DNA of 64,000 nucleotides from Fibrobacter sp. UWB2 (lineage in GTDB: Bacteria; Fibrobacterota; Fibrobacteria; Fibrobacterales; Fibrobacteraceae), in contig NZ_MWQK01000004.1 in the NCBI RefSeq assembly GCF_002210425.1, positions 186,001-250,000 on the forward strand, read 5' to 3'. Below are positions 1 to 64,000 of the stretch, piece by piece. Position 1 is the first letter of the stretch. Each line of letters opens with the position of its first letter. The notes under the pieces were generated by a model that saw nothing but the letters and a program-made list of their open reading frames with translations, ran no database searches and had not been told where the DNA came from. The translations under genes and the position numbers were made by a program.

Positions 1-1020
1 CACATTTCGCCCGACAACTAGAGCAGAATCGAAGCCTGCAATTTTCGCGCCATACACGTCTGTTCCAAGCGTATCTCCAATCATCAGCACGCGAGAGCCC
101 ACCGGAAGCGAAGCTTTGACACGCTCCCAAATCTGCGGGAAGGGCTTGCCCAAGTAATAGGTTTCACAGCCCTCGCCCCCATTCGCCTCACACATAGAAT
201 CACGACGCAAGCGTTCCGAGAGCGCACCCGAAACAGGCTCACGAGCCGTCACACCATTTTCATCAGGCACTTTCGGAGCCCATGCATCCGAATTCAGCAC
301 GAGAAGAATTGCACCCGGTTTCTGCAAAATTTTGACCGCGCGCGCATAAGTTTCTGGCGTGTCTTTCGCAGACGAAATTGCCACAATCGGCTCGGCAGGT
401 TCTGCATCCATCGCAACTGCGGTAATTCCACAAGCTTTCAAAACATTCCTGCCCGATTCACGGCCGATGTAATAGACCTCGCGCAATTCAAGCGGTTTCG
501 CAGCAGTTCCACCAGTGCATCCATTCACAATTCCGGCAGCCGCATTTGTCGCGACACCCGAACGCAACTGTTCCACGAGTTTCGGTAGCAAGCTTCCCGA
601 CGAAATCGTTTCTTCCGTCGAAAAGTCAAAGCCACGCTTTTCCGCAGCACGAGCCAAAACGCCGTCCACATCGGAAGCGGCATTTGTCACTAGGCGAAGG
701 ATTTTACCTGCACGGCGAAGCAACTGAAACCAATCCATTGCACCGGGGTAAACAAATCTATCACGATTGTAGAGGGTGCCGTAACCGTCAAAGCAAAAAA
801 CATCGTAGCGGTCCAGCAAATCCGCCATGTGAACATGGCGAGGGACTGCACAGGAATCGCTCTGGATCCTATCGGGCAGAGCCCTCCAGGATGACAATTC
901 AGTTTTGCAAAGAAATGGAGATCCCGGAACTAGTCCGGGATGACATGTAAAGGAGCACGCCGTTTGCGATTCAATAATTTGCTTGTAGCGCAGGTAGATT
1001 TCAGTTTCGAATTTATCCAT
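1..1020 (-). CDS. HAD-superfamily phosphatase (NagD-like, HAD-IIA), 3' end outside the window
   Basis: 340 codons are visible and no stop is reached. Motif I is CFDGYGTLY near residue 75, with Tyr instead of the second Asp as in haloacid-dehalogenase-like members. Motif II is LVTNA, the motif III Lys lies in GKPFPQIW, and motif IV is MIGDTLGTDVYGAKIAG. The spacing fits a sugar- or nucleotide-phosphate phosphatase; the substrate cannot be named. The ATG at 1020 lies 5 bp after the stop of the upstream gene. Residues 26-53 are encoded by two copies of the dispersed palindromic repeat, translated in frame. An alternative ATG at 828 would start about nine residues before motif I and exclude the repeat, but neither start has a clear Shine-Dalgarno. 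Family call confident, start uncertain. Confidence 0.8.
   Translation of the reverse strand, partial: MDKFETEIYLRYKQIIESQTACSFTCHPGLVPGSPFLCKTELSSWRALPDRIQSDSCAVPRHVHMADLLDRYDVFCFDGYGTLYNRDRFVYPGAMDWFQLLRRAGKILRLVTNAASDVDGVLARAAEKRGFDFSTEETISSGSLLPKLVEQLRSGVATNAAAGIVNGCTGGTAAKPLELREVYYIGRESGRNVLKACGITAVAMDAEPAEPIVAISSAKDTPETYARAVKILQKPGAILLVLNSDAWAPKVPDENGVTAREPVSGALSERLRRDSMCEANGGEGCETYYLGKPFPQIWERVKASLPVGSRVLMIGDTLGTDVYGAKIAGFDSALVVGRNV
863..945. repeat. Two dispersed palindromic repeat units inside the HAD reading frame
   Basis: One unit is at 863-896 (starts TGGATCC, ends GGATGACA) and a second at 917-945 (GGAGATCCCGG, loop, CCGGGATGACA). Both match the palindromic repeats found between genes elsewhere in the window. 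On the minus strand they encode a peptide starting CHPGLVPGSP without breaking the frame. Confidence 0.75.
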
Positions 1021-1025
1021 AGCGA

Positions 1026-1670
1026 TTATGCGTCGCTACGGAGGATGCCGTAATCGCGACCTTCCACGGGAATCACAAGTTGCAACTTCGAAAGCGTCTT
1101 GATATGCTTTTCAAAGACGACCTTGAAATCTTCGCCAAGTTCTTCTTCGTCATCGTGATCGAGATTGTAGGCAACATAGCTGCCATCCGCAAAAATCGAG
1201 ATGCAGCAATCCCACGTGATATCGCCTTCCTGCGGCTGTTCATCATCGGCACGGTCCTTGCTTTCGAGCATCAGAATCGGGCGCGGTGCAGGAATCGGTT
1301 CGGCATGGCCATTTTCAAAAATAAAGTAATTGCGGCTCACGAGTTCATGTTCAAGAGCCATCGTGCTCGGCACACGAGCAAATTCGCCACGCAAGCGGTT
1401 GATGTTTCCAAGGTCATCTTCGTACGGGTCCTGGAAATCTTCGGGCAACACAATCTGGTAGTAGTCAAACTTTTTACCGCTAGCGGCATAGTTGTCCTGC
1501 CAGGACTGAGGCGGTTCCGGGCGAATCGTCAAGAAGTCTTCAAAGGCATCCAGAATATCGTTCAAACGGGAAGTCCAAGGTTCGTCCTTCAACTTCTGCA
1601 CGAGTTCCATAAAACTGTTCAGGCTTTCTTCGCCCGTGATAGACTTCAATTCTTCTTCGTTTTCTGCCAT
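1026..1670 (-). CDS. Acidic protein of unknown function, 214 aa
   Basis: I do not recognise a family. The protein is soluble, with no signal peptide or membrane segment, and very acidic (runs such as DHDDEEELGED near residue 175). It has no obvious catalytic motif. The ATG at 1670 follows a GAGG Shine-Dalgarno, and a TACATTTG promoter box lies 25 bp upstream (1695-1702), so it probably heads its own transcript. The HAD phosphatase gene follows 5 bp after its stop and is likely co-transcribed. The acidic, mixed alpha/beta composition suggests a cytoplasmic protein; no role can be assigned. Confidence 0.75.
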   Translation of the reverse strand: MAENEEELKSITGEESLNSFMELVQKLKDEPWTSRLNDILDAFEDFLTIRPEPPQSWQDNYAASGKKFDYYQIVLPEDFQDPYEDDLGNINRLRGEFARVPSTMALEHELVSRNYFIFENGHAEPIPAPRPILMLESKDRADDEQPQEGDITWDCCISIFADGSYVAYNLDHDDEEELGEDFKVVFEKHIKTLSKLQLVIPVEGRDYGILRSDA

Positions 1671-1694
1671 ATCAGACCTCTAATTTTTACTGTA

Positions 1695-1702
1695 CAAATG
1701 TA
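1695..1702 (-). promoter_or_regulatory. TAnnTTTG promoter box (TACATTTG)
   Basis: Reads TACATTTG on the minus strand, 25 bp before the ATG at 1670. It matches the -7 element of Bacteroidota housekeeping promoters, and the same motif precedes many genes in this window. Confidence 0.6.
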
Positions 1703-1736
1703 GAAAAAAGACAAGCGCCGCGACTCTCGCCGCAGC

Positions 1737-2645
1737 CTACCATTCTTCCACGGTTTTCACCGTGAGGCTCATGGCGATGTCTTTCTCGTAGTACGCAGGC
1801 TCGTTGATGAATATCGGGTAGACCGAGCGACCGTCCGGTTCGCCCTCGAACAAGATGTCCTTGCCATCAAACGTGCGGAAAAGTTTGTCGCCTTGTCTGA
1901 GTTCGCGGTAATCGTGACCATCCAATTCCGGGTGGATCATCGCCTGTATGGCGCCACCGCCCTGCGGCTTCGGGTATCCCAAGTCTCGCAGCTGCGTATA
2001 AACTTCAACCTTAATCGGAGCGCGCTTTTGCAACTCTCCACGGTTCCATTCCTCAGCAAGTTCCAAATAACGTTTCACAAGCTTTTCGGAACGTTCAAAA
2101 ATAGCGGCATTCAGCGTTCCATGCTGCTGCGGGCCAATTTCAATGCAAACGTCCGCCTTGGCGACCGTTCCAAAATACGGTGAAGCGCTACGTTCTTCGG
2201 GCTGGTAATAAATCCAGGCGTCCTCGAATTCTTGCGTGAGCACAGCCGAAGCCTTCATCGTAAACGGATCACGAGTCGAAAGAATCAGACAATAGCCCAT
2301 ATTCGAGCCCGTGTTGTGCACGTCCAAAATCAAGTCGGTGCGCGTATTTTCGCCCTTGGGCCCGTAAATCTTATTGAGTTCACGAGCGCGGCGGAATTCG
2401 TACGGCGCAGGTTCCACAGACATATCCAAGCAAGCCTGAGCAAATGCGCGATTCAAATCATGGTCACGGTAACGGCGATTGAGGCGAACCGCCTCCGGAT
2501 TTGCAAGCACAACATCAACCGTTGCCGATTTACAAAGCGTATTATAACATTCAGGATGAGCCTTCCACTTTTCGACCAGGCTCACGCCCGTGCGTTCGTT
2601 GCCATGCGTTCCACCGGCAACGACAATTGTGTTGATTTTACTCAT
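1737..2645 (-). CDS. Aspartoacylase / succinylglutamate desuccinylase family zinc hydrolase
   Basis: Probably hydrolyses an N-acyl-aspartate to aspartate plus a carboxylate (aspartoacylase, M14-type zinc amidohydrolase). The zinc-ligand motif GGTHGNE is at residues 11-17, followed by the substrate-binding stretch RYRDHDLNRAF (about 58-68) and DVHNT (about 107) with the third zinc ligand. The length of 302 aa fits aspartoacylase better than AstE. It starts 9 bp after the MMPL exporter stop, with an AAGGATG Shine-Dalgarno, so the two genes form an operon. The exact acyl group is inferred from family only. Confidence 0.85.
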   Translation of the reverse strand: MSKINTIVVAGGTHGNERTGVSLVEKWKAHPECYNTLCKSATVDVVLANPEAVRLNRRYRDHDLNRAFAQACLDMSVEPAPYEFRRARELNKIYGPKGENTRTDLILDVHNTGSNMGYCLILSTRDPFTMKASAVLTQEFEDAWIYYQPEERSASPYFGTVAKADVCIEIGPQQHGTLNAAIFERSEKLVKRYLELAEEWNRGELQKRAPIKVEVYTQLRDLGYPKPQGGGAIQAMIHPELDGHDYRELRQGDKLFRTFDGKDILFEGEPDGRSVYPIFINEPAYYEKDIAMSLTVKTVEEW

Positions 2646-2654
2646 AAATCATCC

Positions 2655-5288
2655 TTATTTCTTTTCATCCTTTTTCTTGAGCCAGGAGCCACAAAGATAC
2701 ATCGAGAAGATAACACTTGTCACGAGGAACATGAAGATTCCCATGCAAGCGAGGTGCCCAATGCCCTGCAAGCCGCGGTGCGTCGTAAAGAGGAAGCCGA
2801 CAAAGCCGGCAATCGTCGTCATGGAGCTAGCCATCACGTTACGGCCCGTCGTATCAAAGAGCTGGCGAAGGTTCATCCCTTCATTGGATTTCGAGCACCA
2901 AGACGTAATAAAGTGGATTGTCGCATCGATGCCAATACCCAGCGTCATCGGAATCACAATCACATTGTAGATGCTGATTTTACCAAATTCAAAGAAGTAC
3001 GTGAGCGCACCCAAAAGTCCAAGCGTGAGGAGCGCACCCATGCCAAACGAGACGCCACCAGCCAAGAACATCGAAGGCTTGCGGAACGAAACAATCAACG
3101 TGAGGAAAATGACAAGCACAATGACCGATGCCAAGTTAAAGCTATCCGCCTTCACCGACTCAATCACATCCGAAAGGATAAACTGCGACGAGAACGTGCG
3201 CAAGCGTTCGCCATCAAAGTTCCAGTTGCCATAGCGTTCCTGGAAGCGGTGCAACGCATGGGCATCCCAGCTCGGGAAGTCACCGTAAATAAAGCCAATC
3301 TTACCGTAAGAGCCATCCTTTTCGCGGAGCAAGTCGAGCGTCCATGCCGGAACATCTTCGGCGGCAAACGGCTTTTCAACTTGAGCAAGTTTGCGGAGCG
3401 TCGAGACGTTTGCGGAATCATCGCCTTCGGCCTTGTCAAAGACGCGCGCTTCCACCAAATCACGGATTTCTTCGATAACTTCAAGGCGCTTTTCCTGGGA
3501 ATCCGCAGGCGGCACAAAGCTCTTGAGCGTGAGGAAGCTACCAAGCAGAGGATCCTTTTCGTCATGGAGTCGAATCATCAACGTGTCATAAAGTTTGTCA
3601 AGCAGTTCTGGCTTAGAGCCCATCACCGCCGCAGGCGTCGAAGTCACGGCACGATTCGTGGCGCGGGTTACCTTGGTTGAAATTTTCTGTTCAGCCGCAG
3701 GAACTACCTTATCCGTATGCACACGGCGAAGGTTCTTCAAGTTGTGTTCAAAATCCACATGCGGAGCAAACCAGAGCGCCACAGCGCCAAGCACAAAGCC
3801 AATCAGAGCGGCATGCTTGAAGAAACTGAAAATGCGCTGTTCGCTCCAGGAATCCGGCAAAAGCGACTTCTGCGGAGCCGCAGGAATACCGCCCATGCAA
3901 GCGACAAAGACCGGCAAAACGAGGACAGACGTCATCATACTGAAGAGAACACCCATCGATGCCACAATGCCGAATTCATAGAATCCGCGGAAGTGCGCAA
4001 CCAAAAGTGTAAGGAACGCGGCAATCGTCGTGAAACTTGCCAAGATAAACGGCTTGAGCATCTTGCGCTGCGTTTCTTCGAGAACTTCTTCAAGAGAACT
4101 GTACTTGTTCAAAAGCTTCTGCGCATTGCCCAAAATGTGAATCGAGTAGTCAATGCCGATGCCCAAAATAATCGATGCCACAAACACAGTAAACGGATTC
4201 AACTTGCCATAGAAAAGTGCGGTAAAAGCAAGCGTCGGGAGGCAAGCGTAAAGCACAGAGCCGGTCACGAGAATCGGGCCCTTCACACTTCTGAAGAAGA
4301 ATGCAGTCAAGAGGAAAATCAGGACAAGGCTAATGCCAAACGAGAAGATACTGTCGTTAGCAACTTCATCGACTTCCTTCAAGCCTTCGTAAGTGCCTTC
4401 CACCGTAAAGCGAGTCGGCACCGGATAATTCTTGCTGCGGAAATACGCCAAAAGTTCATCCGTCTTTGCAAGAATCTTCGTCACAAATTCATAGTCCGTC
4501 GAGGGCTTAATCAACTTTGCGTTTACGACGGCGTTAAAGAGAATCTTGCCTGTGCTATCGGGTTCCGGGCTACCGATCAAACGGTTTTTCATGTTTTCCG
4601 GGAGGTAAGCCTTCGGATTCCATTCCTTTTTACCGCTAACGGTATCGACTTTCGTTTCCTTTTTGAAGAATGCATCGAACGCGCTCACCGCTTCTTCGGG
4701 GAGACCGAGTTCCATCGGCAAATTGGCATCGAACCAGACGCGTTCTTTTTTCGGAGCCGCTTCACCGTTTGCAGAGCTCGCAGAATCCGTGGGACCATCA
4801 CCGAGCAAGTCGACAACGAGCGGGCCATTCTTGCGGCCAATTTCAAGTTGCAAGTCTTCGAGGTTATCACGAATCTTTTCGAGGTGCTTGACCGGAAGGT
4901 ATAAAAGCGCATTGTCCTTGAAGAACTGGTTGTCGTTATCCACCTGCGTCGAGACGAAATCGCCCTGCCAATTCTTGTGGATGTAAGCCTGAACAGAATC
5001 CTGCAAAGCAGCGGCTAGTTCTACGCTTTCGCTCTGGATAGCAATCATGAAGCGGTCGGTACTGCCGAAACGCTCGTACGATTCTTCAAGCGCCTTTACG
5101 CTCGGCGTATCTTCGGGCAAGAGGTGCGAAAGGTCGGCGTCGAGTTTTAACCCCGGCTTCACGAGAATCGGGAAAGCGAGGAGGAGCGCAAGAAGAAAGT
5201 AAAATGCTAAGGCCGCATACTTATGACGGCAAATGAGAGGGATATACCACTGCGAGAATTTTTCCGCAAACGATTTTTTTGTATTCAT
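2655..5288 (-). CDS. MMPL/RND-superfamily exporter (HAE3-like)
   Basis: 877 aa. A membrane exporter with the RND pseudo-duplication: TM1 near residues 25-45, a large periplasmic loop, a five-helix bundle including a sterol-sensing-like region (about 310-460), then a second loop and bundle (about 690-870) with the repeated motif GIGIDATIHF/GIGIDYSIHI. It resembles the predicted exporters of lipids or hopanoids; the substrate is unknown. I chose the ATG at 5288 (MNTKKSF) rather than an upstream frame opening because a TATATTTC promoter box sits exactly 5 nt before it, suggesting a leaderless message. It leads the operon with the aspartoacylase gene. Confidence 0.88.
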   Translation of the reverse strand: MNTKKSFAEKFSQWYIPLICRHKYAALAFYFLLALLLAFPILVKPGLKLDADLSHLLPEDTPSVKALEESYERFGSTDRFMIAIQSESVELAAALQDSVQAYIHKNWQGDFVSTQVDNDNQFFKDNALLYLPVKHLEKIRDNLEDLQLEIGRKNGPLVVDLLGDGPTDSASSANGEAAPKKERVWFDANLPMELGLPEEAVSAFDAFFKKETKVDTVSGKKEWNPKAYLPENMKNRLIGSPEPDSTGKILFNAVVNAKLIKPSTDYEFVTKILAKTDELLAYFRSKNYPVPTRFTVEGTYEGLKEVDEVANDSIFSFGISLVLIFLLTAFFFRSVKGPILVTGSVLYACLPTLAFTALFYGKLNPFTVFVASIILGIGIDYSIHILGNAQKLLNKYSSLEEVLEETQRKMLKPFILASFTTIAAFLTLLVAHFRGFYEFGIVASMGVLFSMMTSVLVLPVFVACMGGIPAAPQKSLLPDSWSEQRIFSFFKHAALIGFVLGAVALWFAPHVDFEHNLKNLRRVHTDKVVPAAEQKISTKVTRATNRAVTSTPAAVMGSKPELLDKLYDTLMIRLHDEKDPLLGSFLTLKSFVPPADSQEKRLEVIEEIRDLVEARVFDKAEGDDSANVSTLRKLAQVEKPFAAEDVPAWTLDLLREKDGSYGKIGFIYGDFPSWDAHALHRFQERYGNWNFDGERLRTFSSQFILSDVIESVKADSFNLASVIVLVIFLTLIVSFRKPSMFLAGGVSFGMGALLTLGLLGALTYFFEFGKISIYNVIVIPMTLGIGIDATIHFITSWCSKSNEGMNLRQLFDTTGRNVMASSMTTIAGFVGFLFTTHRGLQGIGHLACMGIFMFLVTSVIFSMYLCGSWLKKKDEKK

Positions 5289-5293
5289 GCGTA

Positions 5294-5301
5294 GAAATAT
5301 A
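5294..5301 (-). promoter_or_regulatory. TAnnTTT-type promoter box 5 nt before the MMPL start
   Basis: TATATTTC on the minus strand, followed by TACGC and then ATG at 5288. The position implies transcription starting at or next to the start codon. No Shine-Dalgarno is present. Confidence 0.5.
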
Positions 5302-5366
5302 TTAATAATCTTACAACATACGCACATCGCCATCGGCAAATTCCGACGAACTGCCTAAAAACAGGA

Positions 5367-7325
5367 CTAGTGGGGCAACATGTTGTCGTTGCGCAGAAGC
5401 GAACGCAGTAACTTGCTAGCTCCAACGGCACGCGATTTCCAATAAAGCGACAAGGAGTCCGAAACATGTTCGAAATTGCCGTTTTTGCCTTTATAGACTT
5501 CATCGGATTCGAGGCCACCCGTGAGCACGGAATCGCGGAACCCGAGATAGTAAGCGTTCTGCGTGTAGAATAGTGCAGGCTGCTCTGCTGAGCGTTTTTC
5601 GGTCAGCAAGTCATAACCCCAAAAATGGTTTGGAGCGCGGACCTGCGCCAAATCAAGAATCGTGGGGCCAATATCGAGCTGCGATGCCACATCTTCACGA
5701 ATTTCAAGACCTTTAAACAGGTTCGTATCGGCCGAGAAAATTCCCATGAAAATTTGGGCGGCGGCAACGCCAAGCGGCTGCGGAACCTTGTAATCTATGG
5801 AATCGACAGGCGTATCGTGGTCGCCAAGAATCACGACAACCGTGCGGTCAAAATCAGGGCGTGCATAAAGAGCTTCAAAGAATCGACCCATTTGCTCGTC
5901 CGTATAACGTAATGCATTCTTGAAACGCACCATCGCGTCTTCGGGCTTCGAGGCGTAACTATCCGGGTAACCGTAGAACGGAATGTGGGTTGCAATCGTA
6001 TTCGCCGCCAAGAACCAAGCGCTATCCGTTGGCATCGTCTTGAGCATTTCAATCGCCAAATCCATGCCTAAGCTGTCTGAAGTTCCCGGAATTTTCGGGT
6101 CTTCAATCACACGCCAGTTGTTGCCATAGAACTTTTCCACAAAGGGCAAAGTATGGTCAAACACCGGATTCGAAACCGTCATGTAAGCGCGATGGTAATT
6201 TGTCAGATATTCCTGGAAACCTTTGAAATGGTTCGAAGCATAGAACGCAGGCACATCGCGATTCGGGTGTGAAGGGAACCCGAGATAAGTCGAAGTTGTC
6301 CCGCGAACAGTCGGGTAGCTACCGCTATACGCATTCTTAAACCAGAGACCGCCTACATTTGCCATTTTCCACAAGTTCGGAGCAATCGTTGTATCGCCAT
6401 CCAGCATCTGGTTCAGCACGCGACCCTTGTAAGATTCTCCAAAAATAAAGACGATGTTATACGGCCTTGTCGCCTTGTATTCATGTTGCGGAGCATTGCG
6501 GTAGCCAGGAAATTCCGCATCTGGGCGAGCCCCTGCGAAATCCGCCGGCAAAAATGCATCGAGATCACGGACAAGTTCATCCGTAATGGAATAGCCATCG
6601 CGGAAAAACTCAAAGGATTCAAGCCCAGCAATGTGCAACACAGGAGCTGTCAAAGTCCATTTTCCAAGCGTAAAGCGCCAATCGATTTGAAATGGGAAAT
6701 TCGTTACACCACGCACACCAGCGATAAACAAAATCAAAGGAATCACAGAAAGTACCGCACCAGACGAAAGCATCGTGACAGCAATTCTCTTGTTCGGCTT
6801 TTGCGCAATTGCGACTTGAGCCATCGTCATGCGTCTTTGACGCACGGAATACGTCACACAAAACGCGATACCACCAGCTAAAATCAAGAACACTAGACCA
6901 ATCCAAAGGAACGTCCCTATACCATCGCCTCCAAGCGTGGAAACCGTCGTTGCATCCGTAATGTTCGAAACATGGAAATAGGTGCGAATAAACGAATACG
7001 AAAGGCGCTGGTGGTTAAAGCGGAAAACCTCGTAATCAGCGATTGCAAAGAAAAAGTAAATGACATAAAATACGGCAAGCGCCCGCGGACTCTTCAGGAA
7101 CGTGAAAATCGAAGACATCACGAGAATTGCGCCGTACGCCATGAAAATCTGCCAAATCGTCTTGCCCGCAAACATCTCGGACATCGAAAGCCCTAGCGGA
7201 TCCGGCAAAGCGTAGAACAGGACGAGCATAATCGTTTGCAGCAAAAACGCCACAGACGTAATTAAGATAAACGGATTTTTAAAAAACTGTTTGATAATAG
7301 CACCCAGGAAATGATTTAATGGCAT
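5367..7325 (-). CDS. LTA-synthase-like membrane sulfatase/phosphotransferase
   Basis: 652 aa. About five N-terminal transmembrane helices (residues 10-190) are followed by an extracytoplasmic alkaline-phosphatase-fold domain. Visible active-site elements are the metal-binding Glu in FIFGESYKG, the candidate Thr nucleophile in SYPTVRGTTS, and GDHD in VVILGDHDTPV. The family transfers glycerol-phosphate or phosphoethanolamine to envelope glycans. In a Gram-negative-type organism lipoteichoic acid is unlikely, so periplasmic glycan or lipopolysaccharide decoration is the better guess. The gene lies 78 bp upstream of the MMPL gene on the same strand but the latter has its own promoter box. Confidence 0.82.
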   Translation of the reverse strand: MPLNHFLGAIIKQFFKNPFILITSVAFLLQTIMLVLFYALPDPLGLSMSEMFAGKTIWQIFMAYGAILVMSSIFTFLKSPRALAVFYVIYFFFAIADYEVFRFNHQRLSYSFIRTYFHVSNITDATTVSTLGGDGIGTFLWIGLVFLILAGGIAFCVTYSVRQRRMTMAQVAIAQKPNKRIAVTMLSSGAVLSVIPLILFIAGVRGVTNFPFQIDWRFTLGKWTLTAPVLHIAGLESFEFFRDGYSITDELVRDLDAFLPADFAGARPDAEFPGYRNAPQHEYKATRPYNIVFIFGESYKGRVLNQMLDGDTTIAPNLWKMANVGGLWFKNAYSGSYPTVRGTTSTYLGFPSHPNRDVPAFYASNHFKGFQEYLTNYHRAYMTVSNPVFDHTLPFVEKFYGNNWRVIEDPKIPGTSDSLGMDLAIEMLKTMPTDSAWFLAANTIATHIPFYGYPDSYASKPEDAMVRFKNALRYTDEQMGRFFEALYARPDFDRTVVVILGDHDTPVDSIDYKVPQPLGVAAAQIFMGIFSADTNLFKGLEIREDVASQLDIGPTILDLAQVRAPNHFWGYDLLTEKRSAEQPALFYTQNAYYLGFRDSVLTGGLESDEVYKGKNGNFEHVSDSLSLYWKSRAVGASKLLRSLLRNDNMLPH

Positions 7326-7385
7326 AAAATATATAAAATCCGCAAATTTCTGATTTTATTATGTAAACAACACGATATTAAATCG

Positions 7386-7393
7386 TATATTTG
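7386..7393 (+). promoter_or_regulatory. TATATTTG promoter box before the DUF2059 gene
   Basis: Exact TAnnTTTG match, 27 bp before the ATG at 7421. It leaves room for a short leader carrying the AAAGGATAACC ribosome-binding site. Confidence 0.6.
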
Positions 7394-7420
7394 CATCAAA
7401 GTAAAAACAAAAGGATAACC

Positions 7421-7876
7421 ATGTTTAAAAGCTTTATAAGAAAAGCAATTTTAGTTGCGACCCTATCTCTTATATCTAGCAACGTTTTTGCGCAGGATGC
7501 AGCGTACAAGAAAGAATTCAATAGAGCCATGGAACTTACTCATCCCGAAGAAACCATGAAACAAATGATAGCCCCTCAATACCAAAAGTTCGGGGAAATG
7601 GGATTGTTAAAGTTGGACGATGTCGATGCGGTCGTTGAAGAATGCATCAAAGTTATAATGCCCAAGTATAAAGAGGTTATGCTCAAGCTTTATGCCGAAA
7701 ACTACACCCTTAATGAAGTCAAAGAAATGAACGCCTATCTAGCCACTCCCGTTGGACAGAAAGGGATTAAGCTAGCCCCTAAATTTGGAATCGCCGGCAT
7801 GCAAGCCGTACAGGAACCGGAAATTGCAAAAAAAATTGAAGACATTCTTAAAAAGCACATCCAGATTAAGGAATAA
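7421..7876 (+). CDS. Secreted DUF2059 domain protein
   Basis: 151 aa. An N-terminal signal peptide (MFKSFIRKAILVATLSLI, cleavage after VFA) is followed by a helical DUF2059 domain with the characteristic TLNEVKEMNAYLATPVGQK stretch. Proteins of this family are periplasmic; their function is unknown. The start at 7421 is chosen because it follows the ribosome-binding site AAAGGATAACC and gives a clean signal peptide; the promoter box at 7386 overlaps any earlier start. Confidence 0.8.
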   Translation: MFKSFIRKAILVATLSLISSNVFAQDAAYKKEFNRAMELTHPEETMKQMIAPQYQKFGEMGLLKLDDVDAVVEECIKVIMPKYKEVMLKLYAENYTLNEVKEMNAYLATPVGQKGIKLAPKFGIAGMQAVQEPEIAKKIEDILKKHIQIKE

Positions 7877-7941
7877 GTTTTTTCGAAATTCCATTTTTGC
7901 ACTAATGAGCACTAAAATTTTTCTTCGCGGAAAAATTTTAC

Positions 7942-7949
7942 TACATTTC
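7942..7949 (+). promoter_or_regulatory. TACATTTC promoter box 5 nt before parC
   Basis: Seven of eight bases of TAnnTTTG-type; GAGCC separates it from ATG at 7955. No Shine-Dalgarno, so the message is probably leaderless. Confidence 0.5.
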
Positions 7950-7954
7950 GAGCC

Positions 7955-10495
7955 ATGAATCAAGAAACACCCGATACTACTCTAGGTTTATCTAACGTCA
8001 ATCACCTAGAACGACTTTACGATGGTTGGTTCCTCGATTACGCCAGCTATGTGATTTTGGACCGTGCGGTCCCGTATTTTGAAGATGGCCTGAAGCCTGT
8101 TCAGCGCCGTATTTTGCATTCCATGTTCGAAAACCACGACGGACGCTACCAGAAGGTGGCAACAATCGTCGGTCGAACAATGGCCTACCACCCGCATGGT
8201 GACGCCTCCATCGGCGATGCTCTTGTGGGCCTCGGCCAGAAAAATTTGCTCATCGACACCCAGGGTAACTGGGGCAACCCCTACACGGGCGACCGCGCTG
8301 CAGCACCCCGTTATATCGAAGGCCGCCTCACGCCGTTCGCTGTCGATGTCGTGTTCAACCCCGAAACGACGGAATGGATCCCGAGTTACGATGGCCGTAG
8401 CGAAGAACCGGTCACGCTCCCGGTCAAGTTCCCGCTGCTTTTGGCTCAGGGCGTCGATGGTATCGCCGTCGGTCTCTCGACTTCCATCCTCCCCCACAAC
8501 TTCCGCGAGCTCTGCGAGGCAAGCATCGCCTGCCTGCGCGGCAAGAAGTTTACGCTTTACCCGGACTTTTTCACGGGCGGCATCATCGACGTGTCGGACT
8601 ACAACGACGGTCAACGCGGGGGCAAGGTCAAGGTCCGCGCGAAGATTGAAAAGGTCGATAACAAGACGCTCGCCATCCGCGAAATCCCGTACGGCACCAC
8701 GACCGTGAGCTTGATCGAAAGCATTGTCAAGGCAAACGACAAGGGCAAAATCAAGATCAAGCACGTGGACGACAACACGAGCCAGGGCGTTGAAATTCTC
8801 GTGCACTTGCAGCCGGGGACGGACCCGCAAGTCGCCATCGATGCACTCTACGCCTTTACGGACTGCGAAAAGTCGCTCTCTCCGTGCACTTGCGTCATTA
8901 TCGACAAGCACCCGAAATTTGTCGGTGTTTCTGACATCTTGAAGCTCAACACGGAACACACCGTGAAGCTTTTGGAATGGGAACTCGCCAACGAGCTCAA
9001 GCACCTCGAAGACAAGTGGCACATGACCACGCTCGAAAAAATCTTTATCGAGAAAGAAGTCTACGAGGTCATCAAGAAAGCAAAGGACCGTGAACAAATT
9101 ATCCGCCTCGTTCGCGAAGGCCTCACGCCGTACCTCAAGCGTCTGCATCGTCAGACCGTTACGGACGAGGAAATCGGCAAGCTCATTGAAATTCCGATCC
9201 GCCGTATAAGCCATTACGACCGCGAAAAGGCCGACCAGCTTTTGCAGGAACTCGAAGAAAACATTGCAAAGTGCAAGTACAACCAGGAACACATTATCGA
9301 TTACGCCGTAAACCACTTCAAGAACATCTTGAAGAAGTACGGCGAAGGCAAGGAACGCCGCACGCAGATTGCCGAATTCGGTAAGGTGAACGCCGTACAC
9401 GTGGCACTTGCAAACCAGAAGCTTTACGTGAACCGCAAGGAAGGTTTCGTGGGCACGGGCATGAAGAAGGAAGAATACCTCTTCGACGTGTCGGAATACG
9501 ATGACTTGATCGTATTCAAGGCCGACGGCAGCTTCAAGGTCGTGAAGGTCAGCGACAAGGACTTTGTCGGTAAGGATATCATTCTCGTCGAAAAGTTCAA
9601 CAAGGACGACGAACGCCATATCTATAACGTCATCCACCAGGATGGCAAGGACGGCTACGCTTACATCAAGCGTTTCAACGTCGGCGGCGTGACTCGCGAC
9701 AAGGATTACTACATGGGAAAGAACAAGCCCGGTAGCAAAATCCTTTACATGTCGAGCAACATGAACGGCGAAGCCGAAGTGGTCGAAGTCATCTTGAAGC
9801 CGCGTCCGCGCATCAAGCTGAACTTTGAAGTGGACTTTAGCGAAGTCGAAGTCAAGGGCCGTGGAGCCATTGGCAATATCGTTTCGAAGTACCCGGTCAA
9901 GACAGTCAAGAGACTCCGCAAGGGCGTTTCGACACTTGGCGCAAGAGTGCTTTACTTCGATGCTCCGAGCGGTATCGTCTCGACGCAGAAGAAGGGCGAT
10001 TGCCTCGGTGAATTTGGTGAAAACGACAAGTTGCTCATCATCAAGCAAGATGGTAGCGCTCGTGTCCACACTATGGCAGACCCGATTCTCGTCGGTTCGA
10101 ACATCAAGTACCTGCACAAGTACGACCCCACACAGGTCTTTACGGTGCTCTACTTCGAAGGCTCGAATTTCAACTACATGGTCAAACGCTTCAACCTTGA
10201 AGGCTGCCCCATGACGACGGAATTCAGCGTTGTTTCCGACCACAAGGACACGAAGCTCATCGAGCTCTTTGCAACTGATGACGCACGCGAACTGATGGAA
10301 TACCAGGTCGGTCGCGAAGTCCAGAAGGAAGAACTCGACTTGACGGAAATTGCGGAAGTCAAGGGCTACAAGGCTCTCGGCAGCAAGTTCACCGCCAAGA
10401 AGATCAAGCGCGTGAGCCGCATTTCGCCGGCAGATCCGTTTAGCGACGGAAGCGGTGAAAGCGAAGGTTCTAACGAAGATCCGAGCTTGTTCTAA
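7955..10495 (+). CDS. parC: DNA topoisomerase IV subunit A
   Basis: 846 aa. Type IIA topoisomerase breakage-reunion subunit, acting with ParE (encoded at 45754) to decatenate chromosomes. The winged-helix motif GLKPVQRRILHSM is at residues 46-58, the quinolone-resistance-region motif YHPHGDASIGDALV at 78-91, and the catalytic Tyr is Y120 in AAAPRYIEGRL. A coiled-coil tower spans about 340-470 and a degenerate beta-pinwheel C-terminal domain follows (about 500-800). I call ParC rather than GyrA because no clean GyrA-box (QRRGGKG) is visible and the C-terminal domain resembles Bacteroidota ParC. It stands alone, not next to parE. Confidence 0.9.
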   Translation: MNQETPDTTLGLSNVNHLERLYDGWFLDYASYVILDRAVPYFEDGLKPVQRRILHSMFENHDGRYQKVATIVGRTMAYHPHGDASIGDALVGLGQKNLLIDTQGNWGNPYTGDRAAAPRYIEGRLTPFAVDVVFNPETTEWIPSYDGRSEEPVTLPVKFPLLLAQGVDGIAVGLSTSILPHNFRELCEASIACLRGKKFTLYPDFFTGGIIDVSDYNDGQRGGKVKVRAKIEKVDNKTLAIREIPYGTTTVSLIESIVKANDKGKIKIKHVDDNTSQGVEILVHLQPGTDPQVAIDALYAFTDCEKSLSPCTCVIIDKHPKFVGVSDILKLNTEHTVKLLEWELANELKHLEDKWHMTTLEKIFIEKEVYEVIKKAKDREQIIRLVREGLTPYLKRLHRQTVTDEEIGKLIEIPIRRISHYDREKADQLLQELEENIAKCKYNQEHIIDYAVNHFKNILKKYGEGKERRTQIAEFGKVNAVHVALANQKLYVNRKEGFVGTGMKKEEYLFDVSEYDDLIVFKADGSFKVVKVSDKDFVGKDIILVEKFNKDDERHIYNVIHQDGKDGYAYIKRFNVGGVTRDKDYYMGKNKPGSKILYMSSNMNGEAEVVEVILKPRPRIKLNFEVDFSEVEVKGRGAIGNIVSKYPVKTVKRLRKGVSTLGARVLYFDAPSGIVSTQKKGDCLGEFGENDKLLIIKQDGSARVHTMADPILVGSNIKYLHKYDPTQVFTVLYFEGSNFNYMVKRFNLEGCPMTTEFSVVSDHKDTKLIELFATDDARELMEYQVGREVQKEELDLTEIAEVKGYKALGSKFTAKKIKRVSRISPADPFSDGSGESEGSNEDPSLF

Positions 10496-10514
10496 AAAGG
10501 ACGCTCCGCTTCAA

Positions 10515-10685
10515 TGTCATGCCCGCCGGAGCCTGTGCTGAGCGCAGTCGAAGTAAGCGGGCATCTCCTTTTTATAAGACGAGAAGGAGATTCCTTCCCC
10601 ATACGCGGATCATGACTACTAAGCAGCATAGCTGCAAGTAGTCAAAGAGATTAAATCGGGAATGACAACGCAACGGGAATGACAA
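10515..10685. repeat. Composite dispersed palindromic repeat after parC
   Basis: An outer inverted unit (TGTCATGCCCGC at 10515 to GCGGGCATCTCC ending 10568) is followed by a long unit (GGAGATTCC at 10586 to GGGAATGACA near 10668) and a partial third copy. The long unit contains a nested hairpin, ACTACT/AGTAGT around GCAGC/GCTGC. The whole 230-bp gap between parC and ftsE consists mostly of this element. Confidence 0.7.
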
Positions 10686-10725
10686 TGTTAAGCAAGATTT
10701 GCGGCATCTCGCCGCATTTCAGCAT

Positions 10726-11415
10726 TTAAAGAATATCTCTGTTAAGTAATTCGCCGTGGCTGAGTTCAAGACGGCGGAACGGGCTGTTCAAATAAAAATC
10801 TGGATTATGCGTAGCCATGAGGATGGTTGTTCCGCGGGCATTGATTTCCTTGAAAATGCAGAAGACTTCTTCAGCATTTTTTGGGTCCAAGTTACCGGTC
10901 GGTTCGTCCGCCAAAAGCAGATACGGGTTGTGCACCATCGCACGGGCAATCGCCACACGCTGCTGTTCACCGCCCGAAAGCGTGTAAGGCATTGCAAAGC
11001 GCTTTTGGCTAATGCCCACGAGCGCAAGCGCGTCAAAGACAGCCGCATTAATCTTGTTGCTCGGAGTCCCGACAATGCGGAGCGCAAGCGCCACATTCTC
11101 GAAAACATTGCGGTCCGGCAACAGCTTAAAGTCCTGGAAAATAATTCCCATCTTGCGGCGGAGCGCCTGGATTCTATCGTCCGGCGTGTTCTTGCTATCG
11201 TACAAGACGTTGTCCGAGAACTTGACCATCACCTGGCCGCCGCGTTCTTCGTCCGGGCGTTCATCCATGTAGATGAGTTTCAGCACCGTCGATTTTCCGG
11301 CGCCGGAATGCCCCGTCAAGAAAACAAACTCACCCTTATTAATACGGAAGGTGACGTTGTTCAACGCCTTCCAGTTGGCTTCGTAGGATTTCGTGACGTG
11401 GGTAAAATGAATCAT
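10726..11415 (-). CDS. ftsE: Cell-division ABC transporter ATP-binding protein FtsE
   Basis: 229 aa ATPase. Walker A is GHSGAGKST (about 35-43), the Q-loop is IIFQDFKLL, the signature is LSGGEQQR, Walker B is LLLADEPTGN and the H-loop is ATHN. FLTGHSGAGKSTVLKLI is typical of FtsE, which with FtsX signals to periplasmic murein hydrolases at the septum. It follows the SurA-type gene by 1 bp, so it is translated from the chaperone operon. No ftsX follows: the next 230 bp hold only repeats. LolD is the alternative family but fits less well. Confidence 0.83.
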   Translation of the reverse strand: MIHFTHVTKSYEANWKALNNVTFRINKGEFVFLTGHSGAGKSTVLKLIYMDERPDEERGGQVMVKFSDNVLYDSKNTPDDRIQALRRKMGIIFQDFKLLPDRNVFENVALALRIVGTPSNKINAAVFDALALVGISQKRFAMPYTLSGGEQQRVAIARAMVHNPYLLLADEPTGNLDPKNAEEVFCIFKEINARGTTILMATHNPDFYLNSPFRRLELSHGELLNRDIL

Positions 11416-11416
11416 A

Positions 11417-12700
11417 TTATTCCGTCATTCTGATTTCGACGAGAACTTCCTTGCGCCACTTCTGGATGAGCTTCTGGAGCTTTTCATTTTCCAAGTGCGT
11501 TGCGGCCATAAGTTCAATCTTGCCGTAATCTTCTTCGAGCGTGAGTTCGCGCACCTGGCGGGAATCATCGAGACGGAACAAGTGGTAAGCGCCATCAATC
11601 ATGACCGGTTCAGAAATTTCACCGACGTTCAAGTTCGCGACCGGGTCCACATAAGCAGGTTCCATTTCGTTACGCTGGAACCAGCCAAGCAAACCACCCT
11701 GGAAGTTGCTAGACTTATCTTCACTGAACGTTTTTGCAGCCTTGGCAAATTCTTCCTTCGACTTAATATTGTTGCGGAGGGAATCGGCGAGAGCCACCAC
11801 CGCAGCGGAATCCTTTGCTGTCGGAATCGTGCGCAAGAGAATCTGTGCAGAACGAACGCCATCTTCCTTACGTCCAAGCACGCGGGCAATGTGCCAGCCT
11901 AAATCCGTCTTGACCGGAGTCGATGCATAATGACCATTCTTCAAGCGTTCAATAGCCTTTTCGAATGCAGGGTCCAAGAGACCGCGCTTAAAGTAACCGA
12001 GGTCGCCGCCCTTAGCCGCAGAGCTGTCCTGCGAATGACGCTGGGCCAAAAGTTCAAATTTGATACCGAGGTTGAGGCTATCGATCAACGTTTCGGCAAA
12101 GCGCTTCACAGAATCCACAATCATGGAATCCGGCTTAATCGGAAGCTGGATATGGCTCAACAAAACGCAGTTGAACTGGCGCGGGAGCGAGTCCTTGTAA
12201 TCCTTGTAAAAGAGGTCCACTTCTTTCTTGGTCGGGTGGATCGTGCCCACGTGGAGCTGACGCACACGGGAAATTTCCATGTGGTTGCGAATCTGCTTAC
12301 CGAGCTGTTCACGGTACTGAATCATCGAAAGACCGAGCTGAGCACGCACCGCCTTTTCGAGCGTCGCCATATCAATCTTCTGGCTTGCTGCAATGGACTG
12401 GAGATGAGCCGTCACGCGCTGGTCCACTTCATTTTCCGAAATCACAATCGAGTCGCGGTCAATGCGGCTGAGCAAAACCTTTTCTTCAATCATACGGTCC
12501 AGCACAGCTTCTTTCTGCTGCTGTTCCGTCATATTTGCCGCTTCGGGCGTTTCCTGGAACCTGTAGAGGTTGTTCATGAAATCCGAGCGCATAATCGGCT
12601 TGCCATCGACGACAGCCGCAATGCCTTCCATCAATACCGGTTCGGCAAAGCAAGCGACAGACAGAGCAAAAACTAAAGAGGCAATTCGATTACTGATCAT
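11417..12700 (-). CDS. surA: SurA-type periplasmic peptidyl-prolyl isomerase
   Basis: 427 aa. Signal peptide (residues 1-19), SurA N-terminal chaperone region starting GIAAVVDGKPIMRSDF, and two parvulin/PpiC domains: about 178-280 (SAAKGGDLGYFKRG) and 283-380 (SSNFQGGLLGWFQRN). This is the canonical SurA layout of an outer-membrane-protein chaperone. The start codon shares one base with the stop of the upstream lipoprotein gene (TAATG), which suggests translational coupling. Location: periplasm. Partner substrates are presumably outer-membrane barrels such as those at 44793 and 57088. Confidence 0.87.
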   Translation of the reverse strand: MISNRIASLVFALSVACFAEPVLMEGIAAVVDGKPIMRSDFMNNLYRFQETPEAANMTEQQQKEAVLDRMIEEKVLLSRIDRDSIVISENEVDQRVTAHLQSIAASQKIDMATLEKAVRAQLGLSMIQYREQLGKQIRNHMEISRVRQLHVGTIHPTKKEVDLFYKDYKDSLPRQFNCVLLSHIQLPIKPDSMIVDSVKRFAETLIDSLNLGIKFELLAQRHSQDSSAAKGGDLGYFKRGLLDPAFEKAIERLKNGHYASTPVKTDLGWHIARVLGRKEDGVRSAQILLRTIPTAKDSAAVVALADSLRNNIKSKEEFAKAAKTFSEDKSSNFQGGLLGWFQRNEMEPAYVDPVANLNVGEISEPVMIDGAYHLFRLDDSRQVRELTLEEDYGKIELMAATHLENEKLQKLIQKWRKEVLVEIRMTE

Positions 12701-13503
12701 TATTTTTCCTTTTCACTAAGAACATTCATCTTCGTAATTATAGGGATTCCGGTCTTCCATTCATCCTTGAGGCGCTTCACAACCGTATTCTGGTGTTCCA
12801 CCCAGGCATGCATAGAAACATCGTCAATCACTTCATCAAGCGGACGCGCATCGGCAGAATCAAGCTTGTTAGTCACAACCGCAATCTTTGCAGCGCCATC
12901 GCAGACCTTCATCGGAGTAATACGGCCGACAACCGCACGGCGGATCGACGGAATCATGCACGGATCCGGAGTCTCATCAACACCGTCAAATTCTCTCATG
13001 CGCTTCACCAGGCGATGGTTAGGCGGAATCGATTCAAACTTGGTATTCTTGAATTCCTTGTAATACTGCACGGCAGATTTCCAATCGGCAAAGGACATAA
13101 TCGCCCCCGAAACAGTCGTCTTTCCGTTCAAGTAAAGGTCCTGGTTCTTGTGGTAGAAGTCAATTTTTTCGACATCGCTCACAATCATCGTATCAAGGTA
13201 AGACTGCATGAAATAATCGGCGACAATCTTGCGCTTCGTGCGTTCAATCATGCGGATGAGCACAGAATCTTTCAGCGCACCGGCCTTCACAGCCTGCTGG
13301 TACACAAGTTCTTCATCAATCCAGCGTTGCAAAAAGAGGATGCGTTCACGATCGCCCCAGGAATCCCAATCAGGAGCGTACGTGTAAACCTCCGACTGGT
13401 GCAACTTGGAATCGCCCACGGTGACAATCACCGGGTCTTTCGTTTTACAGGCTGCAAGCATTACCAAACTGAATGCAAGCAATATACGGATAACGGATTT
13501 CAT
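12700..13503 (-). CDS. Lipoprotein with SurA-like N-terminal chaperone region
   Basis: 267 aa. A lipoprotein signal (MKSVIRILLAFSLVMLAAC, lipobox Cys19) is followed by VIVTVGDSKLHQSEVYTY, which resembles the start of SurA/PrsA-type chaperones, and a helical region. A parvulin domain is not clearly recognisable, so isomerase activity is doubtful. The adjacent surA gene implies a role in periplasmic or outer-membrane protein folding. Start 13503 is preferred over earlier ones because it gives the lipobox and lies 5 nt after a perfect TAAATTTG box, implying a leaderless message. Confidence 0.75.
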   Translation of the reverse strand: MKSVIRILLAFSLVMLAACKTKDPVIVTVGDSKLHQSEVYTYAPDWDSWGDRERILFLQRWIDEELVYQQAVKAGALKDSVLIRMIERTKRKIVADYFMQSYLDTMIVSDVEKIDFYHKNQDLYLNGKTTVSGAIMSFADWKSAVQYYKEFKNTKFESIPPNHRLVKRMREFDGVDETPDPCMIPSIRRAVVGRITPMKVCDGAAKIAVVTNKLDSADARPLDEVIDDVSMHAWVEHQNTVVKRLKDEWKTGIPIITKMNVLSEKEK

Positions 13504-13508
13504 TGCGA

Positions 13509-13516
13509 CAAATTTA
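13509..13516 (-). promoter_or_regulatory. TAAATTTG promoter box 5 nt before the chaperone lipoprotein
   Basis: Exact TAnnTTTG match on the minus strand; TCGCA separates it from the ATG at 13503. There is no Shine-Dalgarno. The box lies inside the last 10 codons of hrpA, so it gives the chaperone-ftsE operon its own promoter. Confidence 0.6.
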
Positions 13517-13540
13517 GAAAATTCGCGCCCGCGAAAGTAG

Positions 13541-16500
13541 TTAAAGTCGTCCAAAACGGCCTTTCAACCTTGCTAAAGCGTCTTCTTCCACAATATCTTC
13601 GGCGTCATTACCCTTGCGTTTGTACTTGAGGATTTCAAAATCTTCAAGCATTGCCTTCGCTTGCAAGTAAAGTTCGGCAAATTCCGGGTCATCCGTTGGC
13701 GTGCGGTCGATTTTTCCGAGGAGTTCACGGGCATTTTTCAGTTCGTGGTCCTTGAGGTAACGCGCCTTGAGGTACGGGCGGAAATATTCGCGGAGGGTAT
13801 TGGCCGAAAGTTCCGTGTTTTCGCGGGACACAGATTCACGAGATGCGTCAAACGGGAGTTCTATGTTGAAAAGTTCTGCAAGAACGCGCAGACGTTCAAA
13901 CAAAGTAAGTTCTTTTTGGTACGCCGTATGGATCGCAATTATGGTTTTGTTTTTTAAGGTCGACTTGCCGTTTCCACTCCGCATTTCCACGCTGAAATCT
14001 TTAAGCAAATTCCAGTCCTTTACAAAAGCTTCAGCACTGATAAGGCCCGATTCGTATGTTGCACGCACAAGCGAGAGGCGAATTTCTTCATCTTCGCTAC
14101 GGGTGTTTGCCGCAAGACTCTTGAAGTCGCGAATCTTTTTGCCACGTGAGAATTCTAGCCCTGTAAAGCGCACACAGCGAGTCGCATCAAGGCTATCAGC
14201 CGCAAGCGATTTTGCGACCCAAATCTTGAGAGCCGTTTCAAAGTTATCCGCAAAGACACCGCCCATTTCGAGCAAGTTCAAGCGGTCGGCAATGAGCTGT
14301 TTTTTCTCTTCGGAGAGTGAAGTCTTTTGCGATGCGGGATGCGCCGCAGTTTCGGGATGCGCAGCGGATTCAAGATGCGCGCCCTCAACACGCTTGCGGA
14401 AAGCTTGCCAAAAACGGGATTCATCCGACACCATCAACGCCGACTGCCCAAGACGCCAACCAAAGCGCATTCCTTCGAGCGGGAAGTCAATGCCAAACGT
14501 CACCAATGCCGGGCGAACCGCCAAGAACATGCGGTAAGAGCCCCATTCCGGAGAAATTTCGAGTTTATAAGGTTCCGGGAAACCAGGCTTTGAAACGACC
14601 AAATGCAGACGCAAATGATTTTCCTTGTCGGGATTCACCGTCGGAACGTCGATGCTAGCGCCGTTTGCACCCGAGCGGATTTCCTTTGTATTCGAAAGCA
14701 CTTCGTAAAGCAACAAGAGTGGAGCTTTATGCGGGAAGTTGTCAAGTGCCGCAAAGAATTCATCGTCAATCGCGGTGCGTTTGGCTTCGAGCAATTTCTT
14801 GACGCTCTTGGGCATTTCGCGAATCACGGATTCAATCATCCATTCACGCCATTGCTGGATGCTCATCGCAAATTTTGCCGGAGAAATTTCAGTCAGCAAA
14901 TCGTAAGGCAACGAGAGCGTAATGCCATCGCAATCGCGAGTGGCGTCAAAGACCATTTCACCTGTAACAACGCGCTCGCCAATGCGGAAATGCTCGATGG
15001 AACCGCCAAGAGTTGGGGCTGGAGCCGCATCTTTAGACTTGACTTGTGCGGGGCTCGGAATGACAATGCGATTGACACCTTTTTCATCACTTGTCCAAGA
15101 GGTTCCACTCGTGCCGCCATCCAACTGATCCAACCAATACTTTTCATCGAATTTCAAGAATTGGTCAGTGTGCTCGTAGATGTAGCTTTTGAGCGTCTTG
15201 ATGGAATTGACGTTACCCGCAATTCGCGTGTAGTAACCCACAAGCGCATCTTCGCTCGGAGCAAGCCCGAACTGGCGTTTACGCGCTTCGAGAGCATGGA
15301 GATTTTCGACGACGCGGTCGTTGTGCTTCATGAAATCAAAAGGCCTAGCCACCTCGCCCATCACTACCGCTTCGCGCCAGAAAATCTGGGCGCAGTCTTC
15401 GGGATTCACGCGGGCGTAATCCACACGATGACCACGGCTAATCACAAGCCCTCTAAAGCTCACTTCTTCGACCGCTTCGACAAAGCCGCGTTCCTTATTC
15501 CACGTCGGTTCAAACCAGCGGCGTGTGCAGAACGGTTCTGCCACTTGCAAAATCCATTCCGGCTTGATTTCGGCAGCCTTCGTGAGGAACGTGCGGCTCG
15601 TTTCGCGCACTTCGGCACTGAAAAGCCATTCCACGCTCTTGGCGTACAAATCGCTACCCGGGAACACATGCGTTTCGCGACCGCTCACCAAACGGTAGCA
15701 GCCGTTTTCAATATCGCGGTGCGCAATCCCGCCCAAGAATCCGGAGAGGAGCGCAATGTGCAAATTGTCGCGATGGAACGAATCGAACGGACAAACTTTA
15801 TTTTCAAACTTTACTTCGAGAATGCGGCTGAACTGTTCGTACAAATCCACCCATTCACGCAAGCGCAAAAAGTGCATGCTGTTCTTATCGCAGAACTTGC
15901 GGAGTTTGTTCCAAGTTTTGCCGTCCCAGTCCGTGCAGAACGCATTCCACATCGAAACGTAAACGAGGAAGTCGCTCTTGTGACCGCAGAATTTGCGGTG
16001 CAGCTGACGGATGCGAGTGCGTTCCGGTTCATCGTTCGGCACCACACGCGGATCCTGAATGCTAAGAGCCGAGCACACAATAAGCGCCGGCTGCAAAACG
16101 CCCAAATCGCGAGCGCGCAAAAGCACCGCCGAAAGCGACACGTCCATCGGGAGGCGCGTCATATCGCGGCCAAGCTTGGTCACATGACCGCTAGAATTGT
16201 CAGCCGTGAGTGCGCCAAGTTCAAATAACGTCTTGTAAGCGCCACGGAATGCCGAATGCGGAGGCGACTGCAAGAACGGGAAGTTTTCGAGTTCAAGTCC
16301 CAAACTGCGCAACTGCAAAACGACATTTGCCAAATTGCTACGGCGAATTTCTGGCTCCGTGAATTCATCGCGCTTTTCAAAATTCTCGGGAGAGTAAAGG
16401 CGAATGCACACGCCGGGCTTCACGCGCCCTGCGCGTCCAGTGCGCTGCCGCGCGCTGGCCTTCGAAATTTCTTCGACGGGAAGCCCCTGGATTCTCGCCT

Positions 16501-17491
16501 GCGCATTGTAGCGCGAGATTCGGGCCATACCCGTATCGACAACGTAAGCAATTCCCGGAATCGTAAGCGATGTTTCAGCAATGTTCGTCGCCAAGACCAC
16601 TCGCGTCTTGCCCGTGTGCTTGAAAATGCGGCGTTGCTCGTCAGGGCTCATACGCCCGTAAAGCGGGAGCACATCAAAAGTCGCGGCATCTAGCTCATGT
16701 GCAAGTTCGCCTGCTAAATCCTGAATGTCGCGTTCCGTCGGCAAAAAGCAAAGCAAATGGTCGCGATGTCGCGTTTCCAAATCGAGAATCGCATCACGCG
16801 CTTCTTCGATTAAGCCAGAATCGCCCTTGCCCGAGATGTCACGGAGTGCGCTTGCCGAACCATAGTCCGAGAAAAAATACTCGACATCCACAGGGTACGT
16901 GCGGCCTTCGGCCTCCATCACGCAACTGTTGTCGTAAAATTCTTCAAAAAGTTTTGCGTCAAGCGTTGCCGATGCAACAATCAACTTGAAGTCCGGACGA
17001 CGAGAAAGTACCGTCTTGAAAATGCCAAGCAAGATATCGATGTTCAACGAACGTTCGTGCGCTTCGTCAATCATGATGGCGTTGTACTGCCGGAACAAGC
17101 GGTCCTTGCGGAACTCCTGCAACAAGATACCATCCGTCATCACCTTGATGGGGGCTTCATTTGTACCTTGTTCCCAGAAACGGATTTTCGTCGAGACAAG
17201 TTCTTCGTCCTTGAGTTCTTCGCGCAAGCGGTCCGCAATGGAAATCGCCGCCAAACGCCGAGGTTCGGTAACGCCAATCTTAAACTTGACTGGATCCCGT
17301 TCGCCTTCGGCTCCAGGATGACGCGAACAAAACCATTCTAACAAGAACTTCGGTAGCTGCGTAGATTTGCCAGAACCGGTATCAGCCTTGACGATGATAA
17401 CTTGATGTTTTTCTAAAAGCTCAAAAAACTCCTCCCGATGTTCAACAACGGGAAGCTCCGGGTACTCAATTTTCAAGTCGGTTAATTGCAT
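13541..17491 (-). CDS. hrpA: ATP-dependent RNA helicase HrpA (DEAH box)
   Basis: 1316 aa, the usual size of HrpA. Motif I is ADTGSGKSTQLPKF near residue 36, motif Ia TEPRRLAA, motif II DEAH in IMIDEAHERSLN, motif III SATLD, motif V TNIAETSLTIPG and motif VI QRTGRAGR. These are followed by the helicase-associated region and the long DUF3418 C-terminal domain typical of HrpA. HrpA unwinds RNA and helps resolve stalled ribosomes in other bacteria. The ATG at 17491 gives the normal N-terminus (VVEHREEFFELLEKHQVIIV). The gene ends 37 bp before the chaperone lipoprotein start. Confidence 0.93.
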   Translation of the reverse strand: MQLTDLKIEYPELPVVEHREEFFELLEKHQVIIVKADTGSGKSTQLPKFLLEWFCSRHPGAEGERDPVKFKIGVTEPRRLAAISIADRLREELKDEELVSTKIRFWEQGTNEAPIKVMTDGILLQEFRKDRLFRQYNAIMIDEAHERSLNIDILLGIFKTVLSRRPDFKLIVASATLDAKLFEEFYDNSCVMEAEGRTYPVDVEYFFSDYGSASALRDISGKGDSGLIEEARDAILDLETRHRDHLLCFLPTERDIQDLAGELAHELDAATFDVLPLYGRMSPDEQRRIFKHTGKTRVVLATNIAETSLTIPGIAYVVDTGMARISRYNAQARIQGLPVEEISKASARQRTGRAGRVKPGVCIRLYSPENFEKRDEFTEPEIRRSNLANVVLQLRSLGLELENFPFLQSPPHSAFRGAYKTLFELGALTADNSSGHVTKLGRDMTRLPMDVSLSAVLLRARDLGVLQPALIVCSALSIQDPRVVPNDEPERTRIRQLHRKFCGHKSDFLVYVSMWNAFCTDWDGKTWNKLRKFCDKNSMHFLRLREWVDLYEQFSRILEVKFENKVCPFDSFHRDNLHIALLSGFLGGIAHRDIENGCYRLVSGRETHVFPGSDLYAKSVEWLFSAEVRETSRTFLTKAAEIKPEWILQVAEPFCTRRWFEPTWNKERGFVEAVEEVSFRGLVISRGHRVDYARVNPEDCAQIFWREAVVMGEVARPFDFMKHNDRVVENLHALEARKRQFGLAPSEDALVGYYTRIAGNVNSIKTLKSYIYEHTDQFLKFDEKYWLDQLDGGTSGTSWTSDEKGVNRIVIPSPAQVKSKDAAPAPTLGGSIEHFRIGERVVTGEMVFDATRDCDGITLSLPYDLLTEISPAKFAMSIQQWREWMIESVIREMPKSVKKLLEAKRTAIDDEFFAALDNFPHKAPLLLLYEVLSNTKEIRSGANGASIDVPTVNPDKENHLRLHLVVSKPGFPEPYKLEISPEWGSYRMFLAVRPALVTFGIDFPLEGMRFGWRLGQSALMVSDESRFWQAFRKRVEGAHLESAAHPETAAHPASQKTSLSEEKKQLIADRLNLLEMGGVFADNFETALKIWVAKSLAADSLDATRCVRFTGLEFSRGKKIRDFKSLAANTRSEDEEIRLSLVRATYESGLISAEAFVKDWNLLKDFSVEMRSGNGKSTLKNKTIIAIHTAYQKELTLFERLRVLAELFNIELPFDASRESVSRENTELSANTLREYFRPYLKARYLKDHELKNARELLGKIDRTPTDDPEFAELYLQAKAMLEDFEILKYKRKGNDAEDIVEEDALARLKGRFGRL

Positions 17492-17504
17492 TACGAGATA
17501 ACAA

Positions 17505-17645
17505 TTACTCTTTAATATGCCCGCACTTATCGCAGGTGAGTTTATAGCTGTTATCGGGATCTACGACCATCACGCCGTCACATTCCGGCACTTCGCACGG
17601 GAGTTCGCCCGGCATCACTTCTCTATAAGTCTTTTTTTCTTCCAT
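17505..17645 (-). CDS. 46-residue zinc-ribbon protein
   Basis: A tiny protein starting MEEKKTYREVMPGELPCEV. Four cysteines are arranged as C-x4-C and C-x2-C (LPCEVPEC, LTCDKCGH), a plausible zinc site. It lies 13 bp upstream of hrpA on the same strand and is likely co-transcribed. No family is recognised. The start at 17645 is chosen over the earlier one because upstream residues are unlike a coding extension. It could bind nucleic acid or a protein partner; function unknown. Confidence 0.65.
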   Translation of the reverse strand: MEEKKTYREVMPGELPCEVPECDGVMVVDPDNSYKLTCDKCGHIKE

Positions 17646-17694
17646 AATAACCTGAATATAGAAATTCAAGGCCCTGCTCGCCCACGACAATATT

Positions 17695-17702
17695 TATTTT
17701 TC
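17695..17702 (+). promoter_or_regulatory. TATTTTTC box 4 nt before the thioesterase start
   Basis: TAnnTTTC followed by GGAT and ATG at 17707. Its placement equals that of the dnaG and parC boxes, and no Shine-Dalgarno is present. Confidence 0.4.
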
Positions 17703-17706
17703 GGAT

Positions 17707-18192
17707 ATGGAAAACGCAAAGACAGTCAAGCAATCTCAAGTCGAAACCCGCGACATCGTTCACCCTTCCGACGTCAACGCCTACAATTTTGTATTCGGCG
17801 GACACCTGACATCGCTCCTCGACAAGGCAGCCTGCATTGCCGCCTGCACCCATTCCAGACGCAAAGTCACAACGGTCTCGATCGACAACGTGCGCTTTTT
17901 CAAACCCGCGACCGTCGGCACAATTCTCACCATCAAGGCATCCGTAAACCGCGCCTTCAACACCTCCATGGAAATCGGAGTGAAGGTCTTAGGAATCGAC
18001 CCGCAAGTATCCTGGCAGCCCGAAGTCATCTGCCACGCTTATATGACATTTGTCGCCCTGGACGAAAACGGAAGACCGACCCCGATTCCCTCGATTATTC
18101 CCGAAACTGAAGACGAAATCCGCCGCTACGAAGAAGCCGGCATCCGCCGCGAAGCCAAGAAAAAACTGGCCGCATCTCTAGAAAACAAATAA
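17707..18192 (+). CDS. Acyl-CoA thioesterase, hotdog fold (YciA/BACH type)
   Basis: 161 aa. Hydrolyses acyl-CoA to a free acid and CoA. The hotdog signature is HPSDVNAYNFVFGGHLTSLLDKAA (from residue 19), including the Asn/Asp pair and GG before the helix. SIDNVRFFKPATVG and CHAYMTFVALD complete the fold. A single hotdog domain of this length matches YciA-like hexameric enzymes of broad specificity. A terminator follows at 18242. The start is fixed by the promoter box and conserved N-terminus. Confidence 0.85.
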   Translation: MENAKTVKQSQVETRDIVHPSDVNAYNFVFGGHLTSLLDKAACIAACTHSRRKVTTVSIDNVRFFKPATVGTILTIKASVNRAFNTSMEIGVKVLGIDPQVSWQPEVICHAYMTFVALDENGRPTPIPSIIPETEDEIRRYEEAGIRREAKKKLAASLENK

Positions 18193-18241
18193 ATTCTACG
18201 TCTAAAAAAACACTGGATACACTTGAAAACATTTTCATCAA

Positions 18242-18270
18242 AAAGGCCCTTTGACGGGGCCTTCGTTGTT
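18242..18270 (+). terminator. Terminator after the thioesterase gene
   Basis: AAGGCCC and GGGCCTT pair around a TTTGACGG loop, followed by a T-rich stretch. It argues against any MATE start before 18286. Confidence 0.65.
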
Positions 18271-18285
18271 TCTAGATTTTTACAC

Positions 18286-19620
18286 ATGAAACAGATCGAC
18301 GTCAAAGACCGTTCGCTCATTAGCCTTTCGTGGCCGCTAATCCTCACATTTGCCGTGAGCATGATCCAGCCCATGATGGACAGCTGGTTTTTGTCGCGCA
18401 CTTCCGAAACCGCAGCCGCTGGCGTCGGCGCCATGCTCCCCATTCTCGGGGCTCTTTTCACCGCGCTCCACGCTTTTGCGCAATCCGGCGCAAGCATCGT
18501 CTCGCAATACATTGGCGCGAAACAGAACAGCCACGCCAGCAGCACGCAAACGATGGTTCTTTTCGGGAGCATCCTTCTCGGCATTGCGCTCACGCTCATC
18601 ATTTATCCGCTTTCCGGGAACATTCCGCAATGGATGGGACTCACCGAAGAACCAGCTGTATTCGCCACGCAATTTTTAAGCGTTGTTTCGTTTGGGTTCG
18701 CCTTCCGCGCCTTGCAAACCATTTTGACCGCCCTCATCGCAACCCACGGCCTTACCATTTGGAACTTTGTCGGGAACACGCTCACGATTGCCACAAACGC
18801 GGCCTTGAATGTCGTGTTCCTCGAAGGACTTTTTGGACTTCCGAAAATGGGCGTTCACGGAGTCGCCCTCGCGACCGCACTTTCCTGGCTCATTTCTTCG
18901 GGCATCCTTTGGCTTGTGCTCAAGTTCAAAGTACACCACCACAGCAAAATTCGCGACTGGAAACGCACCCGTGTTCTTTTGCCCGACTGGATTCGCATCG
19001 GACTCCCCGCCGCAGCAGAACCCATCAGTTTCCAGCTATTCCAAGTGTTCATCACAGCAATGGTCGTCTACATCGGCACAACCGCAATGACCGCCCGCGT
19101 GTTCGCAGGGAACTTTGCCGCGCTTTCCGTCATTCTCGGAGTCGGCCTTGGCAGCGGAAACCAGATTCTCGTAGCACACCTCGTCGGTGCACATGACTAC
19201 GTCAAAGCAAACCGCCGCGTTCACCAAACACTCGCCGTGGGCATCATCAGCGGATTCTTGCTATCCGTCGCAGTAGCACTCCTCGGCGAACACTTGCTCC
19301 GGCTCTACACCGACAATCCCGAAGTCCTCCGCCTCGGCAAAATCTGCCTCTGGTGCGACGTCGCCGTGCAACCCTTCAAAGCCGTAAACTTCATTGTCAC
19401 CACATCGCTCCGCGCCGCAGGCGATTCCAAATTCCCGGCACTCGTGGGTAGCGGCATGATGTGGACACTAGGGCTTGCAACATCGCTTATCCTCGCATTT
19501 GTCGTTGGGCTCGGCCTCCCCGGCCTTTGGCTTGGCATGGCTGCCGACGAATTCTACCGCTCATTCGCCAACATTTGGCGCTGGAAGAGCGGCCGCTGGA
19601 AAAGCAAAGCGGTTGTTTAG
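18286..19620 (+). CDS. MATE-family efflux transporter
   Basis: 444 aa, about 12 transmembrane helices in two homologous halves. A cation-coupled multidrug/toxin antiporter of the inner membrane. The N-terminus MKQIDVKDRSLISLSWPLIL is characteristic (a short cytoplasmic end followed by TM1), and the second half repeats the pattern from about residue 235 (PDWIRIGLPAAAEPI). Start 18286 is preferred because an upstream in-frame ATG would place the preceding terminator inside the coding sequence. A hairpin shared with the convergent Rpn gene follows. Substrate unknown. Confidence 0.88.
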   Translation: MKQIDVKDRSLISLSWPLILTFAVSMIQPMMDSWFLSRTSETAAAGVGAMLPILGALFTALHAFAQSGASIVSQYIGAKQNSHASSTQTMVLFGSILLGIALTLIIYPLSGNIPQWMGLTEEPAVFATQFLSVVSFGFAFRALQTILTALIATHGLTIWNFVGNTLTIATNAALNVVFLEGLFGLPKMGVHGVALATALSWLISSGILWLVLKFKVHHHSKIRDWKRTRVLLPDWIRIGLPAAAEPISFQLFQVFITAMVVYIGTTAMTARVFAGNFAALSVILGVGLGSGNQILVAHLVGAHDYVKANRRVHQTLAVGIISGFLLSVAVALLGEHLLRLYTDNPEVLRLGKICLWCDVAVQPFKAVNFIVTTSLRAAGDSKFPALVGSGMMWTLGLATSLILAFVVGLGLPGLWLGMAADEFYRSFANIWRWKSGRWKSKAVV

Positions 19621-19623
19621 AAA

Positions 19624-19650
19624 GCAAAAAGTCCGGCGGGAAAGCCAGAC
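19624..19650 (-). terminator. Terminator between convergent MATE and Rpn genes
   Basis: GTCTGGC and GCCGGAC pair (one mismatch) around TTTCCC, followed by TTTTTGC on the minus strand. It can end the Rpn transcript and possibly the MATE transcript. Confidence 0.6.
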
Positions 19651-19677
19651 ATCTATTATTCAAAGCACTTCGTCAAT

Positions 19678-19926
19678 TTACGATTGGCCGAGAGAAGCCT
19701 TGATAGCGAGGATATCAGCTTCAGAAAGTTCAGTGAAATCGATAATCTTATCAATAGGTTCATTCTTCAACAACATTTTCTTTGCAATTTCGCGAGCTTT
19801 TTGATTGGCACCTTTTTCAAGACCCTGTTCGAGACCTTGTTCGAGACCTTGCTGCAAGCCGCTATCAATAGCCGCTTTATGGATTGCGTATTCGTCCCAC
19901 TTGGCTTTCTGAGCTTCGTCAATCAT
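19678..19926 (-). CDS. Possible internal C-terminal product of Rpn copy 1 (RpnS-like)
   Basis: Same frame as the Rpn gene, starting at the Met of KMIDEAQ. AGAGGAACAGAAG precedes the ATG, giving a good Shine-Dalgarno at normal spacing. In E. coli, internal RpnS proteins act as antitoxins to the full-length nuclease. The equivalent site is preserved in copy 2. Expression here is inference. Confidence 0.35.
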   Translation of the reverse strand: MIDEAQKAKWDEYAIHKAAIDSGLQQGLEQGLEQGLEKGANQKAREIAKKMLLKNEPIDKIIDFTELSEADILAIKASLGQS

Positions 19927-20658
19927 CTTCTGTTCCTCTTTCGATAATTTAGCCAATTTCGCTGTTGAAAACAAGAGCTCGAACACCGTGTTTGCATACT
20001 GCTTGGGCATCTGCGTCATGTTTTTCATGTTTTTGAGGGCGTAAAGCGCCTTGTCGAGCGTCGTTTCGAGCTCGTCCAGTGGCTTATTGAACTTCGGAAG
20101 TTCCACAAACGCAAAATTGAGCGTATCACTGATGCAAGACCCGTTGATTTCGCGAAGTTTTGCCCGACGGATGTAGCGGTCATCGGCAAACACATTAAAT
20201 TCCATGATCACAACTGTAACAACAGGATTCAATTCGTAATTGTACTTTTTGCCGCGTTGTCCCTGAGCAATGATTGTTTGCGAAGCATAATATATTGAAC
20301 GGTTAACTATGTTTTCCTGAAAAAGAATCTGCACTTCAATGATGAACCTACGCTGTGCCGAATCAATGCAGTGCAAGTCAAAGATGGAGGTCCGATTTTC
20401 GTTAGATCCTTCGCTGTATTCCTTGTTGCGGGACTGCACATCGACAATCGGTGACGCTATTTCGCCATCAAGTACGGCGTTCAAAAGCGCTATCAAACAT
20501 ACTTTATTCTGCGTGTCGGGATTGAAGGCCTTCTTGAAAGTCCTATCGAGAAGAAGATCCGCGAAGACTCCAGCCCCTTTGTATTCTTCGAAAGTCTTTG
20601 CCTCGCCAATCATTTCACCATGGCTATTTTTCGTTTCGGCCACAATATTATTTTCCAT
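19678..20658 (-). CDS. Rpn-family PD-(D/E)XK nuclease, copy 1
   Basis: 326 aa. Rpn (TIGR01784-type, formerly called transposase) proteins are DNA endonucleases promoting recA-independent recombination, and in enterobacteria act in phage defence. The nuclease fold is visible in GAGVFADLLLDRTFKKAF (about 29-46), the catalytic-type strands PIVDVQSRNKE and RRFIIEVQI, and SIYYASQTI. The C-terminus has tandem GLEQ-type repeats (GLQQGLEQGLEQGLEKG) before a helical tail. It is close to copy 2 at 28795 at both protein and leader level. The in-frame ATG at 19926, with an AGAGGA Shine-Dalgarno, could give an 82-residue C-terminal protein. Confidence 0.85.
   Translation of the reverse strand: MENNIVAETKNSHGEMIGEAKTFEEYKGAGVFADLLLDRTFKKAFNPDTQNKVCLIALLNAVLDGEIASPIVDVQSRNKEYSEGSNENRTSIFDLHCIDSAQRRFIIEVQILFQENIVNRSIYYASQTIIAQGQRGKKYNYELNPVVTVVIMEFNVFADDRYIRRAKLREINGSCISDTLNFAFVELPKFNKPLDELETTLDKALYALKNMKNMTQMPKQYANTVFELLFSTAKLAKLSKEEQKMIDEAQKAKWDEYAIHKAAIDSGLQQGLEQGLEQGLEKGANQKAREIAKKMLLKNEPIDKIIDFTELSEADILAIKASLGQS
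19820..19862. repeat. 12-bp tandem repeats in the Rpn C-terminal coding region
   Basis: Units of about CTTGTTCGAGAC repeated three to four times, encoding the GLEQ/GLQQ/GLEK series. Copy 2 of the gene lacks them (its sequence goes straight from DRGRNQKAR). Confidence 0.7.
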
Positions 20659-20757
20659 ATTTTTCCAGTTTTAAAACACCCGATAATGTCGGGTTCATAG
20701 ACAGAAAAACGCTCCCCGTCCTTTATATTAACACGCTTTTTTGAGCGATTTGGTCCA
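20656..20757 (-). promoter_or_regulatory. Conserved leader/promoter of Rpn copy 1
   Basis: About 100 bp nearly identical to the region 29721-29822 before copy 2. It includes GTGTTAATATAAAGGACGGG, a CCCGACATTATCGGG hairpin and GGAAAAAT before the ATG. Conservation outside the coding region indicates a promoter, a regulatory leader, or a recent duplication unit. Confidence 0.55.
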
Positions 20758-21028
20758 ATATTTTTTCAATAAGAATGAAATTTTACAATTGACTATACTA
20801 TATGCAAAATATCCGGCATGAAAGCCGGACAATTTTTCTATTGACTATTGACCAATAGCTAAAAACCATTCTTTAAGTATAAATTAAATTCATTTAAACA
20901 AAAACTTAATAGACAAAAACTATAAATAGCAATATAATAAGAAAATTTCCAAATCAGCAAGCGACTTCTAAACCCAAAGCGAAGCGACCCCATAGGCAAA
21001 CAGTGCCGACCCCACCCACAAAAATTTC
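20758..21028. other. A/T-rich gap upstream of dnaG
   Basis: No open frame of note and no tRNA. It contains an orphan hairpin at 20812-20830 (TCCGGC, loop ATGAAA, GCCGGA, then CAATTTTTC), which resembles a terminator on the plus strand but follows no gene, and short ATTGACTAT direct repeats. Confidence 0.5.
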
Positions 21029-21036
21029 TACATTTG
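21029..21036 (+). promoter_or_regulatory. TACATTTG promoter box 4 nt before dnaG
   Basis: Exact TAnnTTTG match; only GCGC separates it from the ATG at 21041, and there is no Shine-Dalgarno. This is the clearest leaderless candidate. Confidence 0.65.
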
Positions 21037-21040
21037 GCGC

Positions 21041-23200
21041 ATGCCGTTCTACTCCGACGAAATCATCCAAGAACTCAAGAACCAGGCGGATATCGCACTG
21101 GTCATTCAGCAGTTCTTGCCGCTCAAAAAAAGCGGGGTCAACAAATACGTCGGCGTGTGCCCATTCCACGATGACCACTCCCCATCCATGTCGGTAAATT
21201 CCACGCTGGGCATTTACAAGTGCTTTGCATGCGGTGCGGGTGGCGATGTTTTCAAGTTCATCCAAGAACACGAGAAACTCGACTTCAAGGGCGCTGTAGA
21301 ATGGGTCGCAAACTTTGTGGGTTTTGCACTTCCGAACCTCGGCAACAACGTCAATACCGAAGTGCTCGAAGAACGCACTATGGTCCGCAAGTTGAACGAA
21401 CTTGCCTGCGAATGGTTCGAGCAACAGCTCACGTTAAGCCCCAAAGCGTTGGAGTATTTGAACAAGCGTCATGTCTCGCCTGAGACGCGCAAGCAATTCC
21501 ACATCGGCTACGCTCCAACAGGGCGAGAAGGCTTAATCGGCTATGCCGCCCGCAACGGGTTCTCGCCGCGTGATTGCGTCAAGGCAGGGCTTGCCGTCGA
21601 AAAAGAAAACGGCGGTATCGCAGACAAGTTCCGCGACCGCTTGATGATTGCCATCCAGAACCTTTCGGGAGTCGTTGTCGCATTTGGCGGTCGAGACCTG
21701 AGCGACCCCGCATCGCATAACGGAATAAAGCTAGCCAAGTACATGAACAGCCCGGAGACTGCACTTTACAGCAAGCGCGATATTCTCTTCGGACTGAACC
21801 ACAGCCGAAACGCAATCTTACAGGAAAAAGCGGTCATTATCGTCGAAGGATATTTTGACCTCATCAGCCTTTACCAAAGCGGTGTGCAGAACGTCGTGGC
21901 CGCTTCGGGTACGGCGCTTACCGAGAATCACGCCAGCATTCTCGCCCGCTACGCAAAAACCGCTTACCTTGTATTTGACGGAGACGCCGCCGGGCAAAAT
22001 GCCACGCGCCGCAGTCTCGAAATCGTACTGCCCAAAGGTCTTTCGCCAAAAGTTTTTGCGCTTTCGCGACCGGACGGCACCAAGATTGACCCGGACAACT
22101 TCGTAAACGAGCAAGGCCCGGACGCTTTCAGAAGAGCGCTCCGCACAGCCGAAGACTGGCTCAGCTATCTCGGGCGTACAATGCCGAACAACAGCCCCGA
22201 AGATCGAGCCGCATTCATCACGCAAGCAAAGACGCTCATCAAGAGCATCGAGAACCCGGAACTCCGCAATCAGTATTTGAAGCTCGTTTCCGAGCGTTAC
22301 AGCACCACGCGTTCGCTCGCAGGCATCAAGGTGGCACACCCGAAACGCGAAAAATTGCCGGCAGCAGCCGAACAGCCCGCAGCGCCGCAAGTGAGCGTCC
22401 CGTGGGAACTGCTCTCGCCGATTGAAGTGCGTTTTGCGAATTTGTTATTCCGCAATCCCACGCTTCTCGACCGCGCCGCAGAATATTTCGACATGGACTT
22501 TGCCGCAAGCGGAATCCAAATTTTTGATTCTCCGCTCATCGATGAATTTATCCAGTCCATTCTCGCGCAATATGCAGAAACGGGCTCATTCTCGCCGAGA
22601 ACCTTGTACGAATCGCTTTCGCCGCAGTTGCAGCTTTTCTTGGAGCAACTCCCCGACGAGACGTGGAAAACGCCGAACGAGATTCTGGAATTTTACGACA
22701 CGGTTGCCGTGCTCACGCTCAACCTTTGCGACCGCTACAAAAAGCTCATCCCGCTTGATTCCGAAGCAGGCATGCGTCTCCGTATGCAGTTGAACAAGTT
22801 CACGCAGGGCATTCAAATTGTCGCCAAGAAGCGCAAGATTTCGGCCATTACGCCGGACGTTTTCGCCGAGCAGATAATCCAGAGCAAAACACCGCTCATC
22901 GAGCTTTACACAGAAATTAACGAGCTTGCAATGAACGGAGGGAACGGCGCGCAGTTCAACAACGCGCCAACATTCGCGCAACCCGCTGTACAACCAAGTT
23001 CGCCGCAGTTCGCAGCACCCGCCGCACAGCCCCCGGTGCAACCAAACGAAAAGCCCCCAGAGATGGAAGCCCCGCCTCCATTCGAAAGCGATGAGCAATT
23101 CGCATCGAGCGAACCTCCTGAAGATGTACCATACGACCCGAACGAAGACGAGCCCTACGTTCCCGACGATGACTTCGGAGCCATGGACGATTTCGGCTAA
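21041..23200 (+). CDS. dnaG: DNA primase DnaG
   Basis: 719 aa. Makes RNA primers at the replication fork with DnaB. The CHC2 zinc ribbon has C40, H43, C61 and C64 (VCPFHDDHSPS, YKCFACGAGG). The TOPRIM core shows AVIIVEGYFD and YLVFDGDAAGQNATRR. A helical helicase-binding region follows, then an unusual Pro/Ala/Gln-rich stretch (about 640-690) and a very acidic end, VPDDDFGAMDDFG, reminiscent of an SSB tail. The N-terminus MPFYSDEIIQELKNQADI matches the family, which fixes this start right after the promoter box. SufC and SufD genes follow on the same strand, 31 bp downstream. Confidence 0.95.
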   Translation: MPFYSDEIIQELKNQADIALVIQQFLPLKKSGVNKYVGVCPFHDDHSPSMSVNSTLGIYKCFACGAGGDVFKFIQEHEKLDFKGAVEWVANFVGFALPNLGNNVNTEVLEERTMVRKLNELACEWFEQQLTLSPKALEYLNKRHVSPETRKQFHIGYAPTGREGLIGYAARNGFSPRDCVKAGLAVEKENGGIADKFRDRLMIAIQNLSGVVVAFGGRDLSDPASHNGIKLAKYMNSPETALYSKRDILFGLNHSRNAILQEKAVIIVEGYFDLISLYQSGVQNVVAASGTALTENHASILARYAKTAYLVFDGDAAGQNATRRSLEIVLPKGLSPKVFALSRPDGTKIDPDNFVNEQGPDAFRRALRTAEDWLSYLGRTMPNNSPEDRAAFITQAKTLIKSIENPELRNQYLKLVSERYSTTRSLAGIKVAHPKREKLPAAAEQPAAPQVSVPWELLSPIEVRFANLLFRNPTLLDRAAEYFDMDFAASGIQIFDSPLIDEFIQSILAQYAETGSFSPRTLYESLSPQLQLFLEQLPDETWKTPNEILEFYDTVAVLTLNLCDRYKKLIPLDSEAGMRLRMQLNKFTQGIQIVAKKRKISAITPDVFAEQIIQSKTPLIELYTEINELAMNGGNGAQFNNAPTFAQPAVQPSSPQFAAPAAQPPVQPNEKPPEMEAPPPFESDEQFASSEPPEDVPYDPNEDEPYVPDDDFGAMDDFG

Positions 23201-23231
23201 GCCCACAAGATTTTAAAATTAAAGAGGAAAT

Positions 23232-23981
23232 ATGTTATCCATCAAGAACCTTAAAGCAAGTATCGAAGACGGCACCCAAATCCTGAAAGGGATCAATCTT
23301 GAGGTCAAGCCGGGTGAAGTTCACGCCATCATGGGCCCGAACGGCTCCGGCAAAAGCACGCTCTCCAAAGTGATTGCAGGCCACCCCGCCTACCATGTCG
23401 ATGGCGGCTCCGTAGAACTCGACGGCAAGAACTTGCTCGAAATGGAAATCAACGAACGCGCCAACTCCGGTCTCTTTATCAGCACGCAATACCCGACCGA
23501 AATTCCGGGCGTGAACAACGTCGAATTTTTGAAGATGGCGCTCAACAGCAAGCGAGCCTTCCTCGGCCAGCCCGAAATGAGCGACGAAGATTTCAAGAAG
23601 CTCTGCGAAGAAAAGATGGACTTGCTCGAAATGGACGAACGCTATCGTGAACGCGGCGTAAACGACGGCATGAGCGGTGGCGAAAAGAAGCGTAACGAAA
23701 TCCTCCAGATGGCTATTCTCGACCCGAAGGTGAGCTTCCTCGACGAAACGGACTCCGGTCTCGACATTGACGCCCTCCGCATCGTGGCAAACGGCATCAA
23801 TCACATCATGTCGCCCGAAAAGGCCGTGATTCTCGTGACGCATTACCAGCGCTTGCTGGACTACATCAAGCCCACTTACGTTCACGTGCTCCGTCACGGC
23901 AAAATCATCTTGAGCGGCGGCCCGGAACTTGCCCTCAAGCTCGAAGATCAAGGCTACGACTGGATTGAAGAAGCCAAGTAA
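23232..23981 (+). CDS. sufC: Fe-S cluster assembly ATPase SufC
   Basis: 249 aa ABC-type ATPase that energises the SufBD scaffold. Walker A is GPNGSGKST (about 36-44), the signature MSGGEKKRNEI and the Walker B FLDETDSGLDIDAL; the last two are diagnostic for SufC. The Q-loop region is ISTQYPTEIPG and the H-loop VTHYQRLLDYI. A strong AGAGGAAAT ribosome-binding site precedes the ATG. It lies 31 bp after dnaG and 15 bp before sufD. No sufB, sufS or sufU is in the window. Confidence 0.95.
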   Translation: MLSIKNLKASIEDGTQILKGINLEVKPGEVHAIMGPNGSGKSTLSKVIAGHPAYHVDGGSVELDGKNLLEMEINERANSGLFISTQYPTEIPGVNNVEFLKMALNSKRAFLGQPEMSDEDFKKLCEEKMDLLEMDERYRERGVNDGMSGGEKKRNEILQMAILDPKVSFLDETDSGLDIDALRIVANGINHIMSPEKAVILVTHYQRLLDYIKPTYVHVLRHGKIILSGGPELALKLEDQGYDWIEEAK

Positions 23982-23996
23982 CTGCGAGGACGCATA

Positions 23997-25043
23997 ATGA
24001 ACGCTGAATTTATACAGAACTTGCCCACCGCGGAACAGGCGATAGCACGCCTCCGCGAACTCGGCATGCCCCGTCGCAATAACGAACTTTGGTCGTTCTT
24101 CCCGGTCGCCAAAATCCCAACACCGGAATTTATGGGCACAGATTTTGCAGCATCTCCCGCAGCAGCCCCAACGACTTCCCCGGCAGCAGCCCCGGCCAAC
24201 CAAGAAACCGACTTTGCCGCCCTCCTCCCGATTGCAAACCAGGCCCGCCCCATGATTCGCGAAATCGTGCCCGGCGCAGCCGAAATGGCGATGCTCAAGT
24301 GCAACAACGACTTCGGTTACACAGTTCTTGACATCGGTAAAGGCGCCAAAGTGAGCCTCGAAATTCTCGACAACAAGGTTTCGCACGACATCGCCGCCGA
24401 ACGTTTTGATATCAACGTTGGCGAAGATGCAGACGTCGAAATCTTCTTTGCAAATCCGGCTTGCGATTTGCCGCTCCGCTTTAGGCATTTCAACATCAAC
24501 CAGGCCGCAGGTGCCAACGTTCGCTTTTCGAGCATCTGCAAGGACACTGCGATTGGCCGCGTCAGCGTCGAATGCCACCTCAAAGGCGAAGGCGCCAACT
24601 TCGATTATCGCAGCCTCCACGTTCTCGATGGCGAAGCCTCGCAGCACAGCCGCCTCACAATTTACCACGAAGCCCCACGCACCACAAGCACACAGCTTGC
24701 TCGCAACTTGCTTTCTGGTTCTGCACGTGTGAGCTACGACGGAAGCGTCATCGTCGGTTACGACTGCACAGGAGTCAACTCCAGCCAACTCGTGAATACA
24801 ATCCTCTTGAGCGAAGATGCAAGTGTCTCCGTGAAGCCCGTCCTCAAGATTTATCACGATGACGTGGAATGCACGCACGGCAACACCGTCGGCGAACTCG
24901 ATGCAGAACAGATGTTCTACCTCGTGAGCCGCGGCATCCCGAAAAAGGCAGCCCAGGAAATGCTCATGCGTTCGTTCGCACAAGAGACTTTCCTACCGCT
25001 CCCCGACAGCCCCGCGAAAAAGCGACTGATGAGCAGTCTTTAG
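23997..25043 (+). CDS. sufD: SufB/SufD-family Fe-S scaffold protein (short)
   Basis: 348 aa, shorter than typical SufD (about 420) or SufB (about 480). The N-terminal SufD-like segment is EQAIARLRELGMPRRNNELW, followed by an Ala/Pro-rich linker (about 45-75). The beta-helix core ends in the conserved block IYHDDVECTHGNTVGELDAEQMFYL and SRGIPKKAAQEMLM, with the invariant His of the SufC-SufD interface in CTHG. It is coupled to sufC. Because no sufB is adjacent, it might work as the only scaffold, as in minimal SufBC-type systems; sufB could also lie elsewhere. Confidence 0.85.
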   Translation: MNAEFIQNLPTAEQAIARLRELGMPRRNNELWSFFPVAKIPTPEFMGTDFAASPAAAPTTSPAAAPANQETDFAALLPIANQARPMIREIVPGAAEMAMLKCNNDFGYTVLDIGKGAKVSLEILDNKVSHDIAAERFDINVGEDADVEIFFANPACDLPLRFRHFNINQAAGANVRFSSICKDTAIGRVSVECHLKGEGANFDYRSLHVLDGEASQHSRLTIYHEAPRTTSTQLARNLLSGSARVSYDGSVIVGYDCTGVNSSQLVNTILLSEDASVSVKPVLKIYHDDVECTHGNTVGELDAEQMFYLVSRGIPKKAAQEMLMRSFAQETFLPLPDSPAKKRLMSSL

Positions 25044-25050
25044 ACGAGAG

Positions 25051-25080
25051 GGAGATTCCCGCTCGGAGGCGGGAATGACA
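25051..25080. repeat. Dispersed palindromic repeat after sufD
   Basis: GGAGATTCCCGC, loop TCGGAG, GCGGGAATGACA. Same family as the units at 917 and 58015. Confidence 0.7.
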
Positions 25081-25090
25081 ATACTATAAA

Positions 25091-25120
25091 AAGGCGACTT
25101 CGGTCGCCTTATTTTATTTT
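25091..25120 (+). terminator. Terminator of the dnaG-sufCD transcript
   Basis: AAGGCGAC, loop TTCG, GTCGCCTT, then ATTTTATTTTT. A strong rho-independent structure. Confidence 0.85.
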
Positions 25121-25151
25121 TAACAGATAAGATTTTTTTATATTCTTCTAT

Positions 25152-26000
25152 ATGAAAAAACTTATCCTTATCATTACTTTGGGAGCACTAAACGCATTCG
25201 CTATCGATTGCCTTCGTTCTACCTTTGACATTTTCATCAAAGACTACCCAACATCCACCGAGCCTACAATATTGAATTACAAGAACTTTCTTGTAGATAG
25301 CATTTACTCCCAACAAGGATACTCTAGCCAACCCCAAAAGTACGAAAACTATAAGTATTACTATACAGGCTCTTACGTTGACAGTGCTAGGGTTTACACC
25401 AAGAAAAAAGGCTCTGACGATTGGGAAATCAAAGTCCAAGATCACGAGTCCCTTAACTATGGAGCTCTCGATGTCAAGATTACCATTACGCAAGAGGGAG
25501 ATTTCAAAATAATCCGCAAAGAAGGCAAGGGCAATCCACCCATCATTGAATATGTGGTTTACGAAGATAAGGACTCCGTCTTCTATGTCAAGTCTTATGT
25601 TGAAAAAAACGGGGAAAAAACCGACTCTTATCTATACAATTACTATATAAGTAATGATACATTATACCAATTCAACGATGGAAAGAATACATTCATCGTT
25701 CAAGACTCAACAAACGAAAACAAATGCTACGAATACGGTTCATCAACCGAAAGTGATTTCCAAGTCTCTTACGAATACGAAATGAGAGGCGACACGCTTA
25801 CCGCCACCGAAAAAAAACACGGGGACAACCAAAGGACAATCACCATATTCCTTGTTCCCAGTGAAAAATACTCTAGCACCGTTTCTAGCCCCATTACTTC
25901 CGCAACACGACGCCTCAAATTGAATCCGGCAAAATCGCGAGACTTCGATTTGCTCGGCCGCCCCGCCAAGAACAAGCACATTTTTATAATCAAGCGCTAA
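25152..26000 (+). CDS. Secreted protein of unknown function, 282 aa
   Basis: A signal peptide (MKKLILIITLGALNAFA) precedes a mature protein rich in Tyr, Ser and Lys, with alternating beta-strand-like segments (YYTGSYVDSARVY, SVFYVKSYVEKNGEK). No family is recognised. The end, DFDLLGRPAKNKHIFIIKR, resembles a shortened type IX secretion sorting motif (DLLGR near the end, a hydrophobic strand and Lys/Arg). It has its own terminator at 26059. Probably an outer-membrane or extracellular protein; lower GC than its neighbours hints at an accessory origin. Confidence 0.65.
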   Translation: MKKLILIITLGALNAFAIDCLRSTFDIFIKDYPTSTEPTILNYKNFLVDSIYSQQGYSSQPQKYENYKYYYTGSYVDSARVYTKKKGSDDWEIKVQDHESLNYGALDVKITITQEGDFKIIRKEGKGNPPIIEYVVYEDKDSVFYVKSYVEKNGEKTDSYLYNYYISNDTLYQFNDGKNTFIVQDSTNENKCYEYGSSTESDFQVSYEYEMRGDTLTATEKKHGDNQRTITIFLVPSEKYSSTVSSPITSATRRLKLNPAKSRDFDLLGRPAKNKHIFIIKR

Positions 26001-26010
26001 AGAAAAATAA

Positions 26011-26042
26011 TGGATCCCCGACGCTTCGCTTCGAGGATGACA
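26011..26042. repeat. Dispersed palindromic repeat
   Basis: TGGATCCCCGA, then GCTTCGC core, then TCGAGGATGACA. Same type as the units at 863 and 47619. Confidence 0.65.
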
Positions 26043-26058
26043 AATTGGGACAAAAAAA

Positions 26059-26086
26059 ATCCGCCGGACGTATCCGACGGATTTTT
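26059..26086 (+). terminator. Terminator of the secreted-protein gene at 25152
   Basis: AATCCGCCGGA pairs with TCCGACGGATT (one C/A mismatch) and is followed by TTTTT. Confidence 0.7.
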
Positions 26087-26161
26087 CCATTGCTGTGAGA
26101 ACTCTCATTACCTTTCATTCCCGAAAGCGGCTTCAGCCACGAATGAACTCAACAGCAATGG
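26087..26161. repeat. 75-bp nested inverted repeat
   Basis: Perfect 10-bp ends CCATTGCTGT / ACAGCAATGG enclose a second pair, TTCATTC / GAATGAA, and an inner GGCT/AGCC. It could be a structured RNA, a small MITE-like element or a strong pause site. The rest of the gap to 26390 shows no gene; a run of nine G lies at 26331-26339. Confidence 0.45.
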
Positions 26162-26353
26162 ACCACACACCCCAAACATCCCAAACACCCTAATTTTTCC
26201 CTTCTTCCTTTTGTACCAGTGGGCTACCACCGGCACATTTATAAATGTATACGAGAAATCAAGGGCGCGCTAAAAATATTTTCAAAAGCAACATCCAAAC
26301 AAGAAAGTTCCAAGTCGGAATATTTCTCAAGGGGGGGGGCGCGGTGGCGGATA

Positions 26354-26378
26354 TAAAAAAAATCCCGCGAAAAGCGGG
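26354..26378 (-). terminator. Terminator of the 44-residue ORF
   Basis: CCCGC, loop TTTTC, GCGGG, followed by ATTTTTTTTA on the minus strand. Confidence 0.8.
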
Positions 26379-26391
26379 AAATTTAAAGGTT

Positions 26392-26526
26392 TTACATGAT
26401 GTTCACAAGGAACAATAGAGCGGAGCCGCTAAAGGCAACCACAAAATTTACGACGAATTCCTCAAAAGCAGTCCGCTTCGGGTCTTCATCAGTGTATTGA
26501 TTTTCTTCCCAGTATCCCATTCTCAT
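26392..26526 (-). CDS. 44-residue membrane protein
   Basis: A charged N-terminus (MRMGYWEENQYTDEDPKR) is followed by one predicted transmembrane helix (FVVNFVVAFSGSALLFLVNI) reaching almost to the C-terminus. A strong terminator lies 14 bp after the stop, which supports a real transcript. A second Met (MGYWEEN, 26520) is the other possible start. No family is recognised. It lies downstream of the SulP gene on the same strand (156 bp after its stop) and may be either a separate gene or the last gene of that transcript. Confidence 0.55.
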   Translation of the reverse strand: MRMGYWEENQYTDEDPKRTAFEEFVVNFVVAFSGSALLFLVNIM

Positions 26527-26681
26527 CTCGTAAACCGTAGGATTCTCCTACGAAGCTTAATTTAACTTTTTTTTTCAAAAATCAAAAGACTTTTTTAAAA
26601 AATTATTTACGATATTTCAGAAAATTTGAGCAAAGTCACCTAATAAATCCGTACAAAATTTACATATTTCGTACGAACTCA

Positions 26682-28586
26682 TTACTTACGTTCTTCAATC
26701 TTCTTGATGGGTTCGTCCATCATGCGTTCTGCAATGACTTCCGGAGTTTCTTCAGCCACGGCAGCGTTCGATTCTTCCGGCATCCACGGCTTGTCGAGGC
26801 TCTTTTCCCAAGACACGGTCGGAGCCTTCTGTTCTTCCTGGGAGGCATCCACAATCGGGAGGCCAAGAAGTTCGCGGGCGCGGTTGAGGGCCGCATCAAT
26901 GTTACCGAGAGCGTTTTCTTCGCCAAGCTGGGCAAGCACACCGGCACGGGTCAAAGCCACCACCGGCTGGGCATGCACGCCACTCAAGAGGAGCTGCGTA
27001 CCTTCGCTCTTGCAACGCTTAAGCAAGTCTTCAATCATGTTGATACCGGCAGCGTCAATGCTAGAGACGCTACGCATGCGCAAAATCAAGATCTTCGGCT
27101 TTTCGGAAATGCGGTTCATCGTTTCCTTGAACTTGTCCACCGCACCAAAGAAGAGCGAACCGGCAAGTTCGTACACAAGCACACCCTTCGGCACCTGGCG
27201 GCCGAGAGTATTGCGGGCGGCTTCGTCATCGTCATCCTTCAAGGCAGAAGAAACCGCTTCAACTTCGGCCACATCGCTCATGCGCTTGATGAAGAGCACG
27301 GCAGCAAGGAGCACGCCCACTTCGATAGCGACCGTAAGGTCGATAATCACCGTGAGGAAGAAGGCAACAAGCATCACCGTCACGTCGCTCTTCGGGGCCT
27401 TGAACATCTTGATCACGCTGCGGTAACCGCACATATTGAAAGCGACCTGGAAAAGCACGGCAGCAAGGGCGGCCATCGGGATCATTTCGGCATACTTGCC
27501 AAGCACGAGCATGATAAGCAATAGAACGACAGCGTGAACAAGGCCAGAAATCGGGCTCACGGCACCGTTACGGATGTTCGTTGCGGTACGGGCAATAGCA
27601 CCCGTTGCCGGGATACCGCCAAAAATCGGGCTCAAGATGTTAGCCACACCCTGGCCGAAAAGTTCCGTATTAGAGCGGTGCTTTGTACTCGTCATACCGT
27701 CAGCCACCACTGCAGAAAGGAGCGATTCGATAGCGCCAAGCATGGCAATCGTAAGTGCCGGCTGGAACACCTTTTGCATCATTTCGAGGCTGATATTCGG
27801 GAGGTGCGGCACCGGGAATCCGCTCGGGATGTGGTTTTTCATGCCAATCGTCACCACGCCGTGACCGTTCACCGGATCATCCCAGCCGAGGACCTTTACC
27901 ATCACCGTCGCCACAATAATCGCAATGAGGGAACCCGGAACCTTCGTGGTAATCTTCGGCCACAAGATGCAGACCGCGAGAGCGACAACGCCCACAATCA
28001 CGGAATAGACATTCATGGAACCGAAAGAAGAAACGTAAAGCTTGATTTTGCCCACAGCATCAGCCGGGTCAGCGCCTGCAAACGTAAGGCCGAAGAAGTT
28101 CGGCACCTGTCCAAGCGCAATAATAATAGCGATACCCGCCGTAAATCCGACCGTCACCGGATACGGGATGAACTTGATAATCGCACCAAACTTAGCAAGA
28201 CCGAAAATGACGAGGAAGATACCGGCCAAGAGCGTTGCCGAAGCAAGGCCATCATAACCGTACTGGCTTACAATGCCGTAGACAATCACGATGAATGCGC
28301 CCGTCGGGCCGCCAATCTGGAAGCGGGAACCGCCCAACAGCGAGATGATGAAGCCAGCGATAATGGCCGTGTAAAGGCCCTGTTCCGGACCCACGCCAGA
28401 AGCGATAGCAAATGCAATCGCCAAGGGGAGAGCCAAAATGCCGACAATCAAGCCCGACATCAAGTCGCTAGTGAAATCCTTGCGAGTGTAGCCGCGCTTA
28501 ATGCTACGAACGATTTCCGGGGTGATTGTCGAAACGACGCCTGTCAAATACTGCTTGACGGATTCCTTGGCGTGAATATCAGACAT
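26682..28586 (-). CDS. SulP-family anion transporter with STAS domain
   Basis: 634 aa. Inner-membrane transporter for sulfate, bicarbonate or dicarboxylates (SLC26/SulP). Twelve or more transmembrane helices begin around residue 40 (SGLIVGILALPLAIAFAIASG, the SulP signature), and a STAS domain spans about 455-555 (ILRMRSVSSIDAAGINMIEDLL). A C-terminal acidic tail of about 70 residues is extra. The start follows a GGAG Shine-Dalgarno, and a TAAATTTG box lies 28 bp upstream (28615-28622). Substrate not deducible; bicarbonate uptake would suit a succinate-producing fermenter. Confidence 0.88.
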   Translation of the reverse strand: MSDIHAKESVKQYLTGVVSTITPEIVRSIKRGYTRKDFTSDLMSGLIVGILALPLAIAFAIASGVGPEQGLYTAIIAGFIISLLGGSRFQIGGPTGAFIVIVYGIVSQYGYDGLASATLLAGIFLVIFGLAKFGAIIKFIPYPVTVGFTAGIAIIIALGQVPNFFGLTFAGADPADAVGKIKLYVSSFGSMNVYSVIVGVVALAVCILWPKITTKVPGSLIAIIVATVMVKVLGWDDPVNGHGVVTIGMKNHIPSGFPVPHLPNISLEMMQKVFQPALTIAMLGAIESLLSAVVADGMTSTKHRSNTELFGQGVANILSPIFGGIPATGAIARTATNIRNGAVSPISGLVHAVVLLLIMLVLGKYAEMIPMAALAAVLFQVAFNMCGYRSVIKMFKAPKSDVTVMLVAFFLTVIIDLTVAIEVGVLLAAVLFIKRMSDVAEVEAVSSALKDDDDEAARNTLGRQVPKGVLVYELAGSLFFGAVDKFKETMNRISEKPKILILRMRSVSSIDAAGINMIEDLLKRCKSEGTQLLLSGVHAQPVVALTRAGVLAQLGEENALGNIDAALNRARELLGLPIVDASQEEQKAPTVSWEKSLDKPWMPEESNAAVAEETPEVIAERMMDEPIKKIEERK

Positions 28587-28614
28587 TGAAGGTCTCCATA
28601 TTAAATTCGAGACC

Positions 28615-28622
28615 CAAATTTA
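28615..28622 (-). promoter_or_regulatory. TAAATTTG promoter box of the SulP gene
   Basis: Exact TAnnTTTG match on the minus strand, 28 bp before the start codon, leaving a short leader with GGAG. Confidence 0.6.
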
Positions 28623-28717
28623 GGAATTTACCCCAATTTCGTTAAGGGGGGTAAGATTTTTTTATAAAATATATTTTACAGCAGTCCTCGATTTTTTCCG
28701 TTTTCCCTCTTTTTCGA

Positions 28718-28752
28718 TAAAAAACATCCGAGGTCTTTGATTGACCTCGGAT
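28718..28752 (-). terminator. Terminator of Rpn copy 2
   Basis: ATCCGAGGTC / GACCTCGGAT perfect 10-bp stem followed by GTTTTTTATC on the minus strand. Confidence 0.85.
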
Positions 28753-28794
28753 TATTTTTACTGTCATTGGCTTTTTTAATGCCTAGAGCATTAA

Positions 28795-28995
28795 TTACTT
28801 TTGATCGATTTCCGCTTTAATCGCTAAGACATCAGCTTCAGAAAGCTTTGAAACGCGTACGACCTTTTCTACAGAATCACCTTCAATAAGCAAATCTTTT
28901 GCCACTTCGCGAGCCTTTTGATTACGGCCTCGATCAAGGGCGGCCTTGTTGATTGCATATTCATCCCATTTGGCTTTCTGCGCTTCATCAATCAT
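28795..28995 (-). CDS. Possible internal C-terminal product of Rpn copy 2
   Basis: 66 aa in the Rpn frame, starting at KMIDEAQ. AGAGGAACAGAAA precedes the ATG, the same arrangement as in copy 1 at 19926. An RpnS-like antitoxin is the likely role if expressed. Confidence 0.35.
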   Translation of the reverse strand: MIDEAQKAKWDEYAINKAALDRGRNQKAREVAKDLLIEGDSVEKVVRVSKLSEADVLAIKAEIDQK

Positions 28996-29724
28996 TTTCT
29001 GTTCCTCTTTCGATAATTTAGCCAAATACGCACTCGAAAACAAGAGTTCAAATGCCGTATTGGCATACTGCTTGGGCATCTGCGTCATGTTTTTCATGTT
29101 CTTGAGCGCGTAAAGCCCCCTGTCTAGCGTTGTTTCAAGCTGGTCCAGAGGTTTGTTGAACTTCGGGAGTTCCTCAAAAGCGAAAGAAAGGACTTCGCTA
29201 ACGCTAGCCCCATTGATTTCACGGAGCTTGGCACGGCGGATATAGCGGTCATCGACAAATACATTGAATTCCATAAAAACTACTGTAACAACAGGTTTCA
29301 GCTCATAATTGTACTTTTGTCCACGTTCGCCCTGCGCAATGACAGTCTGCGATGCGTAATAAATTGCACGGTTGACAATGTTTTCTTGCATAAGGAGCTG
29401 CACTTCGATAATAAAGCGTCGCTGTGCCGAATCGATGCAGTACAAGTCAAAGACTGTTGTCCGGTTTTCGTTCGACCCGTCATTGAATTCCTTGTCACGG
29501 GACTGCACGTCCACAATCGGCGATGATATTTCTCCTTCAAGCACAGCATTCAAGAGCGCAATCAGACAAACCTTGTTCTTAGTGTCGGGATTGAAGGCTT
29601 TCTTGAAAGTCCTGTCCGTAAGAAGGTCAGCAAAAACTCCTGCGCCTTTGTATTCCTCATAAGTTCTAGCCTCGCTAATAGTTTTACCCCAATGTGCTTC
29701 TACAATGTTATTATTGTTTTCCAT
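28795..29724 (-). CDS. Rpn-family PD-(D/E)XK nuclease, copy 2
   Basis: 309 aa, a paralogue of the gene at 19678 with the same nuclease core (GAGVFADLLTDRTFKKAF, PIVDVQSRDKE, RRFIIEVQL). Differences concentrate at the N-terminus and in the C-terminal region, where the GLEQ repeats of copy 1 are absent and the sequence runs ALDRGRNQKAREVAKDLL. The leader before the ATG is nearly identical to that of copy 1. Function as for copy 1: a DNA endonuclease with a likely role in recombination or phage defence. A divergent secreted-protein gene starts 193 bp upstream. Confidence 0.85.
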   Translation of the reverse strand: MENNNNIVEAHWGKTISEARTYEEYKGAGVFADLLTDRTFKKAFNPDTKNKVCLIALLNAVLEGEISSPIVDVQSRDKEFNDGSNENRTTVFDLYCIDSAQRRFIIEVQLLMQENIVNRAIYYASQTVIAQGERGQKYNYELKPVVTVVFMEFNVFVDDRYIRRAKLREINGASVSEVLSFAFEELPKFNKPLDQLETTLDRGLYALKNMKNMTQMPKQYANTAFELLFSSAYLAKLSKEEQKMIDEAQKAKWDEYAINKAALDRGRNQKAREVAKDLLIEGDSVEKVVRVSKLSEADVLAIKAEIDQK

Positions 29725-29822
29725 ATTTTTCCGTTGTTAAATTCCCGATAATGTCGGCTCATAGACGGAAAACAGCTCCCCGTCCTTTATATTAACACGC
29801 TTTTCGCGCCCGTTTGGCCCAC
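29721..29822 (-). promoter_or_regulatory. Conserved leader/promoter of Rpn copy 2
   Basis: Counterpart of 20656-20757. The core GTGTTAATATAAAGGACGGG is identical, and the CCGACATTATCGG hairpin is kept with small changes at its edges. Confidence 0.55.
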
Positions 29823-29917
29823 ATTTTTTGTGTAAAATTTTTGCGATTTATTATAATTTACCCAAAACACAAATTGAACATCTTGAACTTTATCTCAAGT
29901 AAAAATACATTATATGT

Positions 29918-30556
29918 ATGAAAAAAATTTCCTTTATACTCATTCTTATTGCTTTGGGCGAAGCTATGGCTCAGTCCTGCAAAATCAGCAGCACTCCCAA
30001 AGGAATGCAGATTCAGAATGAATTGCCTACCGAAAACACAGACATGTCCTCATTCCCTAATTTGGGCAACACCGTAGATATTTCAGGCATTGTCGCTGAA
30101 GCGAATATTGACCTCAGTACGGATCCAATTTGCATGAAAGCAATTCCCGGTTGCAACGTTACCGTAAAATACACTCAAAGTGAATCCGCAAAAACAAGTC
30201 GCGGAGCTCGAGCAGTACTACACAATTTTAAAATTCATTCCGAAAAAGAAACCCTTATGTCAAAGGTCGCAGACTCAACATGGATTCTCTACCCAAGCGA
30301 TCTTGAGTTAAATATCGGTGATACGCTTTACGTCAAAAACTACTCTGCATTATATTACAACGTATGGGACGAAAATACACATTGCGATTACGTTCCCAAG
30401 CTTTCTGCAGTAGGCGAATACACCGTTATTCAGGGGATTCAGACGCAAACAATTCATCGATTGCGCACCGCAAAAGATTCAAAGTCAAAGACGTTCAATC
30501 GAGACGCAAGCGGACGATTTTCGACAAACAACAATTGTCATATAATCAAATATTAA
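29918..30556 (+). CDS. Secreted protein of unknown function, 212 aa
   Basis: A signal peptide (MKKISFILILIALGEAMA) is followed by a Cys-containing mature chain (five Cys). No family is recognised. The C-terminus ends RDASGRFSTNNNCHIIKY, again like a short sorting tail (ASGR followed by a hydrophobic strand and a basic residue), similar to the protein at 25152. It diverges from Rpn copy 2. Extracellular or outer-membrane location is inferred. Confidence 0.6.
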   Translation: MKKISFILILIALGEAMAQSCKISSTPKGMQIQNELPTENTDMSSFPNLGNTVDISGIVAEANIDLSTDPICMKAIPGCNVTVKYTQSESAKTSRGARAVLHNFKIHSEKETLMSKVADSTWILYPSDLELNIGDTLYVKNYSALYYNVWDENTHCDYVPKLSAVGEYTVIQGIQTQTIHRLRTAKDSKSKTFNRDASGRFSTNNNCHIIKY

Positions 30557-30590
30557 TGGATACGCCCGCCTTCGCGGACATATCCATTTA
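30554..30590 (+). terminator. Imperfect hairpin after the secreted-protein gene
   Basis: AATGGATA...TATCCATT with an inner CGCC/GGAC-type stem. There is no clear U-tract, so this is a weak terminator call. Confidence 0.35.
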
Positions 30591-30622
30591 AAGTTCAAAG
30601 CTCTAATTTCAGCTTGTTTTTA

Positions 30623-30964
30623 CTACAGCAAGCCCTTCTTTGCGGAGCGCATAAGGTTCTTGACCTGCTTTTTGTCCATCGCAGGCACGTTTGCATCTTC
30701 GAAGCGCTTGGAACGCGGAGCACAATCTTCGCAGAGGTGCTTGACCACCGTCCCAAAACTTGCGGCTCCGTCGGACATGGACATTTCACGGGTGCGGTAA
30801 GAGCGCAGCAAGGCTTCCTTGTGGCACTTGTCGCAGATGCCCATCTTGGGGGCGGCAGGCTCGCGGGCGGTATTGCGTTTCTGCTTGTCCTTTTCGGAAT
30901 CAATGGAGAACGCACGGCTCATGGCCGCATTTTTACTAGCAAAACGATTGTCAAAAAGACCCAT
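30623..30964 (-). CDS. Small zinc-ribbon protein, 113 aa
   Basis: A basic, mostly disordered N-terminus is followed by CDKCHKEALL and, 35 residues later, CEDCAP: a C-x2-C pair twice, typical of a zinc ribbon. The C-terminus is basic (KKQVKNLMRSAKKGLL). No family is recognised. It is the last gene of the TusA-domain/SGNH-like operon: its ATG is 2 bp after the previous stop, with an AAGGAG Shine-Dalgarno. A TATATTTG box at 31003 could also transcribe it alone. Nucleic-acid or protein binding is a guess. Confidence 0.65.
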   Translation of the reverse strand: MGLFDNRFASKNAAMSRAFSIDSEKDKQKRNTAREPAAPKMGICDKCHKEALLRSYRTREMSMSDGAASFGTVVKHLCEDCAPRSKRFEDANVPAMDKKQVKNLMRSAKKGLL

Positions 30965-30966
30965 AA

Positions 30967-31557
30967 TTACATCTCCTTTAAATCTTCTACAAGTTTATCC
31001 TGCAAATATAGCGCTAAAAGCATGCAGCAAAGCGACGTGGCAGAGCCATCTTCCATAAAGAGGGAGCGCCCGAACTTGCCGCGTTCCATCTGCTTTTCCT
31101 TGAACGTCTCGGCAAATTCCGCAAAATCGAGAAGCTTTGTGCGGGGGGCATTCGCAGCGCAAAACTCACGAATCATAGTATTTAAATATTCCACCTCGCT
31201 TAATGCAATCGGGAACATTTCCGGGGGAATCGTGAGCAAAAAGAGTCGCGACTGCGTCTTGTTCACGAGTTCGTTCACGAGCGTTTCGTAAAGCGAGGCG
31301 ATCGAGGCGCCATCGGTACCGCCGTGGTTCAGTTCACGCAGCCCAAGCCCCATGATAATGCGGCCGGCATTTTTACCAATGACATCGGAAGAAAGACGCG
31401 CTTTGATTTGCGATAACGAGACCGCAACAGGCACATTTACGGAAAACTGTATAGGTCGGCTAGGTTCCCGGCACAGCACGGCTTCCACAAAACGGTTCGC
31501 CGCTTCGCCCTTTGGCCCAAATAATTCATCGCCTATAACTAATACTCTGTTTTCCAC
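30967..31557 (-). CDS. SGNH-hydrolase-like protein with altered active-site motifs
   Basis: 196 aa. Resembles SGNH/GDSL hydrolases: block I VIGDELFG at residues 6-13 (GDE instead of GDS) and block III-like GRIIMGLGLRELNHGG. The usual catalytic DxxH block is not seen; the corresponding place reads FMEDGSATS. It could be a non-catalytic carbohydrate-esterase fold or a distant family member. The start codon is GTG at 31557, 9 bp after the upstream stop. Flanked in an operon by a TusA-domain protein and a zinc-ribbon protein; the joint function is unknown. Confidence 0.55.
   Translation of the reverse strand: MENRVLVIGDELFGPKGEAANRFVEAVLCREPSRPIQFSVNVPVAVSLSQIKARLSSDVIGKNAGRIIMGLGLRELNHGGTDGASIASLYETLVNELVNKTQSRLFLLTIPPEMFPIALSEVEYLNTMIREFCAANAPRTKLLDFAEFAETFKEKQMERGKFGRSLFMEDGSATSLCCMLLALYLQDKLVEDLKEM
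31003..31010 (-). promoter_or_regulatory. TATATTTG promoter box inside the SGNH-like gene
   Basis: Exact match on the minus strand within the last codons of the SGNH-like gene, 38 bp before the zinc-ribbon ATG at 30964. Confidence 0.5.
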
Positions 31558-31566
31558 ATAAACAAT

Positions 31567-32115
31567 CTATACTTTAGATTGCGTTTTGACCACAGAGATT
31601 TCCCAATAATTGCCTTTTTTTTCGCGAGAAAGCACTTTATGGCCATCGGCAATGAGCGATCCGGGCACATTTTCTATCGGGGAACCCTCATCGAGCCAGA
31701 TTTTGAGCGTTCGGCCTGCCGGATAACCGGACATGACGATTCGCGAACGGACGGAATTGAGGGGGCATTTTACACCACGGAGATCCAAAAGGGAGGGAAT
31801 TTCGCCCTGGAGGGTGGCAGGTAACGGCAAAATTTTCGCTTTTTCGCAGAAATCGGCGATTTCATCGGTGTAATTTTCGGGATTTTCTGCCCATTCCCCC
31901 ACCGGGAACTCCGAAAGACCACAACATACTATTTTAGATAGAGCCTCTTCGGGGGTAAGGAGTGCCGATGTACCGCGACGGATCCATTCCACGCACGCAT
32001 ACATTAATAATTTACGTAAAGATTCTGTAAAACCTGCGGTTTCGCGGTTCGCATCTATCCAGCGAGCGATTGGAGATGTTAAATTTTTCTTGCGTTCATC
32101 TGCCATTTTTTGCAT
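31567..32115 (-). CDS. Protein with C-terminal TusA/SirA-like sulfurtransferase domain
   Basis: 182 aa. The C-terminal half (about 108-170) is a TusA domain: LLDLRGVKCPLNSVRSRIVM with the sulfur-accepting Cys in CP, then LKIWLDEGSPIENVPGSL and DGHKVL. The classic CPxP motif is CPLN here. The N-terminal 100 residues are a helical domain I do not recognise, containing ICCGLSEFP. TusA domains carry persulfide sulfur between proteins, for example towards tRNA thiolation or molybdenum cofactor. It leads the operon with the SGNH-like and zinc-ribbon genes. Start may be the Met at 32115 or at 32106. Confidence 0.72.
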   Translation of the reverse strand: MQKMADERKKNLTSPIARWIDANRETAGFTESLRKLLMYACVEWIRRGTSALLTPEEALSKIVCCGLSEFPVGEWAENPENYTDEIADFCEKAKILPLPATLQGEIPSLLDLRGVKCPLNSVRSRIVMSGYPAGRTLKIWLDEGSPIENVPGSLIADGHKVLSREKKGNYWEISVVKTQSKV

Positions 32116-32224
32116 ATTTCGCCATTGTAAAAAAGTCTAACCAAACCTATGTAAAAATACACTTTCCAAAGCAAAAAATGGGCCAAAATTCCTGAAAAAT
32201 GTAGCAAAGGTCACATAGCGTTTC

Positions 32225-32232
32225 TATATTTG
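32225..32232 (+). promoter_or_regulatory. TATATTTG promoter box of the GT2 gene
   Basis: Exact TAnnTTTG match, 37 bp before the ATG at 32270. Confidence 0.6.
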
Positions 32233-32269
32233 GCCCCAAGCATTCAATAAATGCAAAGGTTACAGTAGA

Positions 32270-33823
32270 ATGAGTACTATACTACTATACGCAATGTTCG
32301 TCGTCTACGTTATCGCAGGCGTGGGATTGGTGATTTACGGGTTCAGTTGCTACTACAGCATCTACCTATTCCTCAAGAACAGCCGCAAGACGCGACTTTC
32401 AGACCGCAAAGCGATCTTGAAGTATTACCGCGAACATTCCATGGCAGACCTCCCGCAGGTCACGACCCAGCTCCCGGTTTTTAACGAAGCCAACTGCGTA
32501 GAACGACTCCTTGAAGCGGTCTGCGCCATCGACTATCCCAAGGACAAGCACGAAATCCAGGTCTTGGACGACTCCACGGACGAATGCTACGAAGTCACCA
32601 AGAAGAAAGTCGCTGAACTCGCCGCCCGCGGTTATGACATCAAGCTCATCCACCGCACGAACCGCAAGGACTTCAAGGCTGGCGCCCTCAAGGAAGGCAT
32701 GGCTGTTGCAAAGGGTGAATTCCTCGCCATCTTCGATGCCGACTTCGTTCCTGAAAAAGACTTCCTCTTGAAGACCGTTCCGTACTTGGTCATGGATCCG
32801 CAGGTCGGCCTTGTCCAGGGCCGCTGGGGTCACTTGAACCGCACCGAATCCGGTCTTACGCTCGCCCAGTCTATCGGTATCGACGGCCACTTCGTGGTGG
32901 AACAGTCCGCACGTAGCTGGGGCAAGCTCTTCATGAACTTCAACGGTACCGCCGGTGTCTGGCGCAAGGACGCTATTTACGGCGGTGGCGGCTGGGAAGG
33001 CGATACGCTCACCGAAGACATGGACCTTTCTTACCGTTCCCAGCTTGCTGGTTGGAAGATGAAGTTTGTGTTCGACGTGATTGTTCCGGCCGAACTCCCG
33101 AACGACATCAACGCATTCAAGGCTCAGCAGTTCCGCTGGGCAAAGGGTTCCATCCAGACCGCTATCAAGATTTTGCCGAAGGTTTTGCGCTCCAAGGTTC
33201 CGTTCCGCGTGAAGATTGGCGCAATACTTCACACGACGCACTACTCGATCCACCCCTGCATGTTGTTCACCGCCCTCTGCGCTTGGCCATTGCTCGCCTT
33301 CTTTGAACCGGTCGGACACCTCCCCACTTGGGCATACACGGTTGGTTTCGCATTCATCTTCCTCGCCGCAATCGCTCCTTCTGTTCTTTACTTTGTTGCC
33401 CAGCGTTGCTCCGGCTACACCGGTTGGAAGATCCGCTTGCTCTCGCTCCCCATCTTGATGGCGCTCGGCGTTGGCATCGCAGTCAGCAACTCTCGCGCAG
33501 TGTTCGCCGCAGTTCTCGGTACAAAGGGCAGCTTCGTCCGTACCCCGAAGAACGGTGGCGCAAAGAAGAAGGCCAAGAGCCACTACGCACAGAAGTTCCC
33601 GTGGATGGCACTCCTCGAACTTATCGTCGGCGTCTACTGCATCTTCGGTTTGCTCGAATACATCAACGCCAGCAAGTACATCATTGGACCGTTCCTTGCC
33701 CTTTATGCAATCGGCTTCCTCTCGGTGAGCGTGCTTAGCTTTATGCATTACATCAGCAACATCTTCGAAGTTCGCAAGGCCATTAAGTGCTCCGAATGCG
33801 TCGAAGAACAGGCTACGAACTAA
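32270..33823 (+). CDS. Processive family-2 glycosyltransferase (cellulose-synthase-like)
   Basis: 517 aa inner-membrane enzyme. TM at residues 3-27, then the GT-A domain with LDDSTDE (first Asp), DADF (DxD), TEDMDLSYR and the processive signature QQFRWAKGS. Four or so C-terminal transmembrane helices follow (from about 335). Q(Q/R)xRW marks chain-polymerising enzymes, so it probably makes and exports a beta-linked glycan such as a glucan or glucomannan from a nucleotide sugar. There is no PilZ domain and no BcsB partner nearby. A single-gene transcript with its own promoter and terminator. Confidence 0.88.
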   Translation: MSTILLYAMFVVYVIAGVGLVIYGFSCYYSIYLFLKNSRKTRLSDRKAILKYYREHSMADLPQVTTQLPVFNEANCVERLLEAVCAIDYPKDKHEIQVLDDSTDECYEVTKKKVAELAARGYDIKLIHRTNRKDFKAGALKEGMAVAKGEFLAIFDADFVPEKDFLLKTVPYLVMDPQVGLVQGRWGHLNRTESGLTLAQSIGIDGHFVVEQSARSWGKLFMNFNGTAGVWRKDAIYGGGGWEGDTLTEDMDLSYRSQLAGWKMKFVFDVIVPAELPNDINAFKAQQFRWAKGSIQTAIKILPKVLRSKVPFRVKIGAILHTTHYSIHPCMLFTALCAWPLLAFFEPVGHLPTWAYTVGFAFIFLAAIAPSVLYFVAQRCSGYTGWKIRLLSLPILMALGVGIAVSNSRAVFAAVLGTKGSFVRTPKNGGAKKKAKSHYAQKFPWMALLELIVGVYCIFGLLEYINASKYIIGPFLALYAIGFLSVSVLSFMHYISNIFEVRKAIKCSECVEEQATN

Positions 33824-33841
33824 GTTAAAGTCCTGCAAGAT

Positions 33842-33897
33842 GTGGCGAAATTCGCCAAACGCAATTCAAGAAGTCCCGCAAACGCGGGGCTTTTTTT
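33842..33897 (+). terminator. Double-hairpin terminator of the GT2 gene
   Basis: TGGCGAA/TTCGCCA is followed by CCCGC, AAAC, GCGGG and a run of seven T. Confidence 0.8.
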
Positions 33898-33914
33898 GTT
33901 GGTGTTTTGGGGCT

Positions 33915-34193
33915 CTAGAAACGCGCACGAATGGCGCCACGGGATGCACGAGATTCGCCCGAGGTAGTGTCGCAAGGCGGGAGGCCACGCACAAAGCGGG
34001 TGCGGCAGCGGAGTTCTTTGACTTTTTCCGAGACGAACTGTTCGTAATGGAGGCTTGTTTCGAGAACGCCGTGATGGAACATCGAATAAACGTTCAACGA
34101 GACGGTCGTGAGGAGCGCGGCAACCGTTATGGCGACAAGCATTTCCAAGAGCGTAAAGCCGTGTCGAGAAGATTTAGGCAGAGCTAGATTCAT
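33915..34193 (-). CDS. Type II/IV pseudopilin (small)
   Basis: 92 aa. The prepilin-peptidase site is HG/FTLLEM near residue 12, followed by the hydrophobic N-terminal helix LVAITVAALLTTVSLNVYSMF. The short leader MNLALPKSSRHG gives the chosen start. The remaining 60 residues are polar with two Cys (RCRTR and PPCDTT), without a recognised pilin fold. Last gene of the secretin operon; likely a minor pseudopilin of the same machine. Confidence 0.8.
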   Translation of the reverse strand: MNLALPKSSRHGFTLLEMLVAITVAALLTTVSLNVYSMFHHGVLETSLHYEQFVSEKVKELRCRTRFVRGLPPCDTTSGESRASRGAIRARF

Positions 34194-34218
34194 TCGCAAA
34201 GAAAAGCGCCTCCGATTC

Positions 34219-34524
34219 TCACCGACAACGCACCAAGCGTTTGAGAGAATAATGTTCACGTTCCACAACCGCCCACGCTAAATGCGGGTTACCAGGAACA
34301 CGAATCAGGCGAACCGACAAAGAGTCCGCGCAATCCGGGCGGTTCGCAACCAACGATTCCATCGAAGATAGCACGTCATAGAATTCCTCCAAGCGCTTCC
34401 GCTCCCCCGCCACTTCGCGATTGAAGAAGTTCCAACCGCCAAGGAGCGCCGTTGTTCCAACGAGAAAAACCGTAAGCGCCACGCAAACTTCGGGCAAAGT
34501 AAAGCCTTGACGAGAACAAGTCAC
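34219..34524 (-). CDS. Type II/IV pseudopilin
   Basis: 101 aa. The cleavage site is RQG/FTLPEVCVALTVFL with Glu at the usual +5 position. The GTG start at 34524 overlaps the stop of the preceding gene by four bases (GTGA), indicating coupling. The small polar domain contains a Cys pair (PDCADS, VRCR at the C-terminus). Its role is likely a minor pseudopilin in a type II secretion or pilus assembly. Confidence 0.8.
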   Translation of the reverse strand: MTCSRQGFTLPEVCVALTVFLVGTTALLGGWNFFNREVAGERKRLEEFYDVLSSMESLVANRPDCADSLSVRLIRVPGNPHLAWAVVEREHYSLKRLVRCR

Positions 34525-35498
34525 AAGCGCCTCCGGGAAAACACAACATTGCGAGTGTCCATACAAAATGGCAAAAGCGCCTGAGTTGAATCGAGAAGCT
34601 TTGCCGAAGAATCACGTTCAACAGTTCCAGACGGCGCAATCGCCAAGCCTTCAAACACAGACTTTTCAAGGAGCGACAAGCGGTTCTCGCGATAGCCGAC
34701 CGCAAGAGCCACGCTCGGGAAATTCATTTGTGCATGGTCTGAAATTTCAATATTCAGTTTCGAGAGGAGCGCACCCGCCATCGAGACATTTCCCGAGACA
34801 GACACTCCCGCAAGCCCAAAAATTTCAGCAAAGTCCGCGGTCACATTTCCCTGAACGCTCACTGAGCCGGTCGCATAAATCCGAAGCGTATCAAAGTGAA
34901 CATTCCCGCGAATCTTGACATCGCCCTCGACATTCGCCATAAAAGAACGGATCAACTTTTGCGAACTTCGCTGATTTTCAAAAACACTGTCAAAAGCACG
35001 GGATTCGCCAAGATCCAACTTCAAATCGCCTACGCTCACGTTTATCGCCATCGTGCGTTCTGCAGAAAGCCCATCCGAAGAATCGAGCTTAAAAAAGCGA
35101 CGATTCCCTGACAAATTTTTTAAGCCCGCTGAATGCAAAATGCGTTCATGCAAATTCTGCTCCAGCACTACGGCACAACGCGCCCATTCCGAAGTCGAGA
35201 ATCGCCCGTATTCAAGCCCCAGCATGAACTGGAATTTATTACGAACACGCCATTCGGTCCACGGTCCAAGAATCCGAGATTCAACAATCGGAAGCTCCGC
35301 AAAATAGCCATCCGGAAAGCCATTCAGTTTCGCGAGCACCGCCGATTCCGCAAGGTACATTTCCTGTGTTTCTTTTGCAACAAGCGATACGTTTCGGCGG
35401 AGCGTCCCCGGCATTTTAAGCATTGCAGTCACGAGAATCGAAAGCACAAGTAACAAGCCCAACACAAGCGGAAGAACGTTACCGCATTTTGAGCGCAT
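34521..35498 (-). CDS. PilX/GspK-like pseudopilus-associated protein
   Basis: 325 aa. Starts MRSKCGNVLPLVLGLLLVLSI with an N-terminal hydrophobic helix and a basic leader, as in PilX or GspK, but without a clear G/F cleavage site. A long polar domain follows, in part of repeated short strands (VEGDVKIRGNVHFDTL, GSVSVQGNVTADFA, AGVSVSGNVSMAG) resembling a beta-helix. A consensus AAGGAGG Shine-Dalgarno lies 7 bp before the ATG at 35498, inside the end of the preceding gene. Function inferred from the operon. Confidence 0.7.
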   Translation of the reverse strand: MRSKCGNVLPLVLGLLLVLSILVTAMLKMPGTLRRNVSLVAKETQEMYLAESAVLAKLNGFPDGYFAELPIVESRILGPWTEWRVRNKFQFMLGLEYGRFSTSEWARCAVVLEQNLHERILHSAGLKNLSGNRRFFKLDSSDGLSAERTMAINVSVGDLKLDLGESRAFDSVFENQRSSQKLIRSFMANVEGDVKIRGNVHFDTLRIYATGSVSVQGNVTADFAEIFGLAGVSVSGNVSMAGALLSKLNIEISDHAQMNFPSVALAVGYRENRLSLLEKSVFEGLAIAPSGTVERDSSAKLLDSTQALLPFCMDTRNVVFSRRRL

Positions 35499-36687
35499 AA
35501 CGAACCTCCTTACGACCACAACGCATCACAACATCGTTCATTCCAATTCGCTTCACGCGATATCGAGAAAGCGAATCACCGACCGAAAGCGTTTTCGTCT
35601 CACCTGCAGATGTTTTCACGAGCGCCACTCGCCCGCCCACAATTCCAAGTAAATTGATTTCCGACGAATCGCAGGCGCCACGAGAAGAGAGCCCTGCCCT
35701 TCCGAGAGTCCATTTGGCAGGGAGCAAATCGCGATGCCCTTCCGCCCACGCAAGCATTTCTAAATCACGAGCCGCAGGCTGACTCAATTCTACAGGCGCA
35801 ACGTCTACAAACGAATTGCGCAATTCGTCATCAAAAAATTTTGCACATAACAAATTCAAAGAACCGCCACACATTGCAAAAACACTCGCACAAAAAACAA
35901 GCAAAGCCACAGAGCTCATCACCCATCGACGCAGTTCACAAGGTTTCATCGAATCGCACTCATCTAAATCCTTGCCACGCCAAAACGGATCACGCACAGC
36001 AACTTGAAAGAGATCTTTCACATGCAGCGATTCCTCGACAGTCCCAACTTTCTCACAGCAAACAACAAACTCCCCCACGTCATTCATTTTCGCAAACAGT
36101 TCATCGGCTTTCAAGAATTCCTTAAAGCGCGCTACACGTTCCCGACAAGCGTCATCAAACACTTCTCCGTAGCCATACTCTTCTGACCAATGGCATAAAC
36201 GGCCTTCCATAAAAACGAGGATGTACAGGCAATGTCCCCAAAACGCGACAAACAACAAATTTCCATTTTCCACGCAGTTATTATCAAACACAACACATTC
36301 GCCGCCACACTCCGCGCACGCTTCATCACACTTCAAGCAATTCACACCATCCCGTTCGCCTCGCAGTACTTTATCAGCAATTGCATACAACGCAATTTGT
36401 TTTGGCAAGCAACGGTCAAACGTTTTTCGGTAATTTTCCAACGGTTCATCCGCCACCGCCACGAGATAGCGATGTTTGCGTCCATCCGACGCATTGAACG
36501 AGACCAGCGGCCAAAAGAAAACCGCGCACTCGCCATCTGCAAAACCGGCATTAAACACTTCTCTAAAATTTTCATCAAATCGCTTGCGCAATTCCGTTTC
36601 CGTAGGCATCCCGTCAAATGCTGTCGTCACTTCCCACGTCATCATCCGAGCCGCGACAGGCGCGACTTTTTTCGCCCACCCAATCAT
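35479..36687 (-). CDS. Membrane protein of the secretin operon with a cysteine-rich segment
   Basis: 402 aa. An N-terminal cytoplasmic domain of about 255 residues carries a cysteine-rich segment (NCLKCDEACAECGGECVVF, near 117-135). It is followed by one transmembrane helix (about 258-278) and a periplasmic C-terminal part that ends GDSLSRYRVKRIGMNDVVMR. That end resembles the C-terminus of GspC/PilP, the inner-membrane partners of secretins. The start overlaps the secretin stop, so expression is coupled. The N-terminal domain may be PilM/GspL-like, but I cannot confirm this. Confidence 0.6.
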   Translation of the reverse strand: MIGWAKKVAPVAARMMTWEVTTAFDGMPTETELRKRFDENFREVFNAGFADGECAVFFWPLVSFNASDGRKHRYLVAVADEPLENYRKTFDRCLPKQIALYAIADKVLRGERDGVNCLKCDEACAECGGECVVFDNNCVENGNLLFVAFWGHCLYILVFMEGRLCHWSEEYGYGEVFDDACRERVARFKEFLKADELFAKMNDVGEFVVCCEKVGTVEESLHVKDLFQVAVRDPFWRGKDLDECDSMKPCELRRWVMSSVALLVFCASVFAMCGGSLNLLCAKFFDDELRNSFVDVAPVELSQPAARDLEMLAWAEGHRDLLPAKWTLGRAGLSSRGACDSSEINLLGIVGGRVALVKTSAGETKTLSVGDSLSRYRVKRIGMNDVVMRCGRKEVRYALKMR

Positions 36688-38444
36688 TCCTTCGTCTCCA
36701 CACTCGGCGTGATAAAAATGGCGAGTTCACTTTCGTCCTCTTCTTCGGAGGTGTAACTGAACAGACGCCCCAGCAAAGGAATACTCCCCAAGAACGGCAC
36801 CGCCGAGCGCACCTCCGTCTTGTTCTTGCGAATAAGCCCACCCAAGCACAAAGTCTCGCCATCGCGCAACACCACTGTTGTCTTCATGTTCCGAGAACTG
36901 ATGTCTCGCGGCCCATCGCCAGTGCTCCTGCCCGCCGTCTTGATTTCCGGCGACACAGACAACGTTATCAAACCGTTTTGCGTCATCGTTGGAGTGAGTT
37001 CCAATGAAATACCATCGTTAAACGAACGATAATCCGTAATCGGGTAGCCATCTGCAGAAACTTGACTGACAAGATAATAGACCGTATTCGTCACGTTAAG
37101 TTCCGCCTTGTTGCCGTTCAACGTTGTCACGCGCGGTCGCGCAAGCACCTTTGCCTCGTTGTTCTCTTCCATCGACGAAAGCTCCAGCTCAAAGCGATCC
37201 GGCAAGATTCCAATTTTTCCGAACGCCCCCGATTTCGAAATATCCTTGCCCAAGAAATCAAAGAACCCGCGCGCCTGAATATCGCGCTCACCCACATTCC
37301 GCGTTGCCCCGCTCCGCACACCAATCGCAAAACTACGCCCCTTGCGGAACTCCACAATCACGCACGCAAGCGTCACCTGCATTTGAGGCACATCGACCAT
37401 TTTCAAAAGCTCCTCAGCACGCGCAATCGCCCGCGGTGAGCCACCAAGCACAAGCGCATTCTGCTCACGATATTCCGAGACATTCAGTTCCGAGCCTTTC
37501 ATAAACTTTGAAAGTTGCGACATTGCCTTCTCGGGCGAAACATGTTTTAGCGGGAATACCTGTACATCGGCAAGCGCTTTCGCCCCTTCTTCCGAGACCC
37601 AAAGCGACGACGAATCTAGCCGAAACGTGAACGCACTTCCGCGAAAAAGTGACGCTAAAAGTTCCGGCAACGAAACATCCTTGAACGACATCTGCACTGT
37701 TTCATTCAAGTCGCCATAAACCGCCAAATTGAGCCCCGCCTCTTCTGCAATTGCCTTAAGCACGGCCTTGAGCGAAGCCGATTGCAAATCCACCGAATAA
37801 AGGTCTCCCGCACGTTCCACAGAAACTTCCGCACCATCCGGCGAACCGTTCAATGCATTCCCCGTTTTCGCACGCGAAACCCGCAAACACCCACGCTCCC
37901 CGCGTACCTTGAACCCGTTCGATTCCATCAACACGCGAAACGCCATTTCTGGAACCATTCGCCTCAGATTTCCACTCACCACGCCATCCACGTCATAATC
38001 CGCAAGCACATTCACGCACGTATTCAGGCCAAATTCCTTCACAAACTCGCGCACGTTCATGTTTTTCACGTCAATGACCACGCCAGAATCCGTGAGCGCA
38101 ATCGTACCGTTCTGCACACGCGCCCGCCGAATATGGTACACACGCCCTTCCAACACCAAATCCAAGCCATGCGATGCACAAAGCGAAGTCAGCCCTTCGA
38201 AAAGGCTTACCCCCTCCAGGTGAAACGTCACGCGAACATCGCCCGCATCATCCGTCAAAATGGACGTTCCATACGCAAGCGAAAGCGTCCGCGCCACCTC
38301 CGAGAGCGCGACATCCACAAAATCAAGCGTAACCGCCCCCGATGAAGTCCGAACTGACTTTGGCTTTTCAACCGAACGCGCTCCCGCCACCGACGAAGAC
38401 AACAACAATGTCAAAAGGGAAATTCCCAAGATCCTTAGAAGCAC
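36684..38444 (-). CDS. Secretin (GspD/PilQ family)
   Basis: 586 aa outer-membrane channel. Signal peptide (residues 1-22), STN/N0-type domain (about 37-110, LDFVDVALSEVARTLSLAYG), further N domains (VFPLKHVSPEKAMSQL), then the secretin core with ARPRVTTLNGNKAELNV and the C-terminal VPFLGSIPLLGRLFSY typical of the family. Starts with GTG at 38444 after AGGAG. It leads a minus-strand operon with a GspC/PilP-like protein and three pseudopilin-type proteins, so it is probably the pore of a type II secretion system or type IV pilus. ATPase and platform genes are not in the window. Confidence 0.88.
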   Translation of the reverse strand: MLLRILGISLLTLLLSSSVAGARSVEKPKSVRTSSGAVTLDFVDVALSEVARTLSLAYGTSILTDDAGDVRVTFHLEGVSLFEGLTSLCASHGLDLVLEGRVYHIRRARVQNGTIALTDSGVVIDVKNMNVREFVKEFGLNTCVNVLADYDVDGVVSGNLRRMVPEMAFRVLMESNGFKVRGERGCLRVSRAKTGNALNGSPDGAEVSVERAGDLYSVDLQSASLKAVLKAIAEEAGLNLAVYGDLNETVQMSFKDVSLPELLASLFRGSAFTFRLDSSSLWVSEEGAKALADVQVFPLKHVSPEKAMSQLSKFMKGSELNVSEYREQNALVLGGSPRAIARAEELLKMVDVPQMQVTLACVIVEFRKGRSFAIGVRSGATRNVGERDIQARGFFDFLGKDISKSGAFGKIGILPDRFELELSSMEENNEAKVLARPRVTTLNGNKAELNVTNTVYYLVSQVSADGYPITDYRSFNDGISLELTPTMTQNGLITLSVSPEIKTAGRSTGDGPRDISSRNMKTTVVLRDGETLCLGGLIRKNKTEVRSAVPFLGSIPLLGRLFSYTSEEEDESELAIFITPSVETKE

Positions 38445-38735
38445 ACGATTCTCCTAAAATGCGCATGCCCGCTTTTTCAATGCGAACGCCTCTGGCGTTA
38501 CAATTGCGGCCCCTGCCCGGGATAATATTTAAGGATCTAAGAAATGATATAATAAGTTGCGAACTAATGTATAAAAAAGCAATTAGAAAAACAAGACGTC
38601 TAAAGGGGAATAAAATTTTCGGAACTTTTATCCCCACTGAGGCGAATTACCTCGTTTTTTTATGGGTTTTAAGACCAGCAAAAAGGACTTTTCGGACAAA
38701 AACATCGAAATTTACGCAATTTCGCCACATTTTCA
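38445..38735. other. Intergenic region with hairpins between the secretin and coiled-coil genes
   Basis: No convincing gene. It holds a GGGG(A)ATAAAA...TTTTATCCCC hairpin at 38604-38635 and a terminator-like GAGG, CGAATTA, CCTC with T7 at 38639-38662 on the plus strand. These could mark the 3' end of a small RNA starting near 38530. Confidence 0.4.
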
Positions 38736-38739
38736 AAAT

Positions 38740-38755
38740 TGGCACGGTTCTTGCT
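38740..38755 (+). promoter_or_regulatory. Sigma-54 (-24/-12) promoter
   Basis: TGGCACG at 38740-38746 and TTGCT at 38751-38755 with the standard spacing (TGGCAC-N5-TTGC) and a preceding T. The expected start would be about 38766, leaving a leader to the ATG at 38805 with a GGAAG ribosome-binding site. No activator gene is adjacent. Confidence 0.7.
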
Positions 38756-38804
38756 AAATACAGGGTGGAAACAAAAAAATCCACCCACAACCATAGGAAG
38801 AATC

Positions 38805-39704
38805 ATGAAAACAAAATTCATCGCAATCCTCACAATCTCTACGCTTGCCTTTTTTGCCAATGCATCTGCCAAGAGCGATGCCTCTGACATGAAGAGCGTC
38901 AAGGCCGAAATCACCGCTGAAATTTCGGAAGAAGTCCAAGCTGAAGTTGTCGACAAGATCGACTTCAAGAAGATGCGCGAAGAAAGCAAGGAAGCTCGCA
39001 AGGGTCTCCTTGACAAGATCAAGCTCGACAAGGACGAAGCCAAGGTAGAAGCTCCGAAGCCGCCGAAGCCGGAAATCGAACCGCCGACCCCGAAGACGGA
39101 AGAAGAACTCCAGGCCGAACGCGAAGCTCACAAGGCTGAACTCGAAGCCAAGAAGGCCGAACGTGAAGCTAAGAAGGCTGAAGAAGAAGCAAAGCGTGCT
39201 GAACGTGAAGAAACTTTGAAAGCTGAACGCGAAGCTAAGAAGGCCGAAATGGAAGCCAAGCGCGCCGAAGAAGAAGCTAAGCGTGCTGAACGCGAAGAAG
39301 CCCGCAAGGCCGAACGCGAAGCCAAGAAGGCCGAAATGGAAGCAAAGCGTGCTGAACTCGAAGCACAGCGCGCAGAACGCGAAGAAGCTTTGAAGGCTGA
39401 ACGCGAAGCTCGCAAGGCTGAATTGGAAGCTAAGAAGGCTGAACTCGAAGCACAGCGTGCAGAACGTGAAGAAGCTTTGAAGGCCGAACGCGAAGCTAAG
39501 AAGGCCGAAATGGAAGCCAAGCGTGCCGAACTCGAAGCTCAGCGTGCAGAACGCGAAGAAGCTTTGAAGGCCGAACGTGAAGCTCGCAAGGCTGAAATCG
39601 AAGCCAAGAAGGCCGAAATCGAAGCACAGCGTGCAGAACGTGAAGCTTTGAAGGCTGAAAAGGAAACTGTAAAAGAAGAAAAGACCGTAGCACAGGTTGA
39701 ATAA
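38805..39704 (+). CDS. Secreted coiled-coil repeat protein, 299 aa
   Basis: A signal peptide (MKTKFIAILTISTLAFFANA) leads to a helical region (25-85), a Pro-rich hinge (PKPPKPEIEPPTPK) and about 190 residues of near-perfect Lys/Ala/Glu heptads such as KAEREAKKAEMEAKRAELEA. The larger period is about 29 residues. Such sequences form a long single alpha-helix or coiled coil and could span the periplasm. No homologous function is recognised. The upstream element is a sigma-54-type promoter, unlike its neighbours. A terminator follows at 39724. Confidence 0.75.
   Translation: MKTKFIAILTISTLAFFANASAKSDASDMKSVKAEITAEISEEVQAEVVDKIDFKKMREESKEARKGLLDKIKLDKDEAKVEAPKPPKPEIEPPTPKTEEELQAEREAHKAELEAKKAEREAKKAEEEAKRAEREETLKAEREAKKAEMEAKRAEEEAKRAEREEARKAEREAKKAEMEAKRAELEAQRAEREEALKAEREARKAELEAKKAELEAQRAEREEALKAEREAKKAEMEAKRAELEAQRAEREEALKAEREARKAEIEAKKAEIEAQRAEREALKAEKETVKEEKTVAQVE
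39110..39660. repeat. Coding tandem repeats (about 87 bp) of the coiled-coil gene
   Basis: Imperfect repeats encoding 29-residue units of heptads [KR]AExEA; synonymous changes between units show they are not brand-new. Confidence 0.7.
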
Positions 39705-39723
39705 GGACTTTCCTCCTAAAAAA

Positions 39724-39757
39724 CTGGGCGGCGGGAGCAACCGTCGCCCTCTTTTTT
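39724..39757 (+). terminator. Terminator after the coiled-coil gene
   Basis: GGGCGGCGGGAGCAACCGTCGCCC stem-loop followed by TCTTTTTT. Confidence 0.75.
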
Positions 39758-39781
39758 CCGAGTCTTTTCAAGGTTAACGCT

Positions 39782-40228
39782 ATGAAAAACGCAAACAAAA
39801 TTATTGCACTTTTGACCAGCTCGGTATTCGTGGCGGTTCCGTTTGCACAACCGGAATCCGATATCGCGACACCTGCAGGAAGGTCAGAAATAGCGCAGGA
39901 CGCCCCTGACCTTGGACAGAAACAGAAAGAAGACTGGCAGCGCTTACGTGAAGAACGCAAGCAAGCACGGCAACAAATTCTCTCGGACATCAAGGCAAAC
40001 GCCCAAGCCGAAATCAAGGATATCCAGCAAGACATCAACTTGCAAAAAACGAGCAACAACGCGCTAAACGAAAACAAGAATATCACGAAAGAAAATATTA
40101 TCAACAAAGAAAAAGGGCAAATCGAAAAGAATCGCGACGAATGGGAAAAACAGCACCCAGAAAACCCGCCGTTCGATGTTCCTCGTCCAAACGAACACGT
40201 CCCTTTCCCTAAAGGTCCTAAATTTTAA
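39782..40228 (+). CDS. Secreted helical protein, 148 aa
   Basis: Signal peptide (MKNANKIIALLTSSVFVAVPFA), then a charged, helical middle (DWQRLREERKQARQQILSDI, which echoes the preceding coiled-coil protein) and a Pro-rich end (PPFDVPRPNEHVPFPKGP). No family recognised. It lies 25 bp past the terminator of the coiled-coil gene and may be a related or partner protein, perhaps by read-through from the sigma-54 promoter. Confidence 0.6.
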   Translation: MKNANKIIALLTSSVFVAVPFAQPESDIATPAGRSEIAQDAPDLGQKQKEDWQRLREERKQARQQILSDIKANAQAEIKDIQQDINLQKTSNNALNENKNITKENIINKEKGQIEKNRDEWEKQHPENPPFDVPRPNEHVPFPKGPKF

Positions 40229-40261
40229 GACCAAAGATTTGAATTTTACCAACCCACACAA

Positions 40262-40288
40262 AAGCGACGCCGAATGGCGCCGCTTTTT
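40262..40288 (+). terminator. Terminator after the gene at 39782
   Basis: AAGCGACGCC, GAAT, GGCGCCGCTT, then TTTT. Confidence 0.75.
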
Positions 40289-40348
40289 TCACAGACCGCA
40301 GTTACAAGAGATCCGCGGACATTTTATTTTAAAGGACATTCTCGCTTA

Positions 40349-41764
40349 TCACCACGCTGGCGGCGGAGCGTAGAGGAAGCGACCGGCGCTGCAAAAGAAC
40401 ACGCAGCCATCGATATCGCTAGACTCGCCTTCGTTTTCGCAAGCGGTTCCGATTACAGGGCTTGCCTGGCAACGCAGAGACGGGCGGTCGCAATCGACTT
40501 CTTCACCGCATTCGTAATACTTGAAGCGTTCCACCCACTTGTTATTGACGCAGATGTAGTTTTCAATCCTGAAACTATTATTGGATTCCACGATGCGGAG
40601 GTCTCTGCTAGATTCGGAGCCATCGCAAGGTTCGCTCAGCCACTTGTCATTGCAGTATCTATCGATGCCATACTTGTTGCAAAGTTCGTATTCGCTATAG
40701 CCGCATTCAGGAGCAAGAGCGTTGCATACAGGAACCGCGCATCCATCCATTCCCGGTTCGCAATCCTTGACATTCAGAGACCAGTATCCCTGATCACACA
40801 CAAATTCCTCACCTGTTTCGCAATCAAATGCAAATCTTTTTTCTACACCGCAAAAACCGCAACCAGGCCTATTATCATCGCATTTGACATCGGTGATGTG
40901 CTCGCAGATTTCATCGCCCATGCCGTACTCTCTCCACTTGCCGCCTTCGCACTTGTAATGGCCGTTGAATACGCCTTCTTTATAGCAAGCTTCGCAGTAT
41001 TCGAGTTTACCTTGGGCGCAGAATTTATTGTTATCCGTCGCCTTGACTTCCCACGTTTCACCGTTGCAAACGTAAATGGCACCACTTCCGCAATCGGCAA
41101 TTTCCTTGATGCCATCCGGTTGGCAGAGACGGTAGCCACAGCCACCCATCCCCGGCTTGCATTCATCCGGTTTGACATTCAAGCAAGTCACCAGTTGCCA
41201 ATTGTTGTTTTGACATTCATAGTTTGCACCTGTCACGCAGTCAACAGCGGTGCGGCCGTTCTGATCCACGCAGTTACCCTTTTCGGTCATGCCATCGTAA
41301 TCCGTGATGTGTCTGCAAGTTTCCACGTTTTTTTCTTCGCAGCAAACCGGTTCCTGAGTCCAAATCCCATTACAGTGGGTAGCCCAATGACCGTTCGGAC
41401 AAACTTCAACAGAGCTAGAGCTCAACGGCTTTTGAGAAAACGAAGAACTGCTGTTTTTCACAGAAGAAGAACTGCTCACGCAGAATCGGGTCTCGCCAGA
41501 TTCGCAAAGCTGTTCGACTGTGTAACCACACTCAGGAAGCAGTGCAGCACACTGCGAGCTGAGCGGGATATCGGATGAAGAGCTTACAGCAACCTCTGAA
41601 CTAGAGGACTGCGGAGCAGGCTGTTCAACTGCCGAGGAAGTCCCACCGTTTCCAGCGTTGAAATCAGGACCGCTGAGAGTATCGTTATCGCATGCAACGA
41701 CTGCAAAAGAGGTAGCCGCCACAACGGCAAGGCTCATCACCTTGACATAATGATTCTTTTTCAT
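40349..41764 (-). CDS. Cys-rich lipoprotein with poly-Ser linkers
   Basis: 471 aa. Lipoprotein signal (lipobox VVAC, Cys25), two Ser-rich stretches (QSSSSEVAVSSSS, KNSSSSFSQKPLSSSS) typical of Fibrobacter cell-surface proteins, then about 330 residues with many Cys in repeated short modules of the type C-x(n)-G-x-W ending in Cys. No catalytic domain is visible. AAGGAG precedes the start. It belongs to the gene group TIGR02147 protein, Ser-linker lipoprotein, this lipoprotein. Probably surface-exposed, possibly an adhesin or binding protein. Confidence 0.68.
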   Translation of the reverse strand: MKKNHYVKVMSLAVVAATSFAVVACDNDTLSGPDFNAGNGGTSSAVEQPAPQSSSSEVAVSSSSDIPLSSQCAALLPECGYTVEQLCESGETRFCVSSSSSVKNSSSSFSQKPLSSSSVEVCPNGHWATHCNGIWTQEPVCCEEKNVETCRHITDYDGMTEKGNCVDQNGRTAVDCVTGANYECQNNNWQLVTCLNVKPDECKPGMGGCGYRLCQPDGIKEIADCGSGAIYVCNGETWEVKATDNNKFCAQGKLEYCEACYKEGVFNGHYKCEGGKWREYGMGDEICEHITDVKCDDNRPGCGFCGVEKRFAFDCETGEEFVCDQGYWSLNVKDCEPGMDGCAVPVCNALAPECGYSEYELCNKYGIDRYCNDKWLSEPCDGSESSRDLRIVESNNSFRIENYICVNNKWVERFKYYECGEEVDCDRPSLRCQASPVIGTACENEGESSDIDGCVFFCSAGRFLYAPPPAW

Positions 41765-41781
41765 GATGTTTTCTCCTTAAT

Positions 41782-42690
41782 TTATAATTTCACCCACTCA
41801 TTACCCGTTTTAAGATTCGGGCAATTATCAGACAAATCCACATCAACTTTTATATGTTCCGCTTCGGCATGGCTATTGATTTCGCCACAATAGTAGAACA
41901 GGAACCTGGACATTTGAGTCAAAGACAGCGCCTTACATTCTCCCGCCGGAATATCAATCACCTTGATGGTATTCTCGGTAATTTCAGCAACGATATAGGC
42001 TGCAGTCAATCCATCGCTATACACATTGAACGTATAAAGTCCACAATTTTCGTCCAAAGTTTCGTTCTTTATCGCACTGATGATTTGAGGATACATCGCA
42101 AATGCCATCGGGAAGTATTCTTGCAACGCATCGACATTCTGCTTTACAATCTTGTGCGGCCAAGGCGTATCAAATTCGGTCGTCATCGGCGGATTCGGAT
42201 TTTGCGGATCGCCATCTATGTTTAGATCAATCGATGTCGCCATGACGCCACTATCAAACGCATCCGATTCTTGATTGAGCAATTTCAAGTAATAATCCAA
42301 CGAAATATCAGGCTTTGCCGTACCTTCATTTGGTTTTTCAGAACTGCTAGAATTATTATTCACATCAACACCAGTAGAAGAACTTGTGGCTCCAGGAGGC
42401 GTACTATTCGAGGACTCCGCATAAGAGCTACTTGATTTTGCAGAACTGCTCGAAATGGCGTGCGAGCTACTAGAAATTGTGCGCGAACTACTTGAAGCCA
42501 CTCGTGAGCTACTCGACGATTTTGCAGAAGAACTAGACGATTCCTCTTCGGAGCTCGACGAAACTCTATAGGCAAATTCATTTGTTTCTTCGGACGTACC
42601 TGCAATTTTATCCGAAGAACACCCCGCAAAGAAGCTCAACGAAAAGATTACCGCGAGCGTTATAAGTTCATACAAACTACACTTCTTCAT
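41782..42690 (-). CDS. Lipoprotein with long poly-Ser linker
   Basis: 302 aa. Lipobox FFAGC (Cys24), then about 80 residues dominated by Ser (SSSSEEESSSSSAKSSSSSR), then a globular domain of about 170 residues of unknown fold (starting DISLDYYLKLLNQESDAFDS). The start is inside the end of the upstream TIGR02147 gene (14-bp overlap), so the two are translated together. A surface or periplasmic anchor role is inferred. Confidence 0.7.
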   Translation of the reverse strand: MKKCSLYELITLAVIFSLSFFAGCSSDKIAGTSEETNEFAYRVSSSSEEESSSSSAKSSSSSRVASSSSRTISSSSHAISSSSAKSSSSYAESSNSTPPGATSSSTGVDVNNNSSSSEKPNEGTAKPDISLDYYLKLLNQESDAFDSGVMATSIDLNIDGDPQNPNPPMTTEFDTPWPHKIVKQNVDALQEYFPMAFAMYPQIISAIKNETLDENCGLYTFNVYSDGLTAAYIVAEITENTIKVIDIPAGECKALSLTQMSRFLFYYCGEINSHAEAEHIKVDVDLSDNCPNLKTGNEWVKL

Positions 42691-43510
42691 TTTCGTTCTC
42701 CTTCACGTTTTTCGTCAGGGGGAATAATTGCAAATTCAAGCGATAAACTTGTTCAATATTCTTTTCTTCAGCGGCGATGGCAATAATCTGGCGACGGCAT
42801 TCATTCAGCACACATTCGATTTTACGGAAAGACTCGCGCGAAAGCCCCATGGTCACTCCACTAAAATTACGAATTTCCTTCGGGAGTTCAAGCGCCGAAG
42901 TCGCAAGCCTGGACATTTGGCGGAGCATATTTCTCATGGCAAGTCGCGTTGCATCCGTTGTGCCCTTGATCGAAGTTTCGGACTGGACAAAATTTTCATC
43001 TTCTTTTTTCAGGAGTCCCGATTTTGTGAGGAAATCGAGGGAATCGCGAACTTCCGCAGCAGAAATTTGCGGATAACACATCTTCGCCATTTCGCCAGGA
43101 GTGGCGCCCGGCATAATCGGGGCAAGTTCCCTGACAACCGAGTTGTGCCAAGTATCGTAGTACTTGAAAAACTCGCCTTCAATCGTACGGACTTTGTACG
43201 TCTTTGCGATGGAAAGCATTTCTTCGTAGGCGGCTTTTTTACTTTCTTCTGTTTCCGCCTGGCCAAACTTGACCATCGCCCTGAAATAATCCATCTCGAA
43301 ACCAGCAAGTTCCATGGCAGCACCCGTGCGTTCTACACCGATACGGCTCAACTTGCTTTTACCGTCGCAAACGACCTTCATGTACGAGGGTGAACTGAAT
43401 CCTGCGTTCTTGGAGAATTCTCTCCAGGAGAACGCGGAACAGCGCTTGCGTTCCTCGTAGTAATCACGCATAAACATGCGGAAATCGGTATATTCGACGA
43501 TCGGTTTCAT
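42677..43510 (-). CDS. TIGR02147-family protein
   Basis: 277 aa. Starts MKPIVEYTDFRMFMRDYYEE and has the FSWREFSKNAGFSSPSYMKV region characteristic of this paralogous family, first described in Fibrobacter succinogenes and later seen in Bdellovibrio. The N-terminus looks like a helix-turn-helix, suggesting a regulator. Function not established. It overlaps the lipoprotein gene that follows. The ATG at 43510 lies 5 nt after a TATATTTT box, so the message may be leaderless; the start in front of it has no support. Confidence 0.78.
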   Translation of the reverse strand: MKPIVEYTDFRMFMRDYYEERKRCSAFSWREFSKNAGFSSPSYMKVVCDGKSKLSRIGVERTGAAMELAGFEMDYFRAMVKFGQAETEESKKAAYEEMLSIAKTYKVRTIEGEFFKYYDTWHNSVVRELAPIMPGATPGEMAKMCYPQISAAEVRDSLDFLTKSGLLKKEDENFVQSETSIKGTTDATRLAMRNMLRQMSRLATSALELPKEIRNFSGVTMGLSRESFRKIECVLNECRRQIIAIAAEEKNIEQVYRLNLQLFPLTKNVKENENEEV

Positions 43511-43622
43511 ATTAAAAAATATAAAACCGTAATTTTCCAAAATCAAGTCTTTTTATGCTACAAAATTAAAGATTTTTGCAAAATTTAAGCATTTTTCTAA
43601 AAATTTCGCACAAAAATTTTGC

Positions 43623-43645
43623 ATATACTACATCGTGTAGCATAT
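43623..43645. promoter_or_regulatory. Inverted repeat between racemase and TIGR02147 genes
   Basis: ATATACTACA / TGTAGCATAT arms (9 of 10 paired) around TCG. It may be an operator for the downstream gene or a 3' structure of the racemase message. Confidence 0.4.
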
Positions 43646-43652
43646 AGAACAA

Positions 43653-44342
43653 TCAACCCAGCGCTTGGCGGGCGGCTTCTTTGGCATGGATGATGGTCGT
43701 GTCATACACAGGGAGCACGCTATCCTTTTCGGAGATAAGCATGCCAATTTCCGTGCAGCCAAGAATCACACATTCAGCACCACGTTCCTTCAAGCTTTCA
43801 ATGATGCGCTGGTATTCTGCACGCGATGCATCGAGAACCTTACCCAAGCAAAGTTCATTGAAAATCACGTTGTTCACAATTTCAATATCCGGAACGTCCG
43901 GCACAATCACTTCAAGACCAGCGCTCTTAAGGCGGTCCTTGATAAAGTCTTGCGTCATCGTGAATTTGGTGCCAAGCAATGCAACTTTCGTAAAGCCATC
44001 GCGAATAACGCTTGTTGCAGCCGCATCGGCAATGTGCAGAATCGGGATATGAATTTCACGTTCGATTTGCGGGACAAGCTTGTGCATCGTATTCGTAGCA
44101 ATCACGATAAAGTCAGCACCAGCACTTTCGAGACGCTTTGCAGCATCAGCAAGAATCGCCGCATCGCCATCCCAATTGCCAATGGACATATTCGCTTCAA
44201 GTTCTGCAAAATCGACACTGTACATCAAGATTTTTGCACTGTGAAAACCGCCCAACGCGCTGACAACTTCTTTATTCAAAATTTCATAGTACGTGATTGT
44301 ACTTTCCCAACTCATGCCGCCAATCAAACCAATCGTCTTCAT
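43653..44342 (-). CDS. Aspartate/glutamate racemase family protein
   Basis: 229 aa. Cofactor-independent amino-acid racemase of the Asp/Glu type. The N-terminus MKTIGLIGGMSWESTITYYE is diagnostic; VIATNTMHK holds Thr at the place of the first catalytic Cys, and VILGCTEIGML holds the second Cys. Thr in the first site is typical of the RacX/YgeA branch with limited specificity. The start at 44342 follows GGAG at good spacing, while an earlier Met would overlap it. Likely supplies D-amino acids or interconverts them; substrate unproven. Confidence 0.83.
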   Translation of the reverse strand: MKTIGLIGGMSWESTITYYEILNKEVVSALGGFHSAKILMYSVDFAELEANMSIGNWDGDAAILADAAKRLESAGADFIVIATNTMHKLVPQIEREIHIPILHIADAAATSVIRDGFTKVALLGTKFTMTQDFIKDRLKSAGLEVIVPDVPDIEIVNNVIFNELCLGKVLDASRAEYQRIIESLKERGAECVILGCTEIGMLISEKDSVLPVYDTTIIHAKEAARQALG

Positions 44343-44368
44343 AAATTTCTCCATTATCATTCGCTAAA

Positions 44369-44386
44369 GGCTAATGTTCATTAGCC
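44369..44386. promoter_or_regulatory. Inverted repeat before the racemase gene
   Basis: GGCTAATG-TT-CATTAGCC, a perfect 8-bp inverted pair 27 bp upstream of the start. An operator is more likely than a terminator, as no U-tract follows. Confidence 0.4.
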
Positions 44387-44455
44387 AAATGCAGCACAAT
44401 AATAGCTAATAATTTTCAGAACGTCAAAAAGACGATAAGCAACAAAGCAACAATT

Positions 44456-44599
44456 TTATGGAAGCGTAACGGCTTCGCGGTCCAAAGACTTAAATACGTC
44501 TTTCTGCGGATTACCCTTACCCGAAGCAATAGACCTGCCACTCTGGGCAAGCAACTTCAAAAGTTTCAAACGTTCACGCGCTATTTGCACTGCGTCCAT
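44456..44599 (-). CDS. 47-residue protein of unknown function
   Basis: MDAVQIARERLKLLKLLAQS begins an amphipathic helix; the rest is polar. GGAGAGG lies 10 bp before the ATG, and a perfect TATATTTG box sits 73 bp upstream at 44672. No family is recognised and the stop is 113 bp before the racemase start. The combined signals make it a real small gene candidate, possibly cotranscribed with the racemase. Confidence 0.5.
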   Translation of the reverse strand: MDAVQIARERLKLLKLLAQSGRSIASGKGNPQKDVFKSLDREAVTLP

Positions 44600-44671
44600 A
44601 ATTTAGGAACCTCTCCAAACTTCGCCTACGTCCAAAATAACGGAGCAAGCGACTCCTTCTCATGTTTTGTA

Positions 44672-44679
44672 CAAATATA
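44672..44679 (-). promoter_or_regulatory. TATATTTG promoter box of the 47-residue gene
   Basis: Exact TAnnTTTG match on the minus strand upstream of 44599. Confidence 0.5.
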
Positions 44680-44792
44680 ACAAATTATATCCACAATGTG
44701 TTGCATTTATTTGAATCATATAAGGTATTTTTATGCACAACATTTTATATATTTACTATATTGACAAAAAACAAACCCTCAAGGAGAAAATA

Positions 44793-45557
44793 ATGTTCAA
44801 AAAAATCGCACTCGCAGCAGCACTCACCGCTAGCGCATCTTTTGCAACCTGGGACTACTTCCCGATTTTGGATGGTGGCAAAGGCCAGGCCGAACTTGAC
44901 GTTGCCTACTTTAAAATCGAAAAGCTTTCTGAATTACAGATTGCAGCAGCAGCCCGCTACTCCATCACTCCGAACTTTGAATTCGGTATCGGCATTCCGT
45001 TCCTCCTCTACGCCGCTTACGATGGCGAATCTTATGACGACGTTGCTGGTCTTGGCAAAATTCAGCTCATGACCCGCTACCAGTTCACACCTAACGTAAG
45101 CGCATTTGTGGACTTCATTCTCCCCACTTGCGGCGACAACACGTGTGATGACGATGGAGCATTCGCATTCCACTTCGGTGCCCAGTACTCCCAGAAATTC
45201 GGCATCGTAAACTTCGGTTCTGAACTTGGCCTCCAACTCGAAACTGCCGGCGACAACGATGTAACCCCGCCTTGGGAATTGAACATCGGTGTAGAAGCTG
45301 ATTTCGAAGTCAACCCGGTATTCGTTCCGTATGTCGGTCTCGAAACCCACACCTTGCTCGGCAAGTACTCTTACAAGGGTGATGACGCAAGCAAGAGCTA
45401 CACTGGAAAAACAGGCTTTGACCCGTACTTCGGCTTTACCGCAAACATCACCCCGCAAGTCTATGCAGGTGCACAACTCAGATTCGGCATTGGCGAAGAC
45501 TACTACGGCGAGAATACGCTCACGACAATCACTGCCAAGGTCGGCTTCAACTTCTAA
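44793..45557 (+). CDS. Outer-membrane beta-barrel protein
   Basis: 254 aa. Signal peptide (MFKKIALAAALTASASFA), then alternating aromatic and polar strands and a C-terminal aromatic end (ITAKVGFNF), typical of outer-membrane barrels. Strand pairs such as NFEFGIGIPFLLYAAYDG and KIQLMTRYQFTPNVSAFVDF fit a 10-14-stranded barrel related to transporter-like proteins. Substrate unknown. AAGGAG lies before the ATG at 44793; an upstream in-frame ATG gives no signal peptide. A perfect-stem terminator follows. Confidence 0.72.
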   Translation: MFKKIALAAALTASASFATWDYFPILDGGKGQAELDVAYFKIEKLSELQIAAAARYSITPNFEFGIGIPFLLYAAYDGESYDDVAGLGKIQLMTRYQFTPNVSAFVDFILPTCGDNTCDDDGAFAFHFGAQYSQKFGIVNFGSELGLQLETAGDNDVTPPWELNIGVEADFEVNPVFVPYVGLETHTLLGKYSYKGDDASKSYTGKTGFDPYFGFTANITPQVYAGAQLRFGIGEDYYGENTLTTITAKVGFNF

Positions 45558-45580
45558 AAAAGTTTCCGCTTAGGAATTGC

Positions 45581-45612
45581 ACTCTAGATAAAACGTCTAG
45601 AGTGTTTTTTTG
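45581..45612 (+). terminator. Terminator of the outer-membrane protein gene
   Basis: ACTCTAGA, loop TAAAACG, TCTAGAGT followed by GTTTTTTT. Perfect 8-bp stem. Confidence 0.85.
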
Positions 45613-45653
45613 ACTTTTTAAAATGCTCTAATGTGCAGTATTTAAAATTTTTA

Positions 45654-45661
45654 TATATTTG
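45654..45661 (+). promoter_or_regulatory. TATATTTG promoter box of parE
   Basis: Exact match, 92 bp before the ATG at 45754. This gene therefore has a longer leader than dnaG or parC. Confidence 0.6.
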
Positions 45662-45753
45662 CAGGACGATCATAGCAAGCACAAAAGCCCCCATTAAGGT
45701 TGCTGAGAAAATCGTTTGCTATATATGGAAGTGAATTTTAAAGAGATTGATTA

Positions 45754-47598
45754 ATGGCAGCTACGAAATATACAGAAGACAGCATCAAATCCCTAGAGTG
45801 GCATGAACACATCCGTCTGCGCCCCGGTATGTACATCGGTAAACTTGGCGACGGACAGAGCCCGGACGACGGCATTTACGTGCTCGTCAAGGAAATTATC
45901 GACAACTCCATCGACGAATTCGTGATGGGTGCCGGCAAGAAGATTGAAATCAACATTGACGACCATGCGGCACGCGTGCGCGACTACGGGCGCGGCATTC
46001 CTCTCGGCAAAGTCATCGACTGCGTGTCGAAGATCAACACGGGTGGTAAGTACGATTCCGAAGCGTTCCAGAAGTCCGTCGGTTTGAACGGCGTGGGTAC
46101 AAAGGCCGTGAACGCCCTTTCGACCAAGTTCATCGTGAAAAGCTACCGCGACGGTCGCATGAAGCAGGCTGAATTCTGCCGTGGCGTTCTAGTGCAGGAC
46201 TACAAGGAATGTGCAACGACCGAAAAGAACGGTACCGAAATTTACTTTGAACCGGACGCCGACATTTTCAAGAACTACCGCTTCCTCCCGGCCTACATGG
46301 AAGAGAAGGTCTGGAACTACGCCTACTTGAATAACGGCCTCCAGCTCATCATGAACGACAAGGTCTACACGAGCCCGAACGGCCTTTTGGACCTTTTGAA
46401 CAAGCACGTGGACGATTCCATCCGCTACCCGGTGATTCACTTCAAGGGCAAGGATATTGAATGCGCCTTCACGCACGGGAACCAGTACGGCGAACACTAC
46501 TACAGCTTTGTGAACGGTCAGCACACCACGCAGGGCGGTACGCACCAGCAGGCTTTCCGCGAAGGTCTTGTCAAAGGCGCCCGCGACCACTTCAAGAAGG
46601 ACTTGGACCCGCAAGACGTGCGCAACTGCGTCATTGGCGCGATTTCCGTACGCATCCAGGAACCGGTTTTCGAATCCCAGACCAAGACAAAGCTCGGCTC
46701 GACGACGGTCGCTCCGGGTGGCGCCCAGCTGCGCTCCTGGGTCGTGGATTACGTGGCAAGCGAGTTCGACAACTTCTTGCACAAGAATCCCGAAACCGAA
46801 AAGGCACTCCTCAACCGCATCACGCAGAACGAACGTGAACGCAAGGAAATCGCAGGCATCAAAAAGCTCGCGAACGAACGCGCCAAAAAAGCTAACTTGC
46901 ACAACCGCAAGCTTCGCGACTGCAAGATCCACCTCACCGACGTGAAAAACGCGCTCAACCGCGAATCGATGATTTTCATTACAGAAGGTGACTCCGCATC
47001 CGGCTCTATCACCAAGGCCCGTAACGTGCAGACGCAAGCCGTGTTCAGCTTGCGCGGTAAGCCGCTCAACAGCTTTGGCATGACGAAGAAGGTCGTGTAC
47101 GAGAACGAAGAATTCAACTTGTTGCAGCACGCGCTCGATATCGAAAACGGTCTCGAGAATTTGCGTTACGACAAAGTGATTATCGCGACCGATGCTGATG
47201 TGGACGGTATGCACATTCGCCTTTTGCTCATGACGTTCTTCTTGCAGTTCTTCCCGGAACTCGTGGAACAGAAGCACTTGTACATCTTGCAGACGCCGCT
47301 TTTCCGCGTGCGCAACAAGCAGGTGACCAAGTACTGCTACGACGAAGCGGAACGCGACAAGGCCGCTAAGGAAATCGGCAAGACCGGTCTCGAGATTACA
47401 CGATTCAAAGGTCTTGGCGAAATCAGCCCGGAAGAATTCGGACAGTTCATCAACGAGGACATGCGCCTCGAGACGGTGAGCATTCCGCCCGACGCTTCGC
47501 TCGGCAAGATGCTGGAATACTACATGGGCAACAACACGCCTATGCGCCAGGAACACATCGTGCTGAACCTGAGAGCAGAAGCAGTCGAAGAACTGTAA
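45754..47598 (+). CDS. parE: DNA topoisomerase IV subunit B
   Basis: 614 aa ATPase subunit, partner of ParC. The GHKL ATPase domain shows [15 protein letters not shown] (Mg-binding Asn), DYGRGIPLG and [14 protein letters not shown]. The transducer lies at about 230-400. The TOPRIM domain has [12 protein letters not shown] and [12 protein letters not shown] with the DxD. The C-terminus ends soon after [13 protein letters not shown], typical of ParE rather than GyrB. It is unlinked to parC, about 35 kb away in this window. Confidence 0.92.
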
Positions 47599-47618
47599 TA
47601 CATATACTCCAAACTTTA

Positions 47619-47648
47619 TGGATCCCCTCCCTAACGGTCGAGGATGAC
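47619..47648. repeat. Dispersed palindromic repeat after parE
   Basis: TGGATCCCCTCC then a short loop, then GTCGAGGATGACA. Same type as the unit at 26011. Confidence 0.65.
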
Positions 47649-47653
47649 AAGAA

Positions 47654-47697
47654 GAAAAAAGCTCGCGATTCCAAAGGTCGCGAGCTTTTTCTTTTTT
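47654..47697. terminator. Bidirectional terminator between parE and the CorC/HlyC gene
   Basis: AAAAAAGCTCGCGA...TCGCGAGCTTTTTC: perfect stem with A- and T-runs on both sides. Confidence 0.8.
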
Positions 47698-47701
47698 AAA
47701 A

Positions 47702-47784
47702 GGAGATGCCCTCCCCATACGCGGATCATGCTCACATAAGTGCTAAAGCACTAAGTGATCAAAGAGCTCAAGGCGGGCATGACA
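47702..47784. repeat. Long dispersed repeat with nested hairpin
   Basis: Shares GGAGATGCC, CCCCATACGCGGATCATG and TCAAAGAG with the element after parC, but the internal stems differ: TCAC...GTGA and AGTGC...GCACT instead of ACTACT/AGTAGT and GCAGC/GCTGC. Structure is kept while sequence changes. Confidence 0.65.
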
Positions 47785-47790
47785 TACGAC

Positions 47791-49116
47791 TTACACCTTA
47801 TGGAGTGTCTGCGTCTTGGGGCCTTTCACACCGGCAGGGAGGATCATCATGACCTTTTCCATGCGGGTGCCATCCATGCGCAGAACGCGGAACGTGTAAC
47901 CCTGAATCTTGACTTCGGCGCCCGGCGACGGGATGATTCCAAGCGTTGCCTGGATGAGGCCAGAGAGCGTTTCCACGTGGGAATTCTCAGGCGGCTTCAG
48001 TTCCACATCCAGTTCGTATTCCAAATCCGAGAGCGTCATCAGCGGATCGAGAATATAGCGACCGTCCTTCAACTTCTGCACGTCCTCGTCTTCGTCCATG
48101 TCGTCTTCGTCGCGAATTTCGCCGACGATTTCTTCAAGAATGTCTTCAAGCGTTACAAGGCCTGCGGTTCCACCGTATTCGTCCACGACAATCGCGAGCT
48201 GGTTACCCGTCTTGCGGAGTTCCGTCAACAGGTCATCAATCTTCTTGTGATACGGCACGTAGACCGGCGGCATCACGAGCTTCATCAAGTCAAACGGTTC
48301 GTCGCGATGTTCCGTGTACCATTCCAAGAAGTCACGGTTCGAAAGGATACCGACAATGTTGTCGACCGTTTCCTTGTAAACCGGCAAACGCGAATGGCGT
48401 TCGTTGTTCAAAACCTTCACCAAGTCCTCAAGCGATGTGTCCACATCAATCGCGCACATGTCCACACGCGGCGTCATGATTTCGCGCACCGGCGTTTCCA
48501 CGAAGTCGAAGATGTTGAGGATCATCTGGCGTTCTTCTTTTTCAAGGCCTTCGCCTTCAGAGAGCGAAGAATCCGAAAGGTCCGCCTGCACAGCGTCGCG
48601 GCGTTCTTCGGGCAAGAAGCTGAGCTTGGCATCGTAACCGAGAGCGTCCAAAAGCTTGAGGTAAATCGTATGGCAAACGCGTCCCACCGGCACAAACGGC
48701 ATACGGATGAGCCTGTACAGCGGCACGAGCACCACGGATAAAGTATCCGGTTTCAGGTTGCCAATTAGGTTCGGGAAAAAGATGGTCACGATATAAATCA
48801 CGGCACAAGCGCAAAGCATGTACGCCATGATACCGAGCAGCCAAAAATCGTGCGTCCACTGCCACGGGGCATTCGAGAACAGATAAAATCCGAACACGCC
48901 AATGCCCACGTCCGAAAAGATACGGCCGATGGAGACGGTCTCGTTGTAGCCGCGGTTTTCGACAATCTTTGCAATCTTCGCTTCGCGGTCCGTGCGGTCG
49001 TGGTCTTCACGCTTGGCATAGATGGCGGCAAAGACTGCCTTGATTAAAGTAAACGATGCCGAAACTAAAAGAAAGAAAACGAGAAGAACAATCGCAATGG
49101 TGTTCGTATCACCCAT
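47791..49116 (-). CDS. CNNM/CorC (HlyC)-type membrane protein
   Basis: 441 aa. DUF21/CNNM transmembrane domain (helices at about 5-30, 75-95, 105-140), two CBS domains (about 205-325; [36 protein letters not shown]) and the C-terminal CorC_HlyC domain. These proteins take part in Mg2+/Co2+ efflux or homeostasis, not haemolysis. The start at 49116 ([10 protein letters not shown]) overlaps the end of ybeY by 8 bp, so the two are coupled; earlier starts are in the ybeY frame and unlikely. Confidence 0.87.
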
Positions 49117-49594
49117 TTTCCATGCTCTCCTTGTCCTTGTATGGATCCAGTCCCAAGAACTCACATTCGCGGGCACGCATCACCTTGCGGTCGGCGGCCT
49201 TGATATGGTCGTACCCCGACAGGTGGAGCAGTCCGTGAACAATCACACGCTTCATCTCGGCAAAAAAGCTATTGCCGTACTGCGGGGCCTGGCGCTTGAC
49301 CTGGTCCCTTGCGATGTAGATTTCGCCGAGCATTTCTTCTTCGCCCGGGATTTCTTCGTGCCATTCGAACGAAAGCACGTCCGTCACCTTGTCGAGTCCG
49401 CGGTAGTTCTTGTTCATCTCGCGAACGAACTCGTCGGTGCAGAGCACGATGTTGACGTTGTTCTCCGTGCCTTCTTCGGCAAGGAGCTTGCGGGCCATAG
49501 CTTCGAACTTATCCTTCCACGGGAAGGACTCGATATTCCCCTCGCACAGGAAATCGATAGTGTAGTCTTTCTTTTTACTAGCAGGGTCTGGCAT
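49109..49594 (-). CDS. ybeY: Endoribonuclease YbeY (rRNA maturation)
   Basis: 161 aa metal-dependent RNase acting in 16S rRNA 3'-end processing and ribosome quality control. The zinc motif is HGLLHLSGYDH (H-x3-H-x5-H, about residues 121-131), and the conserved fold is seen in NKNYRGLDKVTDVLSFEW. Start ATG at 49594 overlaps the stop of the upstream small gene (TAATG). Typical length is about 150. A core gene in an operon with the CorC/HlyC protein, as in many bacteria. Confidence 0.92.
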   Translation of the reverse strand: MPDPASKKKDYTIDFLCEGNIESFPWKDKFEAMARKLLAEEGTENNVNIVLCTDEFVREMNKNYRGLDKVTDVLSFEWHEEIPGEEEMLGEIYIARDQVKRQAPQYGNSFFAEMKRVIVHGLLHLSGYDHIKAADRKVMRARECEFLGLDPYKDKESMENG

Positions 49595-49884
49595 TAAATG
49601 TTATACCACTTTTTTAAGACGTTGATAATGGCTTCGGCTTGCGCCTTGCCTGTAATCTTGAACTTGCCTTGGGGCTTGAACGTGCCTTGCATCTTGCGGT
49701 AACGGCGCAGAGAGACCTTCGGTTCGCTGAACTCGCCCGTTTTCGGGTCACGGTCCTGGTAGAAGAACATCACGGTCGGCCAGGCGCCCTTCGAAAGGAC
49801 TTCCTTGCTCAATTCCTTGATGACGACTTCGCCGGTTTCTTCGTCAGTGTATTCGACGGTCAAATCTTCGACTTCTGCACTCAT
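49594..49884 (-). CDS. Small unknown protein, 96 aa
   Basis: MSAEVEDLTVEYTDEETGEV followed by a beta-strand-rich segment and a basic C-terminus (KFKITGKAQAEAIINVLKKW). No signal peptide. Family not recognised. GGAGG lies 5 bp before the ATG at 49884, and the stop overlaps the ybeY start. It lies between znuC and ybeY. The preferred start excludes an upstream Met without a ribosome-binding site. Confidence 0.68.
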   Translation of the reverse strand: MSAEVEDLTVEYTDEETGEVVIKELSKEVLSKGAWPTVMFFYQDRDPKTGEFSEPKVSLRRYRKMQGTFKPQGKFKITGKAQAEAIINVLKKWYNI

Positions 49885-49945
49885 TTTTACCTCCAATGAA
49901 ACACAAGTACTATACAATTATAACATTATTATGGAGCTTGTGGGT

Positions 49946-50713
49946 TCACACTTCGTGGTGATGGTGCTCGCAGCAGCCACCATGGGTATGGTCATGGCTC
50001 CCGAGAACGCGATGCGGCACCCCGTGAGCAATCAAATCGACCTCGCAGCCGTAAGTACTATGGAGCATTTCTTCGGTCAGGTTCGCCCCTTCGTGGTAAT
50101 GCACGGAATGGTTCACGCAAACGACGCTCTTCACCTTATGCGAAAGCGCCATCAAGTCGTGCGTCACGATCACAATCGTCATCGTCTCGCTGAATTCTGC
50201 AAGCATGCTGTAAAGCGCTTCAATCCCCGCCACATCGATATTGTTGGACGGCTCATCCAAAAAGAGAATTTTCGGATTGCAGACAAGAGAACGGGCAATC
50301 AGCACACGTTGGCGTTCACCGCCACTCAGTTCGCCCAGACGACGGTCCAAAAAGGCGCCAATATGCACGCGTTCAAGCGCGGCCTTCACTTCATCCGACT
50401 TGGGAGAAAGCCCGGTCTTGCCAGTAGCGACGCACTCGCCCACCGTAATCGGGAAGTCGATATTCTTGTTCGTATTCTGCGGCACATAGCCAATAGCCAC
50501 TTTCTTTGTCGGGACCTTTTCGCCAAAAACGCGCACCGTCCCAGACGTCGGTTTCAAGAGCCCGACCATCAACCTCATCAGCGTGGACTTGCCACCGCCA
50601 TTCGGCCCGATAATGGCTACAAAGTCATTTTCGTCAATGGACAAGTTCACGTCCGTAAGCACGGGCGACTTTCCATAGCCAAACGTGAGGTTTTTGATAT
50701 CAATGGCGGCCAT
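49946..50713 (-). CDS. znuC: Zinc ABC transporter ATP-binding protein ZnuC
   Basis: 255 aa. Walker A is GPNGGGKST (about 36-44), the signature LSGGERQR, Walker B ILFLDEPSNNID and the H-loop VTHD. The His-rich C-terminus (HDHTHGGCCEHHHHEV) points to zinc or a similar metal. It starts at the stop of znuA (TAATG), forming an operon. No permease gene follows; the next gene is the 96-aa unknown protein, so the ZnuB component must be elsewhere. Confidence 0.87.
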   Translation of the reverse strand: MAAIDIKNLTFGYGKSPVLTDVNLSIDENDFVAIIGPNGGGKSTLMRLMVGLLKPTSGTVRVFGEKVPTKKVAIGYVPQNTNKNIDFPITVGECVATGKTGLSPKSDEVKAALERVHIGAFLDRRLGELSGGERQRVLIARSLVCNPKILFLDEPSNNIDVAGIEALYSMLAEFSETMTIVIVTHDLMALSHKVKSVVCVNHSVHYHEGANLTEEMLHSTYGCEVDLIAHGVPHRVLGSHDHTHGGCCEHHHHEV

Positions 50714-51585
50714 TACTTTTTGCCACCCTCTTTAATGGCTTTGATAAACTTTTGCGTATTACCGATAAAATCTGCAGAAAGCGGATCCGTCTCAACCACG
50801 ACGGCACCCAATTCCTTGGCAATCGTTTCTGCGGCACGCTTGCTGAACTGCGGCTGTACAAACACGGTCTTCACGCCATTTTTGCGGCCAACCTTAACAA
50901 GGTTTGCCAAGTCTCTCGGCTTAGGTTCCTTGCCGTTAACTTCAATAGTATACTGTTTAAGCTTGAAATCCTTGGCGAGATACCCATACGTCGGGTGGAA
51001 TACAATAAACGAACGACGATCTTTCGGCATGCTGATAACGGCTTCATTCAACTGGCGTTCAACGAGAGCCAACTCATCTTGCACCATCGATGCGCGGTTG
51101 ACATAATCAATGACATACTTCGGATCGAGCTTTTTGAGTTCCTGGAAAATATTCTGGGCCAGGAACCTCATGCGAGTCGGCGAAGTCCAAATATGCGGAT
51201 CCATTTCTTCATCATGATGATGGCCATGAGCGCCGTGCTCTTCCTCAGACTTCATCCATTCGATGCCCTTGGAAATATCGACCACCTGAACATTCTTGTT
51301 CGCGCCCAAAAAACGAGGCATCCAAGTTTTGTCCAAACCCGAACCATCCGTAAAATAGACCTGGGCTACAGAAAAAGCCTTGATGACAGCAGGCTTCGGT
51401 TCAAAGTTATGCGGGTCAGCTCCCGGCGGCAAAAGCGTCACCACATTCACGCGGTCGCCACCCAACATTTTAACAAGCGTTGCATAAGGTTGCAACGAAA
51501 CCGCAACCGTAATACGACCGTCACCCGCCCACAAAACAGCAGGAATCAAAACGAGCAAGAACAAAAGACATGCAATACGATGCAT
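50713..51585 (-). CDS. znuA: Zinc-binding periplasmic protein ZnuA
   Basis: 290 aa cluster-9 substrate-binding protein. Signal peptide (residues 1-20), metal-binding His in ADPHNFEPKPA, a His/Asp/Glu-rich loop EEEHGAHGHHHDEEMDPHIW (about 112-131) characteristic of zinc-specific members, and FIVFHPTYGYLAKDF with another ligand His. It captures zinc for ZnuC plus an unseen permease. Its start overlaps the stop of the HAD phosphatase gene (TAATG). Manganese is the less likely alternative. Confidence 0.88.
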   Translation of the reverse strand: MHRIACLLFLLVLIPAVLWAGDGRITVAVSLQPYATLVKMLGGDRVNVVTLLPPGADPHNFEPKPAVIKAFSVAQVYFTDGSGLDKTWMPRFLGANKNVQVVDISKGIEWMKSEEEHGAHGHHHDEEMDPHIWTSPTRMRFLAQNIFQELKKLDPKYVIDYVNRASMVQDELALVERQLNEAVISMPKDRRSFIVFHPTYGYLAKDFKLKQYTIEVNGKEPKPRDLANLVKVGRKNGVKTVFVQPQFSKRAAETIAKELGAVVVETDPLSADFIGNTQKFIKAIKEGGKK

Positions 51586-52379
51586 TATTTTTTTCCTTCC
51601 AAAAAGGCGTTAAAATCTATTTCGCTAACGTTATTGACAATAAATTCAGGCTTCACGTCGAGCTTTTCGACATCCGCCATTTTCGATTCGCCGCACAGAG
51701 GCAATACAAATCGGCAGCCGGAACGTTTCGCCAGTTCAAAGTCTGTATAGAGACGGTCACCCACAAAAAGGATTTCTTCCGGGCGGTAAAGCTTCAGAAG
51801 TCCAGAGAGCATTGCAGGGTTCGGCTTGCCAAAGCTCATCTCAGGTTCGACACCATAAGCGGTCTTGAGAAGCGCCATGAAGCTACCAATATCGGGCACC
51901 GGGCCGCGTTCATCGGGGCAGACAAAATCCGTATGCGTGACCCAGAACGGGATGCCGCGCTGCACTCTAAAAGAGAGTTCGCAAAGTTCGCGGTAGTCAA
52001 AGCTGTTGTGGTACGCGACAAGCACTAGTTCCGTTTCTTCGACCGAGGGGCGCAAATTGAGGCTCGGGTCCTGCGCAGCAAACCATTCGTACACTTCCGG
52101 GTTCGCAAAGAAAAAGACGTTCTTAATCTTACGTTCGTGAATCGCATCGAGCGAGAGGTACAGCGCCGAAATGATGGAATCATCAGCCAGCGGAAGCCCC
52201 ATGACCTTGAGGCGGTTCTCGTAAAAGACCGGAGACTTGCTCGTATTGTTGCTCAAGTAATAGACCGGCACGCGCTTAGCGACGCGATTGACCGTTTCGA
52301 CCGCACCAGGGTATGGGCGGCCACTCAAATAGAGAGTTCCGTCTAAATCGAAGACAACAGCTTTTATAGGCTTTTTCAC
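51585..52379 (-). CDS. HAD-IIA phosphatase (NagD-like)
   Basis: 264 aa. Motif I VVFDLDGTLY at 8-17, motif II LSNNTSKS, the C2-type cap, motif III Lys in GKPNPAMLSGL and motif IV FVGDRLYTDFELAKRSG. Acts on a sugar phosphate, pyridoxal phosphate or phosphoglycolate. GTG start at 52379. It leads the HAD-znuA-znuC operon and diverges from rsmE, whose start codon is only 35 bp away. Confidence 0.85.
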   Translation of the reverse strand: MKKPIKAVVFDLDGTLYLSGRPYPGAVETVNRVAKRVPVYYLSNNTSKSPVFYENRLKVMGLPLADDSIISALYLSLDAIHERKIKNVFFFANPEVYEWFAAQDPSLNLRPSVEETELVLVAYHNSFDYRELCELSFRVQRGIPFWVTHTDFVCPDERGPVPDIGSFMALLKTAYGVEPEMSFGKPNPAMLSGLLKLYRPEEILFVGDRLYTDFELAKRSGCRFVLPLCGESKMADVEKLDVKPEFIVNNVSEIDFNAFLEGKK

Positions 52380-52414
52380 GAGGTGTAATATAGAAATTTT
52401 CTATTTTAACGTTC

Positions 52415-53140
52415 ATGAAAACTCCCGATAGCCGTTTCTATTGCCCGCTCATTAGCGTTGGCACCATTATCTTGGACGAAAACGAAAGTAGCCATGCCGT
52501 ACGCGTTTGCCGCGCCGTGAATGGCGAAATTCTACAACTCTGCGACGGCCTCGGGCATTACGCCGATGCAACAATCACCAAGGCAGACGCCAAAGCCTGC
52601 GAAGTCCGCGTAGATACCGTCGAAGACACTCCGCTCAAGCGCCCGCGCCTGAACCTCGGCATCGCCTGCCTCAAGGATGACGCACTCGAAGAAGTCGTTT
52701 TCCATGCGGCACAAACCGAAACGGACAGCATCATCTTTCTGCGTACGGACTATTCCCAGGAACCCAAGAACTCCGACTTGAAAAAGACGGTTCGACGCGC
52801 CGAACTCAAATCGCTCGTGAGCCTCAAGCAATCCAAGAAGCCCTGGATGACACGCATCGAAGGGCCAATTGAATTCGATAAGTGGCTCAAGAATTATCAG
52901 GGAGACCTGATTCTCTGCGACATCGATGGAGAGCGCAAGTTGGATATAAATGAAGGCGCCGCCGAAAACAGCGACGCCAAACCAGTTACTTTACTCGTAG
53001 GCCCGGAAGGCGGATTTTCGCCTCGCGAGATTGAAGCGATAAAAGCGTTCAAGAACGGGAAAGTCCATTTGCTGAACTTGGGCAATACGCGCTTGCGAGC
53101 ACGCACTGCCGCAGTTATTGCATTAGGGAAAATACTGTAA
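52415..53140 (+). CDS. rsmE: 16S rRNA (uracil1498-N3)-methyltransferase RsmE
   Basis: 241 aa SPOUT methyltransferase modifying U1498 of 16S rRNA. The N-terminal PUA-like domain contains SHAVRVCRAVNGEILQLCDG; the C-terminal SAM-binding trefoil knot shows LVGPEGGFSPREIEAI and LNLGNTRLRARTAAVIALG, diagnostic for RsmE. The only start with a matching N-terminus is 52415. Followed by a palindromic repeat rather than a clear terminator. Confidence 0.92.
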   Translation: MKTPDSRFYCPLISVGTIILDENESSHAVRVCRAVNGEILQLCDGLGHYADATITKADAKACEVRVDTVEDTPLKRPRLNLGIACLKDDALEEVVFHAAQTETDSIIFLRTDYSQEPKNSDLKKTVRRAELKSLVSLKQSKKPWMTRIEGPIEFDKWLKNYQGDLILCDIDGERKLDINEGAAENSDAKPVTLLVGPEGGFSPREIEAIKAFKNGKVHLLNLGNTRLRARTAAVIALGKIL

Positions 53141-53145
53141 AAAAG

Positions 53146-53170
53146 TCATGCCCGGCTCGACCGGGCATCA
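53146..53170. repeat. Dispersed palindromic repeat between rsmE and purT
   Basis: TCATGCCCGG, CTCGA, CCGGGCATCA. A short unit of the family, possibly serving as a convergent terminator. Confidence 0.6.
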
Positions 53171-53174
53171 CGAT

Positions 53175-54359
53175 TTACAGAGTCACTTTCACTTTTTCGC
53201 GCATAGCCATGACAGTTGCCTTGGCTTCTTCGACAGTGTCGCGGCGAGCAAGGAGAACGCCCATACGGCGGTGGCCCTTGAGTTCCGGCTTTCCGAACAA
53301 ACGAAGACCCGTATCCGGTTCTGCAAGAACTTCTTCCAAGCCGCAGAACTTCACGTGGTCAGAATTGCCATCGACAACGATTGCCTTCGAGGCGCTCGGG
53401 CCGTGGAATGCAATGTTCGGAATCGGGAGACCGAGAATAGCGCGTGCGTGCAATGCAAATTCGGAGAGGTCCTGAGAAATGAGCGTCACCATGCCCGTAT
53501 CGTGCGGACGCGGAGAGACTTCGCTGAACAAGACTTCATCCTTGCAAACGAAAAGTTCCACACCAAAGATGCCACGACCGCCAAGAGCGTCCGTGACCTT
53601 CTTTGCAATCACCTTCGCCTGTTCCAAGAGTTCCGGCTTCATCGGCTGCGGCTGCCAAGATTCCTGATAGTCACCGCCCACTTGATGGTGACCAATCGGT
53701 TCCAAGAAGCTCGTGCCTGCCACATGGCGAACCGTGAGCAAAGTAATTTCGTAATCGAACGGCACAAAGCCTTCGACAATCACGCGGCTGGCAGCACCAG
53801 TGCGGCCACCCGTCTGGGAAATGTTCCAGGAATTTTCAATGTCGGCTTCGGTCTTGATGACACTCTGACCATGACCGGAAGAACTCATCACCGGCTTCAC
53901 CACGCACGGGATGCCGATTTCCTTAACCGCAGCCTTGAAATCTTCGTAGTTGTCCGCAAAGCGGTACGGGCTCGTCTTGAGTCCGAGCTCTTCGGCAGCC
54001 AGGCGGCGAATACCTTCGCGGTTCATCGTGAGCTTGGTGGCCTTGGCGGTCGGGATGACGTTGTAGCCTTCCTTTTCAAGTTCCACGAGCGTGTCCGTTG
54101 CAATCGCTTCGACTTCCGGCACGATGTAGTCCGGTTTTTCCTTTTCAATGACGGCACGGAGTTCCTTGCCATCGAGCATGTTGATCACGTAGCTGCGATG
54201 AGCCACCTGCATGCCCGGAGCGTTGGCGTAACGGTCCACAGCAATCACTTCGACGCCAAGACGCATCATTTCGATGATGACTTCCTTGCCCAATTCACCA
54301 GAACCGCAAAAGAGAACCTTTGTTGCGGTAGAACTAAGAGGTGTACCGATTTCTGCCAT
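53175..54359 (-). CDS. purT: Formate-dependent phosphoribosylglycinamide formyltransferase
   Basis: 394 aa ATP-grasp enzyme making formyl-GAR from GAR, formate and ATP in purine synthesis. The N-terminal [20 protein letters not shown] (Rossmann part), [31 protein letters not shown] (ATP-grasp) and [19 protein letters not shown] (C-terminal loop) are all typical of PurT. The start at 54359 follows AAGGAG, and a TATATTTG box lies just upstream. An earlier start would encode a translated copy of the repeat at 54411 and is rejected. Confidence 0.94.
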
Positions 54360-54380
54360 AAAAACTCCTTGTTGTGACAA

Positions 54381-54388
54381 CAAATATA
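54381..54388 (-). promoter_or_regulatory. TATATTTG promoter box of purT
   Basis: Exact match on the minus strand, 22 bp before the ATG. Confidence 0.6.
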
Positions 54389-54410
54389 AAATTATTAGGC
54401 AACCATTAAC

Positions 54411-54463
54411 GGAGATGCCCTCCCGGAACGGGGTCCGGGATGACAAGTGGCGGGCATGACAAT
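54411..54463. repeat. Dispersed palindromic repeat upstream of purT
   Basis: GGAGATGCCC..CGGAACGGGGTCCGGGATGACA plus an extra GCGGGCATGACA end, i.e. about one and a half units. Confidence 0.65.
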
Positions 54464-54475
54464 GAAATTTTGCGG

Positions 54476-54684
54476 TTAATTACTTTCGGCGTTTTTTATG
54501 CAACGAACTGAAACTTTAGATTTCTTTGAAAAGGCACCAATATTTGCTGTTACCTTATCATATGAGATTCTCACATAAACCGCATTCGGTCCAGTGCCAT
54601 CAGATCCTGAGCCACTAGAAGTCCAAAAAACAGCATTAGTTCCTGATCCAACAAACATATATTCACCATTCTTGTCATTATACG
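54476..54684 (-). pseudogene. Remnant of a FISUMP (TIGR02145) domain
   Basis: About 65 codons match only the C-terminal end of a FISUMP domain: NDKNGEYMFVGSG..AVFWTSS and the final VSVRCIKN, as in the intact protein at 61777. An upstream stop immediately follows the GT2 gene, and no N-terminal half is present. The 60-residue frame with ATG at 54658 is therefore a truncated relic. Confidence 0.6.
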
Positions 54685-54692
54685 CTTATCTT

Positions 54693-55445
54693 TTATTGTA
54701 AAAATTTTCTTCGCCAGATTTGGCGCAAAACGCGCATACCGTAAGTGACCACATTAAGGTTCGATTTTTCATCGGCGTAACGCGTCGGGATTGGGAGTTC
54801 TGCTATGGCAAAATGGCGAGCATCGGCAATAGAAATGAGTTCCAAGTCAATATCAAAAGATGTGCTAAGTTTATTCAAATCAAGCGTTTTTAAGAACCGT
54901 GAAGAATAAACGATAAAACCGCTATGACGGTCTGTAAGTTTTACGCGGAATGATAAATTTTCAAGAGCGGTCAAAAACGCACCGCCAATGCGTTTATACA
55001 AAGGCATGCCACCGCGCTTCGCCTCTCCCGCTATTGCATGGCGCGAGCCCTGCAACAAATCGAGATTGCAGTTCTCCATTTCGGCAAAGAACTCGCCCAG
55101 TTTTTCGGCAGGGTATTGACCATCTCCGTGCAAGCAAGCGACAAACGCAGCTCCAGAAGCTATCCCCTCAGCAAGCCCTTTTTTGACAACGGCACCGTAG
55201 CCGCTATTTTGTTCAAACCTAAAATATTCAAAGCGCGCATTTTCCGCACTCTCCGCATTTTCCACGCAACTTGACATAAAGCGTTCATACGCTTGCGCGG
55301 TCCCATCGCGCGAACCATCGTCAATCACGAGTACGTGTGCACGCGCTAAAACAGATTCATCAATTTTAGAGAGGACTTCGCCAAGCGTACGTTCAACGTT
55401 GTACGCAGGGACGAAGATAAAATAATCAATTGATTTCGGATCCAT
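54693..55445 (-). CDS. Family-2 glycosyltransferase (DPM1/ArnC-like)
   Basis: 250 aa, soluble GT-A transferase without C-terminal membrane helices. FVPAYNVERTLGEVL, VIDDGSRDGT (first Asp), NSGYGAVVKKG and HGDGQYPAEKL (DxD-like) mark the family that transfers a sugar from a nucleotide to a lipid carrier. It overlaps the end of the ArnA-like gene by 20 bp and belongs to a three-gene operon with that and a lipoprotein. Possible role: transfer of a modified pentose or hexose to undecaprenyl phosphate; the exact sugar is not deducible. Confidence 0.85.
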   Translation of the reverse strand: MDPKSIDYFIFVPAYNVERTLGEVLSKIDESVLARAHVLVIDDGSRDGTAQAYERFMSSCVENAESAENARFEYFRFEQNSGYGAVVKKGLAEGIASGAAFVACLHGDGQYPAEKLGEFFAEMENCNLDLLQGSRHAIAGEAKRGGMPLYKRIGGAFLTALENLSFRVKLTDRHSGFIVYSSRFLKTLDLNKLSTSFDIDLELISIADARHFAIAELPIPTRYADEKSNLNVVTYGMRVLRQIWRRKFLQ

Positions 55446-56472
55446 AGTGATTTACAAACCACGTCAACGATTCGCGCAAAACAACGTCAATCGGAGTCTT
55501 GGCCTTAAAGCCAAGCAAGCGTTCCGCCTTTTCGACAGACGGCAAACGGCGCATGGAATCTTCGTAACCTTCGCCGTAATATTCCACGCCAGACACAACT
55601 TCCGGCTCAGGAATCGTTTCAACATTCACGCTCTTGATTTCGGCAAAAATCTTGCGCATTTTATTGGCAAGTTCCGCAATCGTGAGTTCGTTATCCGGGT
55701 TTCCGATGTTAAACGCCTGCGAGAAGGCTACATCACCCGTTTCAAACAGCGCGAACATAAAATCGGCCGCATCAAAGACGCTCGTGAAACTGCGCTTTGC
55801 AACACCGCCATTCACAAGCTTCAGTGGTTCGCCGCGAACAAGCGCCGACGAGAAATTAGCAAGCACTCGTGGAATGCCCGAGCCATCGACGCCCGGCATA
55901 AAGTCCATATACGGCCCGACAAAGTTGAACGGTCGAACCACGGTCCACTTCAAATTCTTGAGACCCGCAATATAGCGCTCTGTCAATAGTTTTGCAGTCG
56001 CATAACTCCAGCGGCTCGCCGTCACCGGCCCAAATGTAAGCTCGGATTCATCTTCAACAAGCAAGCCCGAATCAGCCGGCGTGCGCCCGTAAATTTCGGA
56101 CGTCGAAAAATGAATCAGCCAAGAGCCCGACTTTGCACAAGCATCGGCCAACGCTGCTGGATGGTCGTAATTGCTACGGATGACTTCGGGTGCTTCCGCC
56201 ATGTAGCGGCTCGGCACGCAAATTGCCGCCAAGTTCACGACAATCGGATATTTTGCAATTCGTTCAACGACGCTCTTATCGGCAAGGTCTGCGACCATGA
56301 ACTCGCAACGTTCGTCGTTCAGCCGGTGCTGGATTCTATAAAAATCCAAATCAACGCCAAAAACGCGCCACTTGGTGCGCGTCAAAATAGCGTCGAGAAG
56401 GTGACAACCAATAAAACCACCGCAACCGACAATGGCTACGGTGATACTTTGGTCATTGAATTGAGGGATCAT
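55426..56472 (-). CDS. NAD-dependent epimerase/decarboxylase (ArnA C-terminal-like)
   Basis: 348 aa SDR enzyme. Glycine motif GCGGFIGCHL at 16-25, Tyr/Lys catalytic pair in SYATAKLLTERYI, RPFNFVGP and KRSFTSVFDAADF, where the Arg corresponds to the decarboxylating residue of ArnA. This suggests conversion of a UDP-glucuronic-acid-type sugar into a 4-keto-pentose or UDP-xylose. It overlaps the lipoprotein stop (ATGA) and the GT2 start, so it is translated with both. The specific substrate is inferred by similarity. Confidence 0.82.
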   Translation of the reverse strand: MIPQFNDQSITVAIVGCGGFIGCHLLDAILTRTKWRVFGVDLDFYRIQHRLNDERCEFMVADLADKSVVERIAKYPIVVNLAAICVPSRYMAEAPEVIRSNYDHPAALADACAKSGSWLIHFSTSEIYGRTPADSGLLVEDESELTFGPVTASRWSYATAKLLTERYIAGLKNLKWTVVRPFNFVGPYMDFMPGVDGSGIPRVLANFSSALVRGEPLKLVNGGVAKRSFTSVFDAADFMFALFETGDVAFSQAFNIGNPDNELTIAELANKMRKIFAEIKSVNVETIPEPEVVSGVEYYGEGYEDSMRRLPSVEKAERLLGFKAKTPIDVVLRESLTWFVNHYGSEIN

Positions 56473-56903
56473 TCGTTAACAACGAAGAGTGCAGAGTTAT
56501 TACCCTTATTCTGCTTGTTGTACGGAATAACACGGATAATACCAGTTAAAGTAGCTTCAACACCCTTGGCGGCATCGAGCTTGACCTTTACCGTGTGGCA
56601 AGTCTTGCCATCGGCCGGGCCAGTCAAGTCATAGGATTCATCGAGCAAATCGATAGGGTCAGCGCCAGTATTCTTCTTGAACGCAATACGGTAGCCATCT
56701 TCAATTGTCGTACCAAAGACAACATCAATGGTCTGACCAATCTTAAACTGTTCGCTAACGGTCGGGTAAGCAACCTTGACGCCGTCCGAAACGGTGCAAT
56801 CGTAGGTCGGAGTGGACGGAGCTGCAGACGGAGAATCGTCATCGCCACCGCAAGCAAAGAATGCAAGGGAGCTAGCCAAAATCAAAGCATGTGAAAACTT
56901 CAT
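56469..56903 (-). CDS. Small lipoprotein, 144 aa
   Basis: Lipobox FFAC (Cys18) after MKFSHALILASSLAF, a short Asp/Ser/Pro linker (GGDDDSPSAAPSTPT) and a beta-rich domain of about 110 residues containing two Cys (YDCTV, KTCHTV). No family recognised. AGAGGG precedes the ATG at 56903, and a TAAATTTG box lies 41 bp upstream; it leads the operon with the decarboxylase and GT2 genes. Confidence 0.72.
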   Translation of the reverse strand: MKFSHALILASSLAFFACGGDDDSPSAAPSTPTYDCTVSDGVKVAYPTVSEQFKIGQTIDVVFGTTIEDGYRIAFKKNTGADPIDLLDESYDLTGPADGKTCHTVKVKLDAAKGVEATLTGIIRVIPYNKQNKGNNSALFVVNE

Positions 56904-56944
56904 AAAACCCTCTTTAAAGTTTTTGGTTTGATAACGATAATATA

Positions 56945-56952
56945 CAAATTTA
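56945..56952 (-). promoter_or_regulatory. TAAATTTG promoter box of the small lipoprotein operon
   Basis: Exact TAnnTTTG match on the minus strand. Confidence 0.6.
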
Positions 56953-57087
56953 CACGCCCAATGCAATTAATCTAAATCACATTGCGATATTGAGCCGGAT
57001 TCAAATGCCCATTTGTATAGTTTACGCATGTTAGTTTTTTTTTACAATTCAGCAGATTCAAAAATACCCCTAACCAGGAACTTTTTT

Positions 57088-57969
57088 ATGAGAAAAACTA
57101 TAATTTCGCTCGCATTAGCCACAGCATTTGCCATCCCTTCCTTCGCGCAAGATATCATCTCCATGAAAAACGGAACCCGCGAAGAAGCAAACATCCTCGA
57201 AATTGACGAAACAACGGTCCGCTACAAGAAATTCAACAATCCCGAAGGCCCGACTTACACGGCAAAGAAAGAATCTATCAGCGAAATCACGTACAAGAAC
57301 GGGACCAAAGAAAACCTTGACAACAAGCCGCAAGAGCTTTCGCCCGAAAAAAATCCGAACTCCGTTTGGTGGACGAAGGCTAAAGAAACCAAGCTCGGTT
57401 TTTGGATGGATCCGCTAGGTTTTGCCCAGTGGGGACCGATGATCGGTGTTTCCATCCGTGTCGGAAGCAATTTTGATGTTAAGGCGCATGTGAGATATTA
57501 TAATCATGATTTTCCTTTTAATCATGAAACATTTGACGATTACGATCATGAGTATTATTATGATGGATATTCTCATTATGAAAGAGGCTATTTCGACCAA
57601 GGCTTCGGCATTGGTTTGGAATTCAGTAAACTATTCGCCACAACTCATGGAAACTGGCATGCAGGTTTCCTCACAGAAATTGCAACAATACAAGCCGATC
57701 ATTCTTATGGTTTTGAATACAGAGACCGCTATGAAAAAAACAACGATTCCTACAGATACAACGATTATTATACCACCGATGGTGGCGTAACAATTGACTT
57801 ATCAATCACCCAATACATATTTGCACTGACTGGCGGTTACACATTACGCTTCAGCAACAGGTTCTTCATAGATTTTTCTCTCCATTCAGGGATACTTCTT
57901 CAAATCCTAGATGAAACGAACCCCTATTTTTACGCTGACGCAAGCCTAAAACTTGGAATTGAACTTTAA
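57088..57969 (+). CDS. Secreted/outer-membrane barrel-like protein, 293 aa
   Basis: Signal peptide (MRKTIISLALATAFAIPSFA). The first 70 residues form a small beta domain (DIISMKNGTREEANILEI, a motif also seen in Bacteroidota proteins). The rest has alternating aromatic strands such as GPMIGVSIRVGSNFDVKAHV and ends YADASLKLGIEL, as in a barrel. A loop rich in Tyr, Asp and His (FDDYDHEYYYDGYSHYERGY) is unusual. The start at 57088 is chosen because it begins the signal peptide. Confidence 0.65.
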   Translation: MRKTIISLALATAFAIPSFAQDIISMKNGTREEANILEIDETTVRYKKFNNPEGPTYTAKKESISEITYKNGTKENLDNKPQELSPEKNPNSVWWTKAKETKLGFWMDPLGFAQWGPMIGVSIRVGSNFDVKAHVRYYNHDFPFNHETFDDYDHEYYYDGYSHYERGYFDQGFGIGLEFSKLFATTHGNWHAGFLTEIATIQADHSYGFEYRDRYEKNNDSYRYNDYYTTDGGVTIDLSITQYIFALTGGYTLRFSNRFFIDFSLHSGILLQILDETNPYFYADASLKLGIEL

Positions 57970-57979
57970 TTATGTACTT

Positions 57980-58002
57980 CCCGCGAAAGCGGGATTTTTT
58001 TT
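57980..58002 (+). terminator. Terminator after the gene at 57088
   Basis: CCCGC, loop GAAA, GCGGG, then ATTTTTTTT. Confidence 0.85.
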
Positions 58003-58014
58003 GCTCTACAAAAA

Positions 58015-58043
58015 GGAGATGCCCTGTCGAGCAGGGCATGACA
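58015..58043. repeat. Dispersed palindromic repeat
   Basis: GGAGATGCCCTG, TCGA, CAGGGCATGACA. Confidence 0.7.
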
Positions 58044-58066
58044 AATAGCGCTAACAGCGCCATCCC

Positions 58067-58777
58067 TTAATCTTTCAGCAGTTCCGGGTGTTTTTCGGAG
58101 ATGCGGCGGGCAAGGTACACAAACGGAGTGTCCATCAGGGTCGTGATGACAAAGATGCCGTAGCCAAATACAAGAATTTCGCCAATGGTATCCCATGGGA
58201 AAACGCCCGCAAACGCAAGCAAGTTGAACACAAGCACATTCATGAGCTGGCTTACAAGAGTCGACCCATTGTTGCGGACCCACAGGTAGCCCTTCTTATC
58301 CTTAAACTTTTTCTCGGTCCATTTCCACCAAGCGTGATAAGCCCAGACGTCGAACATTTCGCAAATGGCGTAGGCAAACAAGCTCGCGAGCATCACGCGG
58401 GGCGTATTCGAGAACACCGTACGGATCGGTTCTGCCATCGTATCGCCTGCAGCCGGGATGTACAAGAACCAGCTTTGCGAAATGAGAATAAACGTCACAT
58501 TCGCGAGGATGCCGATTTTCACGCAGCGGCTAGCCTCTTTTTTGCCAAAGATTTCGCTCATCATATCCGTTGCGAGGAAGGAAGATGCGAAAATGACGTT
58601 GCCGAGCGTCGTGTCGAGCCCAAAGGCGTGCACGAGAATCAAGACTTCGATGTTAGCGGCAATTGTCGCAATGACGGTCCAGGCAAAAATGCCCTGCTTA
58701 CCGAAAAAACGGAAAAAAGCAACCAAGCCTCCAAAGAACACGAAAATGGAGGCTATCATAAGGAGTTCGTTTTGCAC
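58067..58777 (-). CDS. yhhQ: Queuosine precursor transporter (YhhQ/VUT family)
   Basis: 236 aa, about six transmembrane helices. The family imports preQ0/preQ1 for queuosine synthesis. Landmarks are IEVLILVHAFGLDTTLGNVIFASSFLATDMMSEIFGKKEA and AYAICEMFDVWAYHAWWKW. The gene starts at GTG (58777), 2 bp after the queF stop; earlier starts are in the queF frame. The link with queF supports the assignment. Confidence 0.86.
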   Translation of the reverse strand: MQNELLMIASIFVFFGGLVAFFRFFGKQGIFAWTVIATIAANIEVLILVHAFGLDTTLGNVIFASSFLATDMMSEIFGKKEASRCVKIGILANVTFILISQSWFLYIPAAGDTMAEPIRTVFSNTPRVMLASLFAYAICEMFDVWAYHAWWKWTEKKFKDKKGYLWVRNNGSTLVSQLMNVLVFNLLAFAGVFPWDTIGEILVFGYGIFVITTLMDTPFVYLARRISEKHPELLKD

Positions 58778-58779
58778 GA

Positions 58780-59256
58780 TTACTTTCTCCTATCGATAGC
58801 GGCGAAGAGGCGCGTCTTGGCGATAGCTTCGAATTCAGTACCCGGCTTGCCGTAGTTTGCAAACGGATAAAGAGAAATGCCACCGCGCGGCATAAAGATG
58901 CCTTCGACTTCGATGTACTTCGGGTCGAGTAATTTCACCAAGTCCTTCATGATGATGTTCACGCAGTCTTCATGGAAATCCCCGTGATTGCGGAACGAGA
59001 ACATGTAAAGTTTGAGCGACTTGGATTCCACCAAATACTGGTCCGGAATGTAGTTGATCTTGATTTCGGCAAAGTCCGGCTGACCGGTTTTCGGGCAAAG
59101 GCTCGTGAATTCCGGGCAGTTGAACGTGACCATGTAATCGTTACCCGGATGCTTGTTCGGGAACTTTTCGAGCACTTCGGGGCTGTAAGTGGTCTTGTAC
59201 TGGGTCTTGCTGTTGCCGAGCAGCGTGACGCCTTCGAGTTCAGCTTCTGAACGCAT
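58780..59256 (-). CDS. queF: 7-cyano-7-deazaguanine reductase QueF
   Basis: 158 aa, the short (type I, YkvM-like) form. NADPH-dependent reduction of preQ0 to preQ1 for tRNA queuosine. The motif [14 protein letters not shown] contains the catalytic Cys, and [21 protein letters not shown] the NADPH-binding and catalytic His/Glu segment. Start ATG at 59256 after GGAGACTTT. A TATATTTG box lies at 59315. It forms a two-gene operon with the precursor transporter. Confidence 0.94.
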
Positions 59257-59314
59257 AAAGTCTCCTAGTTTTGTTTTAAGTCAGGATGGGTTTCGAACTG
59301 ACCATTTTTAGGTA

Positions 59315-59322
59315 CAAATATA
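59315..59322 (-). promoter_or_regulatory. TATATTTG promoter box of queF
   Basis: Exact match on the minus strand, 59 bp before the ATG. Confidence 0.6.
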
Positions 59323-59424
59323 GATGTTTTGTCAATGAAATAGTTTTCTAAAATGGATACATTCCTACGTTTTCGAGGTAGTTTTATTATTACGTGTTGT
59401 TGCCATCAAAAATTAGGGGTTGTC

Positions 59425-61713
59425 ATGAATAAAGTTTCAACAGTAATTCGGGTATTTGCGTTAGCCATTGCCGCATCAACATTTTCTTTTGCGGGTGTAG
59501 GCATGGCCGATGGTGCTGCAAAATTTCTGGGCAACACGACCACTTTGGGCGAAATCCCTGATAATTTTGGCACCTACTGGAACCAGATTACTGCCGAAAA
59601 CGAATGCGTTTGGGGTCATGTTGAAAAGACACGCGGCGAATACGACTGGACGGGTTGCGACTTTGTCTATAACTGGGCTAAAAAGAATAAAGCCATTTTC
59701 TCGTTTCACACCCTGTTGTGGGGTTCGCAAAACCCGCAGTGGTTGATCAAACTTGATATTGACGAAACAAAAAAGGCTTGGACTGATTGGATTGATGCGG
59801 TTAAAGAACATTACCCCGACCTCGAAATGATTGAAGTGGTCAATGAGGCCGTCAAATCGGGCAACAACTACCACTCCAGTTTTACCTCTTCCAAACTGGT
59901 TGAGGCGCTTGGCGGCGATAACGGCAACTACGAATTTGTAGTGACGGCATTCAAGATGGCACGAGAACGCTGGCCAGAAGCCATCCTGATTTACAACGAT
60001 TACAATACCATCCAATGGCAAAAAATAGAGGGTATCGACCTTCTCAAGAAAATAAAGGCCCAGGGGGCGCCAGTTGACGCTTACGGAATGCAGTTCCACG
60101 AAACAACCGCACAAGGGACAGGCTATTATTGCCTAAATACATCCTTACTCAAACGCTCCCTTTACGAAGCACACGAACAGACAGGACTCCCCATATATAT
60201 TACTCAATACGATGTCGGTTCCATAGACGATGAATTTCAAAAAAAGTGCTACCAAGAACATCTCCCAATCCTGATGGAAACGGATTATGTTGCCGGCATA
60301 ACACTTTGGGGATACATTTATGGCAAAACTTGGCTTTCTTGTAACGGTTTAGAACAAGGTTGTTCCGGCCTTATCAAAGACGGAGTAGAACGCCCGGCAT
60401 TGACCTGGCTCAAGGAATATTTCAAGAATCCGAACGCCCGTTACGGCCATGGCATTGCCGATGGCGCATACAAGTTTCTTGGCAATATGATTGCCGACAA
60501 CCAAGAAATCCCCGAAGATTTTCAAGCATACTGGAACCAAGTTTCGCCCGAAAATGCATGCACGTGGACGGTCATCGAAAAAGAACGCGGCAAGTACGAT
60601 TGGACAGGCTGCGACCGTATCTACTATTGGGCGCAAAAAAACAATGTAAAGTTCAATTTCCGTAGCTTGCTTTGGGGAACCCATACCCCCAGCTGGCTCA
60701 ACAACCTTGATATAGACGAAACCAAGAAAGCCGTTGAAAACTGGTTCGACAAAGCTGCCATGCGTTACCCCGCACCTTACATGATCGAGGTGGTAAACGG
60801 AGGTTCCCGCGACAGCTATGGTCATTATCATTCTGGATTCGGGAGCGGCAATAAAATCATCGAAGCTCTCGGTGGCGACAATGATGACTACAAATTCATA
60901 GCCACGGCGTTCAAGATGGCTCGCAAGCGCTGGCCCAAAGCAATCCTAACCTTGAACGACTACGATGATTACGGCTGGAAAAACAATCAAGGCGCCGAAG
61001 TTATCAAAAAAATCCAGGAGCAGGGCGCACCCGTCGATGCGTACCAAATAATTTTCGCCCCACTCGTCCAAGGCTCCGGCCCGGAAGTGCAATGTTTTAG
61101 CACCGAACGCATCCAAAGCGGCATTCAGGAAATCTACGACAAAATAAAGCTCCCGTTGTTTATTACTGAATATAGCGTCGGCACAAACAACGACAGCCTC
61201 CAAAAAGCATGCTACTCCGAACATATTCCTCTCTTTATGGAATCGGAATACATTGCAGGCGTCAACCTTTGGGGATACCTTTACGAAACTGGAGCCGGAG
61301 TATGGGCCGACGAATCGAATCCCGGACTTATTAAGGACGGTGTAGACCGCCCTGCAATGACATGGCTCAAGGAATACTTCAAGGAGCATTGGGCGGAAAG
61401 CAAGAACATGTCGTACAATAGAGGCATCGAGAGACATCCGCTGGATTCGCTTGATTCAATCGCTTTGGAACCGCCGATTGCCATTGACGATAGAGGCGGC
61501 AAATTCGGCAACAAGATTCGCTTAGAGCAGAGCACGCTGCAAAATTACGACGTGTTTGACATACAAGGAGTGCGCCTCGGCAAGCTCTCGGCCTATGGCT
61601 TTAGCGATGCATCAACAAGGCTCAAGTCTGCCAGAACCGTAAAATCCTCGGGAATCTACTTCTTGCGCAACCGCACCACAGGCAAGATGCAAAGTGTGAG
61701 AGTCGCGAGGTAA
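59425..61713 (+). CDS. Secreted tandem GH10 xylanase-like protein with complementary active-site losses
   Basis: 762 aa. Signal peptide (residues 1-23), GH10 domain 1 (about 24-335), GH10 domain 2 (about 343-656), and a C-terminal basic tail with a type IX-sorting-like end (706-762: VFDIQGVRLG, SGIYFLRN). Domain 1 keeps the acid/base Glu (E141 in IEVVNEA) but has Gln at the nucleophile position (Q261 in YITQYDVG). Domain 2 has Gly at the acid/base position (G459 in IEVVNGG) but keeps the nucleophile Glu (E582 in FITEYSVG). The YNDYN-type motif remains in domain 1. Either the protein is a xylan-binding pseudoenzyme or it has unusual catalysis. The start follows an AGGGG ribosome-binding site. 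Confidence 0.87.
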   Translation: MNKVSTVIRVFALAIAASTFSFAGVGMADGAAKFLGNTTTLGEIPDNFGTYWNQITAENECVWGHVEKTRGEYDWTGCDFVYNWAKKNKAIFSFHTLLWGSQNPQWLIKLDIDETKKAWTDWIDAVKEHYPDLEMIEVVNEAVKSGNNYHSSFTSSKLVEALGGDNGNYEFVVTAFKMARERWPEAILIYNDYNTIQWQKIEGIDLLKKIKAQGAPVDAYGMQFHETTAQGTGYYCLNTSLLKRSLYEAHEQTGLPIYITQYDVGSIDDEFQKKCYQEHLPILMETDYVAGITLWGYIYGKTWLSCNGLEQGCSGLIKDGVERPALTWLKEYFKNPNARYGHGIADGAYKFLGNMIADNQEIPEDFQAYWNQVSPENACTWTVIEKERGKYDWTGCDRIYYWAQKNNVKFNFRSLLWGTHTPSWLNNLDIDETKKAVENWFDKAAMRYPAPYMIEVVNGGSRDSYGHYHSGFGSGNKIIEALGGDNDDYKFIATAFKMARKRWPKAILTLNDYDDYGWKNNQGAEVIKKIQEQGAPVDAYQIIFAPLVQGSGPEVQCFSTERIQSGIQEIYDKIKLPLFITEYSVGTNNDSLQKACYSEHIPLFMESEYIAGVNLWGYLYETGAGVWADESNPGLIKDGVDRPAMTWLKEYFKEHWAESKNMSYNRGIERHPLDSLDSIALEPPIAIDDRGGKFGNKIRLEQSTLQNYDVFDIQGVRLGKLSAYGFSDASTRLKSARTVKSSGIYFLRNRTTGKMQSVRVAR

Positions 61714-61720
61714 TTTGCAA

Positions 61721-61750
61721 TTTGTGAGACGATGTCTCGCAAATCTGTTA
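61721..61750 (+). terminator. Possible terminator of the GH10 gene
   Basis: TTTGTGAGAC, GAT, GTCTCGCAAA stem with one mismatch, followed by a T-rich segment. Confidence 0.45.
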
Positions 61751-61776
61751 TTTTGAAAACAAGTCGGAATTGTATA

Positions 61777-63015
61777 CTACTTCTTGACGCAACGGACGGG
61801 TTTGGCGGCTTTTTTATTGAGCGTATCAAAGTTGCCCGTTTTAGTGTTTAGGTCATAGTAATAGAACTTGCCTTTACTACCTGTAGCGCCACTCGTCCAA
61901 AATTCTGCTCGAGGGGGCCATCCATATTTGCCCTTAGCGTCGCGATTACCAGAAGCTTCGATTTGAAGTCGTTCAACGTTATCAACTATAGCAGGCAATT
62001 CGCTATCCGTAGGCAAGCGCCATCCATTGGGGCAAGCGCTTTGAGCTGCCTTCCAAGTGTAAAGACGGCCATATCTTTCACAATTGGCCCAGCCGTCATT
62101 GAAGCACCAGCTTTCTTTTGTCTTGAAATCCAAATTATGGGCAAACCACACAACGCCACCTATATTTGCAACCTTATACGACTTTGCATCGCGAGGGTCA
62201 TGGAACACAACATTTGCAGCCGCAAAACTATCATCCTTTACACAACGGACCGAATACCCAGCAGTCTTTCCATACCCAGGTTCCCCATACGACCACTTAT
62301 TAGACGCAAGCCCCCATTCAAAAGCTTCTTTTTCATCGTATTCCGAGGAAGTCCAAAAATCGCCGTTGTGAGTAAGCCCCCAAAATACGGTATCAGTACC
62401 ATCAAATCTATGGCTACCCGCAGCAAGCCCCGCAAAGCCGTATTCATCTTTAGCACCATAATAGATATTTGCAAGCAAGGCTTCTTTTTTTCTATCTACA
62501 GCATCTGCCAAGTTCTGCCACTCGGCCAATTCAGGGAAATGCCAACCTTCCGGGCAAACGCCACGAACGGGGTAAGTCGGAGTACATTTTTTCCCTTTGC
62601 CGCAGCCTTTTGCGTTATTCGAAATATTTCCGGCACTATCCATTGCGGCTGACCATGAGTACAGACGTCCATACTGAGCGCAATTGCGTTTATCATTATC
62701 ATAGCACCAGGAGTTTCCAATTAGTCCCGGAGCAGCAATGGTATCACCATAATTTAGGTTCTGTGCCATCCAGACCAAATCACCAATTTTCACAAATTTA
62801 TATGTAGCGCCGTCTCTGGAATCGACAAACGTATTTTGGGTTTGAGCAGCAGGCTTTACTTGAGAATTAGCTGGTGTTGGAACATCCTTTTCAGTTTGCT
62901 TTTGTTTACCCTTGCTTAATGATTTTAAAAGTCCTTTAAAAGATGACTTGGCGCAAGTCGGTTCAACAAGAAGCATCCCTGCCACAAGAGCCAGTACGAT
63001 TTTATTCAATCCCAT
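61777..63015 (-). CDS. Secreted protein with two FISUMP domains
   Basis: 412 aa. Signal peptide (MGLNKIVLALVAGMLLVEPTCA), a basic/polar linker, then two TIGR02147-unrelated FISUMP (TIGR02145) domains: about 66-264 (FVDSRDGATYKFVKIGDLVWMAQNL to VRCVKD) and about 275-412 (FHDPRDAKSYKVANIGGVVW to VRCVKK). Each has the GRLYSW or GRLYTW segment, CPEGW/CPNGW and FWTSS or FWTSG. The family is abundant and secreted in Fibrobacter; role probably in surface or adhesion functions. AAGGAG precedes the start and a TATATTTG box lies at 63038. Confidence 0.88.
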   Translation of the reverse strand: MGLNKIVLALVAGMLLVEPTCAKSSFKGLLKSLSKGKQKQTEKDVPTPANSQVKPAAQTQNTFVDSRDGATYKFVKIGDLVWMAQNLNYGDTIAAPGLIGNSWCYDNDKRNCAQYGRLYSWSAAMDSAGNISNNAKGCGKGKKCTPTYPVRGVCPEGWHFPELAEWQNLADAVDRKKEALLANIYYGAKDEYGFAGLAAGSHRFDGTDTVFWGLTHNGDFWTSSEYDEKEAFEWGLASNKWSYGEPGYGKTAGYSVRCVKDDSFAAANVVFHDPRDAKSYKVANIGGVVWFAHNLDFKTKESWCFNDGWANCERYGRLYTWKAAQSACPNGWRLPTDSELPAIVDNVERLQIEASGNRDAKGKYGWPPRAEFWTSGATGSKGKFYYYDLNTKTGNFDTLNKKAAKPVRCVKK

Positions 63016-63037
63016 CTTTTTCTCCTTAAGTTTACCT

Positions 63038-63045
63038 CAAATATA
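63038..63045 (-). promoter_or_regulatory. TATATTTG promoter box of the FISUMP gene
   Basis: Exact match on the minus strand, 23 bp before the start codon. Confidence 0.6.
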
Positions 63046-63124
63046 AAAAACAATTTGTAATTAATGTCCTATTTATCCTCACGGTTTAGCCCGCCGTTCA
63101 TTTGTTCATTTGAGCACTTTTTAT

Positions 63125-63132
63125 TATATTTG
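63125..63132 (+). promoter_or_regulatory. TATATTTG promoter box 5 nt before the SWIM gene
   Basis: Followed by GGCGC and ATG at 63138, the same arrangement as before dnaG. No Shine-Dalgarno. Confidence 0.65.
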
Positions 63133-63137
63133 GGCGC

Positions 63138-64000
63138 ATGGATTTTGGAAGTTACGGAAAGACTTGGTGGGCAAACAAGTGGTTGAGTTCAATTCTCGCA
63201 ACCGCTAGCGAGCAGGCTGTTTTGCAGGGGCTCAAGTTCGCCGCACGAGGCCAGGTGACAAGCATCGACATCGTTGATAACCGTGTGATATCCGTAGTGA
63301 AAGGCCCGAATGGCGGGCTCCACAACAACTACATCGTCTTCCCGAAATTTTCTAAGGAATCTTCCGAAGTCTTCGTGAGCTTTTTGAAGCAGCAACCGGC
63401 GGAACTTTTGGCTTTAAACAACAAGGCGCTTAGCCCTTCGCTTGAACTTTTAATGAGCAAAAGCGGACTCCAGCTGTTTGACGATCCTGCCAAAGTCAAC
63501 ATGGGCTGTGATTGCCGCGACGAACGCCCGTGTAAATACCTTGTTGCCACATTCTTGAAAATCGCAGAACAGGCGGACAAGGAACCGAACGTCCTTTTCA
63601 AAATTCATGGGCTCGACCTGGAATTTATCAAGGACTACAAGCCGGATGCGATGGAAATGGAAGCGCCCAGCGAAGCAAATCTCGTGAGGTCGTTCAGCAA
63701 GGCGACAAGACTCGTAGGCACAAGCGCAGAAAACGCATCTGCTATCGGAACTGCCGCCGGGGATAGTGACGAACACGAAGCACAAAACGCCGCCGAACTT
63801 TCTCACGCAGAAGATGCGAGCGCAAGTTTATTTGGTGGGTATAAAGGTTCGGGACGCGAATCGCAAAATAGCATCCCGCCCAAGCAACTGCCCACATTCG
63901 ATTTCAAGAGTTGGAAAGACTACTCGCACATTCTTCCCGCGATGTTGCAAAACTTCCCCAAGTTCTGCCCCGCCGGAAATTTTCGCAAGAGTTTTACGGA
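63138..64000 (+). CDS. SWIM zinc-finger protein, 3' end outside the window
   Basis: 287 codons visible and open to the right edge. MDFGSYGKTWWANKWLSSIL is the N-terminal region typical of SWIM-family proteins, and the SWIM motif CDCRDERPCKY lies at about residues 120-130 (a C-x-C...C-x-Y variant; usual final ligand His is Tyr). Such proteins are usually encoded next to a SNF2-type helicase, so one is expected just beyond the window. DNA or protein binding is the likely role. The start is fixed by the promoter box. Confidence 0.78.
   Translation, partial: MDFGSYGKTWWANKWLSSILATASEQAVLQGLKFAARGQVTSIDIVDNRVISVVKGPNGGLHNNYIVFPKFSKESSEVFVSFLKQQPAELLALNNKALSPSLELLMSKSGLQLFDDPAKVNMGCDCRDERPCKYLVATFLKIAEQADKEPNVLFKIHGLDLEFIKDYKPDAMEMEAPSEANLVRSFSKATRLVGTSAENASAIGTAAGDSDEHEAQNAAELSHAEDASASLFGGYKGSGRESQNSIPPKQLPTFDFKSWKDYSHILPAMLQNFPKFCPAGNFRKSFT

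Follow-up and report, generated by a model that had tools for sequence, protein, structure and literature searches.

The window, as we call the whole 64,000-nucleotide stretch of Fibrobacter sp. UWB2 DNA analysed here, carries an open reading frame for a putative secreted protein in which two GH10 domains, here named D1 and D2, stand in tandem and are followed by a basic tail. The gene and the parts of its product are as follows.

59425-61713, forward strand: putative tandem GH10 pseudo-xylanase gene, an ORF of 762 aa whose start Met is aligned in 17/17 sequences
59425-59493, forward strand: signal peptide MNKVSTVIRVFALAIAASTFSFA, predicted from its sequence pattern
59503-60429, forward strand: D1, residues 27-335 (PF00331; PDB 4pmx, E 2.4e-49; model; Foldseek)
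60457-61380, forward strand: D2, residues 345-652 (second PF00331 stretch; own-genome search, E 8e-35; model)
61492-61710, forward strand: basic C-terminal tail (pI 11.3), probably of FPm-1/BTD type, with some resemblance to a T9SS type A sorting domain

Alignment of the start Met over the 17 sequences places the conserved start at 59425 and not at 59353, the start of the longer ORF; residues are numbered from this ATG, and codons were read directly from the DNA. The protein matches the GH10 profile PF00331 with 287 bits in two stretches, both halves above the cut-off, and barrel models cover both halves, in agreement with a sequence-only reading of this locus that had described two GH10 domains and a secreted product, the latter consistent with the predicted signal peptide. 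D1 and D2 align over 309 residues with 52% identity. The best PDB sequence match is 4pmx, XynB of Xanthomonas axonopodis pv. citri, and D1 is modelled confidently as a GH10 fold, with XynB, known with xylose and xylotriose, as the nearest structure in Foldseek. The AlphaFold2 model of D1 alone (pLDDT 86, pTM 0.89) forms a GH10 (beta/alpha)8 barrel with a TM of 0.82-0.86 to XynB, while the full-length model is of lower confidence (mean pLDDT 70); the Foldseek match lists consist mostly of GH10 structures. The C-terminal tail can be aligned with the tails of GH10 paralogues and is matched weakly by TIGR04183 (E 6.6e-4; 19.6 bits, under the cut-off of 23). Basic terminal domains of this type, BTD or FPm-1, have been described previously (PMC3079729, PMC6851124).

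Clan GH-A enzymes have their catalytic residues where strand beta4 ends and in strand beta7. When both domains were aligned with GH10s of known crystal structure (4pmx), the acid/base column contained E141 and G459, the nucleophile column Q261 and E582; in the AlphaFold2 model, the first two end strand beta4 and the other two lie within strand beta7, in two separate barrels.

59845-59847, forward strand: E141 (GAG), D1 acid/base Glu, kept in 17/17 full-length sequences
60205-60207, forward strand: Q261 (CAA), D1 nucleophile position, Gln in 17/17 (16 CAA, 1 CAG)
60799-60801, forward strand: G459 (GGA), D2 acid/base position, Gly in 16/17 and Glu in L018
61168-61170, forward strand: E582 (GAA), D2 nucleophile position, Glu in 17/17

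The sequence-only reading had named these four residues and proposed to check them by alignment with known GH10s and by structural modelling. Codons, alignment and model agree on each of them: all four land on the catalytic columns and at the beta4 end or in beta7 of the two barrels. The pair of Glu that an active GH10 holds within one barrel is present in neither domain (E141/Q261 in D1, G459/E582 in D2), and the tandem protein is very probably inactive as an enzyme.

We searched 111 genomes of the family, 80 of them Fibrobacter and some of these incomplete, and detected the full-length tandem gene in 17, all of one genus and the window genome among them. Thus 17/80 searched Fibrobacter genomes carry the gene, most having no detected copy. 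The 16 orthologues are 66-94% identical to the window protein, and the survey of Fibrobacter genomes suggested by the earlier reading showed Gln at the D1 site in 16/16 and Gly at the D2 site in 15/16, which rules out a sequencing or assembly error. The exception, L018 (genome G086), reads VVNEA in D2, yet has H80R and K47T and lacks the Q-x-H motif. Both domains are under purifying selection, with a median pairwise dN/dS of 0.12 for D1 and 0.16 for D2 (0.20 for the tail), similar to the 0.16 obtained for a paralogue whose catalytic pair is intact (L005 pairs). The catalytic loss is therefore conserved under selection, as in a pseudoglycosidase (17 sequences, dN/dS 0.12-0.16), and a recent pseudogene is ruled out by these ratios. 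A decaying gene or an assembly error would fit the situation in G083, which has a broken remnant only, and the restriction of the gene to 17 of the 80 Fibrobacter genomes, some incomplete; it is nevertheless extremely improbable, since the frame is open in 17 genomes with dN/dS well under 1, and for the window gene it is refuted by the conservation of the orthologues.

In a tree of 79 domain rows, the D1 sequences form one clade (bootstrap 99) and the D2 sequences another (bootstrap 100), both nested within a Fibrobacter subfamily whose single-domain GH10s carry this tail as well. The tandem gene lies beside queF and yhhQ (queuosine-precursor transporter) in several orthologues, a conserved neighbourhood that argues for vertical inheritance. 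No xylan gene cluster was found around the tandem gene, which has queF/yhhQ on one side and a FISUMP gene on the other; this downstream FISUMP protein (Fib_succ_major, TIGR02145) is encoded at 61777-63015 of the window on the reverse strand and is weakly matched near some orthologues. At the queF place of G083 lies the broken remnant, which contains D2 only and has no signal peptide (L065:4136-5218, G083:C18). As the gene is undetected in most searched Fibrobacter genomes and broken in G083, it appears to be dispensable. The D2 of L016 is a mosaic, identical to the window clade at residues ~400-480 and like L018 at ~490-680 (window protein numbering), pointing to recombination between species. 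Given this mosaic, the distribution of Glu and Gly at the D2 acid/base may reflect either two separate losses of the Glu or a single loss that was later reversed.

The GH10 cleft residues were mapped at 16 positions in D1 and 15 in D2 over the 17 sequences; in D2, W265 was scored at L615, next to the Trp that aligns with it, W616. Three positions concern the -1/-2 subsite, of which we take GH10 Lys47 to be a main contact.

59608-59610, forward strand: V62, D1 position of GH10 Lys47, V/N/T/L in orthologues
60562-60564, forward strand: T380, D2 position of GH10 Lys47, T/S in 17/17
60661-60663, forward strand: R413, D2 position of GH10 His80, R in 17/17

Lys47 and His80 do not occur together in either domain, D1 having V62 with the His kept as H95 and D2 having T380 and R413. 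D1 is invariant at 12/16 positions, the new Gln included. Equivalents of Glu43, Trp84, Asn126, Glu127, Asn169, Tyr171, Gln203, His205, Asp235, Trp265 and Trp273 occur in 17/17 sequences, and those of Asn44, His80 and Gln87 in 14-16 of 17 (N44 is Tyr in three sequences and H80 is Arg in one); the nucleophile and Lys47 are the positions that set D1 apart from active GH10s. D2, in contrast, is invariant at only 4/15 mapped positions: K47 (T/S), H80 (R) and D235 (S/N) are replaced in 17/17 sequences, Q203/H205 are lost, and W84 or the Asn preceding the acid/base is gone from roughly half the orthologues. Judged from these residues, D2 is a barrel without a working cleft, missing more than one Glu. 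The earlier statement that the halves are otherwise well conserved is thus nearly right for D1, apart from the loss of K47, and wrong for D2, whose cleft is broadly dismantled.

The same reading had seen complementary losses in the two halves and had offered either a xylan-binding pseudoenzyme pair or a new catalytic arrangement. With D2 lacking a working cleft the idea of complementary halves falls, and L018, which keeps the D2 acid/base Glu, is equally damaged elsewhere. An active site composed between the domains, with the acid/base from one half and the nucleophile from the other, accounts for the pattern of retained Glu only, whereas each residue sits within its own complete (beta/alpha)8 barrel, most D2 cleft residues are missing and L018 breaks the complementarity. 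Each barrel holds two of the four residues, and only a domain swap, of which there is no sign, would let one site use a residue of the other; a shared site, to which we give a negligible chance, is ruled out by the separate barrels, the D2 cleft loss and L018, and a new catalytic arrangement is likewise unsupported. The pseudoenzyme pair fits, since both halves are predicted to be inactive and secreted, with substitutions fixed in orthologues under purifying selection.

D1 could retain some catalysis by another route: its Gln might be deamidated to Glu, a nucleophile might be supplied from outside, or D1 might catalyse transfer rather than hydrolysis. The acid/base Glu of D1 does not vary, nor do the adjoining Asn and the Q-x-H motif, and from CAA to GAA is one codon step. 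Yet the Gln is fixed in 17/17 sequences, one of them with a CAG codon, the aligned motifs show no new carboxylate near the site (E226 stands where the intact-pair paralogues have Asp), and K47 is lost too, so that residual activity seems very unlikely.

The loss and variability of K47, with N44Y in 3/17 and H80R in 1/17 sequences, suggest that the -1/-2 subsite is eroding and that D1 might not bind xylan. It is conceivable, although we consider it unlikely, that the protein neither cuts nor binds sugar and that its barrels are reused as a protein-protein scaffold, an inhibitor-like decoy or a structural surface protein, the conservation of the D1 pocket then simply reflecting that of the barrel as a whole. 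Such a role would agree with the lost and variable K47 of D1, with a D2 that has a dismantled cleft and is still under purifying selection, and with the finding that the D1 pocket is not significantly more conserved than D1 as a whole (Fisher p 0.20). It agrees poorly with the polar and aromatic cleft residues of D1, which are nearly all invariant over 17 species while those of D2 have decayed in the same proteins. Given the Fisher value, retained binding by D1 is suggested by this contrast with D2, but unproven.

The loss of catalytic parts from a gene kept intact under selection in 17 species suggests that the product most likely holds wall sugars rather than cutting them. We favour, with moderate confidence, the view that it is a pseudo-xylanase secreted to the cell surface, with D1 binding xylan or some related beta-glycan and D2 providing a scaffold or a second surface for recognition. 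The lost residues, the conservation of these losses, the purifying selection and the layout of the domains are observed; the inactivity of the protein, its surface location and its ligand are what we infer. Binding of some carbohydrate by the tandem protein appears rather probable from its residues, and only D1 is a plausible binder of xylan. The signal peptide would export the protein, and the basic, FPm-1/BTD-like tail would target it to the cell surface or anchor it there. The D1 cleft, which keeps most sugar-binding residues and has Gln in place of the nucleophile Glu, may then hold a chain of xylan or a related beta-1,4-glycan, the Gln preventing formation of a glycosyl-enzyme; D2, its cleft chemistry gone, would be a structural partner or a second, changed recognition surface. 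On plant cell walls the whole protein would work as an adhesin or a targeting factor that does not hydrolyse its ligand, alongside the intact-site GH10 xylanases of the same genome. F. succinogenes hydrolyses xylan, cannot use the products, and adheres to its substrate without cellulosomes (PMC3079729); its dependence on adherence is documented (PMC3079729, PMC6851124), many of its hemicellulases carry FPm-1, and export through a T9SS has been suggested (PMC6851124).

The window genome encodes nine GH10 domains; two of these are short of a catalytic Glu and the cleft of a third (L007 type) is altered; the paralogues L001-L005 and L008 have both catalytic Glu and otherwise intact clefts. L088 (L088:244-2421, G030:C116), a GH10-CBM6-tail protein, has an independent nucleophile Gln (ISQYK) and H205 replaced by Arg; its nearest relative, L090 (G082), 76% identical, keeps the nucleophile Glu and has Lys at H205. 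L064:3610-4842 (reverse strand, G058:C2), a single GH10, has lost both Glu, the acid/base being replaced by Asp and the nucleophile by Gly, and adjoins a GH10 gene of the NVVSEA/ISEYN type (L064:2329-3588). A 422-aa NVVSEA group and a 425-aa DVVTEA group keep both Glu and have lost Asn126 and other cleft residues. Members of the latter are L007 of the window genome (G000:C2:682385-683371), L030, L032-L035, L038 and L075-L078; L007 and its relatives mostly read DVVTEA, with Thr for the Asn before the acid/base, K47 changed to Leu/Val and H80 to Asn/Arg, and their catalysis is probably altered or weak. From L088, L064 and these two groups, catalytic loss appears recurrent in the GH10 subfamily, and by the aligned residues catalytic positions have been lost more than once among Fibrobacter GH10s. 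Only tentatively, Fibrobacter may have repeatedly turned GH10 xylanases into lineage-specific surface xylan receptors, with the tandem protein, L088, the NVVSEA/ISEYN paralogues and L064 as possible examples; if so, an organism that has no cellulosomes and is unable to use xylose would employ GH10-derived receptors, without hydrolysis, as adhesins or targeting modules.

These observations touch on how Fibrobacter, a major rumen fibre degrader, grips plant cell walls without cellulosomes, for which a conserved, secreted and apparently catalytically broken tandem xylanase is a concrete, easily tested wall-binding candidate. They also indicate that Fibrobacter GH10 counts overstate xylanase numbers.

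Among known systems, XynB (4pmx/4pmy/4pn2) shares with D1 the fold, the motif positions and most cleft residues (33% identity, TM 0.82-0.86); unlike XynB, D1 has Gln as nucleophile and Val at K47, and D2 is without the acid/base and most cleft residues. In F. succinogenes S85, the GH10 xylanase cluster FSU_2292-2294 has the layout GH10-CBM6-BTD, and FSU_2293 and FSU_2294 are characterised xylanases (PMC3079729). By layout, this cluster probably corresponds to the three GH10-CBM6-BTD genes L003, L005 and L008 of the window genome, whose two nearest members are ~58-60% identical to D1 and whose tails are of the same kind as that of the tandem protein; these enzymes have a single GH10 with an intact catalytic pair and a CBM6, whereas the tandem protein has two GH10s with broken sites and no CBM. 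Another S85 gene, FSU_2851, an uncharacterised GH10 with BTD and no CBM (PMC3079729), may be an orthologue of the tandem gene or of the single-domain L007 type. XynC of F. succinogenes (FSU_0777) resembles the tandem protein in its duplicated xylanase domains in tandem and probably in its BTD; its domains are GH11 rather than GH10, two similar ones that the title of reference 34 in PMC3079729 describes as catalytic. The open-licence literature searched yielded no natural GH10 pseudoenzyme, while natural pseudoglycosidases that retain glycan binding are known (PMC7828330). Chitinase-like lectins (GH18) and klotho, from other GH families and other organisms, are glycosidase folds that have lost catalysis and been reused as binding proteins, and klotho is built of tandem GH1-like repeats, as the tandem protein is of tandem domains (PMC7828330, PMC3662789).
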